A stretch of DNA of 64,000 bases from Trueperaceae bacterium. GTDB taxonomy: Bacteria; Deinococcota; Deinococci; Deinococcales; Trueperaceae. Made by a program: the position numbers and the translations under genes. The notes beneath the pieces are model-generated. The model ran no database searches. It was given only the letters and a program-made list of their open reading frames with translations, and was not told the origin of the DNA. Location of the stretch: contig CP070651.1 of NCBI GenBank assembly GCA_020354625.1, positions 3,811,587-3,875,586 on the forward strand, given 5' to 3'. Shown piece after piece: positions 1 to 64,000 of the stretch; the stretch's first letter is position 1, and the number at the start of each line of letters is the position of its first letter.

Positions 1-2
1 GG

Positions 3-1298
3 GCAGTGCTGAGGTGGTCTAGAAACGAGGAAACGGTCGTCGAGACCGGACTCCGGCTAGCCGCTGCCATCTGGCGCTTCTGGGTCGTCCGTGGCCACAT
101 GCGTGAAGGTCGCGATCATCTGACCACACTGCTCGCTTCTCCGCAGGCACAACAGGTAGGACGACCGAGAGCCAAGGCTCTGAACGCCCTCGGCACCCTC
201 CTCTACGAAACCGGTGAGTGGCCCGAGGCGCGCTCCCTTATAGCAGAAAGCCTCGACATCTGGCGTGAGTTGGAGGACCAGCAAGAAATCGCCACCATCC
301 TCAACAACCTCGCCTGGGCAGATGTGAACCTCAGTGACTACCGAGTCGCAAAAGCGCTCTCCCAAGAGGCCTTGGAACTGAATCGGAAACTGGGTCAGGA
401 GCGGGGTGTGGCGGTTTCGCTCAACAACCTCGGTTGGATCGCAGTCTACGAGGGGAACTTCCGAGAAGCCGTCGAACTTTTCGAATCTTGCCTGACACTT
501 AGAGAAAACCAAGCAAATCCACGAGGGATCGCCTATGCGCTCATCAATCTCGCCTGGGCAAAGCGCTTTACAGGAGAACATCGGGAGGCCACGCCGATGG
601 TGGACCGAGCCGAGAACATCCTTCGGCAACTCGGCGATGACCAGATGCTCGGCTGGGCGCTCTACATGAGGGGTGTCATCGCTGCTGATGCCGGAGATAC
701 CGATACGGGTGCTCGCCTGCTCGAAGGCTACCTCGAGCTTTCGCGTAAAACGGCCAGCAAGCTAGGTCTGAAGTACGGCCTTGCCGACCTCGCCGACATC
801 ATGCGTGAAAGGGGTGAGCTAGAACGCGCCACGGAGCTCCTCACAGAGCATATCTCGATCTGTCGGGAGGGTCGAGACAGAAAGTATTACTCCGGTGGCC
901 TCAACAGTCTGGCACGCCTGGTCTATGACAAAGGAGATACTCGACGAGCATGGACACTCTACCGAGAGAGCCTCGAGATCAAACACGAGCTCGGCGATAG
1001 GTACGGGATCATCAAGTGCTTGGAGGGGCTGGCGAGAGTATATACCAGACAGAGCTATCCAGCACGAGCTGTACAGCTTTCGGCCTCAGCAGAACGGTTT
1101 AGGGAGGTGGTCGGTGCCCCGTTACCCGAACGCGACCTCTCCGAGTACCGAGCCTTTCTCGAAAAACTCCGCTCCCTCCTGGGCGACGCTGCTTTCGAAC
1201 AGGCATGGTCGAAGGGTACAAGCCTGACACTCGAACAAGCCGTTGCCCACGCTCTATCGGAAGACGAGATCTTCACTCCTCCTGAAGGCGAGGGATAG
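3..1298 (+). CDS. TPR-repeat C-terminal part of a large regulator/ATPase (5' truncated by window)
   Basis: The reading frame is open to the left edge, so the gene starts outside the window. The visible 430 residues are almost entirely helical TPR-like repeats (about residues 45-390), with recurring 'LNNLAW', 'LNNLGW' and 'LINLAW' helices. This resembles the C-terminal TPR array of LuxR/AfsR-like or adenylate-cyclase-like ATPases (COG3903 type), where an N-terminal DNA-binding or NB-ARC module lies upstream; that part cannot be seen here. The first residues (LRWSRNEE..GLRLAAAIWRFW) match the usual junction between the ATPase module and the TPR array. The stop lies 4 bp before the next start, suggesting an operon with the dehydrogenase. 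Confidence 0.7.
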   Translation, partial: AVLRWSRNEETVVETGLRLAAAIWRFWVVRGHMREGRDHLTTLLASPQAQQVGRPRAKALNALGTLLYETGEWPEARSLIAESLDIWRELEDQQEIATILNNLAWADVNLSDYRVAKALSQEALELNRKLGQERGVAVSLNNLGWIAVYEGNFREAVELFESCLTLRENQANPRGIAYALINLAWAKRFTGEHREATPMVDRAENILRQLGDDQMLGWALYMRGVIAADAGDTDTGARLLEGYLELSRKTASKLGLKYGLADLADIMRERGELERATELLTEHISICREGRDRKYYSGGLNSLARLVYDKGDTRRAWTLYRESLEIKHELGDRYGIIKCLEGLARVYTRQSYPARAVQLSASAERFREVVGAPLPERDLSEYRAFLEKLRSLLGDAAFEQAWSKGTSLTLEQAVAHALSEDEIFTPPEGEG

Positions 1299-1302
1299 TG
1301 TT

Positions 1303-2457
1303 ATGCCATTCGAATTCTCGACAGCGAACCGCATCATCTTCGGGAATGGTGTCGTGGCCCAACTCGGTCAGCTCGCCAGTGAAATTGGTGCTCGCGCGCT
1401 TCTCGTCGGAGGACGAACGCCGAGCCGCACCCAGATCGTCGCGAGCCGGCTCGAGGCCCATTCGGTCGTTCATCACACGGTAACCATCACCCAGGAACCG
1501 ACGGTGAAAGAGATCCTCTCAGGCTTGGAGGAGGCCCGTCAGCAGCGTCCCGACCTCGTCGTCGCCGTAGGGGGTGGAAGCGTTCTCGACGCAGGTAAAG
1601 CCATCGCTGCACTTTTGGCCAACCCGGGAGAGCCCCTCGACTACCTCGAAGTGGTCGGCAGAGGCAAACCGCTGTTACAACCCGCCGTGCCGCTGATCGC
1701 GATCCCGACTACCTCAGGCACCGGGGCCGAAGTGACGCGAAACGCAGTCATCGGTGTGCCTGAAGAGAGAGTCAAAGTGAGCATGAGGAGCTCCTATCTG
1801 CTCCCCCGTATCGCACTCATCGATCCTGAGTTGACCCATAGCCTGCCACCGGCGGCAACGGCCAGCACCGGCTTGGACGCCCTTACCCAGTGTCTAGAGC
1901 CGTTCGTTTCCCGCCAGGCCAACCCCCTCACAGATGCGATCGCTCGAGAAGGTCTCCGGCGTGCGGCTCGTTCCTTGCACCGTGCCTACACCGACGGCAG
2001 CAACGCGACCGCGAGGTACGATATGGCGATCGCCAGCCTCTGTGGCGGCCTCGCCCTGGCCAACTCCAAGCTCGGGGCAGTCCACGGCTTCGCCGGCGTG
2101 CTCGGCGGTATGATCGGCGCGGCGCACGGCAGCATCTGTGCAAGTCTACTGCCGTTTGTCACAGAGGCCAATATCACCGCACTACAGGCGCACGATCCAA
2201 GCTCCGAGGTGCTCGAACGCTTCGACGAGGTCGCCACTCTGCTGACGGGGAACCCCTCTGCACGTGCCCCCGACGCCGTAACCTGGCTTGCCGAACTCTG
2301 CACCACCCTCGACGTATCCTCACTAGGAGCGTTAGGACTAGATTCCAACCAAATCCCAGAGGTGGTGGAAAAAGCTGCACGAGCCAGCAGCATGAAAGGG
2401 AACCCCATCGACTTGAGCACCGAAGAGCTTGAAGGGATCTTGCAACGGGCCTTGTAG
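1303..2457 (+). CDS. Iron-containing alcohol dehydrogenase family protein
   Basis: 384-residue group III (iron-type) alcohol dehydrogenase, expected to oxidise or reduce an alcohol/aldehyde with NAD(P). Visible motifs are the nucleotide-binding GGGSVLDAGK (about 90-99), PTTSGTGAEVT (135-145), and metal-site histidines in AVHG (261) and AAHG (275). The Asp of the metal site is in 'LDALTQCLEP' (D192), but the usual His four residues later is Gln (Q196). Gln also occurs there in some branches of the family. ATG 1303 was chosen because it follows the upstream stop by 4 bp and gives the standard N-terminus; an earlier in-frame start (1243) would overlap the TPR gene. The substrate cannot be read from sequence. 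Confidence 0.85.
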   Translation: MPFEFSTANRIIFGNGVVAQLGQLASEIGARALLVGGRTPSRTQIVASRLEAHSVVHHTVTITQEPTVKEILSGLEEARQQRPDLVVAVGGGSVLDAGKAIAALLANPGEPLDYLEVVGRGKPLLQPAVPLIAIPTTSGTGAEVTRNAVIGVPEERVKVSMRSSYLLPRIALIDPELTHSLPPAATASTGLDALTQCLEPFVSRQANPLTDAIAREGLRRAARSLHRAYTDGSNATARYDMAIASLCGGLALANSKLGAVHGFAGVLGGMIGAAHGSICASLLPFVTEANITALQAHDPSSEVLERFDEVATLLTGNPSARAPDAVTWLAELCTTLDVSSLGALGLDSNQIPEVVEKAARASSMKGNPIDLSTEELEGILQRAL

Positions 2458-2566
2458 GTTTTCGATGCGGGTTTTTTTCTGGCATAGCCAGTAAAGATTG
2501 GTTCTATCTGCGGGTATCGTAAGGCTCATTACAGAAGAGCGGTATGAAGCAGGTAAGGCTTTTCGT

Positions 2567-2728
2567 ATGAACGAAAAGCTGATGCCGATTCCCGTGGTCA
2601 GCATGGCGCTTGGCATGACCATCGGTGGCCTCTTACAGGGGTCGGTGTTGGAAGTGGTTCTCGCTGGGCTGATCGCCTTCATCATCGGCGCGGTTCTCGG
2701 TGGGTTGTTGCAGGCCCTTCGTCGCTAA
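2567..2728 (+). CDS. Small membrane protein, 53 aa
   Basis: The ATG follows AGGTAAGG by a normal distance. Two hydrophobic helices are visible (about 7-26 and 29-48) with a glycine-rich character and a basic C-terminus (QALRR). The family is not recognised. The C-terminal codons and the stop lie inside a perfect 28-bp palindrome (2720-2747). An upstream in-frame GTG (2498) would add 23 hydrophilic residues and has no ribosome site. Confidence 0.5.
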   Translation: MNEKLMPIPVVSMALGMTIGGLLQGSVLEVVLAGLIAFIIGAVLGGLLQALRR

Positions 2729-2747
2729 CCCACGTGGGTTAGCGACG
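2720..2747. terminator. Perfect 28-bp palindrome over the stop codon
   Basis: CGTCGCTAACCCAC is followed directly by its exact reverse complement GTGGGTTAGCGACG. The TAA of the small membrane gene (2726-2728) is in the left arm. No T-run follows, so this is either a factor-assisted terminator/3' stabiliser or a protein site. Confidence 0.55.
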
Positions 2748-2772
2748 ACAGGTCTGGACCGAGCTCACGGCA

Positions 2773-2878
2773 TTAAAGCGGTTGCCATAATTATGTAAGC
2801 AGGTATCATCCAAGAAACGGTCTACAGGACAGGTTTTCACCCACTGGCTTTGTCTATGACCAGATGATACCTGCTTTA
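2773..2878. repeat. Repeat family A, copy 1 (MITE-like, 106 bp)
   Basis: Copy 2 is at 5860-5965; the two differ at only about six positions. Termini are TAAAGC and GCTTTA (inverted), and inside lies a perfect 14-bp inverted repeat, AAGCAGGTATCATC (2797-2810) with GATGATACCTGCTT (2863-2876). No coding capacity is visible. The structure fits a non-autonomous element. Confidence 0.75.
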
Positions 2879-3002
2879 TTAGCCATCCAGAAAGTCATGA
2901 GTGATGATTGCAGCGAAGTTTTTCGCTTGAACTCATCGGCTTTTATCGTGGTCGCGAGAGACAGCTAACCCGGCGGCGCGCCCTCCCCTTTGCACGCGCC
3001 CC

Positions 3003-3034
3003 ACTCATTACCCATCACACATCACTCATCACCC
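3003..3034 (+). repeat. Heptanucleotide repeat ACYCATY
   Basis: Four and a half units in register: ACTCATT, ACCCATC, ACACATC, ACTCATC, ACCC. The same heptamer appears on the opposite strand at 11395-11422. It lies in the otherwise gene-free stretch 2879-3199. Confidence 0.7.
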
Positions 3035-3091
3035 TTTTTCATCCCCTATCGATGTGGCGACGCTTTCGCTTGCCAAACGCATTCTCTATAA

Positions 3092-3130
3092 GGTCACACC
3101 TAGGTCACGGTAGCGCCGCGCTAAAGTCAC
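3092..3130 (+). promoter_or_regulatory. Phased GTCAC direct repeats upstream of a membrane-protein operon
   Basis: GGTCAC at 3092-3097 and 3103-3108, and AGTCAC at 3125-3130. The spacings are 11 and 22 bp, so all three lie on one helical face, 70-108 bp before the 30-codon gene. OmpR/PhoP-type regulators often bind such direct repeats; the regulator here is unknown. Confidence 0.35.
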
Positions 3131-3199
3131 GCCCCCTCTCCTACAGTACAGAGCATAGGCCGGAGCCAGAGAGCTCTTGCCCCCAGAAAGGAGCCGATC

Positions 3200-3292
3200 A
3201 TGAAAGAACGCACGGAAGGTTTGGTCATCGCAACCATGCTGGCCCTCTCCACACTTATCGTAGGAGCCCTGGTTATCCACAGCCTTAGTTAG
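3200..3292 (+). CDS. 30-residue single-span membrane peptide
   Basis: ATG 3200 is preceded by AAAGGAG (3185-3191) at ideal spacing. The peptide is a short charged N-terminus (MKERTEG) and one hydrophobic helix of about 20 residues ending IHSLS. The strong ribosome site and position 63 bp upstream of the histidine-rich membrane protein suggest a real small protein in the same transcript. The family is not recognised. Confidence 0.6.
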   Translation: MKERTEGLVIATMLALSTLIVGALVIHSLS

Positions 3293-3355
3293 CCTCGAAC
3301 CCGGTCCTGCCCTCGGGTCGCGTCCGGTCCTCTGAAGAGACGAGAGGAGAACACC

Positions 3356-3931
3356 ATGAACTTTGTCGTAGCCAAAACGAGCAGCGTTTCACATGAATTC
3401 GGCCACCGCTTACACATCTTCGTCTGGGACGTACTCAACGGCACCGAGCACATCCGCGCCCTCTGGCTCTACATGCTGATCGCCGGCGGCCACTTCTTCG
3501 AACATCTGGTGCAGATTGGTCAAGTCTATCTGCTCGGTTGGGCCCCGAGAGATGCCGGCGGCGTTCTGGGAATGTGGTTCCCGGGTCTGGCGGCCAACGA
3601 GGTCCTCCATATGAGCTACAACTCCTTTCAGCTCACCGGCTTGATTCTGTTGTGGCCTGGGTTCAGACACACCAGACGTGCAAAAATCTGGTGGCAGATC
3701 GCGATCGTCGCTCAGATCTGGCACTTCCTCGAGCACGTGCTTCTGCAGGTCCAGTACCTTACCGGCACCTACCTGTTCGAATCGGTACGCCAGACCAGCC
3801 TGTTGGAGCTATTTTTCCCGCGAGTAGAACTCCACTTCGTCTACAACCTGCTGGCCTTCACCCCGACTGTAATCGCGCTCGTCCTCTACCTGCGTCAGGT
3901 CAAAAACCGAGCGGCAACACCCTCAACCTAA
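3356..3931 (+). CDS. Histidine-rich polytopic membrane protein with two HxxEH motifs
   Basis: 191 residues with GAGAGGAG before the ATG. Four hydrophobic segments are visible (about 36-60, 80-100, 110-131, 158-178). Two contain the same pattern: H46-F-F-E49-H50-L-V-Q53 and H123-F-L-E126-H127-V-L-L-Q131. Further His lie in or near membrane segments (H32, H85, H160). Paired HxxEH helices suggest an intramembrane metal or haem site, but the family is not recognised and no function is claimed. It follows the 30-residue peptide gene. A GC-rich long-loop inverted repeat (3948-4006) follows. Confidence 0.65.
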   Translation: MNFVVAKTSSVSHEFGHRLHIFVWDVLNGTEHIRALWLYMLIAGGHFFEHLVQIGQVYLLGWAPRDAGGVLGMWFPGLAANEVLHMSYNSFQLTGLILLWPGFRHTRRAKIWWQIAIVAQIWHFLEHVLLQVQYLTGTYLFESVRQTSLLELFFPRVELHFVYNLLAFTPTVIALVLYLRQVKNRAATPST

Positions 3932-3947
3932 TCGTGTGGCGCCCGAG

Positions 3948-4006
3948 CGCCGCCCGCCAACCCTAGCGCCCGAGTTCGGAGTGCGCTTGGAGAAGGCCGG
4001 GCGGCG
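3948..4006 (+). terminator. Candidate terminator after membrane-protein operon
   Basis: CGCCGCCCG (3948-3956) and CGGGCGGCG (3998-4006) are exact inverted arms, followed by GTTTCTTT. The 41-nt loop is long, so support is moderate. Confidence 0.4.
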
Positions 4007-4070
4007 GTTTCTTTATGATTGATCAGATGAGCCACCACGTCTCTTTATGCACATGTTAGTCTGTAGCCTC

Positions 4071-4802
4071 ATGGATTATGTCTGCCTGGCCGCAGGCAAA
4101 GGCAAGCGCCTCGGATTGCTTGGGCGCTACTTACAAAAGTGTATGTATCCGGTCGGCTTGCAACCGTTTCTGGAATTCTCGATACGAAATCTGGCACGGT
4201 CACCGCAGCTCGACCGGGACCGAGATCGATTGATTCTGGTCGTTGGACACCGAGCAGAACAGGTCATCGGTTACTTCGGATCTCGCTACCAAGGTCTGGC
4301 GATCGACTACCTCGAACAGCGTGAACAACTCGGCACAGGACACGCCCTTCACCTCGTCTACCAAACGTTCCAGCCTTCAGAGCCGATCATCGCCTGGCTC
4401 GCCGACCTCTACGTCGGCACAGCGCTCTTCGAAACGTTACAGATGAGACCGGAACGCAACCTCCAAACGCTCGCTCCGGGCCCCGAAGGAGAAGACGATA
4501 AGGTGAGAGTCACCATCGATGGTGACTACGTCACCGAGGCATGGTGCGGCTCGAGTGAGCTCTTCGATGTCGGCTTATGGAAATTTTCACCAGAAACTCT
4601 GCACCTCATGATGGAACGGCAAGAGGGAGAGTACAGAGTCTTGCCGAACTTGCAACAGGCGATTGAACTCGGGGAACGGATCGGGTTTGTCCGTACCGAA
4701 GAATGGATCCATTTGGGGGGGACGAAACCGAGCCCGGAAGAGAACATACGAGCCGTGGTCGACCGGGTCCTGCAATTGGAGGTGAACGGTGATCGTCGCT
4801 AA
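4071..4802 (+). CDS. Sugar-phosphate nucleotidyltransferase family protein
   Basis: 243 residues with an NTP-transferase Rossmann fold: LAAGKGKRLG (about 5-14) is the nucleotide/pyrophosphate loop, the conserved Lys is in 'LQKCMYPVG', and an acidic pair is in 'WLADLYVG'. It would join a sugar-1-phosphate to an NTP. The start at 4071 gives the canonical N-terminus (MDYVCLAAGKG); 4047 is an alternative. The end overlaps the next gene by 14 bp, so the two are translationally coupled. Pairing with a GHMP kinase mirrors HddA/HddC-type heptose activation, but no glycosyltransferase or heptose isomerase is nearby. Confidence 0.75.
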   Translation: MDYVCLAAGKGKRLGLLGRYLQKCMYPVGLQPFLEFSIRNLARSPQLDRDRDRLILVVGHRAEQVIGYFGSRYQGLAIDYLEQREQLGTGHALHLVYQTFQPSEPIIAWLADLYVGTALFETLQMRPERNLQTLAPGPEGEDDKVRVTIDGDYVTEAWCGSSELFDVGLWKFSPETLHLMMERQEGEYRVLPNLQQAIELGERIGFVRTEEWIHLGGTKPSPEENIRAVVDRVLQLEVNGDRR

Positions 4803-5754
4803 GACGCCGCTGCGAATTCCGCTGGCTGGAGGTCTCACCGACCTGAAGCCGTATGCGATGCAATTCGGAGGGGTCACGGTAAGCTCAACTATCGACAAGT
4901 ACGTATACGTGGCCCTCAAGGAAGATCTCGACGGTATGTTCGACCTCAAGTATCAAGATGTTCACGAAAAAACCGGTAGTGCCGATCAGTTGAGACACAA
5001 CCTCACCCGAGAGGCGCTCGAGCTGACAGGCCTCGACAGAACTCCTCTCCAGATCACCATCATGGTCGACCTGGCCAGCGAAAGCGGTCTCGGTTCATCA
5101 GGAGCTGTCACCGTCAGCCTGCTTCACGCCATGCACGCCTTCAAAGGCGAAGTGGTGAGCCGCCAACAGCTCCTGGAGGAGGCTTCGCACATCGAAGTCG
5201 ACATTCTAGAAGGGGCCTCGGGGTATCACGACCCCTCGATCTGTGCCCTGGGAGGGCTCAAGCTCATCGAGTACCGTGGGGCCGAAATCGCCGCCAGAGA
5301 CATCCCGTTACGCCCCGAGATGCAGCGTGCATTCGCAGAATCCCTGCTCTTTTTCTACAGTGGGAGGCACGCCAAGAGCAAACCGTCGCTCGACCTTCTT
5401 TCCAGTCACATGCCGGAAGCCCACCAGACCATGCACCAGATCAAGCGGCTCGGATACGAGCTCGAGCAAGCCTTTCTCGGCGGCGACTTACAGAGGATCG
5501 CCGAGATCATCGGCGAACAGCAAGAATTGAAGGAACAGCTTCCCGGCAGGTTCGTCGACGACTACGTCAAAGACGTCACCCGCCGGGTACAGGAGGCCGG
5601 TGCCTACGCACAACTCCCAGGCGGCAAGATCAGCGCCTTCGTCATCGTGTGCTGCCCCGGAAATCAGCACGAGGCGGTCCGCAGAGCGCTCCCGGATCTC
5701 CGCGAGGTCGAACTCCGTCTCGAAACCGGCGGCACGCGCGTCACCTCGATCTGA
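4789..5754 (+). CDS. GHMP-family sugar kinase (HddA-like)
   Basis: 321 residues from a GTG start. The N-terminal substrate motif TPLRIPLAGGLTDL (6-19) is the D-glycero-D-manno-heptose-7-phosphate kinase / fucokinase type (family form TPLRI.LAGGGTD). The ATP loop ESGLGSSGAV lies at about 98-107, and a C-terminal glycine-rich motif (LPGGKISAFVIV) is present. It would phosphorylate a sugar at C1, giving the substrate for the overlapping nucleotidyltransferase. The sugar is not determinable; heptose is the family precedent. Confidence 0.75.
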   Translation: MIVAKTPLRIPLAGGLTDLKPYAMQFGGVTVSSTIDKYVYVALKEDLDGMFDLKYQDVHEKTGSADQLRHNLTREALELTGLDRTPLQITIMVDLASESGLGSSGAVTVSLLHAMHAFKGEVVSRQQLLEEASHIEVDILEGASGYHDPSICALGGLKLIEYRGAEIAARDIPLRPEMQRAFAESLLFFYSGRHAKSKPSLDLLSSHMPEAHQTMHQIKRLGYELEQAFLGGDLQRIAEIIGEQQELKEQLPGRFVDDYVKDVTRRVQEAGAYAQLPGGKISAFVIVCCPGNQHEAVRRALPDLREVELRLETGGTRVTSI

Positions 5755-5859
5755 AAACCGCACCTCAGGTATCTCTTCTGGAGTGACCGTCCCATCATCG
5801 AACATGAGCTAGACACGATCCGAAGCAGGCGTTTCACGATCAGCCCAACTTAACCACCT

Positions 5860-5965
5860 TTAAAGCGGTTGCCAAAATCATGTAAGCAGGTATCATCCAA
5901 GAAACGGGCTACAGGACAGGTTTTTACCCACTGACTTTGTCTATGACCAGATGATACCTGCTTTA
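5860..5965. repeat. Repeat family A, copy 2 (MITE-like, 106 bp)
   Basis: Near-identical to 2773-2878. The 14-bp inverted arms are at 5884-5897 and 5950-5963. Its right end GCTTTA shares the dinucleotide TA (5964-5965) with the left end TAAACC of repeat B, as expected if one element used the other's terminal TA as target. The gene-free stretch 5755-6067 otherwise holds nothing recognisable. Confidence 0.75.
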
Positions 5966-6067
5966 AACCGGCTTTCAGTGCACTTGTCATGCCAATTGAA
6001 CGTTTTTGCTTAACCTCGCTCTGCTCGGGTGATCTTGGCAGTGCCGAGATCACCGAAAGACGGTTTA
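5964..6067. repeat. Repeat family B, copy 1 (MITE-like, 104 bp)
   Basis: Copy 2 is at 11579-11682, of equal length and roughly 92% identical. The ends are inverted over 13 bp with one mismatch (TAAACCGGCTTTC / GAAAGACGGTTTA). An internal 13-bp hairpin lies at 6028-6040 / 6042-6054 with one mismatch. The right end sits exactly at the 3' end of the decayed PIN-toxin gene, so the toxin frame now reads into the element. Confidence 0.75.
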
Positions 6068-6441
6068 GATCCGTATGGTTCAAGTCTTCCCCTTTGAAGG
6101 CGAGGGGTTTTCCTTCAACTTTCGCCAGCGCGTAGCTGACGCAGTCACCGAAGTTGAGTGCTGCAGCGTGCCCCTGCCCTTTTCCGTAACGGGCGTAGGC
6201 CAGCTTAGCCTCTAGAACATGTTCGGCCGTAAAGGGACAGACACCGAATTTCGAGGCGTTTGACGAGTTCAGCGACATCTCCCGAAGAATAACCTCGTTG
6301 GGAACCGTACACGATCTCTGTCTCCAGCAATGTTGGAGTAGCTATCATCAAACTTTCTGCCCCATCTAGGGTATAGAGTGCTTCGGCAGCCCCTTCTTCG
6401 TTGAAGAGGATTTGCAGCAAGACGCTTCAGTCTACGACCAT
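6068..6441 (-). pseudogene. Decayed PIN-domain toxin (VapC-like)
   Basis: The reading starts MVVD, then hits TGA at codon 5, then continues SVLLQILFNEEGAAEAL, the usual VapC start (MVVDxSVLL). After 'KRLEIRCL' the frame shifts: an extra base near 6237 moves the remainder (PFTAEHVLEAKLAYARYG, GDCVSYALAK, GEDLNHTDL) into another frame. The PIN acidic residues D4 and the later E/D set are otherwise recognisable. The original stop has been lost at the boundary with repeat B. Three independent lesions make a functional toxin unlikely. It overlaps the intact antitoxin gene as TGATG, the classic VapBC arrangement. Confidence 0.8.
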
Positions 6442-6689
6442 CAGAAGCCGAGGAGCTCTTCTTGCTCCCCTTTGGTAAGCGCTTTGCCCTTCGACTCTTC
6501 CGGCAGGCTCGACCAATCGCCGGCCTCGAGCCAGGCGAGGGTACACTCGGCACGGTTACGCCGTTCGAGATCTTTTAAGCGCCTCTCAAGAGCGACCGTA
6601 ACGGCATCGACTTTGCTTTCGCCCGTGTAGTTGACGATCTTCTCGAGCAGGTCGGCCACGCGGTCGCTTTTGATACTCGTCTGCTTCAT
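6441..6689 (-). CDS. VapB-type antitoxin
   Basis: 82 residues. The N-terminus (MKQTSIKSDRVADLLEKI..YTGESKVDAVTVAL) matches the VapB/Rv0623-type (PSK transcription factor) family, which binds DNA as a dimer. The C-terminal half would wrap the PIN toxin. The reading frame is intact although the partner vapC is broken, so this is probably an orphan antitoxin and autoregulator. Confidence 0.75.
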   Translation of the reverse strand: MKQTSIKSDRVADLLEKIVNYTGESKVDAVTVALERRLKDLERRNRAECTLAWLEAGDWSSLPEESKGKALTKGEQEELLGF

Positions 6690-6735
6690 GGTAGAAGAAT
6701 ATCGTATTTGCTACCAAGGTAGTATTGGGTGGTTT

Positions 6736-7752
6736 TTATGTGTACAGCTCTGGTCTCGGCGGTGTGACAACCGGCTCAGGCTGTCCCGAAGCGAGCGACG
6801 CCATGCCCGCATCCGCGATCAACAGCGATAGGTAGCCGTCCCAAGCAGAAGCCCCATCAAAGCTGGCGCCGGTCAGCGAAGACACCCATGCGTTCAGCTC
6901 GGCCAGGTAGGCCTCTTGGAAGCGGACCAGCCAGTCCTCTGCCACCTCGAGCGAGCGCACGGCTCGAGAGCGCAGCACTGCGGCTGCCGGTTGGGCCGTG
7001 ACGGCTGCACCGCGGCTCGAGACGACCTCGGCGCTCACCTCGTAGCCGTACCCCACGCTGACAGAGACTTCTAGGCTCGCCAGGCAATCCCCGGTGAGAC
7101 CGAGGTGCAAGACGACACCATCGAGCGCCTCTCCCGGAGTGGCGGGGTCGATCTTTACACCCTTGACGAAGATCTCTTCAACCTCTTGGCTCATCAGCCA
7201 GCGCGCTGAATCGATGTCGTGCACCGCCGAGTTGGTCACCACCATCTCGGTGGTCGCGTTCGGTGCGACCTCGGCATTCCGGTGGACGCCCTTGAACAGG
7301 AAGGGCCGGCCCAGCTGCCCCGAGCCGATCGCCCGTCTGACAGCGAGATGCTGCGGGTCGAAACGGCGCATGAAACCGACCGAGACGAGTTTGCGTCCCA
7401 GAGCCAGTTCCGAATCGACCACACGCGCGGCCTCGACCGCGCTCACCGCCAGCGGCTTTTCGCACAACACGGGCTTTTTCTGGCTCAAACAGGCGAGTGT
7501 CAGCTCGGCGTGGGTGGGGTCTGGAGACGCGATCAAGACAGCGTCTATCTCTGCGGCGTCGATAAGCTCGAACGGATCTGCAAACACCTGCGCACCACAC
7601 TCCGAAGCGATCTGCTCAACGCGCTCCAGGTCGACATCGCTCACCGCCGCCACCTCCGCCCCGACGACGTGACGATGAATATTACGGGCGTGCCGCCCCC
7701 CCATGCCACCCACGCCGATGATGCCGATCGCGACCTGTGCCGATATCGCCAT
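6736..7752 (-). CDS. Gfo/Idh/MocA oxidoreductase, inositol 2-dehydrogenase-like
   Basis: 338 residues with an N-terminal Rossmann fold: GIIGVGGMGGRHARN (about 10-24), the conserved EKP in 'VLCEKPLAV', and the catalytic motif HDIDSARWL. The spacing and 'GFMRRFDPQH' resemble inositol/scyllo-inosose dehydrogenases (IolG). The ATG at 7752 has AAAGGTGGG upstream; GTG 7761 is an alternative. It is divergent from the oligopeptide-type binding-protein gene and could act on its cargo. Confidence 0.75.
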   Translation of the reverse strand: MAISAQVAIGIIGVGGMGGRHARNIHRHVVGAEVAAVSDVDLERVEQIASECGAQVFADPFELIDAAEIDAVLIASPDPTHAELTLACLSQKKPVLCEKPLAVSAVEAARVVDSELALGRKLVSVGFMRRFDPQHLAVRRAIGSGQLGRPFLFKGVHRNAEVAPNATTEMVVTNSAVHDIDSARWLMSQEVEEIFVKGVKIDPATPGEALDGVVLHLGLTGDCLASLEVSVSVGYGYEVSAEVVSSRGAAVTAQPAAAVLRSRAVRSLEVAEDWLVRFQEAYLAELNAWVSSLTGASFDGASAWDGYLSLLIADAGMASLASGQPEPVVTPPRPELYT

Positions 7753-7895
7753 TCGTCCCACCTTTCAAAAAAGATCTTCTCGCACGATACCACCTATTGA
7801 GGCGCTCTTCCCTCAACGATACCAGGCACGAACTCTACGTGGAGAAGCCGAGTCATCGAGTCATCGATCTCGTATGCCGACCGACTCTCACACCC

Positions 7896-7904
7896 TGATA
7901 TACT
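7896..7904 (+). promoter_or_regulatory. Extended -10 promoter candidate of the binding-protein gene
   Basis: TGATATACT fits an extended -10 (TGnTATAAT). No good -35 is seen. It is 25 bp before the start at 7929. Confidence 0.4.
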
Positions 7905-7928
7905 TGCGATGCTCAGAAAGGAGTGGTT

Positions 7929-9452
7929 ATGAGAAGGTTCGTGTGGATATTCAGTGTGCTTTGTTTGCCCTTGTTCTCCGTCACCTTCGCACAGGAAACG
8001 GTGGTGATCGCACAACAACTCGAACACGGTTCGCTCAACCCAGCGGATAACCGGGGTCTTTCAGACAACACGGTAGGGAGGGTGCTGTTCGAGGGACTGG
8101 TCGGGTTCGATCGCGAATTGAACCTCGTCCCCGAACTAGCAACGGCTTGGGAAATCAATGATGAAGCGACCGAAATCACCTTCACGTTGCGCCAAGGCGT
8201 GGTGTTTCACGACGGAACCCCCTTTACCGCCGAAGAAGTCAAGGCCTATTTCGACTGGGCACGCGATCCTGACAATTCCTTGGGTGGACGTGCACGAAGT
8301 ATCTTCGAAGACGTTGTCGACGTCGAGATACTCGATGCAGACACGGTGCGCTTCTCTCTGAGCAAACCCAACGGCGCCATGATCTTCAATTTCGCCACCG
8401 CCAACGGGCGCATTATCAGCTCCCACTCCATCGAGACCTATGGAGAAGATATCGGACGCAACCCGGTTGGAACGGGACCCTTCCAGTTCCAAGAGTGGAT
8501 CGATGGACAGATGATCACGGTGACGGCCTTCGCAGACTATTGGGGTGAGCCTGCCAAGGTCGAGGCTATCGAGTTTCGTGTGGTGCCTAACGACGCTACG
8601 CGTATTGCTCTCTTGCAAAGCGGTGAAGCGCACTTCATCGAGATGGTTCCGCCGGCGCTGGTAGGGGCACTTGAAGCTGCACCGAACATCGTCGTGGAAG
8701 CCACCGAGAGTGTTTTCGCCCGCATATTGCCTGTGAACACCCAGATCGCACCCTTCGACGATGTACGCGTGAGACGCGCTCTGAATCACGCAATCGATCG
8801 CGAGCAACTGGTCCAGGTCGCTTTGCAAGGTTTTGGAACCGCCCTCACGTCCCCAGTGCTCGAGCCCGTCTTCGGATACAGCCCCCAGACCCCCTACGAG
8901 TACGATCTCGAAAAGGCCCAACAGCTCCTCGCCGAAGCGGGTGTCCCAGACGGTTTCAGCGCCAGTGTACTGACGTTCAACAGCACCGAGTTTACAACCG
9001 TGGGACAGGTTCTGCAGCAGATGCTGAGTAAAGTCGGCGTCAGCCTCGAACTGCAGCCCACCGAGCGGGGTGCCCTGGTCGATCGAATCTTCAAACCGTT
9101 TGAAGAGACCGATTTGGAAATGTCTCTTGTAGGTGCGTCCACTCCTACCGGAGATGCCGACCGCGCGCTAAAGCAGTCTTTCGCCAGCTCGTCCTGGCCA
9201 CCGGCTTTCAACAACTGGAGCTTCTACTCGAATCCGAAGGTGGACGAGCTGATCGAAGCAGGTGCCACCACCGGTGATCAGGCCGAGCGCAGTCGCCTGT
9301 ACGCCGAAGCGCAGGAGATCATCTGGAATGATGCCCCCTGGATCTTCCTCTACAGCCCTAACAACATCGCAGGTAAATCCAGCAATCTCGAAGGGGTTTT
9401 CTACATGCCACCACGATATTTGGATGCGCGAGCGGCAGACTTTGTAGAGTGA
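7929..9452 (+). CDS. ABC transporter substrate-binding protein, family 5 (peptide/nickel/opine type)
   Basis: 507 residues. Signal peptide MRRFVWIFSVLCLPLFSVTFA ends at AQ. The family 5 signature is present: 'LSDNTVGRVLFEGLVGFD', 'WEINDEATEITFTLRQGVVFHDG' region (cut here for length at positions 74-96), and 'NHAIDREQLVQ'. The start at 7929 was chosen for the AAGGAG directly upstream; GTG 7923 overlaps that site. It is followed by a strong hairpin and then two DppB/DppC-type permeases. The substrate is unknown; this class carries peptides, opines, glycosides or nickel. Confidence 0.85.
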   Translation: MRRFVWIFSVLCLPLFSVTFAQETVVIAQQLEHGSLNPADNRGLSDNTVGRVLFEGLVGFDRELNLVPELATAWEINDEATEITFTLRQGVVFHDGTPFTAEEVKAYFDWARDPDNSLGGRARSIFEDVVDVEILDADTVRFSLSKPNGAMIFNFATANGRIISSHSIETYGEDIGRNPVGTGPFQFQEWIDGQMITVTAFADYWGEPAKVEAIEFRVVPNDATRIALLQSGEAHFIEMVPPALVGALEAAPNIVVEATESVFARILPVNTQIAPFDDVRVRRALNHAIDREQLVQVALQGFGTALTSPVLEPVFGYSPQTPYEYDLEKAQQLLAEAGVPDGFSASVLTFNSTEFTTVGQVLQQMLSKVGVSLELQPTERGALVDRIFKPFEETDLEMSLVGASTPTGDADRALKQSFASSSWPPAFNNWSFYSNPKVDELIEAGATTGDQAERSRLYAEAQEIIWNDAPWIFLYSPNNIAGKSSNLEGVFYMPPRYLDARAADFVE

Positions 9453-9516
9453 AGCGCATGTCTCTCAGGGTATCGTCCTGGTGCAATAACCAGCCTCACA
9501 TCCCTATAAATGTGTT

Positions 9517-9542
9517 CCCGGTGTCGCTCCAACGACACCGGG
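9517..9542 (+). terminator. Hairpin between binding-protein and permease genes
   Basis: Perfect 10-bp stem CCCGGTGTCG / CGACACCGGG with a 6-nt loop. No T-run follows, which fits partial attenuation or mRNA stabilisation that favours the binding protein over the permeases. Confidence 0.6.
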
Positions 9543-9561
9543 AGCGCGATTTGAACGCGAG

Positions 9562-10482
9562 ATGTCTCGGTATTTTCTACGCCGTTTGCTAGAAACCATC
9601 CCGACGCTCCTCGGGATCATGGTGGCGATCTTCTTCTTTATTCGCGCCTTGCCCGGAGACCCCGCCCGCCTCTACACCGGACCCGAGGCGACCGCCTCCG
9701 AAGTCGCGATCATCAGACAGCGTTTTGGACTCGATCGCTCCTGGCCAGAGCAGTTCGTACGCTACGCAAGAGAGCTCTCTCGCGGCAGCCTCGGGGTATC
9801 GTTTCGCAGCAATCTCCCCGCTACCCAAGTGATCAAGCGTCACTTCCAAGCGACGTTGTGGCTCTCGTTGACCGCAATCTGCTTGGCGACGGTAGTGGGA
9901 ATCCTGGTCGGCGTGGGGGCAGCTGCGAACCGCAACTCTCTCCTCGACGTCGGCATCACTGTGCTGGCGATTCTAGGCATCAGCATCCCTTCGTTTTTTC
10001 TCAGTATCCTGCTCATCTACGCGTTCGCGGTCAATGCCAAGATCCTGCCAGTCACAGGTAGTTTGAGCTTCCGAGGTCTGATCTTGCCCACCCTCGCCCT
10101 GACGATGAGCTCGCTGGCAACAATTGCCCGCTTTGCCCGCTCGAGTCTGCTGGAGGTTCTAGGAGAAGACTTCATCCGCACGGCAAAGGCAAAAGGATTG
10201 GCTGCCGCTGTTGTGTTGCAAAAGCACGCCCTGAAAAATGCTCTCATTCCGGTACTCACCATCACCGGCCTGCAGTTCGGTTTCCTGCTCAGCGGAACCA
10301 TCATCGTGGAAACCGTATTCAATTTCCCTGGCTTAGGTTGGCTCCTCATCCAGTCGATCAACGCTCGCGACTACCCCGTACTTCAGGGGCTCATGCTGGT
10401 ATTCGCGCTCGAGTTTCTCCTCATCAACCTGATCGTCGACCTCCTCTACGGCCTCGTCGATCCCCGAATCAGCTATGACTAG
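9562..10482 (+). CDS. ABC transporter permease, DppB type
   Basis: 306 residues with six predicted membrane segments. The N-terminus (RRLLETIPTLLGI, then ALPGDPA) and the EAA loop (EDFIRTAKAKGL, about 207-218) are typical of dipeptide/oligopeptide permease subunit B. It overlaps the next permease by 8 bp. No ATPase gene follows, so the system must use subunits encoded elsewhere. Confidence 0.85.
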   Translation: MSRYFLRRLLETIPTLLGIMVAIFFFIRALPGDPARLYTGPEATASEVAIIRQRFGLDRSWPEQFVRYARELSRGSLGVSFRSNLPATQVIKRHFQATLWLSLTAICLATVVGILVGVGAAANRNSLLDVGITVLAILGISIPSFFLSILLIYAFAVNAKILPVTGSLSFRGLILPTLALTMSSLATIARFARSSLLEVLGEDFIRTAKAKGLAAAVVLQKHALKNALIPVLTITGLQFGFLLSGTIIVETVFNFPGLGWLLIQSINARDYPVLQGLMLVFALEFLLINLIVDLLYGLVDPRISYD

Positions 10483-11335
10483 CCTGTTGCCAACCTCGAC
10501 ACAACGAGGTCTCCTGCTCGCGCGTCTAATGCGACACCGAAGTGGCGCCATCGGGTTGATCCTGAGCTGTTTGTTCGTGCTGATGGCAGTCTTCGGACCG
10601 CTCGTCGCACCTTTCGACCCCTCCGAAGCCAATTACTTAGAGATCAACCAGGGTATCTCCCGCACGCACCCTCTCGGTACCGATAACTTTGGCCGCGACC
10701 TATTAAGCCGCATCCTGGTAGGTGCGCGCTACTCAATAGGTATCGGTCTCTCTGCCAGTCTGCTCGGCGCCCTGCTGGGAGGTATATGGGGACTCTGGTC
10801 TGGATTCTTAGGAGGGGTAGCCGATAACCTATCGATGCGTCTGGTCGATATCCTGCTCGCTTTTCCAGGCCTACTTCTAGCCATCGGCTTCATCGCCATC
10901 AGCGGTCCGGGGCTAGGACCCGTCATCCTCGCCAGTAGCCTGTTCGGATTGCCGATCTTCGCCCGTCTGGCACGTGGCTCCGCCCTGAGCCTCAAAGAGC
11001 GCGTCTTCGTGGAAGGAGCGCGGAGCTTGGGAGCTGGTGAGCTACGGATCATGTTCCGGCACATTCTCCCCAGCATGATCGCTCCCATCCTCGTCTACCT
11101 CACTCTTCGGACAGGAATCACCATGCTCATCGCCTCCGGGTTATCGTTTTTGGGTCTCGGCATTCAACCTCCCACACCCGAGTGGGGTGCCATGCTGAGT
11201 GAAGCACAGCTCTACCTGCCCATCCATCCACTCATGGCCTTCGCACCAGGCTTGGTGATTTCGCTTGCCATTTTGGGATTCAACCTATTGGGAGACGGTC
11301 TACGAGACGTACTCGATCCTAGCTTGGTGGAGTGA
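10475..11335 (+). CDS. ABC transporter permease, DppC type
   Basis: 286 residues. The N-terminal segment and the 'HPLGTDNFGRDLLSRILVG' motif mark subunit C of family 5 importers. The EAA loop is 'VEGARSLGAGELRIMFRHIL'. It is the last gene of the transporter operon; a 380-bp stretch without genes follows, where DppD/DppF ATPases would normally be found. Confidence 0.85.
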   Translation: MTSLLPTSTQRGLLLARLMRHRSGAIGLILSCLFVLMAVFGPLVAPFDPSEANYLEINQGISRTHPLGTDNFGRDLLSRILVGARYSIGIGLSASLLGALLGGIWGLWSGFLGGVADNLSMRLVDILLAFPGLLLAIGFIAISGPGLGPVILASSLFGLPIFARLARGSALSLKERVFVEGARSLGAGELRIMFRHILPSMIAPILVYLTLRTGITMLIASGLSFLGLGIQPPTPEWGAMLSEAQLYLPIHPLMAFAPGLVISLAILGFNLLGDGLRDVLDPSLVE

Positions 11336-11394
11336 GGGTCGTCATAGTATTCGAAAGGGGATATCAAAACCGTTGTCTCCAAAGCGTTTCAGGT

Positions 11395-11422
11395 GATGGG
11401 TGATGAGTAATGGGTGATGGGT
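11395..11422 (-). repeat. Heptanucleotide repeat (reverse orientation)
   Basis: Four units GATGGGT, GATGAGT, AATGGGT, GATGGGT, the complement of the ACYCATY repeat at 3003-3034. The remainder of 11336-11578 shows no gene; a degenerate run of the same heptamer is at about 11550-11575. Confidence 0.65.
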
Positions 11423-11578
11423 GTTGCGAAGTTTGCGGCTGAACCCGTCCACTCTGACTTTACTATCTTCGGAGCCAGCTCCAATCTCATAATTCTTTTG
11501 AAATGACCCCACCCCACACATTTCTCATTCTGCATTACCTTACTGCCAACACCCACTCATCCCCCCTCATCACCCTTT

Positions 11579-11682
11579 TAAACCGGCTTTCAGTGAACTT
11601 GTCACACTAACTGAACGCTTTTGCTTAACCTCGCTCTGCTCGGGTGATCTTGGCACTGCCAAGATCACCGAAAGACGGTTTA
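11579..11682. repeat. Repeat family B, copy 2 (MITE-like, 104 bp)
   Basis: Same length and termini as 5964-6067. Here the internal hairpin (11643-11655 / 11657-11669) is a perfect 13-bp stem with a 1-nt centre. It lies just downstream of the nucleoside-hydrolase-like gene's stop. Confidence 0.75.
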
Positions 11683-11715
11683 GTTTTATCGAGACAGCGT
11701 CTCAGAATGCGGCTT

Positions 11716-12699
11716 TTACGCATCGTACCAACCCCAACGCTCCTTCCAAGCGCTGAGAAAGTCGACCCGCCACTTGTTGATCGTGGCCTGGCACTCCTCG
11801 GCCGGGGCATCGAGGTCGACGTAGTAGTTGGGATGAGACGAGGGCTCGGGCCGGCGGAAGCGCCCTCCCCAGCTCTCCTGGGTGGGATCGTCCACATCTC
11901 CTATCCCCCCCAGAACCGGAGAGAGGAGGTAGAGGAAGCTGGCTGCATCCCCCTCTTTTAAAATGTCTTCCTCGGTACCCGGATGCCGTGACCACGGCAT
12001 CAGGTCGCCCGTCCGCCGGCGGAACTTGACGGGTACACCCCTCCCCCGAATGTTTTGCTCCACAAACGATCGATTCCCCCACTCCCCCTGCTGGTCTCCA
12101 CCCAAGTAGACACCACGAAAAGTGTCGTGTGAGAAGCGTGGCAAGATACCGTTCTCGATCCAGAACATCTCTGGAGCACGTTCTTTCATCACCTGGTAGA
12201 CGTAGTCCCTGCTGGCCTGGTCGGCAACCGTGTTGGACGACGCGATGGAGTAGAGCCGCACCCTCTCGACGATGGTCGGTTCGTCGTGCATGGCCGGCGC
12301 CACATCGGTCAACGACCCCCAGGCCAGAATCCAGAGGGGCCGGTCGAGCCGCAGGTAGTCTTGAGCCAGGGCGCGTTCGACGATCCAGTGCGATCCGGGT
12401 GTCTCCCTACCCGGGCCGGGGCCGCCTGGGATGGTGGCCCCCTGGCAGGTCACCGAGAGGACGCTCGCCTCGTCCATCAACTCCTCGTGCCTTTGGGCTC
12501 TCAGAGCGTCCAAGCCGGTGCGCTTGACCCACTCCCGGATCTCTTCAACCTCGTTCACACTGTCTGGACCAGGAGAGGAGATGAGGCCCTCTAGCCTGAG
12601 GACGTCAGAAAAGTGAAGCAGGTGGATCAGCGCTTGGATATCGTCCGGATCACCTCCCAGATCGGTACTGACCAGGACACGGTAGCTTCGGTGGGCCAT
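11716..12699 (-). CDS. Nucleoside-hydrolase-like protein (DUF1593 type)
   Basis: 327 residues. The N-terminal 'STDLGGDPDDIQAL' is the calcium-binding Asp cluster of the nucleoside hydrolase fold, in the variant seen in DUF1593 proteins. 'ILAWGSLTDVAPAM' is the second conserved block. No signal peptide is visible. The family is found with carbohydrate catabolism genes and the exact reaction is not established. It is transcribed from its own unit, 75 bp downstream of the xylonate-type dehydratase. Confidence 0.75.
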   Translation of the reverse strand: MAHRSYRVLVSTDLGGDPDDIQALIHLLHFSDVLRLEGLISSPGPDSVNEVEEIREWVKRTGLDALRAQRHEELMDEASVLSVTCQGATIPGGPGPGRETPGSHWIVERALAQDYLRLDRPLWILAWGSLTDVAPAMHDEPTIVERVRLYSIASSNTVADQASRDYVYQVMKERAPEMFWIENGILPRFSHDTFRGVYLGGDQQGEWGNRSFVEQNIRGRGVPVKFRRRTGDLMPWSRHPGTEEDILKEGDAASFLYLLSPVLGGIGDVDDPTQESWGGRFRRPEPSSHPNYYVDLDAPAEECQATINKWRVDFLSAWKERWGWYDA

Positions 12700-12773
12700 C
12701 GCCTACCCCTTTCTGTAGCTAGACTCGAACCGAGCCCGCATAGGTATATGCTCGTCCACACAGGTGGAACCTG

Positions 12774-14771
12774 TCACGAATCTTCACCGAGAGCAGCCAA
12801 CCCTGCCTCGATCACCCGGACGATACGGTCGGCATCGTAAACACAACCCGCCCACGTACCGCCACTCGCTTGTTGCAGCGCGGCCCAGAGGCGGGTATCG
12901 TCGGGCAAGGAGGGGTGGGGCTGCAGCCCTGGATGCAGGTCACGCTCCCGTAAAAGCTGTTCCACTCCATCTCTGCTCAACTTACCCTCGGCCGTACCGA
13001 TCAATTCGATTCGCCCCTCGAGGCCCTTTTGGTCGATGGTGATCTCGATCAGGTCACCATCACGAAGCTTGCCGATGGGACCTCCCGCGAGGGCCTCAGG
13101 CCCGATATGCCCGATGCAGGCGCCGGTAGAGAACCCTGAAAACCGGGCGTCGGTAAGGATCGGAACGTTCTTCCCCCAAGGCAGGTACCTGAGGGCAGCT
13201 GTGATCTGAGCGGTCTCCTCCATCCCTGTACCCGACGGCCCTCCGCCCATATAGACCAGCACGTCACCCGGTTTGATGGGATTGTCACCTTGCCCTTTGA
13301 CCGCCGCCACCGCATCGCTCTCGGTGAGAAATACCCGGGCAGGCCCCGTGTGGCGATAGACCTGATCACGATCGACTACCGACGGGTCGATCGCGGTCGC
13401 CTTGATCACCGAACCTTGAGGCGCAAGGTTGCCTACCGGGAACACCACCGTGCTGGTGAGGCCCTCGTGGCGCGCCGTATCGGCGTCCATGATGACCAGA
13501 TCGGGATCGATCCGACCGGCGTCAGCCAAACGCGACCGGACCGCCTGCCGCCGCTCGCTGGTCTCCCACCAGTCGAGCACCGAGGCGAGAGACTCACCGG
13601 TGGCCGTGAGAACGTCTAGGTTGAGAAGTCCCATGTTACGCAGATGCAGCATCACTTCGGGAACCCCGCCGGCCATAAAGACCTGCACCGTCGGATGGTG
13701 GCGCGGCCCGTTTGGCAATACGTCGACCAGGCGTGGCGTGGCCCGATTCACCCGCTGCCAATCTTCGACGGTGGGTTGGGCCAAGCCGGCAGCGTGAGCG
13801 ATGGCGGGGAGGTGCAAGAGCAAGTTGGTGGAACCGCCGAAGGCCGCGTGGACGAGCATGGCGTTCTCCAACGCCCGGCCGGTCAGAAGCCCCGAAAGAG
13901 GGATCTCATGAGCGATGAGGCGCAAGACTGCCAGGGCAGAACGGTGGGCCATATCGAGCCATACCGGTTCCCCCGACGGACTGAGAGCGCTATGGGGCAG
14001 GCTCAATCCGAGACCTTCTGCTACCACCTGCGAGCTTGCTGCAGTCCCCAGAAACTGACATCCCCCTCCTGGTGAACCACAGGCACGACACCCCATCTCC
14101 GCAGCGTAATCGAGGCTGATGAGATCGTGTGCAAAACGTGCACCGATGGTCTGCACCCTACCGGCATCCTCCGCCCCGGCTGCCGGCAACGTCACGCCAC
14201 CCGGAACGACCACGGCGGGCAACTCGCTGCAACCCGCCAGGGCCAACAGGGTGGCGGGCAACCCCTTATCGCAGGTAGCGATACCCAACACGCCCCGGCG
14301 CTGCGGCAGCGAACGGATCAGACGGCGCAGGGTGACCGCCGCATCGTTACGGTACGGGTGGCTATCGAACATAGCCGTCGTGCCTTGAGAGCGGCCGTCA
14401 CACGGATCGCTGCAGGTAGCGGAAAAGGGGATGACATCCCGGTTGCGCAGGGTGCGGGCGGCCTCCTCGACCAGCAGGCCGATTTCCCAATGCCCTGTGT
14501 GGTAGCCGAGCGCCAGCGGCGTGCCGTCTTGAGCACGCAGCCCCCCTTGTGTGCTGAGGATCAGAACCTGCGGTTTTCCCACATCGGCCGGGTTCCAACC
14601 CATGCCGGCATTCTGCGTGAGACCGAACAGATTTCCACTCGGCTCCTCGAGCAACATCTGTGGGGTAATCGGCAGCTGGCCTTCCGGTCCTTCCCCCTCG
14701 ATCCGGGTGCTCGAGATGCCGTCTGAACTCCCCAGAACTTCCGTCAGGGTCGGGGCCGGCTTTTTATTCAT
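12774..14771 (-). CDS. IlvD/Edd family sugar-acid dehydratase (YagF/YjhG type)
   Basis: 665 residues, the length of the YjhG/YagF subfamily (E. coli about 655), longer than IlvD. Iron-sulfur cysteines are visible in 'SATCSDPCDGRSQGT', 'GIATCDKGLPA' and 'CRACGSPGGGCQFLGTA'. The family dehydrates aldonic acids such as D-xylonate to 2-keto-3-deoxy acids. Nearby are a second IlvD-type dehydratase and an RraA-type protein, which together suggest a non-phosphorylative sugar-acid pathway. Start ATG 14771 gives a full-length N-terminus. Confidence 0.85.
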   Translation of the reverse strand: MNKKPAPTLTEVLGSSDGISSTRIEGEGPEGQLPITPQMLLEEPSGNLFGLTQNAGMGWNPADVGKPQVLILSTQGGLRAQDGTPLALGYHTGHWEIGLLVEEAARTLRNRDVIPFSATCSDPCDGRSQGTTAMFDSHPYRNDAAVTLRRLIRSLPQRRGVLGIATCDKGLPATLLALAGCSELPAVVVPGGVTLPAAGAEDAGRVQTIGARFAHDLISLDYAAEMGCRACGSPGGGCQFLGTAASSQVVAEGLGLSLPHSALSPSGEPVWLDMAHRSALAVLRLIAHEIPLSGLLTGRALENAMLVHAAFGGSTNLLLHLPAIAHAAGLAQPTVEDWQRVNRATPRLVDVLPNGPRHHPTVQVFMAGGVPEVMLHLRNMGLLNLDVLTATGESLASVLDWWETSERRQAVRSRLADAGRIDPDLVIMDADTARHEGLTSTVVFPVGNLAPQGSVIKATAIDPSVVDRDQVYRHTGPARVFLTESDAVAAVKGQGDNPIKPGDVLVYMGGGPSGTGMEETAQITAALRYLPWGKNVPILTDARFSGFSTGACIGHIGPEALAGGPIGKLRDGDLIEITIDQKGLEGRIELIGTAEGKLSRDGVEQLLRERDLHPGLQPHPSLPDDTRLWAALQQASGGTWAGCVYDADRIVRVIEAGLAALGEDS

Positions 14772-15118
14772 GGCCTCTCTTATTCATGATCTCTCCTCGC
14801 TACTCCCGATACGACGTGTCCGGGGGCGTTGGTAGACAGACAACCGAAAGCTCTTACGGGCAGAACCAGATGACGAGCGCCCACAGAGTCGAAGCCCAAG
14901 CGGATGTCAGGCCCGGGTACCCTCTGTCGTCGATGGACTTCGCTCTCCATAGGTGTCGCCCCCACTTCTACCACAACACCCCCTGTGTTCGCCCCGCTTC
15001 GGCGCACGACACAGAAGCGCCTTCGATCGAGGATAATGATGGTGTAAGGAGTTTGGGTTCACCGTGACCAAGCCGGTGCTTAGGGAGCGTTCCAGCCACG
15101 TAAGGACGAAGATCGACC
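14772..15118. other. Divergent intergenic region, no gene seen
   Basis: 347 bp between the dehydratase and the SGNH hydrolase. It must hold both promoters. A 22-codon frame from GTG 15064 with TAAGGAG upstream overlaps the SGNH start and could be a leader, but is weak. Confidence 0.4.
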
Positions 15119-15967
15119 GTGACCACCTCTGAAGCACCTGATGACACGCCTCTCGAGCGCGTCCCGATATTGTCACCCGGTATCGTGCCGGCTCGAGTGA
15201 TCATCCTCGGGGCGAGCAACGTAGCCTGGGCACGGAACCACCTGGTACGGAGGATCCGGCAGCTGCTCGGCACGCCGCTAGAGTTCTACTTTGTAGCCGG
15301 CCACGGGCGCTCGTATGGGATTCGCACGACCGTTCTGTGGGGTCAGACACTGCCAGGCATCAGCTCTTGCGGCCTCTGGTCCGTTCTAGACGAACGGCTC
15401 GACCACACAACCCCAAGCTACGCCCTAATAACCGACATCGGCAACGACCTCCTCTACGGCCAGGCTGTGGAGGACATCAGCACTTGGGTAGAAGCCTGTG
15501 TGGACCGTCTGCTGCGCTTGGGAACGAGGGTGGTTGTGACAGGCCTACCGATGGAAAACCTCTCCTCCTTGGGCCCTATCAGATTCCAGGTCATGCGAAC
15601 GCTCATCTTTCGCGACCGGTTCCACCGACTGACGGAGATCAAGGAACAGGCTGCCTCGCTCGACAGATCGTTGCGTCGGTTGGCCGATGCTCACAGGCTG
15701 ACCCTCGTTCCCCTACGCGGCTCGTGGTACGGCTTCGACCCGATCCACCTCCGGCGCAGTTCGTGGCAGGAAGCTTGGGACGAAATGGTTGCAGCTTGGC
15801 TTGCTGAACCGAACAATCGTGATGTCGATGTTTCTGCTGAAGCGACCGATCGCTGGCCTTCGCTCCGTTTCCGGGTCCCCGCCGAACGGTGGCTCTTCGG
15901 CCGCCGCCAGAGCACACCGCAACCTACTCTCACTCTGGCTGACGGCAGCAAGGTATTCCTCTACTGA
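15119..15967 (+). CDS. SGNH-hydrolase-fold protein
   Basis: 282 residues. SGNH blocks are recognisable in order: block I 'ILGASN' (29-34, Ser33 in place of GDS), a conserved Gly region 'GHGRSYG' (61-67), block III 'GND' (108-110), and block V D207-P-I-H210. This gives a full Ser/Gly/Asn/His set, so an esterase or lipase-like activity is plausible, although no signal peptide is seen. The GTG start at 15119 is uncertain. It is divergent from the long dehydratase and convergent with the second dehydratase. Confidence 0.65.
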   Translation: MTTSEAPDDTPLERVPILSPGIVPARVIILGASNVAWARNHLVRRIRQLLGTPLEFYFVAGHGRSYGIRTTVLWGQTLPGISSCGLWSVLDERLDHTTPSYALITDIGNDLLYGQAVEDISTWVEACVDRLLRLGTRVVVTGLPMENLSSLGPIRFQVMRTLIFRDRFHRLTEIKEQAASLDRSLRRLADAHRLTLVPLRGSWYGFDPIHLRRSSWQEAWDEMVAAWLAEPNNRDVDVSAEATDRWPSLRFRVPAERWLFGRRQSTPQPTLTLADGSKVFLY

Positions 15968-16068
15968 AGTCCGGACCCACAGAGCAACCCCGGCACTCTC
16001 ACCAACCCATCCAAGCTTGACCCCATCTTTGAAAACGAGCAGTATCTGGGCACGATATCCAGAAGGAT

Positions 16069-17778
16069 CTATTCGTCGTTGGGCTGAAGTGAGGAGTGGC
16101 GCAGGAAGTCGAAGTCCACGCCCAAGTGAGCCTGCTGGATAGAGCGGAGGTAGAGCCGCTCGTAGCCGCGGGCCGGCAGCGACCTCTCGACTCGGTGCTC
16201 GGTCCGCCGGGCCTCGAGCTCGTCACCATCGACCAGAAGCTCGAGTCGCCGACGGGCAACGTCGACTTCGATGGTGTCACCGTCACGCACCAAGCCGAGC
16301 GGGCCCCCGACCGCAGCCTCCGGCGAAACGTGCAAGATCACCGTCCCAAAGGCGGTGCCACTCATCCGTGCATCGGAGATACGCACCATGTCTTTGACCC
16401 CAGCGAGCTTCTTGGGCAGCGGAAAGTAGCCGGCCTCGGGCATGCCCGGTGCGCCGACCGGACCGGCGTTCTGGAGGACAAGGATATCTTGCGGGGTCAC
16501 GTCTAAAGCGGGGTCGTCGATCCTGGCGGCAAGGTCCTCCAAGGAAGTAAAGACCACCGCTCTACCCCTAGTTTGGAGCAGGTGCGGGCTGGCGGCCGAG
16601 CGCTTTATGATGGCCCCGTCAGGAGCGAGGTTTCCCCGTAGAGAGACCAGGGCGCTCTCCCGTTTGAGGGGTCGCTCGAGCGGACGGATCACCTGCTGCC
16701 AGTCGGGCCACTCAAACGGCTCAGCCAGAAGATCTCCCAACGTCTGGCCGGTCACGGTCATCGTACTGAGATCGAGCTTCCCTTTGAGCGCCTGCAACAT
16801 CACGGGGAGCCCACCGGCCCGGTAAAAGTCTTCCATGTAGGCGCTGCCCGACGGCTTCACATCAGCTAGGACCGGTATACCCTCACCCGATTCGTCGAGA
16901 TCTTCGGGGTCGAGCCTGATGCCGAGCCTGCCGGCGATGGCAGTCAAATGGATGATGGCATTGGTGGAGCCACCGAGCGCCTGCAGCACGCGCAAGGCGT
17001 TCTCAAACGCTGAGCGGGTCATGATCTGTTCAGGGGTAAGTCCACGTTCCAGAAGCCTAACCGCCTGCCTGCCACTCTCCTCTGCGTGGCGCAAGCGTTC
17101 GGCATGCACCGCCGGTACGCTCGCCCCACCCGGCAACATCATGCCGAGCGCTTCACTGAGACAGGCCATAGTGCTGGCAGTACCCATCACAGCGCAGGTT
17201 CCAGCCGTTACCGCCAACTGATTCTCAATCTCATCTACTGCTTCCTGAGCGATCTCACCCCGGCGGTAGCCGGCCCAGGTGCGGCGGCAGTCGGTACAAG
17301 CACCCAACCGCTCCCCCCGGTAGCTGCCCGTGAGCATCGGTCCGGCAGCGAGAACGATGGCGGGCAGACCGGCGCTGGCAGCGCCCATCAGCAGCGCCGG
17401 CAGGGTCTTGTCGCAGCCACCCACCAGCACCGCCGCGTCGAGCGGTTGCGCGGTGAGCATCACCTCGACGTCCATGGCCATGAGGTTGCGGAGCATCATG
17501 CTGGTCGGTGACAGGAAAGGTTCTCCGAGCGAGATGACGGGGAACTCGAGCGGCAGACCTCCTGCTTGCCATACACCCCTCTTTACGGCCTCGACCAAGT
17601 CCTTTAGGCCACGATGGCAGTTGTTGAGCTCGCTGTAGGTGTTGACAATCCCAATGATCGGCTTGTCGAGTGCTTCGCCGCTATATCCCATCGACTTGGC
17701 GAAAGAGCGGCGCAAGAAGAGGGAAAACTCCCGGTCACCATATTGCGTCAGACGGTTGGCAAGACCTCTCGTCTTCAT
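16069..17778 (-). CDS. IlvD/Edd family dehydratase (L-arabinonate/D-xylonate type)
   Basis: 569 residues. The [2Fe-2S]-type cysteines are visible in 'YSELNNCHRG', 'VGGCDKTLPALL' and 'TAGTCAVMGTAS'. The start 'LTQYGDREFSLFLRRSFAKS' and length match pentonate dehydratases rather than the biosynthetic IlvD. It would form 2-keto-3-deoxy acids, which the RraA-family protein at 18958-19683 could cleave. It is the second such enzyme within 5 kb. Confidence 0.85.
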   Translation of the reverse strand: MKTRGLANRLTQYGDREFSLFLRRSFAKSMGYSGEALDKPIIGIVNTYSELNNCHRGLKDLVEAVKRGVWQAGGLPLEFPVISLGEPFLSPTSMMLRNLMAMDVEVMLTAQPLDAAVLVGGCDKTLPALLMGAASAGLPAIVLAAGPMLTGSYRGERLGACTDCRRTWAGYRRGEIAQEAVDEIENQLAVTAGTCAVMGTASTMACLSEALGMMLPGGASVPAVHAERLRHAEESGRQAVRLLERGLTPEQIMTRSAFENALRVLQALGGSTNAIIHLTAIAGRLGIRLDPEDLDESGEGIPVLADVKPSGSAYMEDFYRAGGLPVMLQALKGKLDLSTMTVTGQTLGDLLAEPFEWPDWQQVIRPLERPLKRESALVSLRGNLAPDGAIIKRSAASPHLLQTRGRAVVFTSLEDLAARIDDPALDVTPQDILVLQNAGPVGAPGMPEAGYFPLPKKLAGVKDMVRISDARMSGTAFGTVILHVSPEAAVGGPLGLVRDGDTIEVDVARRRLELLVDGDELEARRTEHRVERSLPARGYERLYLRSIQQAHLGVDFDFLRHSSLQPNDE

Positions 17779-17992
17779 ACCGGATCAACTCTTGTATACC
17801 CAACCATACAACCTCATCTCCCGATGCTGGCCGCTCGTCCGCTCCGGGCAGAAGCCTGAGCCGCCGGCGTGAAGCGCAACACCTCGCGGCCCTATTCCCC
17901 GCCCCGGCACCGGCAAGTTGTCAACCTCTGGAGGGAGTGTACCACCTCGGGTGCCGCCCAACCTCGCACGCCACATCGGCTAAGGTAAGCCC

Positions 17993-18919
17993 ATGACAGA
18001 CGAAAATAGAGTCGTCAACCACCGGGCAGGAAATGAACCGCTCTTTGGCAATGTGGCGCATTTTATGGGTTTTCCAAGCTATGAGGGTGCCGGCTGCGCC
18101 GCCGAGGCCGTTATCACCGGCGTCCCTTTCGACCTCGCCACCACCGGGCGTCCTGGGGCGAGGCTCGGACCGTGGGCCATCAGGCAAGCCTCGAGCAACC
18201 TGCTCTGGGAAACCGTGCGCTGGCCTTGGGAGTTCGAGCTCACATCGAAGCTCGAAGTTGCCGATGCCGGCGACCTCCAGGTTCCACCGGGGGACGCCAG
18301 CCGGCTCACGGAGCAGCTCGAGCAGCACGCCTCGGCCCTCTTGAGTGCAGGGAAACACCTGGTAACCTTCGGCGGGGACCACTTCATCACCCTGCCGCTG
18401 CTCAGGGCGCACGCCCGCTCGCTCGGGCCATTGGCGCTGATTCACTTCGACGCCCACACCGACAACTACCGTGGCGGGCTTTACGATCACGGTACCTTCC
18501 TGGCCACCGCCCTCCGTGAGGGGTTGATCCTGCCCGAGCGGAGCGTGCAGATCGGCATCCGCACCGCCTACGATAAGCTCCATCATCCGTTTACGGTCTT
18601 GGATGCCCTTCAGGTCGATAAGACCCCTGCAGCCGCACTGGTCCAGACCATCCAAGAGATCACGGCCGGTCAACTCTGCTATCTGAGCTTCGATATCGAC
18701 TGCCTCGACCCCGCCTTCGCTCCGAGCACGGGTACACCTGTGGTCGGCGGCGTGAGCACCACCAAGGCCCTCGAAATCCTGCGGCAACTAACGAGCTGCC
18801 GGCTCGTCGGCATGGACCTGGTCGAAGTAGCACCCGCTACCCAACAGGTCGACGTCACCGCCCTCGCCGCCGCTACCCTGGTGCTCGACTACCTCTACCT
18901 GGTGGCTGCAGGTCGCTAG
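17993..18919 (+). CDS. Ureohydrolase family protein (agmatinase/arginase-like)
   Basis: 308 residues. All manganese motifs are present: 'TFGGDHFITLPL', 'HFDAHTDNY' and 'SFDIDCLDPAFAPSTGTP'. The closing 'GTPVVGG' loop fits agmatinase/guanidinobutyrase rather than arginase. It hydrolyses a guanidino compound to urea and an amine. It is divergent from the pentonate dehydratase and convergent with the RraA-like gene, so an operon partner is not obvious. Confidence 0.85.
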   Translation: MTDENRVVNHRAGNEPLFGNVAHFMGFPSYEGAGCAAEAVITGVPFDLATTGRPGARLGPWAIRQASSNLLWETVRWPWEFELTSKLEVADAGDLQVPPGDASRLTEQLEQHASALLSAGKHLVTFGGDHFITLPLLRAHARSLGPLALIHFDAHTDNYRGGLYDHGTFLATALREGLILPERSVQIGIRTAYDKLHHPFTVLDALQVDKTPAAALVQTIQEITAGQLCYLSFDIDCLDPAFAPSTGTPVVGGVSTTKALEILRQLTSCRLVGMDLVEVAPATQQVDVTALAAATLVLDYLYLVAAGR

Positions 18920-18957
18920 CGGTCTGACTGAACCGTCACCTTACCCTTAGGTGCACT

Positions 18958-19683
18958 CTACTTACGAACTCGCTTGGCCAGCTCGGCGATCTGGTGATGC
19001 GATTCGGCTCGAGCTTCGTTGAAGGCCTTGAGTGTGGGAGAGCCGCTGCGCATCGCTTCGATCACGATCATCTCAGCTGCCACGAAGTCGTCACAGATAT
19101 CGGCTATTTCACCAGCGATCTCTTTGGGGATGGTGGTCACGCCGTTGGCGTCTCCATGCAAAAGATCATTGGGTTGCACCATGATGCCACCGACACGGAC
19201 CGGTACCTGAAGTTGTGGGAAGTAGACGTAGCCGTGCGAACAGATGGCACCGTTCGTAAAGACCGGAAAGTCGAGTTCTCCGACCTGCTCGAGGTCACGA
19301 CCCGTGCCGCTGGTGATGAGCCCCGTCGCCCCAAAGGCTTGGTAGGAGGTACACATCACCTCGCCGAAGGTGGCAGCGACCGAGGGATCGTCCAGATCTT
19401 GGAAGACCACTACGGCGGGGCCGTCGAGCTCGGCGAAGCCCGCAATCTGATCGTCCATGCCGCCGTACTCGCTCCCACCAGGTGGGGGGGCGGCAGCTCG
19501 GAAGGTTGCCGTGGAAGCGAAGCCCACCATCGGTGGCAGCTGCGGATAACAGGCTCTGATGCGGGCGTCCATGTAGCCTGCGGTGCGGGGGCGTACCTCG
19601 AAGAGTTCGATGACATTGCAAATGGTCGGGGTGTCGAAGCGACGGAGGGTGGCGAGCACGTCTGGAGAGATCATGTGAGCCAT
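18958..19683 (-). CDS. RraA/HMG-aldolase family protein
   Basis: 241 residues. The 'DTPTICNVIE' start, 'GTGRDLEQV' and 'VQPNDLLHGDANGVTTIP' are signature blocks of the RraA-like fold (4-hydroxy-4-methyl-2-oxoglutarate / oxaloacetate aldolases, with Arg-Asp binding the metal and pyruvate). Given two sugar-acid dehydratases nearby, an aldol cleavage of a 2-keto-3-deoxy acid is the likely role. The start at 19683 was preferred because GAGAGG lies before it; an upstream ATG at 19719 has no ribosome site. Confidence 0.75.
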   Translation of the reverse strand: MAHMISPDVLATLRRFDTPTICNVIELFEVRPRTAGYMDARIRACYPQLPPMVGFASTATFRAAAPPPGGSEYGGMDDQIAGFAELDGPAVVVFQDLDDPSVAATFGEVMCTSYQAFGATGLITSGTGRDLEQVGELDFPVFTNGAICSHGYVYFPQLQVPVRVGGIMVQPNDLLHGDANGVTTIPKEIAGEIADICDDFVAAEMIVIEAMRSGSPTLKAFNEARAESHHQIAELAKRVRK

Positions 19684-19825
19684 TCTAGCCTCTCGGACAA
19701 CCTTTTCATAATTGGACATGAATGACTCATGGCACTCTAGAAAACCTGATCTTTTGTCGTATGCTTAACCCAGCTCGCTTCAGCCTCTCCTATCGAAAAC
19801 AACCGAGACTGGAATAGGAAAGTCC

Positions 19826-22207
19826 ATGAGCCCACTCAAGTACCATCACCTCATACCCATCCCCCTGCTGCTTGTGCTTCTTATGCTCCTCAGCGCGGCC
19901 GCATCCGGCCCTTCGAGCGACCATAGGCTGGGAAATGTTGGTGGGGTCGCAGCCTTCGCTATCGCGGTCGATACCGGAGCGCAGAACGGTCACCTCGATT
20001 CTCGCTACGAAGACCTGTTGCGTCCTGAGCGTTTCGAGGCCACCAATCACACCCAAAGGGCTTCGCCGCGACAGGTCACCGGCAAACCCCGCCTGAGGGT
20101 GGTAAGGGGTAGTGGCTCCGGCTTGTACGACGCCGGCGACAAGATCGCTATCAGGGCCGCATCAGCCGATCACAACTATTCCTTTTCCCACTGGACGAGC
20201 GATGGCGGTGGCAGCTTTGCCGATGCCTTCTCGGAATCCACCACGTTCATCATGCCGAGCAACTCGGTGAGCATCACGGCGAACTACCTGCCTGGCGTAG
20301 CGCCTACCGACAACGTCTCCGTAGCGCGGCGCTGGAACGAGGTGCTGCTGCAGGCGATCCGCAACGATTTCGCGAGGCCGACGGTTCACGCCCGCAATCT
20401 GTTCCACACGTCGGCAGCCATATATGACGCCTGGGCGGCTTACACGGATGTAGAAGCGCCGTGGTTGGTAGGTGATACTGAGCCCACAGCAGGTTTCACT
20501 TGCACACTGGAGGCATTCAAAGGATCGAAAAATGTCGAAAGGGCTCAACGGGAAGCATTGAGCTACGCCGTCTACCGTATCATCCTCCACCGCTTCGCCG
20601 GCTCGCCCAGAGCCAGTCAGATCATCCGAGACGCCAACGCGCTGATGAGCTACCTCGGCTATAACGCCGACGATGTCTCGACCGATTACCGCAACGGCTC
20701 CGCCGCTGCCCTGGGCAACTATATCGCTCAGTGCTACATCGATTTCGGCCTAAGCGATGGTGCAAACGAAATCAACGACTATGCCAACCTGGCTTATCGG
20801 CCACACAACGAGGCGCTACAACCGGAGCTACCGGGCAACCCCAACATCACCGATCTCAACCACTGGCAACCGCTATCCTTGACGGAGTTTATCGACCAGG
20901 CCGGCAACCCCACGAGCTCAGCGCCCGAATTTCTGAGCCCAGAGTGGGGCCTGGTGGTGCCCTTTGCGCTCTCGCCCACCGATCTCACCATCCATACCAG
21001 AGACGGTTTCGACTACTGGGTCTATCACGATCCCGGCGCGCCCCCCACCATCGATGGTGCCCTGGCTGAAAGCTACAAGTGGGCGCACTCACTGGTGGCC
21101 ATCTGGTCATCCCAGCTCGATCCTACCCAGGGCAAAGGGGCGGAGCTGATCGATATCTCTCCGGCCAGCATAGGCAACATTCCCTTGACCACCTACCCCA
21201 CGGCGTTCGAGGACTATCCGGACTTTTTCAACACGCTCGACGGCGGAGACCTCAGCCGAGGCTATGCCCTCAACCCGGTCACCGGCCGACCGTACGAACC
21301 GCAGCGGGTACCGCGCGGCGACTACGCCCGGGTCCTCGCCGAGTTCTGGGCCGACGGCCCGGACTCGGAAACCCCCCCTGGACACTGGTTCGTCATCCTG
21401 AACGAAGTCAACGACCATCCGCTGCTGAAACGGCGCTTGGGTGGAGAGGGCCCCGAGCTAAGCCGGTTGGAATGGGATGTCAAGGCCTACTTTTCGATGG
21501 GGGGCGCGATGCACGACGCGGCGATCGCCGCCTGGGGCCTCAAGGGCTGGTACGACTACATCCGTCCCGTCTCATCGATCAGGGCCATGGCAGACCGAGG
21601 GCAGAGCACGGATCCGAGTCTGGTGTCTTATCACCCAGATGGCATACCGCTGGAACCCGGGTACATCGAGCTGGTCGAGGCGGGAGATCCACTGGCCGGC
21701 AGCGGCGGCGAAAACATCGGCAAGATCAAGCTTCTGGCCTGGCGTGGCCCGGGCGTCATCCTCGACCCGGACATCGATGAGGCAGGTGTCGGCTGGATCC
21801 TGGCCGAGAACTGGTGGCCGTATCAACGACCGAGCTTTGTGACGCCACCGTTTGCGGGTTATGTCTCTGGGCACTCCACCTATTCACGTGCGGCAGCAGA
21901 GGTGATGACGGCACTCACCGGCGACCCCTATTTTCCAGGCGGCATGAGCGGCTTCGAGATCGAAGCCGACGAGTTCCTGGTGTTCGAAGACGGGCCCAGC
22001 GTCGACATGACGCTGCAGTGGGCCACCTACCAGGATGCTTCCGATCAGTGCAGCCTCTCGAGGATCTGGGGAGGGATCCATCCGCCTGTAGACGATATCC
22101 CAGGTCGGCTGATCGGTAGGGAGATCGGGATCGACGCATTTGCACACGCGCAAACCTACTTCAGAGGCAACGTAGAGACCCCCGCCACCGGCACCGAGGA
22201 ACCTTGA
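19826..22207 (+). CDS. Secreted vanadium-dependent haloperoxidase-like / PAP2-fold protein
   Basis: 793 residues with a hydrophobic signal segment (about 10-28). Residues about 92-155 form a divergent InlB B-repeat-like module ('GDKIAIRA', 'FSHWTSDGG', 'FIMPSNSVSITANY'). The helical bundle then begins 'RRWNEVLLQAIRNDFARP', as in vanadium haloperoxidases. Vanadate/phosphate-site motifs near the C-terminus are 'GYVSGHSTYSRAAAEV' (about 680) and 'IWGGIHPPVDDIPGRLIG'. It may be an extracellular haloperoxidase or an acid phosphatase relative. It ends 11 bp before the MetE-like gene. Confidence 0.75.
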   Translation: MSPLKYHHLIPIPLLLVLLMLLSAAASGPSSDHRLGNVGGVAAFAIAVDTGAQNGHLDSRYEDLLRPERFEATNHTQRASPRQVTGKPRLRVVRGSGSGLYDAGDKIAIRAASADHNYSFSHWTSDGGGSFADAFSESTTFIMPSNSVSITANYLPGVAPTDNVSVARRWNEVLLQAIRNDFARPTVHARNLFHTSAAIYDAWAAYTDVEAPWLVGDTEPTAGFTCTLEAFKGSKNVERAQREALSYAVYRIILHRFAGSPRASQIIRDANALMSYLGYNADDVSTDYRNGSAAALGNYIAQCYIDFGLSDGANEINDYANLAYRPHNEALQPELPGNPNITDLNHWQPLSLTEFIDQAGNPTSSAPEFLSPEWGLVVPFALSPTDLTIHTRDGFDYWVYHDPGAPPTIDGALAESYKWAHSLVAIWSSQLDPTQGKGAELIDISPASIGNIPLTTYPTAFEDYPDFFNTLDGGDLSRGYALNPVTGRPYEPQRVPRGDYARVLAEFWADGPDSETPPGHWFVILNEVNDHPLLKRRLGGEGPELSRLEWDVKAYFSMGGAMHDAAIAAWGLKGWYDYIRPVSSIRAMADRGQSTDPSLVSYHPDGIPLEPGYIELVEAGDPLAGSGGENIGKIKLLAWRGPGVILDPDIDEAGVGWILAENWWPYQRPSFVTPPFAGYVSGHSTYSRAAAEVMTALTGDPYFPGGMSGFEIEADEFLVFEDGPSVDMTLQWATYQDASDQCSLSRIWGGIHPPVDDIPGRLIGREIGIDAFAHAQTYFRGNVETPATGTEEP

Positions 22208-22218
22208 TAGGCTAGGGC

Positions 22219-23367
22219 ATGAACACCAGCGACCAGCGGATCCTGACCACCCACGTCGGCAGCATGCCCCGCCCCCAGGAAGTGGTGGACATGCTCTTTG
22301 CCGAAGACAAGGGGGATCTCACCGACCGCGAGGCCTATCAGGGCGTCATGAAACGTGCGGTGGCCGAGACCGTCTCCAAGCAGGTAGCAGCCGGCGTCGA
22401 CGTCGTCAGCGACGGCGAGATGAGCAAGATCAGCTACGCCACCTACATTCGGCACCGGCTGAGCGGTTTTGAAATCGGCGAGGTGCCCAGGGCTACTCCC
22501 AAAGACTTGGACGAGTTTCCGGCCTTTCGAGACCGCCTGGCCCAGGCGGGCGGCACCCCCAAGTATCACCGGCCGATCTGCAACGGGCCCATCCACATGG
22601 TCAACAAGGAACCACTCGAGCGAGACATCGCCAACCTCAAGGCCGCGCTCGAGCAGAGCGGCGCTACCGAAGGGTTCATGAACGCGGCTTCGCCGGGTGT
22701 GATCGCCGTGTTCCAACCGAACACCTACTACGACTCCCACGAAGCCTACCTACAGGCCCTGGCTGAAGCGATGAAAGAGGAGTACGAAGCTATCGCGGCG
22801 GCCGGGTTGCTGCTTCAGATCGACTGCCCGGATTTGGCGATGGGGCGACACATCAAGTTCCGAGACATCGACGACGGCGAGTTCTTGCACAATGCCGAGC
22901 TGCAAATCGAGGCGCTCAACTACGCCCTTTCAGACATTCCTGCCGATAGGGTACGGATGCACGTCTGCTGGGGGAACTACGAAGGTCCCCACACCCACGA
23001 CATCCCCTTCAGTAAGATCTTCGACACGGTGATGAAGGCCAAGCCCCAGGCGGTCCTCTTCGAAGCCGCCAACCCCCGGCACGCGCACGAGTGGACGGTG
23101 TGGCGAGACCACGAGGTGCCGCCCGATAAGATCCTCGTCCCCGGCGTGCTCGACACCACCACCAACTTCGTGGAGCACCCCGAGCTGGTGGCTGAACGGA
23201 TCGAGCGGTTCGGGCGCATGGTGGGGCCTGAGCGGGTCATCGCCGGAACCGACTGCGGCTTCGGCACCTTCGCCGGCTTCGGAGCCGTGCATCCCGACAT
23301 CTGCTGGGCCAAGCTCGAGTCCCTGGCGCGCGGGGCTGAGATCGCATCGGAGCGCTTGTTCGCATAA
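22219..23367 (+). CDS. MetE C-terminal-like (cobalamin-independent methionine synthase II family) methyltransferase
   Basis: 382 residues forming a single MetE-type barrel. Motifs are 'TTHVGSMPRP' at the N-terminus, 'QIDCPDLAMGRH', 'HVCWGNYEGPHTHDIP' (the metal His/Cys) and 'AGTDCGFGTFAG'. Stand-alone barrels like this include methyltransferases and epoxyalkane:CoM transferase relatives that act on thiols with zinc. The thiol substrate is unknown. Repeat C copy 1 lies just downstream. Confidence 0.75.
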   Translation: MNTSDQRILTTHVGSMPRPQEVVDMLFAEDKGDLTDREAYQGVMKRAVAETVSKQVAAGVDVVSDGEMSKISYATYIRHRLSGFEIGEVPRATPKDLDEFPAFRDRLAQAGGTPKYHRPICNGPIHMVNKEPLERDIANLKAALEQSGATEGFMNAASPGVIAVFQPNTYYDSHEAYLQALAEAMKEEYEAIAAAGLLLQIDCPDLAMGRHIKFRDIDDGEFLHNAELQIEALNYALSDIPADRVRMHVCWGNYEGPHTHDIPFSKIFDTVMKAKPQAVLFEAANPRHAHEWTVWRDHEVPPDKILVPGVLDTTTNFVEHPELVAERIERFGRMVGPERVIAGTDCGFGTFAGFGAVHPDICWAKLESLARGAEIASERLFA

Positions 23368-23412
23368 GCATGTTCGCATAAACATGTTTCGCATAACCAG
23401 CGAACGCTCCGG

Positions 23413-23540
23413 CTAAGGACCTCCAGAGGTATAACCTCAAACTTAAGGCTACAGAAGCGAGGTTGGACCGCGGCCGTCCGCGGGACGCAGGCTCGGCGCT
23501 TCGCTGACCCAATTCTGCAAACAGTACTCGGCTGTGCTTA
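23413..23540 (-). repeat. Repeat family C, copy 1
   Basis: Matches 52613-52722 in the opposite genomic orientation, including GCACA, 'TTTGCAGAATTGGGTCAGCG', 'GCGTCCCGCGG' and 'CCGCGGTCCAACCTCGC'. This copy carries about 15 extra bases near one end. On the minus strand it begins TTAAGCAC, and its TAA is the stop codon of the SDR gene. It fills the gap between two convergent genes. Confidence 0.75.
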
Positions 23541-24287
23541 AGTCAGCGGCCTGCCACCGTCTACCGGCACGATGCACCCGGTCGAGAAGCCGAGCCCGGT
23601 TGCCACCGCGACCACGGCTCGTGCTACGTCGTCTGCACTGGCCAACCGGCCGAGCGGGGTCCGCTCGCGCTGCGCTTGGCTCCAGCTCGGGTCGAGCTTC
23701 TCGGTGTACTTGCCCTCGACCAGACCCGGGGCCACCGAGACCACCCGGATCGCCGGCGCCAGCGCCCGCCCCAGCGAGCGGGTCATCGAGTCGAGCGCCG
23801 CCTTGGAGGCGCAGTAGGCGACGTTGCTGCCGTTGCCGCTGCGACCGGCAATCGAGGAGATATTGACGACCAAGCCATGACCGGACGCCTCCAGCAAGGG
23901 CTTCATGGCGCGGATCGCCGCAAACGGTCCGCGCCAGTTGACCCGGAAGATCAGGTCGATCAACTCGTCGTCGAGCGCGTCTAAGTCAGCGTGATCGACA
24001 AAGCGCGTAACCCCGGCGTTGTTGACCAGGATATCGAGCCGGCCGTGAACGTCTGCAACCTGCTTCGCCAGGGCCTCTAGCGAACGAGTATCGTCCACGA
24101 CGCCCCTTGCGACGCTATGTCCCTCACCGGGTAGCGATGCCGCCAACGCCTGGGCATCGGCTTCGCTGCTGCGGTAGCACACCACCACCTGCGCCCCGGC
24201 TTCCGCCAACTGGCGCGCGGTGGCGGAGCCGATGCCGCCGGTCGCGCCGGTCACGAGGGCGACCTGCCCGGACAGCGAATGGCTCAC
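23538..24287 (-). CDS. Short-chain dehydrogenase/reductase (FabG-like)
   Basis: 249 residues of classical SDR: cofactor loop [11 protein letters not shown] (14-24), 'NNAGV', and the catalytic Ser in 'ISSIAG' with Y-x-x-x-K in 'AYCASKAA'. The GTG start overlaps the HisD-like stop as GTGA, so it is the last gene of the LacI-controlled operon. The C-terminus ends GRPLT, and its TAA stop is contributed by repeat C. With the HisD-like enzyme it would form a two-step alcohol oxidation, as in dihydroxypropanesulfonate pathways; the substrate here is not known. Confidence 0.8.
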
Positions 24288-25570
24288 CCGGCCGCCTGCC
24301 GGTAGCGCTCGAGTCGCAAGGTGGCCTGCCGCCTGTGCCCTGCAAAGCCTTCGATCTCGCAGATACGGGCGCAGTTCTCACCGATCACCACGCTCGCTTC
24401 GGAGGTACAGCGTTGGTAGGTGACGGTCTTGAGAAACTTGCCGACCCAGAGACCCCCGGTATAGCGCGCCGCGCGGGCAGTGGGCAGGATGTGGTTGGTG
24501 CCGATGCTCTTGTCGCCGTAGGCCACGTTCGTCTCGGGGCCCAAGAACAGCGAGCCGTAATTGGTCAGGTGCTCGAGGAAGTAGCCGGGATCGCGGGTGA
24601 GGACCTCGACGTGCTCGCTGGCGATCCGGTCGGCCTCGGCCACCAGCTCCTCGTCGCTAGCGCACAAGATGATCTGACCGTAGTCGCGCCAGGCCTGGGC
24701 GGCCACCTCGGCCGTCTCCAGCGTCTCGAGCTGGCGCTCGATCTCGGCCTGGAGACCGGCAGCCAACCGCTCGCTCGTAGTGAGCAGGATCGCCGGTGAG
24801 TTGGGGCCGTGTTCGGCCTGGCCGAGCAGGTCGGTGGCCACCATCTCGAGATCGGCGCTGTCGTCGGCGATCACCAGGATTTCGGTTGGGCCGGCTAGCA
24901 GATCGATGCCGACCTCGCCGAACAGCTGCCGCTTGGCTTCGGCCACGTAGGCGTTGCCCGGACCGACCAGGAAATCGACCGGGGCGATCGTTTCGGTCCC
25001 TACCGCCATCGCCGCCATCGCCTGAACGCCACCGAGAATATAGATCTCGTCGGCTCCGGCCAACGCCAGGGTGGCGACGGTTGCCGGATAGGGCTCGCCG
25101 CTCATCGGCGGCGTGCAAGCGACGACGCGCCCTACCCCGGCTACCTTGGCGGTGGCCACGCTCATGATGGCCGAGGCGATCATCGGATAACGCCCCCCCG
25201 GGACGTAGCAGCCCACGCTGTTCATGGGGATGTTGCGGTGGCCGAGCGTGACGCCGGGCAGGGTCTCTAGTTCGAGGTCGCGAATGGCGCCGCGCTGGGC
25301 CTGCGCGAAGGTGCGGACCTGCTCGAGCGAGAAGCGGATGGCCTCGAGTTGATCCGCGGGGACCTGAGCGATGGCCGCTTCGACGGCCTCGGCCGAAAGC
25401 CGGAAACTCTCAGGGGCGTAGCCGTCGAACCTTTCAGACAGCTCCCGCACGGCGGCGTCGCCCCGCTCGCGCACCTCGGCGATGATCCCCTTGACGGTGG
25501 CCTCCACCCGTTCGTCGAGCTGCGCTTTGGCGCCGGCGTCGATGCCGCGCTTCAAGACGGTCGCCGCCAC
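24284..25570 (-). CDS. Histidinol-dehydrogenase family protein, probably catabolic
   Basis: 428 residues. The NAD/active-site run '[18 protein letters not shown]' and the zinc Gln/His in '[14 protein letters not shown]' are intact, with further sites 'NHILPT' and '[11 protein letters not shown]'. The fold oxidises an alcohol to a carboxylate in two NAD steps. No other histidine-biosynthesis gene is near, and the gene sits in an operon with a sugar-type importer and an SDR. A catabolic relative (for example the HpsN type, which acts on sulfopropanediol or sulfolactate) is more likely than HisD itself. Confidence 0.75.
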
Positions 25571-25571
25571 C

Positions 25572-26687
25572 TCAGCCCACCCCCCTCTCCGACTCTGCAG
25601 AGGTACCGGCAGCGAGCTGCGTCAGCAGGGCGAGCTCGTCGAAGACCAGGTAGTGTTTGGTGATCTTGCCCCCTTTGACGTGCAGCTGGCTGATGCCGAG
25701 GACGTTCACCCGCTTGTGGGTCGGCCGGCCGTACCAGCCGAAGGCACGGTGGGTACCGGAAAGACGCCAGCGGGCGGCCACCCGGTAGCCGTGTTTTTCG
25801 TCACCGATCGAGCTGACGTGCTCGATGTTGAGGTGAGCGTCGGGGAACATGGCGATGAGACCGAGCAGGTAGGTGCGGGCGTGGTTGGGTCCGGTGAGCT
25901 GAACATGGTTCGGCACCCACATACTCACATCGGCAGCATGGGTCTCAGCGATCAGGTTGAAGTGCCGGCCGTTGAAGACCTCGTGCAACACACGACCTAC
26001 CAGGTCTTCGACGTGGTCACCGTCGTGGCGGGACTCATAAGGAGCAGGCGGGAGCTGACCACGCAAGCGGTCGGTCTCACCGTCCGGAAGCGGTGGGTGT
26101 TCGACGGCCGCCCGGCGCGCCACCTCCCAGATGTCGAAGCCGAGCTGACGCACCATGGCGGCGGTGTCACGCACCAACCACTCCTCGACCACCCGGTTCT
26201 CCTTCACAAAACAGTGGGCGATCGCCAGGTACCGTACCGGCCTGCCGGTCGGGGGTCCCCAAGGGCTGTATCCGAGGTTGGTGGCGGTGTTGACGATCAG
26301 GTGCGAGCTATGGAACCCTGCCTCGTCGTCACCGCTCCAGATCACGTCTTCAGCATAGAGGCGGCGGTCCGGGAACCCGGCCAGGAGCGCGATCGAGCCC
26401 CCTACTACCTCCTCGACCCCGTAGGACGTGCCGTAGCCCGTGTGCACCACGCAGTTGTGCTGGTAGGTGTCGTAGATATAGCCCATATCGGCCTGTTCCC
26501 AAATGCGGTGGGTGATCCGAACGATGAAGTCGACGATATCGGTATACGTGTCCTCGAAACCGCGCAGCGATTGGCGCCGCTCGCCACCCGGAGACAAAAG
26601 TTGCGAAGCGTCTCCCCTGCGTTTGAGATCGATGGCCTCGTCCTTGGGAGAAACCTCGGCCAATCCCTCGAGCGGTTCGCGTCTCAA
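25572..26687 (-). CDS. Tandem SnoaL-like (NTF2-fold) protein
   Basis: 371 residues with two NTF2/SnoaL-like domains (about 45-175 and 205-360). Each has the characteristic pattern of a His/Trp-rich cavity strand ending in a 'WLVRD' or 'HYLVFDEL' strand. SnoaL-like folds include aldol cyclases, isomerases and hydrolases, so a reaction cannot be assigned. The TTG start overlaps the upstream SnoaL gene stop (TTGA), showing coupled translation. A third protein of this type lies at 32081-33079 under the same regulator. Confidence 0.65.
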
Positions 26688-27181
26688 GAGGCCTCCTCCC
26701 TCGCACTTCTCGTTTCGGCGCTACCCCGGCGGTACTTCATGGCGTCAGCCAAAAGGGCCTCGACGTCGACGTCGAGCTGCTCGAGGAAGTCGAGCAGGTC
26801 GATCATCACCCAGTTCTCCTTGAGCTTGCCGTCTTCGACCCGCCAGAAGTCCATGTAGCGAACCTTGACTTTTTTTCCGGTCGCCGGGATGCCCAGATAG
26901 TCACCCGCGTGGGTGGCCTCTTGATAGCCGAAAGACGCGACGTAATCTCCTTCGGCGATCTGGACCTGATCGTGCGCCACCTTGTCGGGAAAGGCGTGCA
27001 AAAAGGGTCGCTGGTGCTCGTCTTGAAAGGCCTTGAGGCTCATCTTGGCACCGATTCCCGCAGGACCGTACCAGTGCATGTCCTCATGCCAGAACTCCTC
27101 TTGCCCCTCGATCACGTGGTCGTTGAGCGCATCGACCATGCGGGCGACGATCTGCTTGCTGTTTCGAGTTCTCTCATCCAT
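26684..27181 (-). CDS. SnoaL-like (NTF2-fold) protein
   Basis: 165 residues with GGAGG before the ATG. A single NTF2-fold domain is seen: 'FWHEDMHWYGPAGIGAKMSL', 'GIPATGKKVKVRYMDFW' and 'KENWVMIDLLDFLEQL'. The 'GPAGIG' loop is shared with the C-terminal domain of the 32081-33079 protein ('GPSGIG'), suggesting common descent and a related substrate. It is the fourth gene of the LacI-controlled operon after the importer genes. Confidence 0.7.
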   Translation of the reverse strand: MDERTRNSKQIVARMVDALNDHVIEGQEEFWHEDMHWYGPAGIGAKMSLKAFQDEHQRPFLHAFPDKVAHDQVQIAEGDYVASFGYQEATHAGDYLGIPATGKKVKVRYMDFWRVEDGKLKENWVMIDLLDFLEQLDVDVEALLADAMKYRRGSAETRSAREEAS

Positions 27182-27295
27182 AAAACCTCCGTTTGGATCT
27201 GTAATCCGATCTATTATGAGCCCCCACTCCAGCTAGAAAGCGGCAACCCATACCAGACAAACCTCTCATCAATACGTCTTCGACAGCTAAGACCC

Positions 27296-27379
27296 TTACC
27301 CTTTGACTGCACCTTGGGTGAGACCTGAAACGATTTGCCGTTGGAAGAAGAGCACCAACAGAAATAGGGGTCCGGTGAT
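27296..27379 (-). other. In-frame C-terminal tail of the MalG-type permease beyond a TAG
   Basis: After the TAG at 27380-27382 the same frame continues ITGPLFLLVLFFQRQ, IVSGLTQGAVKG and ends TAA. This is the usual MalG-type final helix and signature (IVxGLTxGAVKG). It has not decayed, so the TAG is either a recent mutation, a readthrough codon or a sequencing error. Confidence 0.75.
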
Positions 27380-28429
27380 CTAGGCAGCGGCAGCGATGGC
27401 TTCGAGTTGATCGGTTAGGGTCGTCTCGCGGTTGAAGTACTGCATGATGGCCGGAACCATTGTCCGGGTCGGCCCGTCGAGTAAGAGGGCCGAAACCAGA
27501 AAGTCGTTGTAGGCCAGCATGAACGAAAAGAGGCCGGTGGTGATCACGCCGGGCCACATAATCGGCATGATGACGCGCCAGAACGCCTGCAGGCGGTTGC
27601 ATCCGTCCACCAGAGCGGCCTCGTCGAGCTCATGGGGGATGTTCATAAAAAACGAACGCAGCATCCAGATGGTAAAGGGCTGGTTGATAGCGACGAGCAC
27701 GATGATGACGGCGATGCGCTTGCCATAGAGCCCGAACTCGATAAATGGCGGCAGGTAGCCGGTGACCAAGGTCGAGTGGGGCAGGGCACGAAAGACCAGA
27801 GCTACGATCAGAATCCAAAAAGCCGCAGAGGTTCGTGTGCGCGCCAAGGCGTAAGCAGCGAGGGTGCCGATGGTCAGCGAAATGGTCACCACCCCGGTCG
27901 TGACCACCATGGTGTTTACAAAGTGCCGGTAGAACTCGTTCTCGATCCAGACGGCCTGGTAGTGCTGCGTAGTCAACCCCAAGAGCGGCTCGACCAGTAC
28001 CCTGAGCAGGGGGACGCCTGCAAGGGCGAGCTGGGCCACTCTGGACAACAACGGGACGAGCAGCACAAAGCCGAGCAGCGCGGCAACGACCAGCGCCGCA
28101 TAGAAACCCGGTAGTGCCAGCGGCGTGGGAACGTCGGCGGCTCGCAGGCGCTCAAACCACACGCGCCGTCTGGTATAGGCCCTCACCAGCAGATAGGCGA
28201 AACCCAGGGCGAGCGCTAGGCCGATTGCAGAAATTCCCCCAACCATCTGGCTGGTACCAGGACCGAAAACGACCACCAAAGGGTTCTCATCAAACGCGTC
28301 GAGTGGCAGCTTGAACGACATGACCGCGAGCCAAAAGAGTGGAAAGACAGCCAACACGAGCCAGGAACAGACGATGACCCAGGTGACGATGCGTAACCGC
28401 AGGGGCAACCGAAAGAGCTTACCCTCCAT
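27380..28429 (-). CDS. Carbohydrate ABC transporter permease (MalG type), shortened by an in-frame TAG
   Basis: 349 residues up to the TAG; the full frame would be 377 codons to 27296. It has six membrane segments and an EAA loop 'DEAALVDGCNRLQAFWRVIM'. The large N-terminal periplasmic insert (about 60-170) resembles permeases of the marine sugar-acid importers. Without the last 28 residues the sixth helix is lost and assembly would probably fail. The ATG at 28429 follows GAGGTGTG. No ATPase is encoded in the operon. Confidence 0.7.
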   Translation of the reverse strand: MEGKLFRLPLRLRIVTWVIVCSWLVLAVFPLFWLAVMSFKLPLDAFDENPLVVVFGPGTSQMVGGISAIGLALALGFAYLLVRAYTRRRVWFERLRAADVPTPLALPGFYAALVVAALLGFVLLVPLLSRVAQLALAGVPLLRVLVEPLLGLTTQHYQAVWIENEFYRHFVNTMVVTTGVVTISLTIGTLAAYALARTRTSAAFWILIVALVFRALPHSTLVTGYLPPFIEFGLYGKRIAVIIVLVAINQPFTIWMLRSFFMNIPHELDEAALVDGCNRLQAFWRVIMPIMWPGVITTGLFSFMLAYNDFLVSALLLDGPTRTMVPAIMQYFNRETTLTDQLEAIAAAA

Positions 28430-28435
28430 CACACC

Positions 28436-29449
28436 TCACCCCCGACGGTGTTCTTTCCAGGTATTGCGCAGCAGTGGAACCAAAATGATCATGATACCGA
28501 TCATGGTGAGAACCGCAGAGGCGGACGCCCGGCCGATCGAGCGGTTGCCGGTGTCATCGGGTATGAGAAAGTCGAAGGTAAGCCACTGCAAAGAGATGCG
28601 GAAGGCCTCGGCTCTGAAGCCGATGATCTCGTCGAAGACACGGTACGAATCCATCAGGTGGATCAGGGCGACAAAGACGATCAGCGGCATCAGGTGGGGG
28701 ATGATCACATAGCGCAAGTTCTGGAAGCGCGACGCCCCATCGACGATGGCCGCTTCAACCTTGTCTCGCTCCACGGTCTGCAAGGCTGCATAGAAGATGA
28801 CGAAGGCAAAGGGGGCCACGTGCCAGACGCGGTAGAAGAGCATCAGCAGCTCGATGGTCCAACCTTGGGCAAACATGGCGATATCCCGCTGGGTCAACCG
28901 CTCCAAGGCCGCGGTAAGGATGCCGTCGCCGATAAACAGCCACCGGATCGACAGCGCCCCGATCACTGGGGTGATGATAAAGGGCAAGAGAGTAACAAAG
29001 ATGATGGGGCCACGCACCCGTTTTTGCAGTGCGTTGACGGCCAAGGCCAACACCAAACCGACCACGATGACGAGCGGCAGCGTGAGGAGTGTAAAGGTAA
29101 GGGTAAACCGCAGCGCGCCGTAGAAATCGATGTCGGTCAGATCCCTGAACCCTTGACCCGCATCCGAAAACGCTGCCCTGACACTCTTGCCGTCCAAAAG
29201 CACCCGGTAGTTCTCCCAACCCACCCACTTGGTGATGGTGATGGGCAGGCCCTCATCGTCGAGTTGTGGTCGGGTGACCTGCGTGGTGGTGCAGCCGAAA
29301 GGATCGCACTGCTCTTGCTCGACCGTCTCGAAGACGTCTTGCGTCTGCTGAAAACTCTGCACCATCACCGCAGCCAACGGCCCGGCGATAAAGGCGACCA
29401 TCATCACCAGCGACGGCAACACGAACATGAGAAAAGGCCTCGTCTTCAC
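28436..29449 (-). CDS. Carbohydrate ABC transporter permease (MalF type)
   Basis: 337 residues from a GTG start. A long periplasmic loop after the first helix (about 30-95) contains a CDPFGC pair and precedes the usual core. The EAA loop is 'VEAAIVDGASRFQNLRYVII'. It pairs with the MalG-type gene six bases downstream. The partner binding protein is 29648-30865; a 10-bp hairpin separates the two. Confidence 0.8.
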   Translation of the reverse strand: MKTRPFLMFVLPSLVMMVAFIAGPLAAVMVQSFQQTQDVFETVEQEQCDPFGCTTTQVTRPQLDDEGLPITITKWVGWENYRVLLDGKSVRAAFSDAGQGFRDLTDIDFYGALRFTLTFTLLTLPLVIVVGLVLALAVNALQKRVRGPIIFVTLLPFIITPVIGALSIRWLFIGDGILTAALERLTQRDIAMFAQGWTIELLMLFYRVWHVAPFAFVIFYAALQTVERDKVEAAIVDGASRFQNLRYVIIPHLMPLIVFVALIHLMDSYRVFDEIIGFRAEAFRISLQWLTFDFLIPDDTGNRSIGRASASAVLTMIGIMIILVPLLRNTWKEHRRG

Positions 29450-29601
29450 GGCAACACCTCAAGAATATAGGTCGGAAGCTCGTCGACTTCACACGACACG
29501 CTCCAGTCTGACCCAAATCCGTATACGCCCCTGCTCGCTTCACAAGGGAAGGGGGTCGGAGCTCTCTCAGCCCTGCAAGAACCCGGCTCTCCACAAAAGC
29601 C

Positions 29602-29633
29602 GAGGTGCCAGCAGCTCAAGCCACTGGCACCTC
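29602..29633 (-). terminator. Hairpin between binding-protein and permease genes
   Basis: Arms GAGGTGCCAG (29602-29611) and CTGGCACCTC (29624-29633), perfect over 10 bp with a 12-nt loop. It lies 15 bp after the binding-protein stop. Confidence 0.6.
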
Positions 29634-29647
29634 AACCTCCAATCATC

Positions 29648-30865
29648 TTAATCGATCAAACCCGCCTCTTTTGCGGCGGCGGTGTACTCGGCCTCGATGT
29701 CGGCGAGCGTGGCCTCAGCCGACTCGCTACCGGTGAGGAAGTCGGCGATGTTGTTCCCAGCCGCAGTGTGGAGCAGGCCCATGACGTTCGACGCCGGGTA
29801 CGAGGGTGCACCGCCTCGTGCCGACTCGACAGCCCCCACAGCGATACGCGACTCGATCTGGCCGCTCGACAACCAGATGGCGGTATCGGGATTGGCCGAT
29901 AGCACATCGAAACTGAGCCCCTCCATCATCAAGCGAAAGGCCGCGTCGGCCGCGGCATCGCTGATATTGGTGGCGACGGTCATGCCGTCCCACCAGAGCG
30001 TGGTCGCAGGTGGGCCACCGGGCACGGCGGCCGGAGCAGCCGCGAACTCGACCAGGCCTACCACTTCGGATTCCTCGGCGTTATCCATGGCACCCGCGCG
30101 TGTCGCCCAGAGATTCGCCATGGCGATCTGACCTTGTTGGAACTGCTGTTGGACGTAGGTCGAGTCGGCGGTGAGGAATTCGGGGTCCATATAAGAGGTT
30201 AGGCTCTTCATCATCTCGAGCGCCGCCACACCCTGTTCGTTGTTGATCGCAGGCATGTTGTCCTCAGCAAAGAACATCCCGCCCATGCCCAGGTACATGT
30301 TGACGAACTCTTCGCCCAGGTTCCAACCGGCTGCGTAAGTACCGCCGAGCGGATAGTCGACCAGCCCGGAAGCCTGGATCTTTTCAGCCGCAGCGAGAAC
30401 TTCGTCGTAGGTCGTGGGCACCGCGATATCGAGGGCCTCGAGGACGTCACGCCGGTACATCAGGTGTTGCGCGTTCACCTGCATGGCGATGGCCATGGTC
30501 TGCCCGTCGACCTTGATGAGCTGGCTCGGCGCCAGATCCTGTCCGTACTCGGCTACCAGATCGTCGAGCGGTCTCACCAGACCGTCGCTCAACAGCGGCA
30601 CGAGTGTCGAGTTGGAAACGCCGCCAATCGCGTACTGCGAAGGGTTGGCGGCCATGGCAGCAGGCTGCTTCTGACTGAAATTCTGATCGAGTTCGGCGGT
30701 GAAGTTGCCACATTCGGCCATCGCATCCGTCACCACTTTCCAGGATTCGAAGCTGTTGGAGAGTGATGCGAGTGGGATGTCGTTCTGAAAACCGCACTCA
30801 GCCCAGGCCACACCCGCCACCAAGATCACCAGGCCGATGACTCCGACAAACAGACGTTTGATCAT
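29648..30865 (-). CDS. Sugar-type ABC transporter substrate-binding protein
   Basis: 405 residues; AAGGAGAAGCGT precedes the ATG. Signal peptide MIKRLFVGVIGLVILVAGVAWA is followed by the mature ECGFQND. The family 1 binding fold is visible ('LVPLLSDGLVRPLDDLVAEYG', 'AMQVNAQHLMYRRDVLE', 'GQIAMANLWATRAG'). It is the first gene of the operon under the 30950-30965 operator. The ligand is not known; the following dehydrogenases suggest an alcohol or sugar-like compound. Confidence 0.85.
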   Translation of the reverse strand: MIKRLFVGVIGLVILVAGVAWAECGFQNDIPLASLSNSFESWKVVTDAMAECGNFTAELDQNFSQKQPAAMAANPSQYAIGGVSNSTLVPLLSDGLVRPLDDLVAEYGQDLAPSQLIKVDGQTMAIAMQVNAQHLMYRRDVLEALDIAVPTTYDEVLAAAEKIQASGLVDYPLGGTYAAGWNLGEEFVNMYLGMGGMFFAEDNMPAINNEQGVAALEMMKSLTSYMDPEFLTADSTYVQQQFQQGQIAMANLWATRAGAMDNAEESEVVGLVEFAAAPAAVPGGPPATTLWWDGMTVATNISDAAADAAFRLMMEGLSFDVLSANPDTAIWLSSGQIESRIAVGAVESARGGAPSYPASNVMGLLHTAAGNNIADFLTGSESAEATLADIEAEYTAAAKEAGLID

Positions 30866-30949
30866 ACGCTTCTCCTTCGATGAGAAGTGATCGAAAACAC
30901 CCTCTTCGATTGCAAGGCGCTCAGAGAGTCGTGCTAACCTCACAGCTTT

Positions 30950-30965
30950 TCGAAAACGTTTTCGA
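30950..30965. promoter_or_regulatory. LacI-family operator (perfect 16-bp palindrome)
   Basis: TCGAAAACGTTTTCGA is self-complementary with a central CG, the pattern of LacI/GalR-family sites. It lies 12 bp after the -10 of the importer promoter and downstream of the lacI-type gene, so the repressor would block its neighbour operon. A second site is at 33134-33147. Confidence 0.8.
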
Positions 30966-30977
30966 TCAACGGATACC

Positions 30978-31006
30978 AGCGTAGCGTAAAATCTGCTCGA
31001 TGGCAA
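30978..31006 (-). promoter_or_regulatory. Sigma70-type promoter of the importer operon
   Basis: On the minus strand TTGCCA (-35, 31001-31006) and TACGCT (-10, 30978-30983) are 17 bp apart. The operator follows immediately, covering the expected start of transcription. Confidence 0.5.
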
Positions 31007-31063
31007 GCATCGGTCCCACCAGCCGCCCTCACCACCGACTGGCTCGATCACATCGCCCGCACG

Positions 31064-32077
31064 TTAGAGGATCTTTGTCACCGTAGAAGCGCGGACGATG
31101 AGCTCTGTCTGATAGGTGAGGCGTTGAACATCATCCCTTCCGCCGATCAGCGCCAGCAACACTTCCAAGGCCTGCTTACCCATCTCGATCTGCGGCTGAT
31201 GCACGGTGGTCAAGGCCGGGCTGGCGACGAGCGAGGAGGGGATGTTATCAAAGCCTGCAACGGCGAGGTCTTCGGGGATCTGTAGATCCCGTTGGAGGAC
31301 TGTGCGAGACGCATCGATGGCCACATGATCGTTGAAGGCGAAGATCGCGCTCGGTGGTTTTGGTAGCTCCAGCAGAACCCGCATCGCCCCCATGCCGCTA
31401 TAGGGTGTATAGGGCGCCTCGGTAATAAGGGTATCGTCAAAATCGATCCCCGCTTCCGCGAGGGCTTGACGGTAGCCCTCGAAACGCTGGGCGTTGTTCT
31501 CGGGATCGTCGGGGCGCGCGATGTAGCCGATCCGCTGGTGGCCCAACTCGATCAGGTGCTGCATCACAGCGAGGGCTCCTCCCCGGTTGTCGGGCGCCAC
31601 AAAGGAGACGTTCGAGTCCTCCACCGGGTTACCGAGCACCACAAAGGGGATTCCCTCGCGCTCGAGGAGCGCCATCGAGGCCTCCTGGACCCCGGCGATA
31701 CCGGTCCCGATCAGGATCATGCCGTCGACCTCCCGGCCACGACAGATCCGTTGCAAAGCGGCCGAATCGCTCTCCGGTGCAGTGTAGAGATTCAGGTTGT
31801 AGCCGAAATCCTGAGCCGCGTACACCAAACCGCGAAAGAACCCGACGAAGGTCTCGCTCTCGAAGCTCTTGACCGGGTGGACCACGCCGATCTTATCGGT
31901 TCGTTGGCGACGCAGGTTGCGCGCGGTGGCGCTCGGTTGATAGCCGAGCTGCTCGGTGGCCGCAAGGACCGCCGAACGCGTTTTGGCAGCTACGTCGGGG
32001 TAGCCGTTGAGCGCTTTGGAGACCGTGGAAACGGAGAGACCCAGGTGCTTGGAGATATCTTTGATCGTCACCGGCAT
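31064..32077 (-). CDS. LacI-family transcriptional regulator
   Basis: 337 residues. Helix-turn-helix 'TIKDISKHLGLSVSTVSKAL' begins at residue 4, with the hinge 'YQPSATARNLRRQRT' and a periplasmic-binding-type effector domain ('FDNIPSSLVASPALTTVHQP'). It starts 3 bp after the SnoaL-type gene upstream, so both share a transcript. Two palindromes with the LacI pattern flank its unit (30950-30965 and 33134-33147), consistent with autoregulation and control of the importer operon. Confidence 0.85.
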   Translation of the reverse strand: MPVTIKDISKHLGLSVSTVSKALNGYPDVAAKTRSAVLAATEQLGYQPSATARNLRRQRTDKIGVVHPVKSFESETFVGFFRGLVYAAQDFGYNLNLYTAPESDSAALQRICRGREVDGMILIGTGIAGVQEASMALLEREGIPFVVLGNPVEDSNVSFVAPDNRGGALAVMQHLIELGHQRIGYIARPDDPENNAQRFEGYRQALAEAGIDFDDTLITEAPYTPYSGMGAMRVLLELPKPPSAIFAFNDHVAIDASRTVLQRDLQIPEDLAVAGFDNIPSSLVASPALTTVHQPQIEMGKQALEVLLALIGGRDDVQRLTYQTELIVRASTVTKIL

Positions 32078-32080
32078 GGC

Positions 32081-33079
32081 TCAGCGTCGTACGATCTGCC
32101 GCATGCGCTCGAAGATATCGAGATCTTGCTGAATGAGCGTGTAAGGGACGTCGATAAAGACCCAGTTCTCGGCGATCTTGTCCCCTTGCCGCCTGTACAT
32201 GTCGACTACGCGCATGTCGATCGGCGTATTGGTGGCCGGCAAACCCATATATCCTCCGCCGGTTACCACCAGGCTCAAACTGGGCCAGCCGACCCAGCCA
32301 CCATAAATTCCTTCGGCAAACTCAGCTTGATGACCGACGACTTTCCGGTGACTGTAGAGACTCTTTCGAAAGGGGATCTGGTGTTGCTTTTTGAAACCCT
32401 GGATGCTCAAGGTCGAGCCGATCCCGCTCGGACCGTACCAGATCATATCCTCGTGCCAGGTGCGCGCCAGCTTCTCCGGGGCCATATCGATTTCGGGATA
32501 GTCGGTCAGGTCCCTCGCCATCTGCTGGATGAGCTCGAGCGTCTGGGCCAATTCGGCGCTGTCCTGGGATTCGTACAAGAGCCCATCGTGCGTCCGAGGG
32601 CCGGGGATGATGAACTCGGCGCCGGTCTGCATCGGTAAGGGGCTGACACCGGCTTGGTTCATGACCCCGATCAGGTCGGCGTGAAAAAAGGTCTCGGCGA
32701 TCAGACCATCAACGATCCGGTGAAACTCGCAGTACCGCAAGAAGGCCATCTTGCCGGTCGCGGGGATACCCAACCAGTCGCGCTCGAACATGCCCAGCAA
32801 GTGTCCCATGCTGGCGACCCAGTCGCTGCCGTCGATCGACTCGCCGGCCATGAAAATGTCCTGGCGACGCTGCAGGTATTCCCAGGAGCCGAACAGCGGT
32901 TCCCAGAAGGTTTCGACGACGGCTTCGGCCCCCTTTTGCTCTTCAAAGGGATAGACCCCGTGCCAGAGATAGCCGGCGCCGGTGTAGCGATCCAACACCC
33001 TGGAAAGTTCTTTTTCCGTAGCGTTCTCGAATTCCTCCTGAAACGCTAAGACGAGCGCCTTGTGATCCTGATGCCTCAT
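32081..33079 (-). CDS. Tandem SnoaL-like (NTF2-fold) protein
   Basis: 332 residues with GGAGGTGTG before the ATG. Two NTF2-fold domains are visible (about 10-150 and 175-325). The second contains 'WHEDMIWYGPSGIG', matching the 26684-27181 protein, and 'YMGLPATNTPIDMRVVDMY'. The start at 33079 was preferred to an upstream in-frame position (33184) because of the ribosome site and because the operator would otherwise be coding. It is cotranscribed with lacI. Confidence 0.65.
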   Translation of the reverse strand: MRHQDHKALVLAFQEEFENATEKELSRVLDRYTGAGYLWHGVYPFEEQKGAEAVVETFWEPLFGSWEYLQRRQDIFMAGESIDGSDWVASMGHLLGMFERDWLGIPATGKMAFLRYCEFHRIVDGLIAETFFHADLIGVMNQAGVSPLPMQTGAEFIIPGPRTHDGLLYESQDSAELAQTLELIQQMARDLTDYPEIDMAPEKLARTWHEDMIWYGPSGIGSTLSIQGFKKQHQIPFRKSLYSHRKVVGHQAEFAEGIYGGWVGWPSLSLVVTGGGYMGLPATNTPIDMRVVDMYRRQGDKIAENWVFIDVPYTLIQQDLDIFERMRQIVRR

Positions 33080-33133
33080 CACACCTCCGCCTTGCTCGTA
33101 AGGTAAGAACGGCTCGATCGTTCCCACCGGTTC

Positions 33134-33147
33134 CGAAATCGTTTTCG
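33134..33147. promoter_or_regulatory. Second LacI-type operator
   Basis: CGAAATCGTTTTCG differs from the perfect core CGAAAACGTTTTCG by one base. It lies 55 bp upstream of the SnoaL-lacI unit. Confidence 0.65.
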
Positions 33148-33361
33148 CCTCTCCCCGCTCATTCCCCAGATCTGTTTGAACCACATCTACATAAAATCGA
33201 TCGGGAGGGCCCTACGAGCCTTGGGTGAATCGCCCACAGCGTACCACGTGCGAACGAGGTAGTTCCGCGCGATCCCGACCAGTCTCGATTTCTGCTTGGA
33301 TCACCACGACCCCTAACGCGCCGATTTTCGTACTACAATGTCTTACACAGGGGGCTCTAGC

Positions 33362-33583
33362 ATGATGAAGATGACCGTGACGGTACGCCTGGACGAAGAC
33401 CTCGAGAAACTCCTCGATGACGCCGTCGAGCGCTCCGGCCACAGCCGCAGCGAGGTGGTTCGCGAAGCGCTGCGCCGGCACCTGGCGCGCATGAGGTTTG
33501 AGAGCTTACGCGCCCAGGTCATGCCCTTTGCCGAGGCACGAGGCTACCTGACGGATGAGGATGTATTCGAAAAGCTATTGTGA
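33362..33583 (+). CDS. Ribbon-helix-helix antitoxin (CopG-like)
   Basis: 73 residues. The N-terminal β-strand 'MTVTVRLDEDLEKLLDDAV' and 'HSRSEVVREALRRHL' form the RHH motif. The C-terminus would bind the toxin. A TACAAT -10 (33334-33339) overlaps an upstream ATG, which rules that start out and favours 33362. It overlaps the PIN gene by 4 bp (GTGA). Confidence 0.75.
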   Translation: MMKMTVTVRLDEDLEKLLDDAVERSGHSRSEVVREALRRHLARMRFESLRAQVMPFAEARGYLTDEDVFEKLL

Positions 33584-33990
33584 GGGTCTTCCTCGATAGC
33601 AACGTCCTCGTGAGCGCCTTTGCAACCCGGGGTCTCAGCGCCGACGTATTGCGCCTGGTTATGGCAGATCACGAGCTGCTCACCGGCGAGGTGATCCTCG
33701 ACGAAGTGCGTAGGGTCCTGGCCGAGAAATTCGGCGTTCCGCCAACGATCCTCTCTGGTATCGAAAAGCTTCTACGCGGCTATCATGTCGAGCCGAGGCC
33801 TACTTCCCTGCCGGAGGTGAACGTGCGCGACCCCGATGATGCCTGGGTGCTCGCCTCGGCGCTGGCAGCAGGCGCGGACGTCCTGGTCACCGGAGACAAG
33901 GACCTGCTCGAGCTCCGTCTGGTTCCCACAAAGATTCTCATCACCGATCCACGAGGTTTTTGGACGCTGGCTCGCAAGAGCGAGACCTAA
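33580..33990 (+). CDS. PIN-domain toxin component
   Basis: 136 residues. The acidic PIN residues are visible: D6 in 'VFLDSNVLVSAF', E in 'GEVILDEVRRVL', D in 'VRDPDDAWVLASAL' and 'LVTGDKDLLEL'. It belongs to the COG1569-like group of PIN toxins, putative RNases. The frame is intact with full-length catalytic residues, unlike the broken pair at 6 kb. Only 15 bp separate it from the convergent oxidase gene. Confidence 0.75.
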   Translation: MRVFLDSNVLVSAFATRGLSADVLRLVMADHELLTGEVILDEVRRVLAEKFGVPPTILSGIEKLLRGYHVEPRPTSLPEVNVRDPDDAWVLASALAAGADVLVTGDKDLLELRLVPTKILITDPRGFWTLARKSET

Positions 33991-34005
33991 GCACCCCACT
34001 CCGCA

Positions 34006-35142
34006 CTACCCCACCAAGTAACGCCTCGGGCTGAACAGCTCGAGCGCATGGCTCGTGGTACCACTCACGGCCAGATCGGCCATCATCTCCCCGACGACGC
34101 TGCAGAACTTGAAGCCATGCCCTGAGAAACCCGCGGCGAAACTCACCTGCGGGTAATCGGGGTGAGTGCCGATGATGAAGTGCTCGTCTGGACAATTGGT
34201 AAACATACAGGTCTTGAGCGTCATAGCAGGGCCGTCGGCTTCGGGGAAGTAGCGCCCGACACAGGCGCGCAGAACGGCTTCGTCGGCGGCGTGAACCGAG
34301 CGATCAATTCGATCGGGGTCGACTACCTCCTCTAGATGATGATAGAGCCCGATCTTGAACCCGGGGATCCCGTAGACCGGAAAGCCGTAGTAGCGCCCTT
34401 CGTCTACCTTTAGATTGAACACCGGAAACCGCTCGGGCGCGAAGATCTCCGGTCTATGCGGTTGAAACCAGCCGAGAACCTGCCGCTCCGCCTGAGCGTT
34501 GTCTCCTAAACCTGGGATGAGCGAGGAGGCCCAGGGGCCGGCCGTGATCACCAGGGAGCCGGCCTGGTAGCTCCCTCGCTCGGTCCGGACCGTGACTCCG
34601 GCGGTGGTCGCTTGCCAATCGAGCACCCTCTCCCGCGCCCGCACCTCAGCCCCGTGCGCCTGCGCCACCAGCACGTGGTCGACGATGCAACGTTCAGAGA
34701 GGAGAAAACCACCCTCTGCCTGAAAGAGTGCATAGTGGCCTTCGGGGAGCCGATAGCCTGGAAAGCGTTCCGCCAAATCATTGTGGTCGAGCACCTCGTG
34801 AGGGATGTTGTGCTCCAGACAGGATCGAAAGGAGCCCTGGAATACCTCGTCCTGCTCCGGACCAGCATCGATCGAGCCCGTGATGTACAGAATCTGTTCG
34901 CCCGTTTCCCACTCCAACTCCCGCCAAAGCTCGTAGGCCCGCTTTAACGGCGGAACGTAGGCGGGATCCTCGTAGTACGCCAAGCGGATGATCCTATTGA
35001 CCCCGTGCGAAGAGCCCTGGTCGTGGGGGACGTCGAAACGCTCGAGCCCCAACACGCGCTTGCCCCGCTTGGCAAGCTGGTACACGGTGGCACTGCCCAT
35101 CCCACCGACGCCGATGACGATGACGTCATACGGTTTCATCAT
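34006..35142 (-). CDS. FAD-dependent amine oxidase (sarcosine / N-methyltryptophan oxidase type)
   Basis: 378 residues. The dinucleotide-binding loop 'VIVIGVGGMGSATVYQLAKRG' begins near residue 5, and 'HDQGSSHGVNRIIRLAYY' is the flavin/substrate loop. The covalent-FAD cysteine of the monomeric oxidases is present in 'LKTCMFTNCPDEHF'. GGAGGCC lies before the ATG at 35142; the upstream residues to 35274 look non-coding. It would demethylate or deaminate an N-methyl amino acid with O2. Confidence 0.8.
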   Translation of the reverse strand: MMKPYDVIVIGVGGMGSATVYQLAKRGKRVLGLERFDVPHDQGSSHGVNRIIRLAYYEDPAYVPPLKRAYELWRELEWETGEQILYITGSIDAGPEQDEVFQGSFRSCLEHNIPHEVLDHNDLAERFPGYRLPEGHYALFQAEGGFLLSERCIVDHVLVAQAHGAEVRARERVLDWQATTAGVTVRTERGSYQAGSLVITAGPWASSLIPGLGDNAQAERQVLGWFQPHRPEIFAPERFPVFNLKVDEGRYYGFPVYGIPGFKIGLYHHLEEVVDPDRIDRSVHAADEAVLRACVGRYFPEADGPAMTLKTCMFTNCPDEHFIIGTHPDYPQVSFAAGFSGHGFKFCSVVGEMMADLAVSGTTSHALELFSPRRYLVG

Positions 35143-35294
35143 GGCCTCCATTCGTCTTCTGATCGCCCCGGTGGCCACCTCTTGGGTGACGCAGCACACT
35201 CCAGGCAATCGCCCGCCGTTTCGCGCATTTCTGTTATAACAGGAATCCAACAGATTACACCCATTTACTCCCAATCTGTTTGCGAGGAGGCATC

Positions 35295-35942
35295 ATGGCG
35301 GACGAACCGATCCACGAGGATCCACGGCAGCAACGGCCGACCGGCAGCGGCCTAGGAGAAATGGAGGGGCGGATCAGTCGCTTCGCAGAGCTGATCGAAC
35401 ACCCGATCCCGCTGATGTTCATCGATAGCCCGCTCCCCCACCACCAGCGCCTCAACTACGCCGTGATCGGAGACACCGCCAGCGAAAACCCCAACTTCAG
35501 CCCCATGATCACCACTCCGCACGGCTTCCAGATCGGCATGGTCAAGGCCGAGCCCGGCTGCGGCCCGGCCTACCACACCCACGATTACATCGAGTGCTTC
35601 GTGCCGTTGACCAATCACAAATGGCGCTTTTACTGGGGGCCGGAAGAAGACACCGTCACCCACGAAGCCACGATCGAGAAGTGGGACCTCATCAGCCTGC
35701 CGCCCAAGCTGTGGCGCGGCTTCGAGGTGGCTGAGGGAGAAGACGGGCCTGCGTGGCTCTTCGCAGTGCTCGAACCCCACGACGTCTTCGCATTCAAAGA
35801 CCCCTACTGGTCACCGTACGTGGTCAAGGCCGCCGAGCGGCAGGGTTACGTAGCCGACGAGGCCGGCAAGATGGTCAAGACCCCGGACGATGCAGCGGCT
35901 CTCGAGCAGGAAATCTTGAAACGGATCGGCAGTAGCCGCTGA
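35295..35942 (+). CDS. Cupin-fold protein
   Basis: 215 residues with GAGGAGG before the ATG. The cupin metal motif is 'GPAYHTHDYIECFVP' (HTHxxxE), with the second motif poorly conserved around 'LPPKLWRGFEV'. The long N-terminus (about 85 residues) is not recognised. It is followed 87 bp later by an aspartate-dehydrogenase gene on the same strand, suggesting a joint function. Confidence 0.6.
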   Translation: MADEPIHEDPRQQRPTGSGLGEMEGRISRFAELIEHPIPLMFIDSPLPHHQRLNYAVIGDTASENPNFSPMITTPHGFQIGMVKAEPGCGPAYHTHDYIECFVPLTNHKWRFYWGPEEDTVTHEATIEKWDLISLPPKLWRGFEVAEGEDGPAWLFAVLEPHDVFAFKDPYWSPYVVKAAERQGYVADEAGKMVKTPDDAAALEQEILKRIGSSR

Positions 35943-36029
35943 TAGGATCAAATAGATGAGAAAGGTCTTCGTTCGAGCCCCTTGGCGCAAGGTGCAGATT
36001 TCGGTTCGTCGCGATCTGGTGTGGTACTC

Positions 36030-36827
36030 ATGAGGCTCGGCCTGCTGGGCGCCGGCAGCATCGGCGGCACGGTGGCCAAAGCCGTGGCCTCAGGGCAACT
36101 GCCGGGAGTCGAGGTCGTTGCTGTGGCCGGTGCCTCCACACCCCCCTCTGAACGGGTCGAACGCATCGCCGCTCTGGTGGGCGCCGAGGCACTCGACGTC
36201 GGAGGCATGATCCAAAAGAGACCCGACTGGGTGCTGGAAGCTGCCGGCAACCAGGCCACTAAAACCTACCTCGTCCCCCTCTTGGATGCGGGCAGCGGGG
36301 TGATCGTGATGAGCATCGGTGCGCTCCTCGACGAGACGTTGCACCAGGAGATCCGCGAACGACAGCGCCGAGGAGGGAGGCTCATCACCCCGAGCGGCGC
36401 TATCGGCGGGCTCGACGCCGTGGCTGCCCTGAACGCCCGCGGGGGGCTTACCTCCGCCCGGATCACCACCACCAAGGCTCCCTCTGGACTCGAAGGGGCA
36501 CCGTATCTTCTCGAGCACGGCATCGAACTCCCTAATAACCGCAGTCTCACGGTGTTCGAAGGGACTGCGCGAGAGGCCGTCCAGGGCTTTCCCGCCAACG
36601 TCAACGTAGCAGCTGCCTTGAGTCTAGCGGGCCATGGCGCAGACAAGACGGTAGTACGGATTATTTCGGATCCTGCCACACCGCGCACCCGCCACGCCAT
36701 CGAGGCCTCGGGAGAGGCAGGTGTGGTGCGGGTCGAGATCGAAGCGAACCCGAACCCCGAAAATCCCCGCTCGTCGTACCTCGCCGCCCTGAGCGCAGTG
36801 GCGACGGTTCGCTCGTTGGTTTCGTGA
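36030..36827 (+). CDS. Aspartate dehydrogenase-like protein
   Basis: 265 residues. N-terminal Rossmann 'LGLLGAGSIGGTVAKAV' begins at the ATG, with the 'EAAGNQA' loop, 'PSGAIGGLDAV' catalytic block and 'PANVNVAAALSLAG' / 'DKTVVRIISDP' close to those of the L-aspartate dehydrogenase family (NadX type). It could make iminoaspartate for NAD biosynthesis or act in amine catabolism. No nadA or nadC is adjacent. The start at 36030 avoids a weak upstream extension. Confidence 0.75.
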   Translation: MRLGLLGAGSIGGTVAKAVASGQLPGVEVVAVAGASTPPSERVERIAALVGAEALDVGGMIQKRPDWVLEAAGNQATKTYLVPLLDAGSGVIVMSIGALLDETLHQEIRERQRRGGRLITPSGAIGGLDAVAALNARGGLTSARITTTKAPSGLEGAPYLLEHGIELPNNRSLTVFEGTAREAVQGFPANVNVAAALSLAGHGADKTVVRIISDPATPRTRHAIEASGEAGVVRVEIEANPNPENPRSSYLAALSAVATVRSLVS

Positions 36828-36879
36828 GATCTCTTTCCGCACGAGTGGGAGATCGAAGCGTGTTAGACGGCGAAAATAC

Positions 36880-36908
36880 TTGCTTTTCCGTCCGAAACGT
36901 AGTATGCT
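36880..36908 (+). promoter_or_regulatory. Cold-shock gene promoter candidate
   Basis: TTGCTT (36880-36885) and TATGCT (36903-36908) are 17 bp apart. The transcript would have a leader of about 95 nt, typical for csp genes, including a small hairpin CTCAC/GTGAG (36976-36989) before the ribosome site. Confidence 0.5.
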
Positions 36909-37011
36909 CACAGCGTTCCGGAAAAGTCATCGGTCTTTTTCGTAACTCGGGCGCGTGCTCGGTAAAGTTTTGTGTCTCACTAGAGTGAGGCAGTAAGGAA
37001 TTTGGTAAGGC

Positions 37012-37242
37012 ATGGCAACAGGAAAAGTAAAATGGTTTAGCAGCGAAAAAGGCTATGGCTTCATCGAGCAAGACGATGGTAGCCCCGACGTATTCGTGCA
37101 TTTCTCCTCGATCCAGGCAGACGGCTATCGCACTCTGAACGAAGGGGACGAGGTCGAGTTCGATGTAGAGCCTGGTAAGAAAGGTCCACAGGCGACAAAC
37201 GTGGCTGTCACCAACGCAGCGCCTGTCAGGCAGCGCTACTAG
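37012..37242 (+). CDS. Cold-shock protein (CSD)
   Basis: 76 residues, a single cold-shock domain. RNP1 'KGYGFIEQ' and RNP2 'VFVHFSSI' are intact, so it should bind single-stranded RNA/DNA as an RNA chaperone. A 14-bp hairpin follows. It has its own promoter candidate and a long leader, fitting post-transcriptional temperature control. Confidence 0.9.
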
Positions 37243-37274
37243 AGACCACGACGCAACAACTCCTACAGTTATAG

Positions 37275-37306
37275 CAACAGCGCTCAGCGTATGCTGAGCG
37301 CTGTTG
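37275..37306. terminator. Strong hairpin terminator after the cold-shock gene
   Basis: CAACAGCGCTCAGC and GCTGAGCGCTGTTG are exact 14-bp arms with a GTAT loop. It separates convergent genes and can serve both. No long T-run follows on the plus strand. Confidence 0.7.
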
Positions 37307-37360
37307 TCTGACATCCAGAACTTACATTACATCCTATTCTGAACCCGAAGACGAACCGGA

Positions 37361-38503
37361 TCAGGGATCTCGGTAGCGAATCCGGTAGACAATCCCCGCA
37401 AAGTCGTCAGATACCAAAAGCGATCCGTCCGAAAGTTCGTCGATATCCACCGGGCGACCCCACGGTCTCCCCCCTTGCAACCAACCCTTTGCAAACACCT
37501 CTTGCCGCAGCAGCTTACCCTCTTCATCAAACGCGAAGAGCGAAACCTGATACCCGACGGGCTCGCTGCGGTTCCAAGAACCGTGTTCGGCGACAAAAGC
37601 GACGTTCCGGTATTGTGCAGGGAACTGCTCCCCTCGGTAAAAATGGATCCCGAGCGGCGCCGAGTGAGCCTGGATCTTGGCGACCGCAGGCGTCATCTCC
37701 CGAGGCATCTCGCGCCCTGCAAACGCCGGACTCGGGGTGGTGTCCCCGCTGCTCGCCATATAGGGAAACCCGAAAAACAGGCCCGGCTCGGGAGCGCGCA
37801 AAAGCGTGTCGGCCGGAATATCGTCACCGAGCCGGTCCGCCCCGTTGTTGGTGAAGTAGAGAATCCCCGTCTCGGGGTGAAAATCGAGACCCACCGAGTT
37901 GCGAATCCCACTGGCATAGACTTCAAAACCGCTGCCATCGCGGTTTAGGCGGGAGATCGTCCCCATCGGGTCTTCTACCTCACAGATATTACAAGGCGCG
38001 CCGAGCGCTACGTAGAGCTTGTCGTCGGGACCGAGCGCAAGATAACGCCAGCCGTGCGCCCCATAGGCTGGTAACGACTGGTAGATAGGAATCGGTTCAT
38101 TCAGTCCCAGAGGATCGAACTCGGGCTGCGAGAAGCCGACAATGCGGGTGTTTTCGGCCACATAGAGCCAGCCGTCCTCGCTGACGGCGACCCCGTTGGG
38201 TACATTGAGACCCCGGGCGAAGGGGGCGACCGTCTCGACAATCCCGTCCCGATCACGATCAAGTACGGCGTATACACTGTCTCTTCGAGTTCCCACAAAA
38301 ACCGTATCCAGGACCCTACCGACTGCCAGCGAACGCGCCTCGGGAACACGGGCATACACCTCGATCGAAAACCCCGGAGGGAGGTCGATCAGCGGGAGGT
38401 TCGCCTCTACACCACCTTGGGCAAAGGCGGAGGGAGCCGCCGGCAGCAAAAACATGCAGGCAACCAAGGATATCCACTGCCACGAATGTTTCCACATCAG
38501 CAT
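37361..38503 (-). CDS. Secreted PQQ-type glucose/sorbosone dehydrogenase-like protein
   Basis: 380 residues with signal peptide ISLVACMFLLPAAPSAFA. Six-bladed propeller motifs of the GSDH family are seen: 'GWRYLALGPDDKLYVALGAP', 'GIRNSVGLDFHPETG', 'NNGADRLGDDIPAD' and 'RGEQFPAQYRNVAFVAEHGS'. It probably oxidises a sugar in the periplasm with PQQ. The ATG at 38503 gives the cleanest signal peptide; ATG 38560 with GAGAGG is possible and would add a short tail. Confidence 0.75.
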   Translation of the reverse strand: MLMWKHSWQWISLVACMFLLPAAPSAFAQGGVEANLPLIDLPPGFSIEVYARVPEARSLAVGRVLDTVFVGTRRDSVYAVLDRDRDGIVETVAPFARGLNVPNGVAVSEDGWLYVAENTRIVGFSQPEFDPLGLNEPIPIYQSLPAYGAHGWRYLALGPDDKLYVALGAPCNICEVEDPMGTISRLNRDGSGFEVYASGIRNSVGLDFHPETGILYFTNNGADRLGDDIPADTLLRAPEPGLFFGFPYMASSGDTTPSPAFAGREMPREMTPAVAKIQAHSAPLGIHFYRGEQFPAQYRNVAFVAEHGSWNRSEPVGYQVSLFAFDEEGKLLRQEVFAKGWLQGGRPWGRPVDIDELSDGSLLVSDDFAGIVYRIRYRDP

Positions 38504-38585
38504 CCATCCCCCCCAGACCAGCCGGTTCTCTATACCTCGCAACATCTTATCTGCCGACATACCTCTCACCTCGCCAGCGAACGCT

Positions 38586-38822
38586 TCACCCCAAACGGAC
38601 CACACAACCCCGGCCCTGAACGCCGACCTGTTTCACCGTTCCATCTTCAACCAGCACCGGTACGGTCGTCCCACCCCCGGTGAGTTCGACCATTCGCTCA
38701 AACGCTGCCCGGTCTTTTTCTACGTCATACTCGATGAAGCTAAGCCCCTGCCACTCTAGCTCCTCACGGAGCTCTGCGCTGTAGGGGCAGCTCAGCGTAC
38801 CGAAAAGCTCCAGAGTCGCCAC
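38586..38822 (-). CDS. Glutaredoxin-family protein
   Basis: 78 residues of thioredoxin fold. Active site CPYS (about 12-15), cis-Pro in 'TTVPVLV', and a 'GVQGRGC' tail. The tail Cys may be a third thiol. It lies 82 bp upstream of the secreted dehydrogenase and is on the same strand, but no joint role is shown. Confidence 0.75.
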   Translation of the reverse strand: MATLELFGTLSCPYSAELREELEWQGLSFIEYDVEKDRAAFERMVELTGGGTTVPVLVEDGTVKQVGVQGRGCVVRLG

Positions 38823-38892
38823 CGTGTACCTCCAAGCCCCACCATTATGACGTGAGTCGAGATCAGACTTGTGCCGGCTTCCGCTTCCCTAC

Positions 38893-39921
38893 TCAGCAGA
38901 TACGCGGCAACGGATCCCCCACCAGCATATCGACCACACGACTCCCACCGTATGGGGTCGTTGCCACCACGGTGCGAGGGTGATGCTCGGTAACCGATCC
39001 GATGCGCCGGGCGTCCTCTCCACCGGGGGTTCCGTGAAGGACGGTGAGCGTCTCTTCGAGATGCTCGGGGGCGACCACAGCGATGAACTGACCTTCATTG
39101 GCGATGTGGAGCGGGTCGAGGCCCAAGAGCTCGCAGGCACCACGAACGACATCCCGCACGGGAACTGCTCCCTCATCGAACGTGATCCCGAGGTTCGCGT
39201 CCCGTGCCAGTTCACTCAAGGCAGAAGCCACCCCGCCACGCGTGGGATCTCGCATCCAACGCAATCCCACCGCCACGCTGTCGATGAGACGCTCGACCAG
39301 CGGCCAGACACTGCGGGTATCCGAGCTGAGATCCGCCTCCAAATCGACCTCACCTCGGGCCAATAAGACGGTGATACCGTGATCCCCGATCGGCCCCGAA
39401 AGCACGATCTGATCACCCGGCCGCACCCGCGTTGGTGAGAGATCGAGTCTGGTATCGACCCATCCGATCCCCGCCGTCGTAAGGTAGAGCCCATCGGCCT
39501 TACCGTGCTCTACAACTTTAGTATCCCCAGCCACAACCGCGACACCGGCGGCCCTGGCGGCTTCGGATAGAGCCCGTACCTCGCGCTCGAGCACGTGCGC
39601 GTCCAAACCCGCCTCGAGAATAAACGTCGCCAGCAAGGCGAGTGGCTTGGCCCCCGAAACAGCCAAGTCGTTGGCCGTACCGTGAACGGCGAGCGTACCG
39701 ATGGAACCGCCCGAAAAAGACAGCGGACTCACCACGAAACTGTCGGTGGTGAGCGCCAGCTTCTGGCCACCGATCTCGATCACCGCCGCGTCATCGAGCG
39801 GAGCGAGTCCGGGGTTGGCGAGAATTGGCAAGAACAGCCCTTCGATCAGGCGGCGGCTGGCCTTGCCGCCCGCACCGTGGGCCATCTCGATCCGAGCATC
39901 GCGAAAACGGAGTTCTGCCAT
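38893..39921 (-). CDS. hypE: Hydrogenase-maturation protein HypE
   Basis: 342 residues of AIR-synthase fold. The N-terminus contains 'HGAGGKASRRLIEGLFLP' and the ATP site 'DDAAVIEIGG'. The C-terminus ends PRIC, the terminal Cys that carries the carbamoyl, then cyano group for the NiFe centre. The ATG at 39921 is the family start; upstream residues to 40053 are a non-family extension. HypD, which takes the cyano group, is not in this window, and no hydrogenase structural gene is near. Confidence 0.9.
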   Translation of the reverse strand: MAELRFRDARIEMAHGAGGKASRRLIEGLFLPILANPGLAPLDDAAVIEIGGQKLALTTDSFVVSPLSFSGGSIGTLAVHGTANDLAVSGAKPLALLATFILEAGLDAHVLEREVRALSEAARAAGVAVVAGDTKVVEHGKADGLYLTTAGIGWVDTRLDLSPTRVRPGDQIVLSGPIGDHGITVLLARGEVDLEADLSSDTRSVWPLVERLIDSVAVGLRWMRDPTRGGVASALSELARDANLGITFDEGAVPVRDVVRGACELLGLDPLHIANEGQFIAVVAPEHLEETLTVLHGTPGGEDARRIGSVTEHHPRTVVATTPYGGSRVVDMLVGDPLPRIC

Positions 39922-40000
39922 CTCCTTCAGCCCCGGATGGAGGCACGCTCGACAGCGTGCCGGAGCGACTCGCCCCTCTCCCGGTTGTGCTGCGCGAATG

Positions 40001-40231
40001 TCACCGGGGCTCAGGAATGCCGATAGCAACCCCCGCGTGCACAAGGAGCACATCCCCCGGACGTACCGACGGGGTGAAGTCGGTAGCGACCTTTTTTCTC
40101 TGCCCGAGCCGGTCTTCCACCAGGGCGTTTTTCCCCTCGAGCTTCAGCACCCGAACGGGTACGGCATTATCGCCACAGGTCTCACAACCATCCTGATCGA
40201 GCGTGCAGCTGCCGAAGCGCTCAAGCTCCAT
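40001..40231 (-). CDS. HypC/HupF-like hydrogenase-assembly protein
   Basis: 76 residues. A four-Cys N-terminus 'CTLDQDGCETCGD' and the closing 'RPGDVLLVHAGVAIG' match the second HypC-like protein found next to HypC in some lineages. The start at 40231 overlaps the hypC stop by 11 bp. The Cys-rich loop is not in ordinary HypC and suggests a distinct metal or redox role. Confidence 0.7.
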   Translation of the reverse strand: MELERFGSCTLDQDGCETCGDNAVPVRVLKLEGKNALVEDRLGQRKKVATDFTPSVRPGDVLLVHAGVAIGIPEPR

Positions 40232-40508
40232 CCTCGGGTCCCTCCAGCGTACCGTACCCTCGGACTTCCTCGAGCGCCCCTTCGGCCTCACCCATAAGGG
40301 TTAACAGGCGCATCTGCTCTTCGGCATCCTGAGAGCTGATCTTGCTCATGGCGAAGCCGACGTGGATCAGTACCCAGTCTCCCTGCTCGAGGCCGTCTTC
40401 GCGCAATAAGTCGACGTTCACACGGCGCCGCACACCGGAGACATCGACCACGGCGTAGTGACCCTCGTCGATAAACTCGGCAATCCTGCCCGGGATGGCT
40501 AAACACAT
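40221..40508 (-). CDS. hypC: Hydrogenase-maturation chaperone HypC
   Basis: 95 residues starting MCLAIPGRI, the invariant Cys2 and PGR of HypC/HybG. 'GDWVLIHVGFAMSKIS' is the family end motif. The C-terminal 25 residues after 'EEQMRLL' extend beyond the minimal fold. It is the first gene of a hypC-HupF-hypE set on the minus strand. Confidence 0.85.
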   Translation of the reverse strand: MCLAIPGRIAEFIDEGHYAVVDVSGVRRRVNVDLLREDGLEQGDWVLIHVGFAMSKISSQDAEEQMRLLTLMGEAEGALEEVRGYGTLEGPEDGA

Positions 40509-40601
40509 ACAAGATCCCCTGTCACCTTAGCCGTGTACCTCCACATGGAAAGAACCCACGTGAACGGTCACAACCCTTGCCACCGGCCCCTCCCGTCACG
40601 C

Positions 40602-41468
40602 TCATAGCGTCGCGACCGGCACGTTCTCCAGACGAGTCAACCAGTAGTGCGCATCGAAGCTGTCATCTCCGGTCAAAAAGCGCCATAACCGGACCCGATT
40701 AATGATTTCCAGCCGCCCGGCCGCTGCTTCGAACCAAGGCTCCTGGCGGCTGAGAATGGTCTGGATGTCGTCCTCATCACCCTGACCGGCAAAGATCTCT
40801 TGCGGGGCGTCGTAGCCTTCAACAAGGTCACGGGTGTTCCAAAGCCGCAATTGGCGCACCTGCGGGTTGAGCCGGACCTTGAACATGTAGCGTCGCCGGT
40901 CGGTCCTGTTCCGCCGCCCACAATGCCAGATACCGTGGTGCAGCACCAAGATCGAGCCCGCCTTGCAGACCATGGGGATCTGCCCCTGGAGGTTCTGATA
41001 GCGGGCGATATCCATCTCGTTGACCCGGCGAAAGTGACTACCGGGCAGAAGCAGGGTTCCACCCATTTCCAACGGTACATCGTGGGGGTAGTACATGAGC
41101 TGGACGTCGAACGCCATGCGGGTATCGATAATCGAATCGGCGTGCATCCCTTGGGCTTCCCCCTGGTTCGGCTCGCGCACGTGAACGGCGTCGTGATCGA
41201 ATAGCGGATCGGGGCCGACCAGGCTGTGTACGATGCCCTGGATTTCGGGCAGATCGAGAACCTTCCGAATGGCGGAGCCCTGATAACATTGCGAAAGCGG
41301 CGTCCCCGCCGGTGCGCCCTCGATGGTGCCGGCATCGATTTCGGCCATCACCATCCGGTTGAGCTCTTGGGGCACCAGCTCGTCAAACCGCAAGAAACCC
41401 CTCGCCACGAAGCGTGCCATCTGCTGTGAATCGAGCAGGTAACGCTCTTCGACCGCGGGACGTGTCAT
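40602..41468 (-). CDS. Phytanoyl-CoA dioxygenase (PhyH) family protein
   Basis: 288 residues with a double-stranded β-helix. The Fe(II) facial triad is visible as H-x-D in 'QGMHADSI' and the distal His in 'GIWHCGRRN', with a 2-oxoglutarate Arg following. The start at 41468 overlaps the upstream gene stop (TGATG), preceded by GAGGTG. It is the last gene of the second sugar ABC operon and may hydroxylate the imported substrate or a natural product. Confidence 0.75.
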   Translation of the reverse strand: MTRPAVEERYLLDSQQMARFVARGFLRFDELVPQELNRMVMAEIDAGTIEGAPAGTPLSQCYQGSAIRKVLDLPEIQGIVHSLVGPDPLFDHDAVHVREPNQGEAQGMHADSIIDTRMAFDVQLMYYPHDVPLEMGGTLLLPGSHFRRVNEMDIARYQNLQGQIPMVCKAGSILVLHHGIWHCGRRNRTDRRRYMFKVRLNPQVRQLRLWNTRDLVEGYDAPQEIFAGQGDEDDIQTILSRQEPWFEAAAGRLEIINRVRLWRFLTGDDSFDAHYWLTRLENVPVATL

Positions 41469-41746
41469 CAGATCACCTCCAATTTCTCGAAGAAGAACTC
41501 GTACTTCATAAACGACGTGGTGTATTCCTCTCCTGAAGCCGGAGGGATGAGCTGTGAGGCTTGGATGAGACGCCAACCGTCCTTCAGAGCGTCGAGACCG
41601 CTCTCGTAAGGCGGTTCGAGGCTGTCGCCGGTGGTGTGGCTCTCTCTACCCGTCCCATCGTAAACCGACCAACCTTTGACGCCGCTGTCGAGAGCGGACG
41701 TGGCCAAGTAGAGCACGAGAACTTTCTGACGCAGTTCAGATTTCAT
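41468..41746 (-). CDS. Small protein of unknown function, 92 aa
   Basis: The family is not recognised by name, but ends in the pattern 'TTSFMKYEFFFEKLEV', seen in small companions of sugar catabolism operons. Two helices and strands are likely; no membrane segment. It overlaps the PhyH start by 1 bp (TGATG), so the two are coupled. The start at 41746 avoids an unlikely basic extension. Confidence 0.6.
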   Translation of the reverse strand: MKSELRQKVLVLYLATSALDSGVKGWSVYDGTGRESHTTGDSLEPPYESGLDALKDGWRLIQASQLIPPASGEEYTTSFMKYEFFFEKLEVI

Positions 41747-41801
41747 AACCGACCCTTGCTTGTCCCCTATTATAGGCTCCCCGCTGCATCGATGCCCCCT
41801 C

Positions 41802-42638
41802 TTACCCCTTGACCGATCCAAGGGTCAGTCCCTTGACAATATAACGCTGGGCGATGAGCGCAAAGAGCAGCATAGGGATGATGGCGATGATCGAGGCCGC
41901 TGCGGTCTCCCCCCACTTCATGGCAGTGTAGCCGCGGAACGAGGCCACGCCGACGGTGATGGTCTGGGCTTTGGTGAAGGTGAGGGCCAGGGCGATGGTC
42001 AGTTCGTTCCAGATCCAGATGGCCGTCAAGATGGCGGTCGCAGCCAAGCCGGGTGTCGACACAGGGATATAGACATAGCGCAAGGTGCCCAGGTGCGTAC
42101 AACCGTCGATGCGGGCGGCGTCGTCGAGTTCTGCAGACACCTCTTTGAAAAAACTGCGCACCAGCCAGATCGCGAACGGTAGCGAATGAACCTGGTAGAT
42201 CAGTGCCAGACCGAAATGCGTATCGTAGAGACCCGTCTTCTGGTAGAGGATGTAGATCGGGATCGCGAACAAGAATTCCGGAAGCATATACGCCAACAGG
42301 AGCCAGATGCCGAAGAGGGGTTTGCCGCGGAAGCGAAACCGGTTCAGCCCATAGGCAGACGGTACCGCGATCGCCATCGCCAGAGCCACCCCGATAGCGG
42401 TAACGATCACCGTATTGGTAAAGGACTCCCGAAAGCTCTCATCCGCCCACACCGACCGGTAGTGGTCGAAAATGATCGGCGCCTGCAAGTTGGGGGGCAG
42501 ACTGAACGCTTCACGCTGAGAATGGAGCGAGATGTTGAGCACCCATACGATGGGGAAGGCGGGCACGAGAATGGCAGCCAAGGCGATCGCATAGAGCAGC
42601 AACTGGCGCAAGCCCCGTCGACTCCTCGGCCCGAACAT
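41802..42638 (-). CDS. Carbohydrate ABC transporter permease (MalG type)
   Basis: 278 residues, complete to the usual end 'QRYIVKGLTLGSVKG'. The EAA loop is 'DDAARIDGCTHLGTLRYVYI'. It overlaps the MalF-type gene by 1 bp. The intact tail gives a useful comparison with the TAG-shortened MalG-type gene at 27 kb. Confidence 0.85.
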   Translation of the reverse strand: MFGPRSRRGLRQLLLYAIALAAILVPAFPIVWVLNISLHSQREAFSLPPNLQAPIIFDHYRSVWADESFRESFTNTVIVTAIGVALAMAIAVPSAYGLNRFRFRGKPLFGIWLLLAYMLPEFLFAIPIYILYQKTGLYDTHFGLALIYQVHSLPFAIWLVRSFFKEVSAELDDAARIDGCTHLGTLRYVYIPVSTPGLAATAILTAIWIWNELTIALALTFTKAQTITVGVASFRGYTAMKWGETAAASIIAIIPMLLFALIAQRYIVKGLTLGSVKG

Positions 42639-43561
42639 CAGTCTGCCTCCAGCGAGGTTGCGCCGTCGATCTGCCGCTCGAGGCGCAAGTAGAGGACCGA
42701 CAGCAACACGATGACGATGGAGAACACCACCATGACGGTCATGGCCTCACTCATCTGCAAGAAACTGAACGCCTTGCGATAGGCGAGCGTCTGCATCACC
42801 TCGGTAGCCAGTTGGGGGCCGCCACCAGTGGTGCCGAAGATGATATCGAAGACTTTGAGGGTATCGATGGTACGGAAGATCAGCACCGTGAACAGAACGG
42901 GACGCAACATCGGCAAGGTGACGTGACGAAAGGTCTGCCAGGCGTTGGCACCATCGACCTTCGCCGCCTCCATGGGTTCGGCCGGCAGGCTCTGCAAGCC
43001 GGCGAGAACGATGATGAACACAAAGGCTGTTTGCCACCAGGCGTCTACACCGATAATCGTCGGCATGGCGGTCGCTTGGGTTCCGAAGAAGGCAGAAGTC
43101 GGTAGGCCGACCTCTCGCAGCAAGAAGTTGACGATCCCAAGCATAGGATCGAGCATGACCTTCCACATCAGCGAAACCACGATGCCGGAAACCATCAATG
43201 GGGTCAGGAGCAGCGTGCGGATGAGGCCGGCACCGAAGCCGAGCTGGTTCACCACCACGGCCAACGCCAAGCCCAAGCTCAGTTCGATGGCCACCGCTCC
43301 AATGGAGAAATAAAAGGTCTGCCCCAAGACCTGCCAGAATTCACCTCCGCCGATCAGGTCGCTGTAATTGCGCAGGCCCACGAAGTTCATGCGGGTGCCC
43401 CAGTTCCAGTCGAAGAGACTCAGGGCGACCGAGTACACGACCGGGTAGAGCGAGGTCACGCCGAGCACGAGTAGCGCCGGGGCCAAAAAGAGATAGCCCG
43501 GAGACAGGCGGCGTGCAAAGGGTGGTCGAGAACGCTGGGGACGTACCGGTTCAGCGGTCAA
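42638..43561 (-). CDS. Carbohydrate ABC transporter permease (MalF type)
   Basis: 307 residues from a TTG start. Six membrane segments are predicted, with the EAA loop 'MEAAKVDGANAWQTFRHVTL'. It is between the binding protein (hairpin at 43592-43620) and the MalG-type subunit. Confidence 0.85.
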   Translation of the reverse strand: MTAEPVRPQRSRPPFARRLSPGYLFLAPALLVLGVTSLYPVVYSVALSLFDWNWGTRMNFVGLRNYSDLIGGGEFWQVLGQTFYFSIGAVAIELSLGLALAVVVNQLGFGAGLIRTLLLTPLMVSGIVVSLMWKVMLDPMLGIVNFLLREVGLPTSAFFGTQATAMPTIIGVDAWWQTAFVFIIVLAGLQSLPAEPMEAAKVDGANAWQTFRHVTLPMLRPVLFTVLIFRTIDTLKVFDIIFGTTGGGPQLATEVMQTLAYRKAFSFLQMSEAMTVMVVFSIVIVLLSVLYLRLERQIDGATSLEAD

Positions 43562-43591
43562 GATATCTCAAGAAAAGATAGAAGGGGAACA

Positions 43592-43620
43592 GCTGGGGCG
43601 AACAGGACGCTCACCCCAGC
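43592..43620 (-). terminator. Hairpin between binding-protein and permease genes
   Basis: Arms GCTGGGG (43592-43598) and CCCCAGC (43614-43620) frame a 15-nt loop just after the binding-protein stop. This is the third such arrangement in the window. Confidence 0.5.
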
Positions 43621-43628
43621 CGATGACG

Positions 43629-44981
43629 TCACTGGCTTTCGCCAACCAGTTTTAGAACCTGTTCCTGAGCGCTTGCAGCGGCCGCCTCGGGCGAATCACC
43701 TGCAAACATGCCTTGGATGGCATCGACGATCGCCAATGCGTACTCGCTCCAACCCTCGCGGAAGACGACTGTGGTGCGGGAGCTCTGCATCGCCTCTTGT
43801 ACCGTCGCGACGTACTCGGCGTTGAGGCTGCTGGTGTAGGCTTCCTCATCCCAGGTCGACAGGCGGGTCGCACCACCGTGGAACGCCCCGATCTGCGCCG
43901 CATTGTCCTTGTTCGAAATGTACTGGATGAAGTACCAGGCCGCTTCAGGATTCTGGGAGTTCGCGGGGATGCCGTAGCCCCACATCCAGTGACCGGTGAG
44001 GGAAGCTCCTCCTTCGCTCACAGGCGGGATCACCCGGTAACCGACCCGGCCGGCCACGACCGAGGCCGACTCGTCTTCAAAACCGGGTCCGAACAGGCTG
44101 GCATCGATGAAAAAGCCGGCCAACCCTTGGGAGAAGAGCAGGCTGGCATCGGGCCAGTCGAGCGCCTGGATGTTGGCCGGACCGGCCGACATCATGCCGG
44201 CGTAGTGCGACAGACCGGTGGCAACCCGCTCGTCTGTGAGGCGCGGGTTGGCCCAGTCGCCGTCGAACCAGACGTTGTAGGGCAGCTCGACCGGATCGGC
44301 CCCGAAGGCGTTGAAGACCATGCCGGTCACGGTATCCATGATGGTGTGGGAGCGGATCCCGCGCATCACGGCCCCGGCCACGGTGCCACCGCTCTGCTCG
44401 CTGATCGACTTCGCAGCAGCGATCAAGCCGTCCATGGTGTCCGGGACTTCACCACCTAGATACTGGTCGATGATGTCTTTGTTGTAAAAGAGCGTGTAGG
44501 CCTCAAAAGAAGCCGGGATGCCGAAGTCCTCTTTGTCGGCCGCCGAGGGGGGGTATTGGGTGGCCATCAGGAAGCCTGCGGGGAAGTCGGCAAAGTCATA
44601 ATCCGCAGCGGTCATCGACGGATCTTCGAGGTAAGGCGTCAGGGGCTTGATCAGACCGGCCGACCACTGGGTGAACGCAGTCGAATCCATCGGCAGGAAG
44701 TAGACATCTGCCACGCCCTGCTCGGCCCGCAGCGCCAACTCCATCCGGTCGAAGTAGAGGTTTTCGGCCATCGACTCGATGTTGACCGTAATCCCCGTGT
44801 CCTGCTCAAACTGCTCGAGCACGGTATCGATGCCGTCGAGAACCGGGTGTTCGGGCATCAACACCGTGACGGTGCTGCCGCTAAAGCGCGCCCAATCGAA
44901 GTCCCCTTGGGCCAAAGCCAGCGGCATAGCAGCTACCAGAAGCAAAAGGATCGCCATGCGTTTCATCGACTTATCAGTCAT
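43629..44981 (-). CDS. Sugar-type ABC transporter substrate-binding protein
   Basis: 450 residues with AAGGAGAGAG before the ATG. A short signal (KRMAILLLLVAAMPLALA) ends at AQ. Domains typical of the family include 'VLEQFEQDTGITVN', 'GIPASFEAYTLFYNKDIID' and 'AAWYFIQYISNKD'. It follows the glycerol-phosphate dehydrogenase-like gene by 76 bp and leads the second sugar ABC set. The ligand is unknown. Confidence 0.85.
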   Translation of the reverse strand: MTDKSMKRMAILLLLVAAMPLALAQGDFDWARFSGSTVTVLMPEHPVLDGIDTVLEQFEQDTGITVNIESMAENLYFDRMELALRAEQGVADVYFLPMDSTAFTQWSAGLIKPLTPYLEDPSMTAADYDFADFPAGFLMATQYPPSAADKEDFGIPASFEAYTLFYNKDIIDQYLGGEVPDTMDGLIAAAKSISEQSGGTVAGAVMRGIRSHTIMDTVTGMVFNAFGADPVELPYNVWFDGDWANPRLTDERVATGLSHYAGMMSAGPANIQALDWPDASLLFSQGLAGFFIDASLFGPGFEDESASVVAGRVGYRVIPPVSEGGASLTGHWMWGYGIPANSQNPEAAWYFIQYISNKDNAAQIGAFHGGATRLSTWDEEAYTSSLNAEYVATVQEAMQSSRTTVVFREGWSEYALAIVDAIQGMFAGDSPEAAAASAQEQVLKLVGESQ

Positions 44982-45057
44982 CTCTCTCTCCTTATACTCT
45001 ATTGCCTTCTCAAAGCGTGACCCACGACTCGCAACTTGGGCCACGGCTATGACTTGG

Positions 45058-46119
45058 TCAGCTGCCGAACTTCTCGGTAACGGCCTCCCTCAACCGATTA
45101 ACGAACGCGTCGGTAATGGTCGCCTCGTGGGCGATACCGTACCAGAGTCCGGCTTGGCGTACGAAACCCGACAGGTTCATAAGGGCGTGGCCGACGTCGT
45201 CCCAGCTGATGCCCATCGCCTCGGGACGGATATCGACCCCGACCCGGTGGATCGCTTCGAGCATCTCGTCAGCACGCTCGCCGTGCAAAAGCGAGCCGGC
45301 GTAGATGCCCAAGCAGACGGGTTGGCCGTGGATGAACTTCTTACCGGTGTAGTACTCGAGCGCGTAGAAGAGGAAGTGATCGATCCCCTCGATGTGTCGC
45401 GGGTTCCAGCCGGCGTTGTGGAAGGCCGCTCCGCCCCAACGGTTGGCGTTCATCAGGGTGCGGATCCCCTCCTCGTTGACGGCATGAATATCGTCGAGTT
45501 TGCTCATCACCAGGTCCAATACGGACTTCGCCTCGGCTACAAGCGCTTCATCAAAGGGCCACTTGGATTCCGTCTTACCCCGGACGTGAGCAAGGCGCCA
45601 GTCCGCGTGGGCGGTGTGGTAACAGAAGATCTCGCACACGCCGCTGCGGTTGATGAGAGGCGGAGCCGACTGGATGACATCGAAATCGACATAGACGGCT
45701 TGCGGTACGGCCCAGCCCATATAGCGCACGTTGCCACCGAAGCGCAGCCCGGCCCGGTGCCCAAAGGGCGCATTGACCGACATCGAGGTCGGCACCTGAA
45801 AAAGGGGCAATCGCAACGACCAGGCGAAGAACTTGGCGACATCGACAGCTTGACCGCCCCCCAGACCAACGATGGCGTTACAAGGTGGGAGCGCGGCCAC
45901 TTCGCGCTCGAGCTCATCGCCATCGATGGTGGTGACCAGATAGGGTTGGGCAACAGCGCCATCGAAATGATGTGCAAACCTCTCCCATAGATCCTCCATC
46001 GTGACGACCAGGAAGGGCCGGTGCACGAAGTTGGCGAGCTCACCGATCAGGTTTCGGCCGTAGATGGTAGGGAAAAGCCCCCCCAGCGAGGCGATGCTGG
46101 GATTCGTTAGCTCAATCAT
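45058..46119 (-). CDS. Glycerol-1-phosphate dehydrogenase-like (DHQS/iron-ADH superfamily) protein
   Basis: 353 residues. The nucleotide-binding 'VGLGGGQAVDVAKFFAW' (about 100) and 'QVPTSMSVNAPFG' match the sn-glycerol-1-phosphate dehydrogenase/AraM group. Metal residues are visible as E in 'SGVCEIFCYHTA', H in 'EGIDHFLFYALEY', and H in 'FIHGQPVCLG'; the first is usually Asp in the family. It may act on a polyol imported by the downstream transporter. Start 46119 chosen over 46128 on a weak upstream ribosome site. Confidence 0.65.
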   Translation of the reverse strand: MIELTNPSIASLGGLFPTIYGRNLIGELANFVHRPFLVVTMEDLWERFAHHFDGAVAQPYLVTTIDGDELEREVAALPPCNAIVGLGGGQAVDVAKFFAWSLRLPLFQVPTSMSVNAPFGHRAGLRFGGNVRYMGWAVPQAVYVDFDVIQSAPPLINRSGVCEIFCYHTAHADWRLAHVRGKTESKWPFDEALVAEAKSVLDLVMSKLDDIHAVNEEGIRTLMNANRWGGAAFHNAGWNPRHIEGIDHFLFYALEYYTGKKFIHGQPVCLGIYAGSLLHGERADEMLEAIHRVGVDIRPEAMGISWDDVGHALMNLSGFVRQAGLWYGIAHEATITDAFVNRLREAVTEKFGS

Positions 46120-46291
46120 AGGGTCCATCCGAGACAGCACTAACCGACACATTCATAAAAAAAAGCGATGGTTTCATACTATGTGGCAAGGAGAATACCA
46201 GAAAACCGAGATATGAACCAACACCGCACGGCCGTCTTCGAAGCTACGAGCCTGCACGTAAGCCTAAGGGTGCTTTATAACCCGCTTTACG

Positions 46292-48304
46292 TTACTCGCC
46301 CACGATGTCGACCACGGTACTCGGCAGTGACGGTACCGTGAAGTCCGTGATCCTTACCGTGAGCGGGCCGGGAGCGAGAACCTCAACGGCTCCGATGTAC
46401 ATACCGTCATTTCTGACGGGATCTTTAAACCCCTCAAGGCGACCGCCATCGTCGATCATGACCGAATCTGCCAACGGGCGCCCGTACCCCTCGACGACGT
46501 TCAGGATCAACTCGTGCTCGAGCGCCGGACGCCCAAAGTGATCGCGCACGAAGGCGATGATCTGCACGACGTCACCACGACGGTTTGCCCCCCCTACAGA
46601 GCTGGTGTCGATCTCGAACTGCTCCCCGACGACGAGCTCGAGCTCGTAGCTGTCTTGCTGAGCCGACCAGGTATCGTGAACCACCACGGATACGGTCTGC
46701 TCGTCGAGCACACCGGTGTCTTCAGCGACTTCAATTCGTCCTGAGCTGACCCGATCACCGGAGATCAGGTCTGGGGAGCGCCCGTCGTTATCGACCTCAC
46801 CCTGAACGATCACAGGGGGGGAGGCCTCCAATACGAACCGGGGTGCGGTCCCGGTATCTTCAGCCTGCACCCCCCGGGTATCCACAGCTGCGGCACCCAC
46901 AGATGAGATGCGCTCGGGAAAGAGTGTGATCTCGGGGACGGCAAAATCGGCCAAGTCGATGCCTATGCTGGCGGCGACGGCGGCTTCACCTCGATCCAAG
47001 AAGATGACTTCAGCTTGTGTCGACCCCTCTGGCACAAACGCAGCCGTGAACGGAACGGTGTAAAAACCGGTATTCCTGGCAGGACGTAACCTCAGTTCCG
47101 TTGGGAGGGAGAGAGGCTCACCGTACTGTTCATCCAACACGAAATCGAGCCTCAAGCGCCGGACAGGATTTCCCAAGGCGTCCTGAGCGCGTGCGAGCAG
47201 AAGCGCATCGTCACCGGCCCGAAGCGGTTCGTCGCTAAAGAGCGTCAAAGAGGCTTCCTCGAGCCCTCCGGCCACCAAACTGTCCACGGTGCTGACGGTG
47301 ATGGTCGTTTCGACGCCGGATGCGGGCTGCAGGATCCGAATCTCTGTCTCGCCCTCCTCCTCAGACGACGTAAAGGCAAAGGCGTAGACACCTGCCCCCT
47401 TCCGTGAGGTAAGAGCGATCTCTTCAAACTCCTCGATGCTACCGGGACCCGAAACGATCTCGGCGATGAGATCACCCTCCTCGAGACCACGCAGCAACTC
47501 ACCCTCACGATTTCTCAGGGTCACCAAGATCGCCGCGGTATTTTCGTCCACAGGCACACGGCCTCGCGATCTACGTTCGACCTCTTCGGGAAAGACGAAG
47601 GCCTCGACCGTTGCGGCCTGCAATACCTCGAGCACAATGCTTTCACGAACCCGCGGAAAATCGGCATCTGTGACTTCGATTTCGACCTCTCCAGGTTCAG
47701 TTGCTTCAAACACGGTGGCGTAGCGGGCCAGTTCACCGCCGCGGGCTTGCTGTCGTATCTTCCCATCTCCTCGAACGATGTCGAACTCGAGATCGGCGTT
47801 TTCGATGGGGCGCCCCAGCTCATCGAGCACAAACGCGAGGATCGAAACCTCGGCTCCGCGTCTGGCGATGTCGAGATCGCCGGCCGTGAGCGTGACGACA
47901 CGGGCATCGACCAATTCAATACTCGCTTTCGCCTCTGGGACGGTATCTTGTGGAGAATTGACCCAGAGAGCAGTGATCGACACCTCTCCCACTTCGATGC
48001 CGGCGGTGAGCGTGGCTGCATAGACACCACCACCCTCATCCGTGGCTTCAGTCACCAGATCCTTACGCGCGGAGCTACCGAAGTAGGCATCCCCCGCCTC
48101 GACGGAAAAGAGCAATTCCTGGCCGTCGACAGGTATACCGTCCTCATCGACGAGCGTCGCCACCAAGGTGGTGGCGGCCTCACCATCGGCCGGAAGCGTA
48201 TGCAATACAGGGAAGATCTCGAAGTTATATTGCTGACCGGCAACGTACGGCAGCAAGAACAGCTGCGCAACCACAACCGTGAAAATAAGTTGAAGGTTTT
48301 TCAC
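46292..48304 (-). CDS. Secreted multi-Ig-domain (Big_1-like) protein
   Basis: 670 residues with signal MKNLQLIFTVVVAQLFLLPYVA, ending GQQ. Immunoglobulin-like modules repeat roughly every 100 residues; the first (about 30-135) resembles Big_1/invasin ('PADGEAATTLVATLVDEDG', 'GGGVYAATL'). The whole is acidic and lacks a sorting signal, so it may be secreted or surface-held. It has its own minus-strand unit; neighbours give no functional clue. Confidence 0.65.
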   Translation of the reverse strand: MKNLQLIFTVVVAQLFLLPYVAGQQYNFEIFPVLHTLPADGEAATTLVATLVDEDGIPVDGQELLFSVEAGDAYFGSSARKDLVTEATDEGGGVYAATLTAGIEVGEVSITALWVNSPQDTVPEAKASIELVDARVVTLTAGDLDIARRGAEVSILAFVLDELGRPIENADLEFDIVRGDGKIRQQARGGELARYATVFEATEPGEVEIEVTDADFPRVRESIVLEVLQAATVEAFVFPEEVERRSRGRVPVDENTAAILVTLRNREGELLRGLEEGDLIAEIVSGPGSIEEFEEIALTSRKGAGVYAFAFTSSEEEGETEIRILQPASGVETTITVSTVDSLVAGGLEEASLTLFSDEPLRAGDDALLLARAQDALGNPVRRLRLDFVLDEQYGEPLSLPTELRLRPARNTGFYTVPFTAAFVPEGSTQAEVIFLDRGEAAVAASIGIDLADFAVPEITLFPERISSVGAAAVDTRGVQAEDTGTAPRFVLEASPPVIVQGEVDNDGRSPDLISGDRVSSGRIEVAEDTGVLDEQTVSVVVHDTWSAQQDSYELELVVGEQFEIDTSSVGGANRRGDVVQIIAFVRDHFGRPALEHELILNVVEGYGRPLADSVMIDDGGRLEGFKDPVRNDGMYIGAVEVLAPGPLTVRITDFTVPSLPSTVVDIVGE

Positions 48305-48553
48305 TATACTTTGTCATTATACAGCCCACCTCACAAGGTTGACCATAGCTGTCTCGTAAAGCGAACGATTATGAGGCCCCACCGTCGTACCCCACCCCAT
48401 CCTTACAGGCGGTCGTCCCGCTCAACCGGGTCGCACTTCCGCACGCCACCGGGCCTTCTCCAGGCGGGTAATGCGAATAACCGCACAGACCGGACACCTC
48501 GGCTCGAGCAAAAAATAGTGAGGTGGCGAGAACGATAGTCGGGAGGTTTGGGT

Positions 48554-49021
48554 GTGCAACCAGAGGATAGCCTAGCTTCACCACAAGCTATAAGCCTGCG
48601 CCTGAAGGTAACGGATAGTACGCTCCGCCGTTATGCGCGCGATTACGAGCAGGTATTCGAAGGCCTTCCCAGAGATGAACGGGGGGGGCGGCTGTATCCG
48701 AACGAGGCGGTCGACCGGCTCGAGCAGGCCCAGGAGCTCACACGATCGGGTCAGGTAACCGGAATGCGCGCCGCCTTTGAAACGCTGAGAAGGGGCAGAG
48801 GGCCTTCTCAGCAGGACCCGACCCTGGAGGCTCTCAAAGTCGTGCACGAAGAACTGCTCACCCTCCACTCCCGCATAGACAGGCTCGAACTACATCAGCT
48901 TCCCACCGAGAACGACGAAATGTTGCAGTTTTACCGCGAAGAAGTGCTGAGGCTTCAGGCCCAGCTCGCCCGACCGATCAGCAAACGCCCCTGGTGGCGG
49001 CTCTGGGAAGCGAGAGGATGA
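48554..49021 (+). CDS. MerR-like helix-turn-helix protein
   Basis: 155 residues. An N-terminal winged-helix of MerR type ('AISLRLKVTDSTLRRYARDY', 'RLYPNEAVDRLEQAQEL') is followed by a coiled-coil-like segment (about 95-140) that would dimerise it. GGGAGG at 48541-48546 fits a GTG at 48554 better than the TTG at 48548. It is divergent from the Ig-domain gene. Confidence 0.65.
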   Translation: MQPEDSLASPQAISLRLKVTDSTLRRYARDYEQVFEGLPRDERGGRLYPNEAVDRLEQAQELTRSGQVTGMRAAFETLRRGRGPSQQDPTLEALKVVHEELLTLHSRIDRLELHQLPTENDEMLQFYREEVLRLQAQLARPISKRPWWRLWEARG

Positions 49022-49082
49022 CATCGACCACTCGCCGACACCAGGTACCTGACACGAAGACTTAGGATGAAAGGAGTATAAT

Positions 49083-49394
49083 GTGCGTTTCATAACCTAC
49101 TGGGAGCTGAGTGAAGACATGACCCTGGAAGAACGTTCGGAAATCGCTCAGAAGCTCACCACCTCGCACTTCTTCCCGTTACAAGGTGTCGAGATTGTCC
49201 GTTGGGACGCCACTCCCGACGGATGGGGAGTCCTGGTAGCGGAAGCAGACGACGCCGCAGCCATCGCCAATGCCCTGAACGCTTGGCGGGCAGCCGGACG
49301 AGGGTTTTTCAGACTCACAAAGACCGCACCCGCCATGCCTGTCCAGGCCACCATCGCCGGCGCGACCGACCTGCTGACCTCGGTACCCGTTTGA
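49083..49394 (+). CDS. Small α/β protein (DUF3303-like)
   Basis: 103 residues with AAAGGAG upstream and a GTG start. The order of a β-strand (RFITYWEL), helix and 'VEIVRWDATPDGWGVLVAEA' resembles DUF3303-type ferredoxin-fold proteins. No function is known. It follows the MerR-like gene by 61 bp. Confidence 0.55.
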   Translation: MRFITYWELSEDMTLEERSEIAQKLTTSHFFPLQGVEIVRWDATPDGWGVLVAEADDAAAIANALNAWRAAGRGFFRLTKTAPAMPVQATIAGATDLLTSVPV

Positions 49395-49524
49395 ATACGG
49401 TGATGGGTCAGCGGGTACGGGTCATGTGTGGGTCTATTGCGAATGCACGACGACGTCAGGGTCTACTGTTCCCACGGCGCAACATGAGGGCATACGCGTG
49501 CACCTAGAAAATTCACAACACCCA

Positions 49525-50418
49525 TTAGCCATCACCGAAACCGAGTTCCACCAAATAGGCTCTGGTGCGCTGCGCGATGGGGAGGGGCCTATCGACAGCG
49601 ACCGGATACATATCTTGCTCGACGATGGCAAACCCCTCAAAACCCACTCCGGTAAGTACATCCCGAAACGCGGCGAAATCGATACTCCCGGCTGAGGGCT
49701 CGCACATGACACCTCGCGCTACGGCCTGGGCGAAGCCAAGGTGTTCACGCCGCGAAGCCTTGAGCACAAGCGGATCGATACTCTTGAGATGCAGATAGGG
49801 GATACGCTGATGATACCCGTGGAAAAACGCGACGGCATCCCCTCCACAGTAGGCGTGATGCCCCGTATCGAAACAGAGTCCCACCAAATCGGGATCCGTA
49901 TCATCCAGAAAACGAGCAATCTGATCCTCGGTTTCGACCCAACTGTCGGCATGAGGGTGAAATAGCAGCTGAAACCCACGTTCACCAGCGAGGTCGCCGA
50001 AACGGTGCATCGCATCGACCATCTGGCGCCACTGTGCCGTCGACGCCTCTTTCGACATAATCTGTTTTCCGGTTCGCATGTCGCTGTAGGATTCGGGCAA
50101 CAGCACAATCGTCCTCGCCACCTCAGAGTGAAGCAGCAAGCTCGCCAGCTCGACGAGTTGGCCTCCGAGCACCTGCACGGCCTCGCGGCTGGTGAGCGCT
50201 CCACCGATGGTGCCACCGCATAGGCTCAGCTCTCGAGCCGACAGTTCATCCTCGAGCTGCATCGGATCGGTAGGGAGATAACCGAAGGGTCCCAGCTCGG
50301 TCCAGCTGTACCCTGCTTCGGCGACCTCGTCGAGATAGCGTGACCACAAGATCTGCTTGCTATCGTGGGGAAACCAGACGCCCCACGAATCTGGTGCGGT
50401 GCCGAGAATCGTCTTCAT
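49525..50418 (-). CDS. TIM-barrel sugar isomerase/epimerase-like (inosose-dehydratase type)
   Basis: 297 residues. Metal-site strands of AP-endonuclease-2-like barrels are present: 'GYSWTELGPFGYLP', 'LLFHPHADSWVE', 'LVGLCFDTGHHAYCGGD' and 'YLHLKSID'. It is closest in style to IolE/IolI-type enzymes. It lies 18 bp downstream of an IolG-like dehydrogenase, so the two probably act in sequence on an inosose or related ketose. Confidence 0.75.
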   Translation of the reverse strand: MKTILGTAPDSWGVWFPHDSKQILWSRYLDEVAEAGYSWTELGPFGYLPTDPMQLEDELSARELSLCGGTIGGALTSREAVQVLGGQLVELASLLLHSEVARTIVLLPESYSDMRTGKQIMSKEASTAQWRQMVDAMHRFGDLAGERGFQLLFHPHADSWVETEDQIARFLDDTDPDLVGLCFDTGHHAYCGGDAVAFFHGYHQRIPYLHLKSIDPLVLKASRREHLGFAQAVARGVMCEPSAGSIDFAAFRDVLTGVGFEGFAIVEQDMYPVAVDRPLPIAQRTRAYLVELGFGDG

Positions 50419-50436
50419 TGCACCCCTCCTTTATCG

Positions 50437-51444
50437 CTATTGAGATGGATCGGTGAGGTGGACGGGCTGCCCTCGCCGCGATGAATCGAGGGCTGCAAGG
50501 CTAAGCGCCAAACTCTGCCTCCCGTCGAAGATAGTGACTTCAACCGGGCTACGGCGCAACGAGGCATCCACAAAACTCTGGAGCTCCTGCACATAGGCTT
50601 CACGATAGCGATCGATAAAGAAGTCGAGGAGCACCTCCTCGCTTATCTCCTCGGATCCATAGCGACGGATGCGGCTTCGCTGAATGTTTTGCGACTGAAG
50701 CATGCCTTTTGAGCCGAACACTTCGATGCGTTGGTCGTGACCATACACCGAGCGGCGGCTCACGTTGATATGGCACATCTTTCCACTTGCGGTCCTGAGG
50801 AGAGCCATGGCGGTGTCGAGATCCCGGTCCGGGTTGAGATCCTCCTCGAGCAGGCTACTGGCGACGGCGTACACCTCGATCGGTTCCTCTCCCAATAACC
50901 ACCGCGCGGTGTCGAAGTCGTGGCACATGGTGTCGTAAAAGACGCCGCCTGGGGTATCACGCATATAGGTGACAGGAGGTGGGTGGGGATCGCGGCTAGT
51001 GATGATGAGTTGCTCGACAGCCCCGATCTCACCCTGTTGCAAAGCCGTGTAAAGCGCACGATGTTGGGGATCGAAACGACGATTAAAACCGATCTGGACC
51101 GGACGATCGTACCCTTCGAGAGCTTCGAGGCATGCATCGACCTCCACTAGATCTTTCCCAATCGGCTTCTCGCAAAAGATCGCCTTTCCCGCTTCGGATG
51201 CCTGCCGTATCAGCGTCGGATGCGTACCGGCCGGCGTAGCGATCAAAACGGCATCGATCCGCCGGTCTTCCATGACCGCATCGACGCTTTCCAGGGTGGG
51301 AACACCGTGGCGCTCTGCCAACAACGCCGCAACTCGCTGGTCAGGATCGAAAATCCCGGCGAAACCGACCTCTGGATTTCCCACCAAGTTCTCAGCGTGA
51401 ACCTTGCCAATGAACCCGGCACCGAGCAGGCAGATGTTCAGCAT
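50437..51444 (-). CDS. Gfo/Idh/MocA oxidoreductase (inositol 2-dehydrogenase-like)
   Basis: 335 residues. NAD loop 'ICLLGAGFIGKVHAEN', conserved 'FCEKPIGKD', and the catalytic 'HDFDTARWLLG'. 'GFNRRFDPQHRALYTAL' resembles myo-inositol dehydrogenases. The ATG at 51444 follows GAGATGAGGTGGGG. It is coupled to the IolE-like gene. Confidence 0.8.
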   Translation of the reverse strand: MLNICLLGAGFIGKVHAENLVGNPEVGFAGIFDPDQRVAALLAERHGVPTLESVDAVMEDRRIDAVLIATPAGTHPTLIRQASEAGKAIFCEKPIGKDLVEVDACLEALEGYDRPVQIGFNRRFDPQHRALYTALQQGEIGAVEQLIITSRDPHPPPVTYMRDTPGGVFYDTMCHDFDTARWLLGEEPIEVYAVASSLLEEDLNPDRDLDTAMALLRTASGKMCHINVSRRSVYGHDQRIEVFGSKGMLQSQNIQRSRIRRYGSEEISEEVLLDFFIDRYREAYVQELQSFVDASLRRSPVEVTIFDGRQSLALSLAALDSSRRGQPVHLTDPSQ

Positions 51445-51818
51445 CACCCCACCTCATCTCCCTTGGTATCTCACTCAAAAAGCCGTTTTGCAGACCACCT
51501 GTATCTGATCATACCGTTCCGCTTGCCAAGAGTCCTCCGGCTATACGAGATCGACTGCTCAATATGTTCTTACAACCTGCGTGCAAAACCACCATGTCCT
51601 TGCCAAAGGGAGCGTCCGGCCGATGCACAGGGGGGAGCAGGCGTATGGTAGGCTCGCGGTACCGGGGCATCGACCCCACCCGTCTCTTGCGATCGATTTC
51701 GGAGAAGTCTGTGCGCAGCCATTTATCACGTTGTCTGTTCGCACCCCCGTTACCTGCGTACCGGGAACGTTCCCCTCGGCTCCAAAACCGGGTAAACGGG
51801 TAACCTGGCGGTGTTGCC
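51445..51818. other. Divergent intergenic region, no gene seen
   Basis: 374 bp between the inositol-dehydrogenase-like and methyltransferase genes. No convincing small gene, tRNA or repeat is visible; it must contain both promoters. Confidence 0.4.
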
Positions 51819-52616
51819 GTGCTTAGAGATAACACCTTACGGATCCGTTTCGACGAGGTAGCTGATCTCTATGACAGGGCGCGACCCAGCTATCCCGAAG
51901 TGGCTTTCGACACACTCCTGCGCCAAGCCTCTCTCCCCACCGGAGGCAGCGTTCTCGAGGTCGGTTGTGGCACGGGCCAGGCAACACTCCCTCTGGCACG
52001 CCGAGGCGTGCGTATTCTGGCGCTCGAGCTCGGAAAGGATCTCGCCGAAGTAGCTGCCGAGAGGTTGCGCGACTACCCAGACGTTACCGTCGAACATACC
52101 GCCTTTGAAGAGTGGCAGCCAACAAAAGAGGCCTTCGACCTCTTCCTCTCGGCACAAGCCTTCCATTGGATCGAGCCGAGCACCGGGTTGGCCCGGGCAT
52201 CGACAGTGCTCAAACCAGGCGGCACCTTGGCGCTGATCTGGAACCTGGAACGGTCACAGGAGAGCGCTTTTTACCACGCCACCAACCCCATCTACCAACG
52301 CTACGAAGACAGCATGCCACAGGGACCCTCCTTAGACGATTGGGTCTGCATCTATCGCGAGGCGCTCGAGCGGCATCACCGGTTCCACCGCGTCACGCTG
52401 CAGCGCTACGACTGGCAGCAGACCTACGAAAAACAGCAATACCTCGACCTCCTCACCACCTTCTCTTCCACACTCGCCTTGGACTGCGATACCCGAACTC
52501 GCTTTCTCACAGACATGGCAACCGTTATCGATTCCTTCGGCGGAACCGTTCCACGATGCTATTCGACGGCGCTACTGCTGGCCAAACGGTCCAACCCTCC
52601 TCACAATCGGTCCTAA
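51819..52616 (+). CDS. Class I SAM-dependent methyltransferase
   Basis: 265 residues from a GTG start. Motif I 'VLEVGCGTGQATLPLARRG' (about 48-66) and the later 'SAQAFHWIEP' are typical of this superfamily. The TAA stop is the first part of repeat C copy 2. Methylated substrate unknown. Confidence 0.8.
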   Translation: MLRDNTLRIRFDEVADLYDRARPSYPEVAFDTLLRQASLPTGGSVLEVGCGTGQATLPLARRGVRILALELGKDLAEVAAERLRDYPDVTVEHTAFEEWQPTKEAFDLFLSAQAFHWIEPSTGLARASTVLKPGGTLALIWNLERSQESAFYHATNPIYQRYEDSMPQGPSLDDWVCIYREALERHHRFHRVTLQRYDWQQTYEKQQYLDLLTTFSSTLALDCDTRTRFLTDMATVIDSFGGTVPRCYSTALLLAKRSNPPHNRS

Positions 52617-52722
52617 GCACATCCAAGTTGTTTGCAGAATTGGGTCAGCGAAGCGCCGAGCTTGCGTCCCGCGGGCGGCCGCGGTCCAACCTCGCTCCGC
52701 TCGCTTAAGTTTGAGGTCCTTA
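52613..52722 (+). repeat. Repeat family C, copy 2
   Basis: 110 bp with CTAAG at the start and CTTAG at the end. It contains CCGCGG twice and shares 'TTTGCAGAATTGGGTCAGCG' and 'GCGTCCCGCGGGCGGCCG' (with one change) with 23413-23540. The gene's stop codon is its TAA, as in copy 1. It fills the gap between the methyltransferase and LivF-type genes. Confidence 0.75.
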
Positions 52723-52744
52723 GCAAGATCGGTTCGTCCCACCT

Positions 52745-53473
52745 TCAAAGCCCCAGGTAGGCCTTCTTTACCAAGGGGTTATCCATGAGGTCTACAGAGG
52801 GACCGTCGATCACCAACCTGCCGTTCTCGAGCACGTAGGCACGGTCGCTGACCAAGAGAACCTGTCTGACATTCTGTTCTACCAGCAAGATGGGCAGGCC
52901 CATATCGGCAACGCGGCGAACGACCTGCATCGCCTCTTTGACGAGGAAGGGTGCCAGGCCGAGCGAAGGCTCATCCATGATGAGCATCTTCGGGTCGAGC
53001 ATCAGCGCCCGGGCGATGGCCAACATCTGCTGTTGGCCACCAGATAGAGAACCGGCGGGCTGGCGTCGTTTGCTCACCAGGTCTGGAAACAACTCAAACA
53101 CCCGCTCGAGGTTACGGCTCCTGTTGTGCCGTGCCCTTCGCAAGTAGGCGCCGAGCGAGAGATTCTCCTCGACCGTCAGGTTCGGAAAGAGTTGACGCCC
53201 CATGGGGACGTGGGCCATGCCGAGCCTGGTCATCTGGTGGGGTTTCAAGCCGTTCACCTTCAGCCCATCGAACCCGATCTCTCCGGACCAAGGCGTGATC
53301 ATCCCGCTGATCGCCCGCAAGACGGTAGACTTCCCACTGCCGTTGCCTCCGACCAGACCGACAAGCTCCCCCCGCGCCACCTCGAGACTCACCTCGAAAA
53401 CGACCTGCAACTCACCATAACCGAGGTCGAGCCTATCGACCTCGAGAATCGGTTTTGCTTTGGGAGCGGTCAT
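52745..53473 (-). CDS. livF: Branched-chain amino acid ABC transporter ATPase (LivF type)
   Basis: 242 residues. Walker A 'GGNGSGKST', signature 'LSGGQQQ' and Walker B 'LIMDEPSLGL' are intact. The ATG at 53473 follows CGGAGGCC; upstream in-frame starts would overlap LivG. It is the last gene of the livK-H-M-G-F operon. Confidence 0.9.
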   Translation of the reverse strand: MTAPKAKPILEVDRLDLGYGELQVVFEVSLEVARGELVGLVGGNGSGKSTVLRAISGMITPWSGEIGFDGLKVNGLKPHQMTRLGMAHVPMGRQLFPNLTVEENLSLGAYLRRARHNRSRNLERVFELFPDLVSKRRQPAGSLSGGQQQMLAIARALMLDPKMLIMDEPSLGLAPFLVKEAMQVVRRVADMGLPILLVEQNVRQVLLVSDRAYVLENGRLVIDGPSVDLMDNPLVKKAYLGL

Positions 53474-53498
53474 GAACAAGGCCTCCGATCGCCCATGG

Positions 53499-54233
53499 TC
53501 AACGATCTCCCGGCTCATCGGAATCTCCGAGGTACGCCTCGATGACCTTGGGATCGTTGGTGACTTGCTCGGGGCTCCCCTCGGCGATCCTCTCACCGGA
53601 GGCGAGAACCATGACGTGATCGCACAGCTCCACCACGGCCTTCATGATGTGCTCGACCATCAGCACCGCGAGACCCGATTTCGTCAAGGTACGTACAAAA
53701 CCGATCATCTCGGCCAGAGCAGGGGGGTTGAGCCCAGCCATCAACTCATCCAGGAAGAGCACTTTCGGTTTGAGCGAGAGGGCCTTGGCGAGCTCAAGCC
53801 GTCTACGGCGCGCCAGGTTCAAATCGGCAGACGGTTGGTGGGCTCGATCGGCGATCCCTGCTTGCTCGAGCGCATCCCAGGCAACGCGTTCGGCATCGCT
53901 GCGACGCGCACGATGCAAAAAGGCCGGGATGAGAACGTTCTCGAGCACGGTAAGTTCTTCAAAGGGACGCTCGATCTGAAAAGTACGGCCGATCCCCAAC
54001 CTGGCTCGGACAAAGGCGGGTAGCTGGGTAATATCTTCACCGAAGAGGCTGACTTTCCCTCGGCGCATCGGCGCGTAACCGGTCAGGGCATTGAACAGCG
54101 TGGTCTTCCCTGCGCCGTTGGGCCCGATGAGACCGAAGATCTCCCCTTCGTCCAGGCTCAAGGTGATATCGTTCACCGCGACGAGACCGCCGAACTGCAC
54201 CACGATCCCTTCAGCCTCGAGCGCTGCGTGCAT
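53499..54233 (-). CDS. livG: Branched-chain amino acid ABC transporter ATPase (LivG type)
   Basis: 244 residues. Walker A 'GPNGAGKTT', LivG-type 'RTFQIERPFEEL', Walker B 'VLFLDELMAGL'. The signature LSGG is replaced by 'NLARRRRLELAKAL', an unusual form: the usual LSYG/LPYG Q-loop-distal motif is missing its Ser-Gly-Gly. It overlaps LivM by 23 bp. Confidence 0.85.
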   Translation of the reverse strand: MHAALEAEGIVVQFGGLVAVNDITLSLDEGEIFGLIGPNGAGKTTLFNALTGYAPMRRGKVSLFGEDITQLPAFVRARLGIGRTFQIERPFEELTVLENVLIPAFLHRARRSDAERVAWDALEQAGIADRAHQPSADLNLARRRRLELAKALSLKPKVLFLDELMAGLNPPALAEMIGFVRTLTKSGLAVLMVEHIMKAVVELCDHVMVLASGERIAEGSPEQVTNDPKVIEAYLGDSDEPGDR

Positions 54234-55161
54234 ACCGCCTCCTCACTGCCCGATGTTGCCAAGAACCGATCAATCCACGCGGCAAGAAGATCACCACCAG
54301 CACGATGAGTACACCGTAGATGAGGAGGTTCGCCTCGGCAAATGCGTTGCGGAAGACCTCGGCGGCAACGACCAACAAAAAGGCTCCGGCCAGGGGTCCG
54401 AAAGGGGTTCCCCGTCCACCGATGATGGCGGTCAGGGCGATCTGTACCGAGAGCGGCAGGAAGAAGATGTCGTGAGGCTCGAGATAGGAGAGGTACACCC
54501 CGTAGATGGCCCCGCCGAGCGCGGTCAAGGCGCCGGAGAGCATGAAGGCGATCAGCTTGATGCGCGTGGGATCGATCCCTGCAGCCTGAGACGAATTCTC
54601 GTCCTCACGAACCGCCCGCATCTGATAGCCGAGCTTCCCACGCGCCAACCAGGCCACCAAACCGACCACGGCCGCGAGGTAGAGAAGGGCCGTGTAGTAC
54701 TCGACCTGCCGGTCGAAGAGGTCGAATCCGAAAGGACTTTTGAGGCTGAAGATAAAGATGCCTTCGGCACCTTGCGTGAGCCAGGCCTCCTCGATGGCGA
54801 CCAACCGCAAGATTTCAGCGATCGCGATGGTCGAGAGCGTGAAGTAGGGTCCTCGCAACCTGAAGGTGACCAACCCCCAAACCCAAGCCAAAGCGGCCGA
54901 GAGCGCCATTCCGGCAAGAGCACCCCACCAGGGAGCGATGCCGTAACGGCCGGCGAGGATCGCCAAGGCATACGAACCGACGCCGACAAAGGCCGCGTGC
55001 CCCAGGCTAACCTGACCTGCCCAACCACCGAGAATATCCCAGGAGGTCGCCCAACCTGCGAGCAGCAAAAAGTAGATCGCGATCGAAAGCAGGTTCGGAA
55101 AGATGAGGGGGTAGAAGAGCGCTGCGATGAAAAGGCCGGCCAGGAAGATACCGCTTCTCAT
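54211..55161 (-). CDS. livM: Branched-chain amino acid ABC transporter permease (LivM type)
   Basis: 316 residues with about nine hydrophobic segments. Family motif 'GGWAGQVSLGHAAFVGVGSY' is at the N-terminus, and 'GRGTPFGPLAGAFLLVVAAE' near the C-terminus. Its start follows the livH stop directly (TAGATG). Confidence 0.85.
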   Translation of the reverse strand: MRSGIFLAGLFIAALFYPLIFPNLLSIAIYFLLLAGWATSWDILGGWAGQVSLGHAAFVGVGSYALAILAGRYGIAPWWGALAGMALSAALAWVWGLVTFRLRGPYFTLSTIAIAEILRLVAIEEAWLTQGAEGIFIFSLKSPFGFDLFDRQVEYYTALLYLAAVVGLVAWLARGKLGYQMRAVREDENSSQAAGIDPTRIKLIAFMLSGALTALGGAIYGVYLSYLEPHDIFFLPLSVQIALTAIIGGRGTPFGPLAGAFLLVVAAEVFRNAFAEANLLIYGVLIVLVVIFLPRGLIGSWQHRAVRRRYARSARG

Positions 55162-56043
55162 CTATACCCTCTTGATCGTACGCCCGAAAAGCCCTTCGGG
55201 CCGGAGCAGTAGCACGGCCAAGAAGGCGATCAGGCCGTAAGCGTCTCGGTAGCCTGTAGACAGGTAGGAGGCCCCGAGAACTTCCGCCAACCCCAAAACC
55301 AGGCCGCCACCGATCGCCCCGCTAATACTCCCCATCCCTCCCAACACGGTGACGACGAAGGCCTTCAAGGTGAAGCCGGCACCGACGGTGGGGATGGCAA
55401 ACAGCAGGGGCATGAGGACAAAGCCGGCTGCCATGGCGATAAGGCTACCTAGTCCGAAGACGACGCTGTGAACGGCCAAGGTGTTGATACCGACCAGTTC
55501 GGCACCGAGCCTATTCTCCGCCGTGGCCCTGACCGCCCGCCCCGGCTCGGTCTTGGTGAGAAAGAGGTAGAGCGCAAGGATGATCATCGTGGCGACGAAA
55601 CCGGCCAAGAGCAGCGGTATCGACAGGGTGACACGCCCCAGGTTGACGGTGGCGGTGGCGTACGATACGTACATCGTTTTGGGCTCGGCTCCAAAGAGGA
55701 GCAGCAACGCATTGCTGAGGATGAGCGCCAGGCCGAGCGTAGCCAAAAGCGTGCTCTGTTCGGGGCTGTCGACCAGACGGCTCAAGACCAGCCGCTCGAT
55801 GGAAAACGCCACAAAAAATCCGAGTGGTGCAACGAGAAGCATGGCGAGATAAGGCTCCAGGCCAAACGCCGCGTGCCCCACGAGCGCAAGATACATGCCT
55901 ACTGCCAAGAACTCTCCGTGTGCGAAGTTGATCACCCGCATGACACCGAAAATCAGCGAGAGCCCCGTACCGACCAACGCATACACCCCGCCGATGAGGA
56001 TGCCGCCCGAGATGTTTTGCAAAAGAGCTACCGCAGTTTCCAA
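55162..56043 (-). CDS. livH: Branched-chain amino acid ABC transporter permease (LivH type)
   Basis: 293 residues from a TTG start preceded by AAAGGCGCC. 'GVYALVGTGLSLIFGVMRVI' and 'NFAHGEFLAVGMY' mark LivH, as does 'VLGGMGSISGAIGGGL'. A hairpin separates it from the binding-protein gene. Confidence 0.85.
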   Translation of the reverse strand: METAVALLQNISGGILIGGVYALVGTGLSLIFGVMRVINFAHGEFLAVGMYLALVGHAAFGLEPYLAMLLVAPLGFFVAFSIERLVLSRLVDSPEQSTLLATLGLALILSNALLLLFGAEPKTMYVSYATATVNLGRVTLSIPLLLAGFVATMIILALYLFLTKTEPGRAVRATAENRLGAELVGINTLAVHSVVFGLGSLIAMAAGFVLMPLLFAIPTVGAGFTLKAFVVTVLGGMGSISGAIGGGLVLGLAEVLGASYLSTGYRDAYGLIAFLAVLLLRPEGLFGRTIKRV

Positions 56044-56072
56044 CGTTAAGGCGCCTTTCGGTTTTCAGCAAA

Positions 56073-56102
56073 GGGGGAGGGGGCCTCCTCACCCCTTCCC
56101 CC
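56073..56102 (-). terminator. GC-rich hairpin between binding-protein and permease genes
   Basis: GGGGGAGGGG and CCCCTTCCCCC pair with one bulge around a loop. This is the fourth ABC system in the window with a hairpin here. Confidence 0.5.
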
Positions 56103-56120
56103 CGGCTCGCGCTCAGCGCA

Positions 56121-57299
56121 CTAGCGGCTTTCCCAAGCCGGGACCGGACAGAGGATGGGGTTCACCACCCCCTCCTGGGTGAAAACGGTGACGAAGGCGC
56201 CGTCTTGCACTTGCTCAGCAACCATTTTGACGGGGTTCTGGTTTCTGTAGCCGTTGAAGTCCGTGAACCGGATCGGCCCGTAGCTGGTTCTGAGATCGGT
56301 CTCTGCCAAGGCGCGCTGGATGGTTTCTGGATCCAGGCTCTCCGCACGATTGAGTGCATCCGCGACGGTCAAGAGGCCGGCGTAGGCCTGCGCGGCGTGA
56401 TAGGTCGGCTCTTTTCCACGCGCCTCCATGAGCGCTGCGTAGAGTTCACCTGCCCCTTCGAAGTTGACGTCTTTGGTCCAGGCCGTTGCCGTGATGACGT
56501 ACTCGGCCACTTCCTGCGCCCCCTCCAAAAACTCGGGCAAGGCGAAGCCGGCAGCGGCACCGACAAATACCTTTGCAGACAGACCCGTCTCTTTGACCTG
56601 CCTCATGATGGCAACCGCATCTGCCGAGTACGAAACCATAAAGACGATGTCGGGGCTTTTGGCTTTGAAGCGGTTGAGGATGGGCCTGAAGTCGGTTAGG
56701 CCCTGATCGTACGATTGGATCTCGACAAGCTCGTAGCCGCGCGCCTCAGAAAGGCTTTCCGCAGCAGCAGCTACGGCATTCTCGAAGGTTCCGTTGCCGT
56801 GTACGACAGCGATGCTTTCAAGCGACTCGGTGGCTTCGAGGATACCGAACACATCGAAGAGGATCTCCGCATAGGTCGCAGCCGGCTGGTTGATGCGGAA
56901 CACCCAATCCGAACCGGGGCTGGTGATGGAATCTGCAGAACTGGTAAAGACCAAGAAGGGGAACTCCTGGCGGGTGAAGTACTGGGCCAGCGGGTTGGTG
57001 ATCGACGAGGAGTAGGCTCCCATGATGATGGGAACGTCTCGGCTGAGGAGCTTCTCGGCAGCGGCGAGCGCCGTCTGCTGGCTGGACGTATCGTCTTCGA
57101 TCACCAGCTCGACCTGCCTGCCCTGTACGCCTCCGTTGGCATTGATCTCGGCCAGGGCCACTTCGAAGCCGGCCCTGTGCTGAGCGCCGAACTCGGCAAA
57201 CCTTCCAGTGAAACTCGTGATGATACCGATGTTGAGGGTATCTTGCGCCACGCCAAACGAAAAGAGTACTACGAAGAATGTACCTGCCAACCTTCTCAT
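56121..57299 (-). CDS. Branched-chain amino acid-type substrate-binding protein (LivK type)
   Basis: 392 residues with AGGAGG before the ATG. Signal RRLAGTFFVVLFSFGVA ends at AQ. Family 4 motifs include 'IGIITSFTGRFAEFGAQH' and 'VELVIEDDTSSQQTALAAAE', 'IMGAYSSS'. It heads the liv operon. Such proteins may bind branched amino acids, amides, urea or other small molecules; the cargo is unproved. Confidence 0.85.
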   Translation of the reverse strand: MRRLAGTFFVVLFSFGVAQDTLNIGIITSFTGRFAEFGAQHRAGFEVALAEINANGGVQGRQVELVIEDDTSSQQTALAAAEKLLSRDVPIIMGAYSSSITNPLAQYFTRQEFPFLVFTSSADSITSPGSDWVFRINQPAATYAEILFDVFGILEATESLESIAVVHGNGTFENAVAAAAESLSEARGYELVEIQSYDQGLTDFRPILNRFKAKSPDIVFMVSYSADAVAIMRQVKETGLSAKVFVGAAAGFALPEFLEGAQEVAEYVITATAWTKDVNFEGAGELYAALMEARGKEPTYHAAQAYAGLLTVADALNRAESLDPETIQRALAETDLRTSYGPIRFTDFNGYRNQNPVKMVAEQVQDGAFVTVFTQEGVVNPILCPVPAWESR

Positions 57300-57445
57300 A
57301 CAGACCTCCTGTAGCACAACTCCCAAGCGAGCTTTATCGACTCTCGCAGCGTAGCAGATTCGCCACTACACCGTCAAAAGGACAATTGTCCCCCTCGTGA
57401 TACTTACGTGATGACCTCTCTCGTCGAGGGGAGTAAGGTTGGGTC

Positions 57446-59455
57446 ATGGCACGAAAAGCACTCATGGCAGTACTGATCATCATCTCGCTCGTGGTCGCAG
57501 CCGCCTTGGCGCAACAGACCAGAACCGACGACTCGTCAGCGAGACGTTCGTTCGCAGGCACCACACCGGCTCCCGAATTCCCCACCGGCTTGGATTGGCT
57601 CAATACCGAAACACCACTCACCTTGGAGGGTTTGAAGGGCAAGGTGGTGCTGCTCGACTTCTGGACCTATGGTTGCATCAACTGCATCCACATCATCCCC
57701 GACCTCAAGAAGCTCGAGGAGAAGTACGCCGATGAACTGGTGGTGATCGGCGTCCACTCGGCCAAGTTCGACAACGAATCGGTCACCGAAAATATCCGCA
57801 ACGTGGTGATGCGCTACGAACTCGAGCATCCCGTTGTCAACGACGAGAACTTCGAGATCTGGCGCTCGTATGCCGCTAGAGCTTGGCCGACTTTGGTGCT
57901 CATCGACCCAGCCGGCAACGTGGTCGGAAGCCACTCCGGGGAAGGCATCTTCGAACCGTTCGATGAAGCGATCGGTGGCGTGATCGAAGAGTTCGACGCC
58001 CAAGGGCTCATCGATAGGACCCCCTTGGAGATCAGGCTGGAGGGCACCACTGCCGAGACGCCACTTCGGTTCCCTGGCAAGGTGCTGGCCGACGAAGAGA
58101 TGGGCCGGCTCTTTATCGCCGACTCGAACCACAACCGGATCGTGGTAACCGATCTCGAGGGCCGAGTGCAAACGGTGATCGGTGACGGCAAAGCCGGCCT
58201 CGAAGACGGCAGCTTCAGCGAGGCGCGATTCTTCCGCCCGCAAGGAATCACGCTTGCGGGAGCATCGACCCTGTATGTGGCCGACACGGAGAACCACGCG
58301 ATCCGCAAGATCGACTTCGCCACCGAACGGGTGGAGACGGTGGCGGGCACTGGTAAACAGGGATACCTACGCGTCCGTCAAGGCCCCGCCCTGGAATTGG
58401 CGCTCAACTCCCCTTGGGACGTTCTCTATCACACCGGTACCCTCTATATCGCCATGGCGGGTCAGCACCAGCTGTGGTCTTTGGATCTGCAGAAAGGCGT
58501 TGCGAAGGTTCACGCCGGAACCGGCCGAGAAGAACTCAAAGACGGCTATATGATCGCCGGGGGGCTCAACCAACCCAGCGGTCTTGCTACCGACGGTGAG
58601 AAGCTCTTCTTTGCCGACAGCGAGGCGAGCGCCATCCGAACAGCCGATCTTTTCATCATGGGACAGCTCGATACCATCGTGGGCACCGGCCTGTTCGACT
58701 TCGGTGACGTCGACGGCGTCGGCGATGACGTGCGCCTGCAACACCCACTCGGCATCGACTTCCACGATGGATCCCTCTACGTCGCCGACACCTACAACAG
58801 CAAGATCAAACTTATCGATCCCCTCAGCCGGCGGAGCACCACCCTGCTCGGCAGCGAAGTCGGCTGGCGGGATGGCCCAGCTGCCGAAGCGCAGTTCAAC
58901 GAACCAGGCGGCCTCAGCACCGCCGGAAACAAGCTCTACATCGCCGACACCAACAACCACGTCATCCGGGTGGCAGATCTCACCACCCAAGAGGTCGAAA
59001 CGCTGGTGCTGATCGACACCGAGGGCTTGCTGACCCGTCGCGCCGAAGGAGAAGCGTACCAGGGCCTATTGATCCGTTACGATCCTCAACAGGTAACCGC
59101 CGGCGAAAGACAACTCGAGCTGACCATCACCCTCCCCGAGGGGTACCAACTCAACGACCTGGCCCCCTTCTCGATGACCTGGCAGAGCAGTGGCGATGCG
59201 GTCCTTTTGGGGGAAGACGCGGAACAGACCATCGTCAAACCCGATTTTCCACTCCAGGTCTCGCTCACCCTGCAAGAGGGAGCAGCCATGCTGACCGGCG
59301 AACTCGTGGTCTACTACTGCGAGTATGACGCCGTGGGCCTGTGCCTCATCGATGAGGCGAAGCTCGAGCTGCCCATCACGGTAACACCTGAGGGCCGTGA
59401 AACCGTCGAGGCGAGCTATGCCATCACCGCACCCTCCAAACTGGACAGCTTTTAG
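57446..59455 (+). CDS. Secreted thioredoxin-like plus NHL-repeat protein (NHLRC2-like)
   Basis: 669 residues with signal KALMAVLIIISLVVAAALA. A thioredoxin fold at about 45-190 carries C-I-N-C ('FWTYGCINCIH') and 'WPTLVLIDP'. Six NHL blades follow (about 205-540), each with 'LYVADTENHAIRKID'-like strands. The C-terminal third (545-669) is a β-rich domain, here not named. This architecture fits NHLRC2-like proteins; a redox role in the periplasm is likely. A strong hairpin follows. Confidence 0.75.
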   Translation: MARKALMAVLIIISLVVAAALAQQTRTDDSSARRSFAGTTPAPEFPTGLDWLNTETPLTLEGLKGKVVLLDFWTYGCINCIHIIPDLKKLEEKYADELVVIGVHSAKFDNESVTENIRNVVMRYELEHPVVNDENFEIWRSYAARAWPTLVLIDPAGNVVGSHSGEGIFEPFDEAIGGVIEEFDAQGLIDRTPLEIRLEGTTAETPLRFPGKVLADEEMGRLFIADSNHNRIVVTDLEGRVQTVIGDGKAGLEDGSFSEARFFRPQGITLAGASTLYVADTENHAIRKIDFATERVETVAGTGKQGYLRVRQGPALELALNSPWDVLYHTGTLYIAMAGQHQLWSLDLQKGVAKVHAGTGREELKDGYMIAGGLNQPSGLATDGEKLFFADSEASAIRTADLFIMGQLDTIVGTGLFDFGDVDGVGDDVRLQHPLGIDFHDGSLYVADTYNSKIKLIDPLSRRSTTLLGSEVGWRDGPAAEAQFNEPGGLSTAGNKLYIADTNNHVIRVADLTTQEVETLVLIDTEGLLTRRAEGEAYQGLLIRYDPQQVTAGERQLELTITLPEGYQLNDLAPFSMTWQSSGDAVLLGEDAEQTIVKPDFPLQVSLTLQEGAAMLTGELVVYYCEYDAVGLCLIDEAKLELPITVTPEGRETVEASYAITAPSKLDSF

Positions 59456-59480
59456 AGCAGGTACCATCTCACATGGTTTT

Positions 59481-59517
59481 CTGTTGTTTGGCCCGGCTCA
59501 ATCGTGCCAAACAACAG
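59481..59517. terminator. Hairpin between convergent genes
   Basis: CTGTTGTTTGGC (59481-59492) and GCCAAACAACAG (59506-59517) form a perfect 12-bp stem with a 13-nt loop. No T-run; it may serve both strands. Confidence 0.6.
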
Positions 59518-59573
59518 CGTGGCAGCCGAAAGAAGCGATCATCGAAAACCCGATCGATCAACAGGATTTCAGT

Positions 59574-60872
59574 TCAGAGCTGCAGCAGCTCATCGACACG
59601 CACCAACGACCTCGTCTCGAGCGAGCGGTTGGCGGCGATGCCGAGCAAGATGGAAGCAGCCCCCGCGAGGTGTGAGGCCGCACGTTCGAGGGGGTCTTCA
59701 GGTGGAGAAGGTGAGAAGAGCTGCTCGAGCATCAGCGGATCCGCCCCACCGTGCCCACCCTCAGCAGCAGGGATGGAGACCTCGTAGGGCGGTGCGAACA
59801 TCGGGAACACCGTCAAACGCGATCGCTTGAAACCACTCTTGCTGGCGCTTACATCGAGCTCGGCCTGGTCGACCTCGACCTGTTCTACGGACTCGATGAC
59901 CTCGAGCTCGACGCGACCCTTATCACCAGTGATCGCCACCCTCATGCCTTCCCAAGGGCAAAAGGCCACTAGGTGATAAGAGAGTAGCGCCCCGCTCCGG
60001 TAGCGAGCGGTAACGCATAAGACGTCTTCGATGGTGATCGATTCACCAAAAACGTTGCGATCTCGTAGATAGCCCGTCTCCGCTTCGGCATCGAGGTAGA
60101 GACCCTTGAGAGATTCGTTCTGGTCGAGGAGCAGCGCGAACGGGTCCCCGGCAGCTGCCGGCTCGTCCGTGTAGCGGTGGTAGGGATAGCTCTCCCCTCT
60201 CGCTTCGGCGTTCGCGCCACCGTAAAAGAGGAGATCCCCCAGCGCGAAAACTTCCTTGGGGATAGAGCCGACCCACCAGTTGATCAGATCGAAATGGTGG
60301 GTCGCTTTGTGAACCGAGAGCCCGCCGGAATGCTGCTTTTCGCGGTGCCAGCGCCGAAAGTAGTCCGCACCGTGGCTGGTGTCGAGCAACCATGAGAAGT
60401 CCACGCTCAGTGGCTTGCCGACAACCCCCTGCGCGATCAGCTCTCGCACACGTGCATACGCGGGCGCGTAGCGGTAGTTGAAAGTCACCTTGAGCGACTG
60501 GCCGGTTCGCTCGATAGCCTCGAAGATCGCTCTGGTTTTGTCTATGTCTGTGGTCATGGGTTTCTCGGTGATGACGTCGCAGCCGAGGTCCATCGCCCGG
60601 ACGATGTAGTGGTGATGCGTGGCATCCACCGTCGTCACGATCACTGTATCCGGCCGGGTTTCGAAAATCATCCGGTCGAACGCTGACGCCGAGTAGGCCG
60701 GCAGCGGCTCGAGACCGTAGCGCTCCTTAAGCCGCCGGTTATGCCAATCCATCCTCGTCTGGCTGAGGTCGCACAAACCGACTAGCGTACAAGCGTCACG
60801 GTAGGTTGTAGCGAGCGCATCCAGATACAAGCCGGCGCGGCTGCCGGTACCGACCAGAGCGTAGCGTTTCAT
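59574..60872 (-). CDS. Gfo/Idh/MocA family oxidoreductase
   Basis: 432 residues, longer than the inositol-type relatives, with extra C-terminal strands. NAD loop '[14 protein letters not shown]', 'ITEKPMTTD' and the '[10 protein letters not shown]' site with neighbouring 'HKATHH' are visible. Members of this length often act on sugar or glycoside substrates. It is divergent from the next oxidoreductase gene, and both face a shared promoter zone. Confidence 0.75.
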
Positions 60873-60994
60873 GCGCAGCTCCTCATCAGAAGCACGATAT
60901 CAGACGTCCGGCAACGGAAACACCCTCCCGAGGGAGCGTCATCCATCCCCATCCTATGATAGGAAGCAGAGATGAAACACAAAGGAGCAAACCC

Positions 60995-61078
60995 ATGAAG
61001 CCATCACTACCACCCTATAAGCACCTTGCGGGCCACCTTACACAAAGATCCAACGACCAAGCCAGTGGTTGGGTGTGA
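60995..61078 (+). CDS. 27-residue leader-like ORF coupled to the next gene
   Basis: AAAGGAG (60981-60987) precedes the ATG. The peptide is hydrophilic and not recognised. Its last Val codon overlaps the downstream GTG start (GTGTGA), so ribosomes finishing here would be placed at that start. This may be why the next gene lacks its own ribosome site. Confidence 0.4.
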   Translation: MKPSLPPYKHLAGHLTQRSNDQASGWV

Positions 61079-62169
61079 GTTCGTTCCGTGCTGCGCTGAT
61101 CGGCACCGGCGCGATCGCCAGAAGCCACGCCACCGCCTTACAACGTGAAACAGATGTGGAACTCGTCGCCGCAGCGGACATCCGGCCGGAAGCCGTCGCC
61201 ACTTTCGGCGAAACCTATGGCATTGCGCACCTCTACACCGACGTAGAGAGCTTGCTGCGCGAGCAACATCCCGATCTGGTCCACATCTGCACCCCACCCC
61301 ATACCCACTGCGAACTCAGCGTGCAATGCCTCGAAGCGGGTGCCTGGGTACTGTGTGAAAAGCCGCTGGCGGGTTCCCTGGCGGAACTCGATGTGATCGA
61401 GGCCGCTGAAGCCCGCTCCGGTACCTACTGTAGCAGCGTCTACCAGTGGCGCTTCGGCAACGGGGCCCAACACCTCAAAACGCTCATCGACCGGGGCGAG
61501 CTGGGCCGGCCCCTGCTAGGCACATGCCAGATCACCTGGTACCGCGACGACGCCTACTACGCGGTTCCCTGGCGTGGCAGTTGGCAGAGCGAACTGGGCG
61601 GCTGCACCATGATCCACGGCATCCACGCCATCGACCTGCTCCTGTGGCTCTACGGTCCCTGGCGCGAGGTGAGTGCCAAGATAGGGACACTAGACCACGA
61701 CATCGAGGTCGAAGACGTCTCGCTGGCGCTGATCGCATTCGAAAACGGCGCCCTGGCAACGATCACCAACTCGGTGGTATCCCCCCGGCAACGGAGCACC
61801 CTGCGCTTCGACTTCCAAGCCGCCACGGTCGAGCTCGAGCACCTCTACAACTACCGCAACGAAGACTGGCGCTACACGCTTCCAGAGAGCTCTCAGCGCA
61901 CAGCCGACCTGGCGCGTTGGCAAGACCTCCCACCCGAAACGGGACGCTCACTCCTCGGCAACCAGGTCGCGCAGCTCCTGGCCGCCAAGCGGCGTGGGGA
62001 GCGGCCTCCCACCAGCGGCGAAGGCGCCAGGCGAGCGCTCGAGTTCATCGCCAGCCTCTACAAGAGCGCCATGACGGGGCAGATCGTTGAGCGGGGTTCC
62101 ATCCGACCCGGAGACCCCTTCTACGAGGCCATGAACGGGCTAGGTAGCGATGGGGAGTCGGTTGCGTGA
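61075..62169 (+). CDS. Gfo/Idh/MocA family oxidoreductase
   Basis: 364 residues from GTG 61075. NAD loop 'ALIGTGAIARSHATAL', 'LCEKPLAGS' and 'MIHGIHAIDLLLWLYGP' are present. The start lies within the stop of the short upstream ORF. It shows no tight link to another enzyme, but a MFS transporter follows 101 bp downstream on the same strand and may bring in the substrate. Confidence 0.8.
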   Translation: MSSFRAALIGTGAIARSHATALQRETDVELVAAADIRPEAVATFGETYGIAHLYTDVESLLREQHPDLVHICTPPHTHCELSVQCLEAGAWVLCEKPLAGSLAELDVIEAAEARSGTYCSSVYQWRFGNGAQHLKTLIDRGELGRPLLGTCQITWYRDDAYYAVPWRGSWQSELGGCTMIHGIHAIDLLLWLYGPWREVSAKIGTLDHDIEVEDVSLALIAFENGALATITNSVVSPRQRSTLRFDFQAATVELEHLYNYRNEDWRYTLPESSQRTADLARWQDLPPETGRSLLGNQVAQLLAAKRRGERPPTSGEGARRALEFIASLYKSAMTGQIVERGSIRPGDPFYEAMNGLGSDGESVA

Positions 62170-62270
62170 TCGAACGCTGTGGTAGAAGTCCGCTAAAAAC
62201 CTCCAAGGATCGCGGCCGCCCTCAGGTCCGTTGCCGCAAATAGTTCTTGGACGTGCTTAGCGTAACGGGC

Positions 62271-63479
62271 ATGCCACCACCACAGCAACCTTTGTTGAAG
62301 CCTGTGCTCCTCGGAGTCGCTTTTTTCAGCTTTGTCTCGATCGGCTTGCAAGGTGGCGCTCTGAGCGTCGCCTGGCTTCACATGCAAGAAACCTTCGGCA
62401 AGACGCTCGAGTCCCTGGGGATCTTGCTAGGAGTGATGACGGCAGGGGGCTTGGTAGTCAACTTCCTCGGTGGACGCATCATGGGCCGCATCGGCATCGG
62501 CTGGTTCTGTTTGCTAGGCGGCCTCAGTGGCGCTCTCGGCCTCCTCATCACCGGCACCACCACAAACTGGAACGGCCTGATTTTCGCCGCACTTCTCATC
62601 GGCGTAGGACGTGCCGGCATCAACACCGGCGTCAATACCTTCGTGGCCCACCGCTACGCTACCAGCCGCATGAACTGGCTTCATGCCGTCTTCGGCCTGG
62701 GGTCCGCTCTGGGACCTCTACTCGTGACTTTCATCGCTATCGAGCTAGCGCGTCCCTGGCAGCTAAGCTACCTCATCTTGGCAGGTGTTCACCTCAGCGT
62801 CACTGCGCTTTTTACCGTGACGCTCAACCACTGGCGGTTCGCCACAGATCAGAGTGAAGACGGCGCCAAGGCGCGCGGACCCGGCATCGGCGCAAGCCTG
62901 AGCCTGTTACCCGTTTGGCTCGGCATCGCCCTGTTCGTCTCGCACACCGGTATCCAGCTCAGCACCGGACAGCTCACCAACAACCTCTTTGTCGAAGGTC
63001 GTGGCATCGATCCCAGAGTCGCCGGCATCTGGATCAGCCTCTTCTGGGGCTTCATCACCTTGGGGCGGCTCCTGTTCGGCCCCATCATCGACCGGGTCGG
63101 CGCCGCCCCGGTGTTGCGCGCCTGCACTCTCGGCACCGTGCTTGGAGCCACGCTCCTTTGGTGGAATCCCGTAGAAACCGTGAGCTTCTTGGGGCTCGCC
63201 CTCATGGGCTTCACCATCGCCCCTGTCTTTCCCACTTCGGTATCGAGAACACCCGGCTTGGTCGGGCTCGAGCACGCCCCCAACGCCATCGGCTTCCAGA
63301 TGGCGGGCGCCGCGCTCGGCACGGCGCTCCTACCGGGTCTGGTCGGGTTCGTGAGCGACCACCTCGGGTTAGCGCTCATCCCACCCTGCCTGGTGCTGAT
63401 CGCGCTGGCTCAATTCACCATACATGAACTGGTGACCCGCCAAGAAACCCGGCAACGAAAAGCTCACGGTCCGGCCTAA
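62271..63479 (+). CDS. Major facilitator superfamily transporter
   Basis: 402 residues with twelve predicted membrane segments in two halves. 'GGRIMGRIGIG' and 'FGPIIDRVGAAPVL' fit the MFS cytoplasmic loop motif (loops 2-3 and 8-9). ATG 62271 was chosen as the first ATG; upstream GTG/TTG options add few residues. Substrate unknown. Confidence 0.8.
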   Translation: MPPPQQPLLKPVLLGVAFFSFVSIGLQGGALSVAWLHMQETFGKTLESLGILLGVMTAGGLVVNFLGGRIMGRIGIGWFCLLGGLSGALGLLITGTTTNWNGLIFAALLIGVGRAGINTGVNTFVAHRYATSRMNWLHAVFGLGSALGPLLVTFIAIELARPWQLSYLILAGVHLSVTALFTVTLNHWRFATDQSEDGAKARGPGIGASLSLLPVWLGIALFVSHTGIQLSTGQLTNNLFVEGRGIDPRVAGIWISLFWGFITLGRLLFGPIIDRVGAAPVLRACTLGTVLGATLLWWNPVETVSFLGLALMGFTIAPVFPTSVSRTPGLVGLEHAPNAIGFQMAGAALGTALLPGLVGFVSDHLGLALIPPCLVLIALAQFTIHELVTRQETRQRKAHGPA

Positions 63480-63593
63480 AGCTGTCAGCGAAACTCCCAC
63501 AATCCCTGTCGGACGATCGAGGATGCGCAAGCACCCCGAGACCCCTAGGCTAGTAGATGTCGCGCAACCTCACGGATAAGGAGTACGACCGCT

Positions 63594-64000
63594 ATGAAGC
63601 GCAGCGCCAACAAGGCCGTCTGGTGGGTCCTTGGGATCGCCCTTGCCTTACTCGTCCTGATCCAGCTCGTCCCCAGTCCTGGCATCAAGACAAACCCACC
63701 GATCACCGCCGAACCTACCTGGGATAGCCCACAAACACACCTCCTCGCCGAACGCGCCTGTTTCGACTGCCACAGCAACGAAACCGCGTGGCCCTGGTAT
63801 ACAAACGTCGCTCCCGTATCGTGGTTGATCGCCCGAGACGTTCTCGGCGGCCGCGAAGCACTCAACTTCTCCACCTGGGGCAACGGCGAAACAGAAGGTG
63901 GTGAAGAATCCGCCGAGACGCTCTTCGACGGCACCATGCCGCTGCGGAGCTACCTCATCACCCACCCAGACGCCAGATTGAGCGCCAGCGAAAAGCAGCA
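63594..64000 (+). CDS. Haem-binding-domain protein (3' end beyond window)
   Basis: AAGGAG precedes the ATG. An N-terminal membrane anchor or signal ('VWWVLGIALALLVLIQLV') is followed by 'ERACFDCHSNETAWPWY' (CxxCH) and 'NVAPVSWLIARDV', the haem-binding domain of the DUF4405/Haem_bd type. The frame continues off the right edge. Confidence 0.7.
   Translation, partial: MKRSANKAVWWVLGIALALLVLIQLVPSPGIKTNPPITAEPTWDSPQTHLLAERACFDCHSNETAWPWYTNVAPVSWLIARDVLGGREALNFSTWGNGETEGGEESAETLFDGTMPLRSYLITHPDARLSASEKQ

Follow-up and report, generated by a model that had tools for sequence, protein, structure and literature searches.

Repeat C, a short repeat present in many copies in a genome of the order Deinococcales, lies in a number of cases exactly on the stop codon of a gene. 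Very probably, it is a MITE that inserts at YTAR, both ends of which rebuild TAA and whose insertions within genes are lost, so that neither targeting of stop codons nor a terminator role is needed to explain its positions. This reading explains, simply and in quantitative terms, why small elements that target TA build up on stop codons. It also means that a repeat found exactly on a stop codon is, by itself, no evidence for a terminator.

Repeat C in the window and in the genome

In the window, that is, the whole 64,000-nucleotide stretch of DNA that was analyzed, a sequence-only reading had pointed out two repeats that start with TAAGCAC and whose TAA is the stop codon of the adjoining gene. 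We confirmed this for both the methyltransferase gene (TAA at 52614-52616) and the short-chain dehydrogenase/reductase (SDR) gene (TAA at 23540-23538), and found a third copy that had been overlooked. The features concerned are as follows.

51819-52616, plus strand: class I SAM methyltransferase gene, 265 aa, terminating in the first TAA of copy 1
52614-52722, plus strand: Repeat C copy 1, 109 bp, MITE-like, with TA at each terminus (TA...TA); minus these TAs, the core is 52616-52720
52614-52629, plus strand: left terminal inverted repeat of copy 1, TAAGCACATCCAAGTT, containing the methyltransferase stop codon
52640-52689, plus strand: 50-bp centre of copy 1, TTGG...CCAA, in the opposite orientation to that of the commonest long subfamily
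52707-52722, minus strand: right terminal inverted repeat of copy 1, TAAGGACCTCAAACTT when read inward
52745-53518, minus strand: ABC transporter ATP-binding ORF (name judged from sequence), convergent with the methyltransferase gene; alternative longer start at 53596
22219-23367, plus strand: convergent neighbor of copy 2
23414-23540, minus strand: Repeat C copy 2, 127 bp, starting TAAGCAC
23538-24287, minus strand: SDR gene, 249 aa, ending in the TAA of copy 2
62194-62259, minus strand: Repeat C copy 3, 66 bp, with an internal deletion; it lies 24 bp past a gene end and is not in contact with the stop

The element proper is 52614-52722, base 52613 being part of the target motif, and copy 1 has lost its right-arm hairpin. 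The SDR is full length as judged by its profile match, in which residues 14-245 correspond to positions 1-234 of 236. With up to three mismatches allowed, the core GCAGAATTGGGTCAGCG has two matches in the window, compared with 0.17 expected.

We interpret Repeat C as a MITE, a transposable element that targets TA and is non-autonomous; it constitutes a new family, with behavior of a known kind. In the 4.29-Mb single-scaffold genome, this MITE-like family comprises at least 51 complete copies and at least 17 single ends, as collected by DNA and end-pattern searches and then from 54 genome stretches, a set from which some diverged copies may be absent. As expected of MITEs, the elements are short (<200 bp; complete copies span 32-144 bp), non-coding and multicopy, and they carry terminal inverted repeats. 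These are approximately 16 bp long and imperfect (TAAGCACRTCCAAGTT / TAAGRACCTCCAACTT, alike at 13/16 positions), and the interior carries palindromes. There are several subfamilies as well as internal deletions, the extreme form being two bare ends at genome positions 1231237-1231268. Six copies, including both long window copies, have a 50-bp TTGG...CCAA centre that is inverted relative to that of the commonest long subfamily; the two are identical at 47/50 positions after reverse complementation and at 21/50 when compared directly. These copies are located at genome positions 837626, 1072771, 2138282 and 2810183 and at window positions 23414-23540 and 52614-52722. A 16-bp inner palindrome keeps its orientation in copies with the inverted centre.

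Trivial short matches aside, Repeat C was absent from the 40 relatives searched, and no orthologous empty site was found, as the relatives are without the element. Viral contigs gave no match. Among named genomes of 84,980 species there was one match, within a 2,962-bp block (genome positions 3553570-3556531) that is 99.3% identical to positions 409-3370 of a Gemmatimonadota MAG (CP070815.1). In both assemblies an N gap adjoins this block, which is probably a scaffolding error or else a recent transfer. Copies at genome positions 64961, 1072907 and 1999340 share 20-50 bp of outer flank beside assembly gaps, and are probably one locus placed repeatedly by scaffolding.

Target site and the stop codon peak

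When the flanks of the complete copies were merged around one TA, the resulting joined sites read YTAR in 48 of 51 cases (CTAG in 13, TTAG in 13, CTAA in 12 and TTAA in 10), and the columns neighboring YTAR were unconserved in the flanks of the 51 copies. Nearly all copies are flanked by TA on both sides, as would fit a duplicated TA. The tetramer is YTAA on the left and TTAR on the right, the identity of Y being independent of that of R. An IS5-type 4-bp duplication of YTAR was rejected, as it calls for the same tetramer on either side. Since the tetramers differ, the duplication is likely TA and not YTAR, and we infer that TA is duplicated on insertion rather than being part of the element. 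A TA target with a CTAG-like preference, which marks IS630-derived MITEs, is found in Repeat C. IS630 itself reportedly prefers the TA in CTAG, to go by the title of a 1991 study by Tenzen and Ohtsubo.

The end-to-stop distances across the genome copies, tabulated as had been proposed with the sequence-only reading, show a sharp peak at zero. Genes were called with a home-made dicodon model, for which long ORFs served as the training set. Exact coincidence with a gene stop is seen for 20 of 119 element ends, and no more than three ends fall at any other distance. This genome-wide peak rules out the alternative that the two window cases were two chance events, though the orientation is mixed, with the left end touching the stop in 8 cases and the right end in 12. 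The same orientation and the convergent setting noted earlier hold for both window copies, each of which has its left end at the stop, but do not extend to the genome, where either end is used and convergent, divergent and tandem gaps all hold copies.

More generally, chance coincidence, or an artifact of ORF calling that arises from an element closing any open frame, is an extremely improbable explanation. A frame that enters the element at the TA in phase is indeed always closed by TAA. However, there are 20 ends at exactly zero, and the host ORFs have the scores of coding sequence (35-334), many of them being full-length known proteins. The genes at stop-site copies are unrelated to each other, and include those for a carboxyltransferase, RecN, RecG, a xylulokinase-like kinase, a PemK-like toxin, an ABC ATPase, a NUDIX protein and an aldo-keto reductase, among others. 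Several of their products match profiles to the last residues (MmdA, 512/512; RecN, 562/563; xylulokinase, 478/481); therefore, these are natural ends and not truncations.

For 15 complete copies at stop sites, the joined, pre-insertion stop codon is TAA in 8 and TAG in 7, and the stop codon after insertion is TAA in 14 and TAG in 1. We propose that the element inserts into the palindrome 5'-YTAR-3' and that TA is duplicated, which would yield Y-TA-[AG...CT]-TA-R. An in-frame TAR is by definition a stop codon, so that a gene offers no in-frame target other than its own stop codon; other insertions within genes would break them and be lost. As both ends of the element start with A after the TA, TAA is rebuilt from either TAA or TAG in either orientation, and the protein is unchanged by the insertion. 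In other words, the element would often sit exactly on stop codons because many TAA and TAG stops contain YTAR and both ends rebuild TAA. The target motif, the regeneration of the stop and the loss of genic insertions are sufficient to account for what is seen. We think it unlikely that the YTAR target and the A-starting ends are an adaptation, in which the ends have evolved to rebuild the stop both ways, making stop codons a safe place to insert. The ends of a second MITE family in this genome (TA followed by AACCGG...) likewise rebuild the stop codon.

Site occupancy and a possible role in termination

Occupancy was counted over the YTAR sites in DNA fetched around the copies. Sites inside genes are occupied in 2 of 816 cases, compared with 40 of 618 elsewhere (p = 3e-13). 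We infer that this reflects selection rather than avoidance, and that selection acts mainly through the removal of genic insertions. Outside genes, the occupied fractions are 14/115 at stop codons (12%), 11/99 at 0-50 bp downstream of a stop (11%) and 26/503 over all intergenic YTARs.

The sharp peak at distance zero could also reflect active targeting, by the transposase or by a cofactor, of stop codons or of the regions where translation terminates, and stop sites are in fact modestly enriched relative to all intergenic YTARs (odds ratio 2.3, p = 0.03), also when promoter-near sites are left out (odds ratio 3.5, p = 0.004). However, this excess is accounted for by the comparison with sites within 50 bp downstream, in which it is gone; those sites are occupied to the same degree as stop codons (p = 0.83). 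The absence of conservation in the flanks past YTAR also speaks against such targeting. In addition, random choice of a YTAR within the occupied gene gaps gives 13.0 expected stop insertions compared with 14 observed (p = 0.38), a test in which regions with a single site are uninformative; regions with both kinds of site contain 10 informative elements, of which 6 are at stops compared with 4.3 expected (p = 0.20). We therefore regard active targeting as very improbable. The earlier suggestion of preferential insertion at stop codons holds indirectly, by way of YTAR (48/51), but given that YTARs at stops and downstream are filled almost alike, stop codons as such are unpreferred.

Another explanation, which we consider improbable, though less so than active targeting, is that Repeat C persists at gene ends because it serves to terminate transcription or to stabilize mRNA 3' ends. 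This would agree with the higher occupancy of sites up to 50 bp past gene ends relative to other intergenic sites (11/99 versus 15/404, p = 0.008), with the strong RNA fold of one compact 113-nt subfamily copy (z = -6.2) and with one covarying pair in the right-arm hairpin (10 sequences with A-U, 8 with G-C). However, raised occupancy near 3' ends is also expected from relaxed constraint, the RNAalifold covariation term is -0.1 kcal/mol, conserved RNA structure is weak, and Rfam gave zero matches for Repeat C. The window copies at stops fold no better than shuffled sequences (z = 0.14, -0.19 and -0.07), and neither contains a terminator-like site, that is, a hairpin followed by a U-rich tract; the sole match of this kind falls outside copy 2. 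The window copies thus resemble neither intrinsic terminators nor SPRITE-like elements. The left and right ends are mixed at stops (8:12), and a bias towards convergent genes is not significant (9/15 occupied stops versus 40/105 unoccupied stops, p = 0.16), with 0.096 copies per YTAR site in convergent, 0.059 in divergent and 0.068 in tandem gaps. Selection for elements that end genes or terminate transcription, which had been offered as the other reading of the window copies, is accordingly unsupported by orientation, gene arrangement, terminator-like sites or folding.

Mobilization and related elements

By analogy, the likeliest mover of Repeat C would be an IS630/Tc1-mariner-type transposase acting in trans, because TA targeting with a CTAG-like preference is the behavior of that group. 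The DDE_3 profile (PF13358) had no match in this genome, and an IS630 transposase gene with matching ends was not found in the assembly, which is gapped. Many 100-N gaps occur at repeats, and the absence of a transposase is therefore weak evidence. The single HTH_32 match in the genome was rejected as the cognate transposase, as it belongs to an IS3-type gene pair, and none of the IS630 loci sampled from 100 relatives had Repeat C ends. We therefore file Repeat C as IS630-like in behavior, rather than as a proven IS630-derived MITE.

The behavior itself is known from RUP, BOX and QMITE (PMC2229807, PMC3049150, PMC5896051), and what is new here is a family-specific, tested explanation. RUP of Streptococcus pneumoniae is an IS630-Spn1-related MITE of approximately 107 bp with many intergenic copies (PMC2229807). 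Repeat C resembles it in size, in its terminal inverted repeats, in having TA at both termini and in being non-coding and intergenic in many copies, the ends having been compared by description only. In contrast to RUP, its target is resolved as YTAR, and an IS630 partner was not found here. BOX, from the same species, supplies the stop codon of 36 CDS (PMC3049150), and is similar to Repeat C in that short repeats give stops to many unrelated genes without evident truncation; however, BOX is modular (boxA/B/C), whereas Repeat C is a single inverted-repeat element that ends in TA and replaces the stop exactly. In Coxiella burnetii, wherever QMITE1 or QMITE2 has inserted into a functional annotated gene, the insertion is at the 3' end, and the overlap can be as short as 1-3 bp; QMITE2 is a hot spot for IS1111 (PMC5896051). 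Insertion at 3' ends and the presence of another IS that hits the element (IS1111 in QMITE2, an IS982-type IS in Repeat C) are common to both systems; the direct repeats of QMITE2 are unique to each copy, whereas the pattern of Repeat C is accounted for by YTAR and a TA on either side. ISY100 of the IS630 family transposes into TA, which is duplicated (PMC2170065); TA is also the target of Repeat C, which is without a transposase. The same test is applicable to RUP, BOX and QMITE, where overlaps with stops have been noted and the cause is not agreed.

An IS that begins TAAGCACATCCAAGTTACGTCGTTTGCTAC was rejected as the autonomous parent, because comparison with a full-length relative, found in a related genome, shows that the IS proper starts ACGTCGTTTGCTA and is IS982-type. 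On this sequence comparison, the IS982-type element is nested in Repeat C ends, at three or four places, rather than being their parent. A relative of it is annotated as IS982-type in an Allomeiothermus silvanus plasmid (NC_014214, match at 18549-18626). Insertions with the ends ACGTCGTTTGCTA are located at genome positions 747640, 1056179, 1495953 and 1255957, at the same point of the Repeat C ends; they follow AAGTT or AACTT, and the IS copies run into assembly gaps. By analogy with IS1111 in QMITE2, Repeat C ends may be a hot spot for this IS.

The second MITE-like family, TAAACCGG...CGGTTTA, is unrelated to Repeat C and is 100-108 bp long. Its copies are as follows.

Window 5964-6067: second-family copy
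Window 11579-11682: second-family copy
Genome 175608, 1458591, 1560118, 2812622 and 3027444: further second-family copies

All seven copies are at YTAR, and one (genome 175608) ends on a gene stop. At genome position 2812724, Repeat C is inserted into the terminal TA of a second-family copy. The window also contains a 106-bp direct repeat (2773-2878 and 5860-5965, 95% identical), relatives of which also adjoin a Repeat C copy at genome position 4014686.
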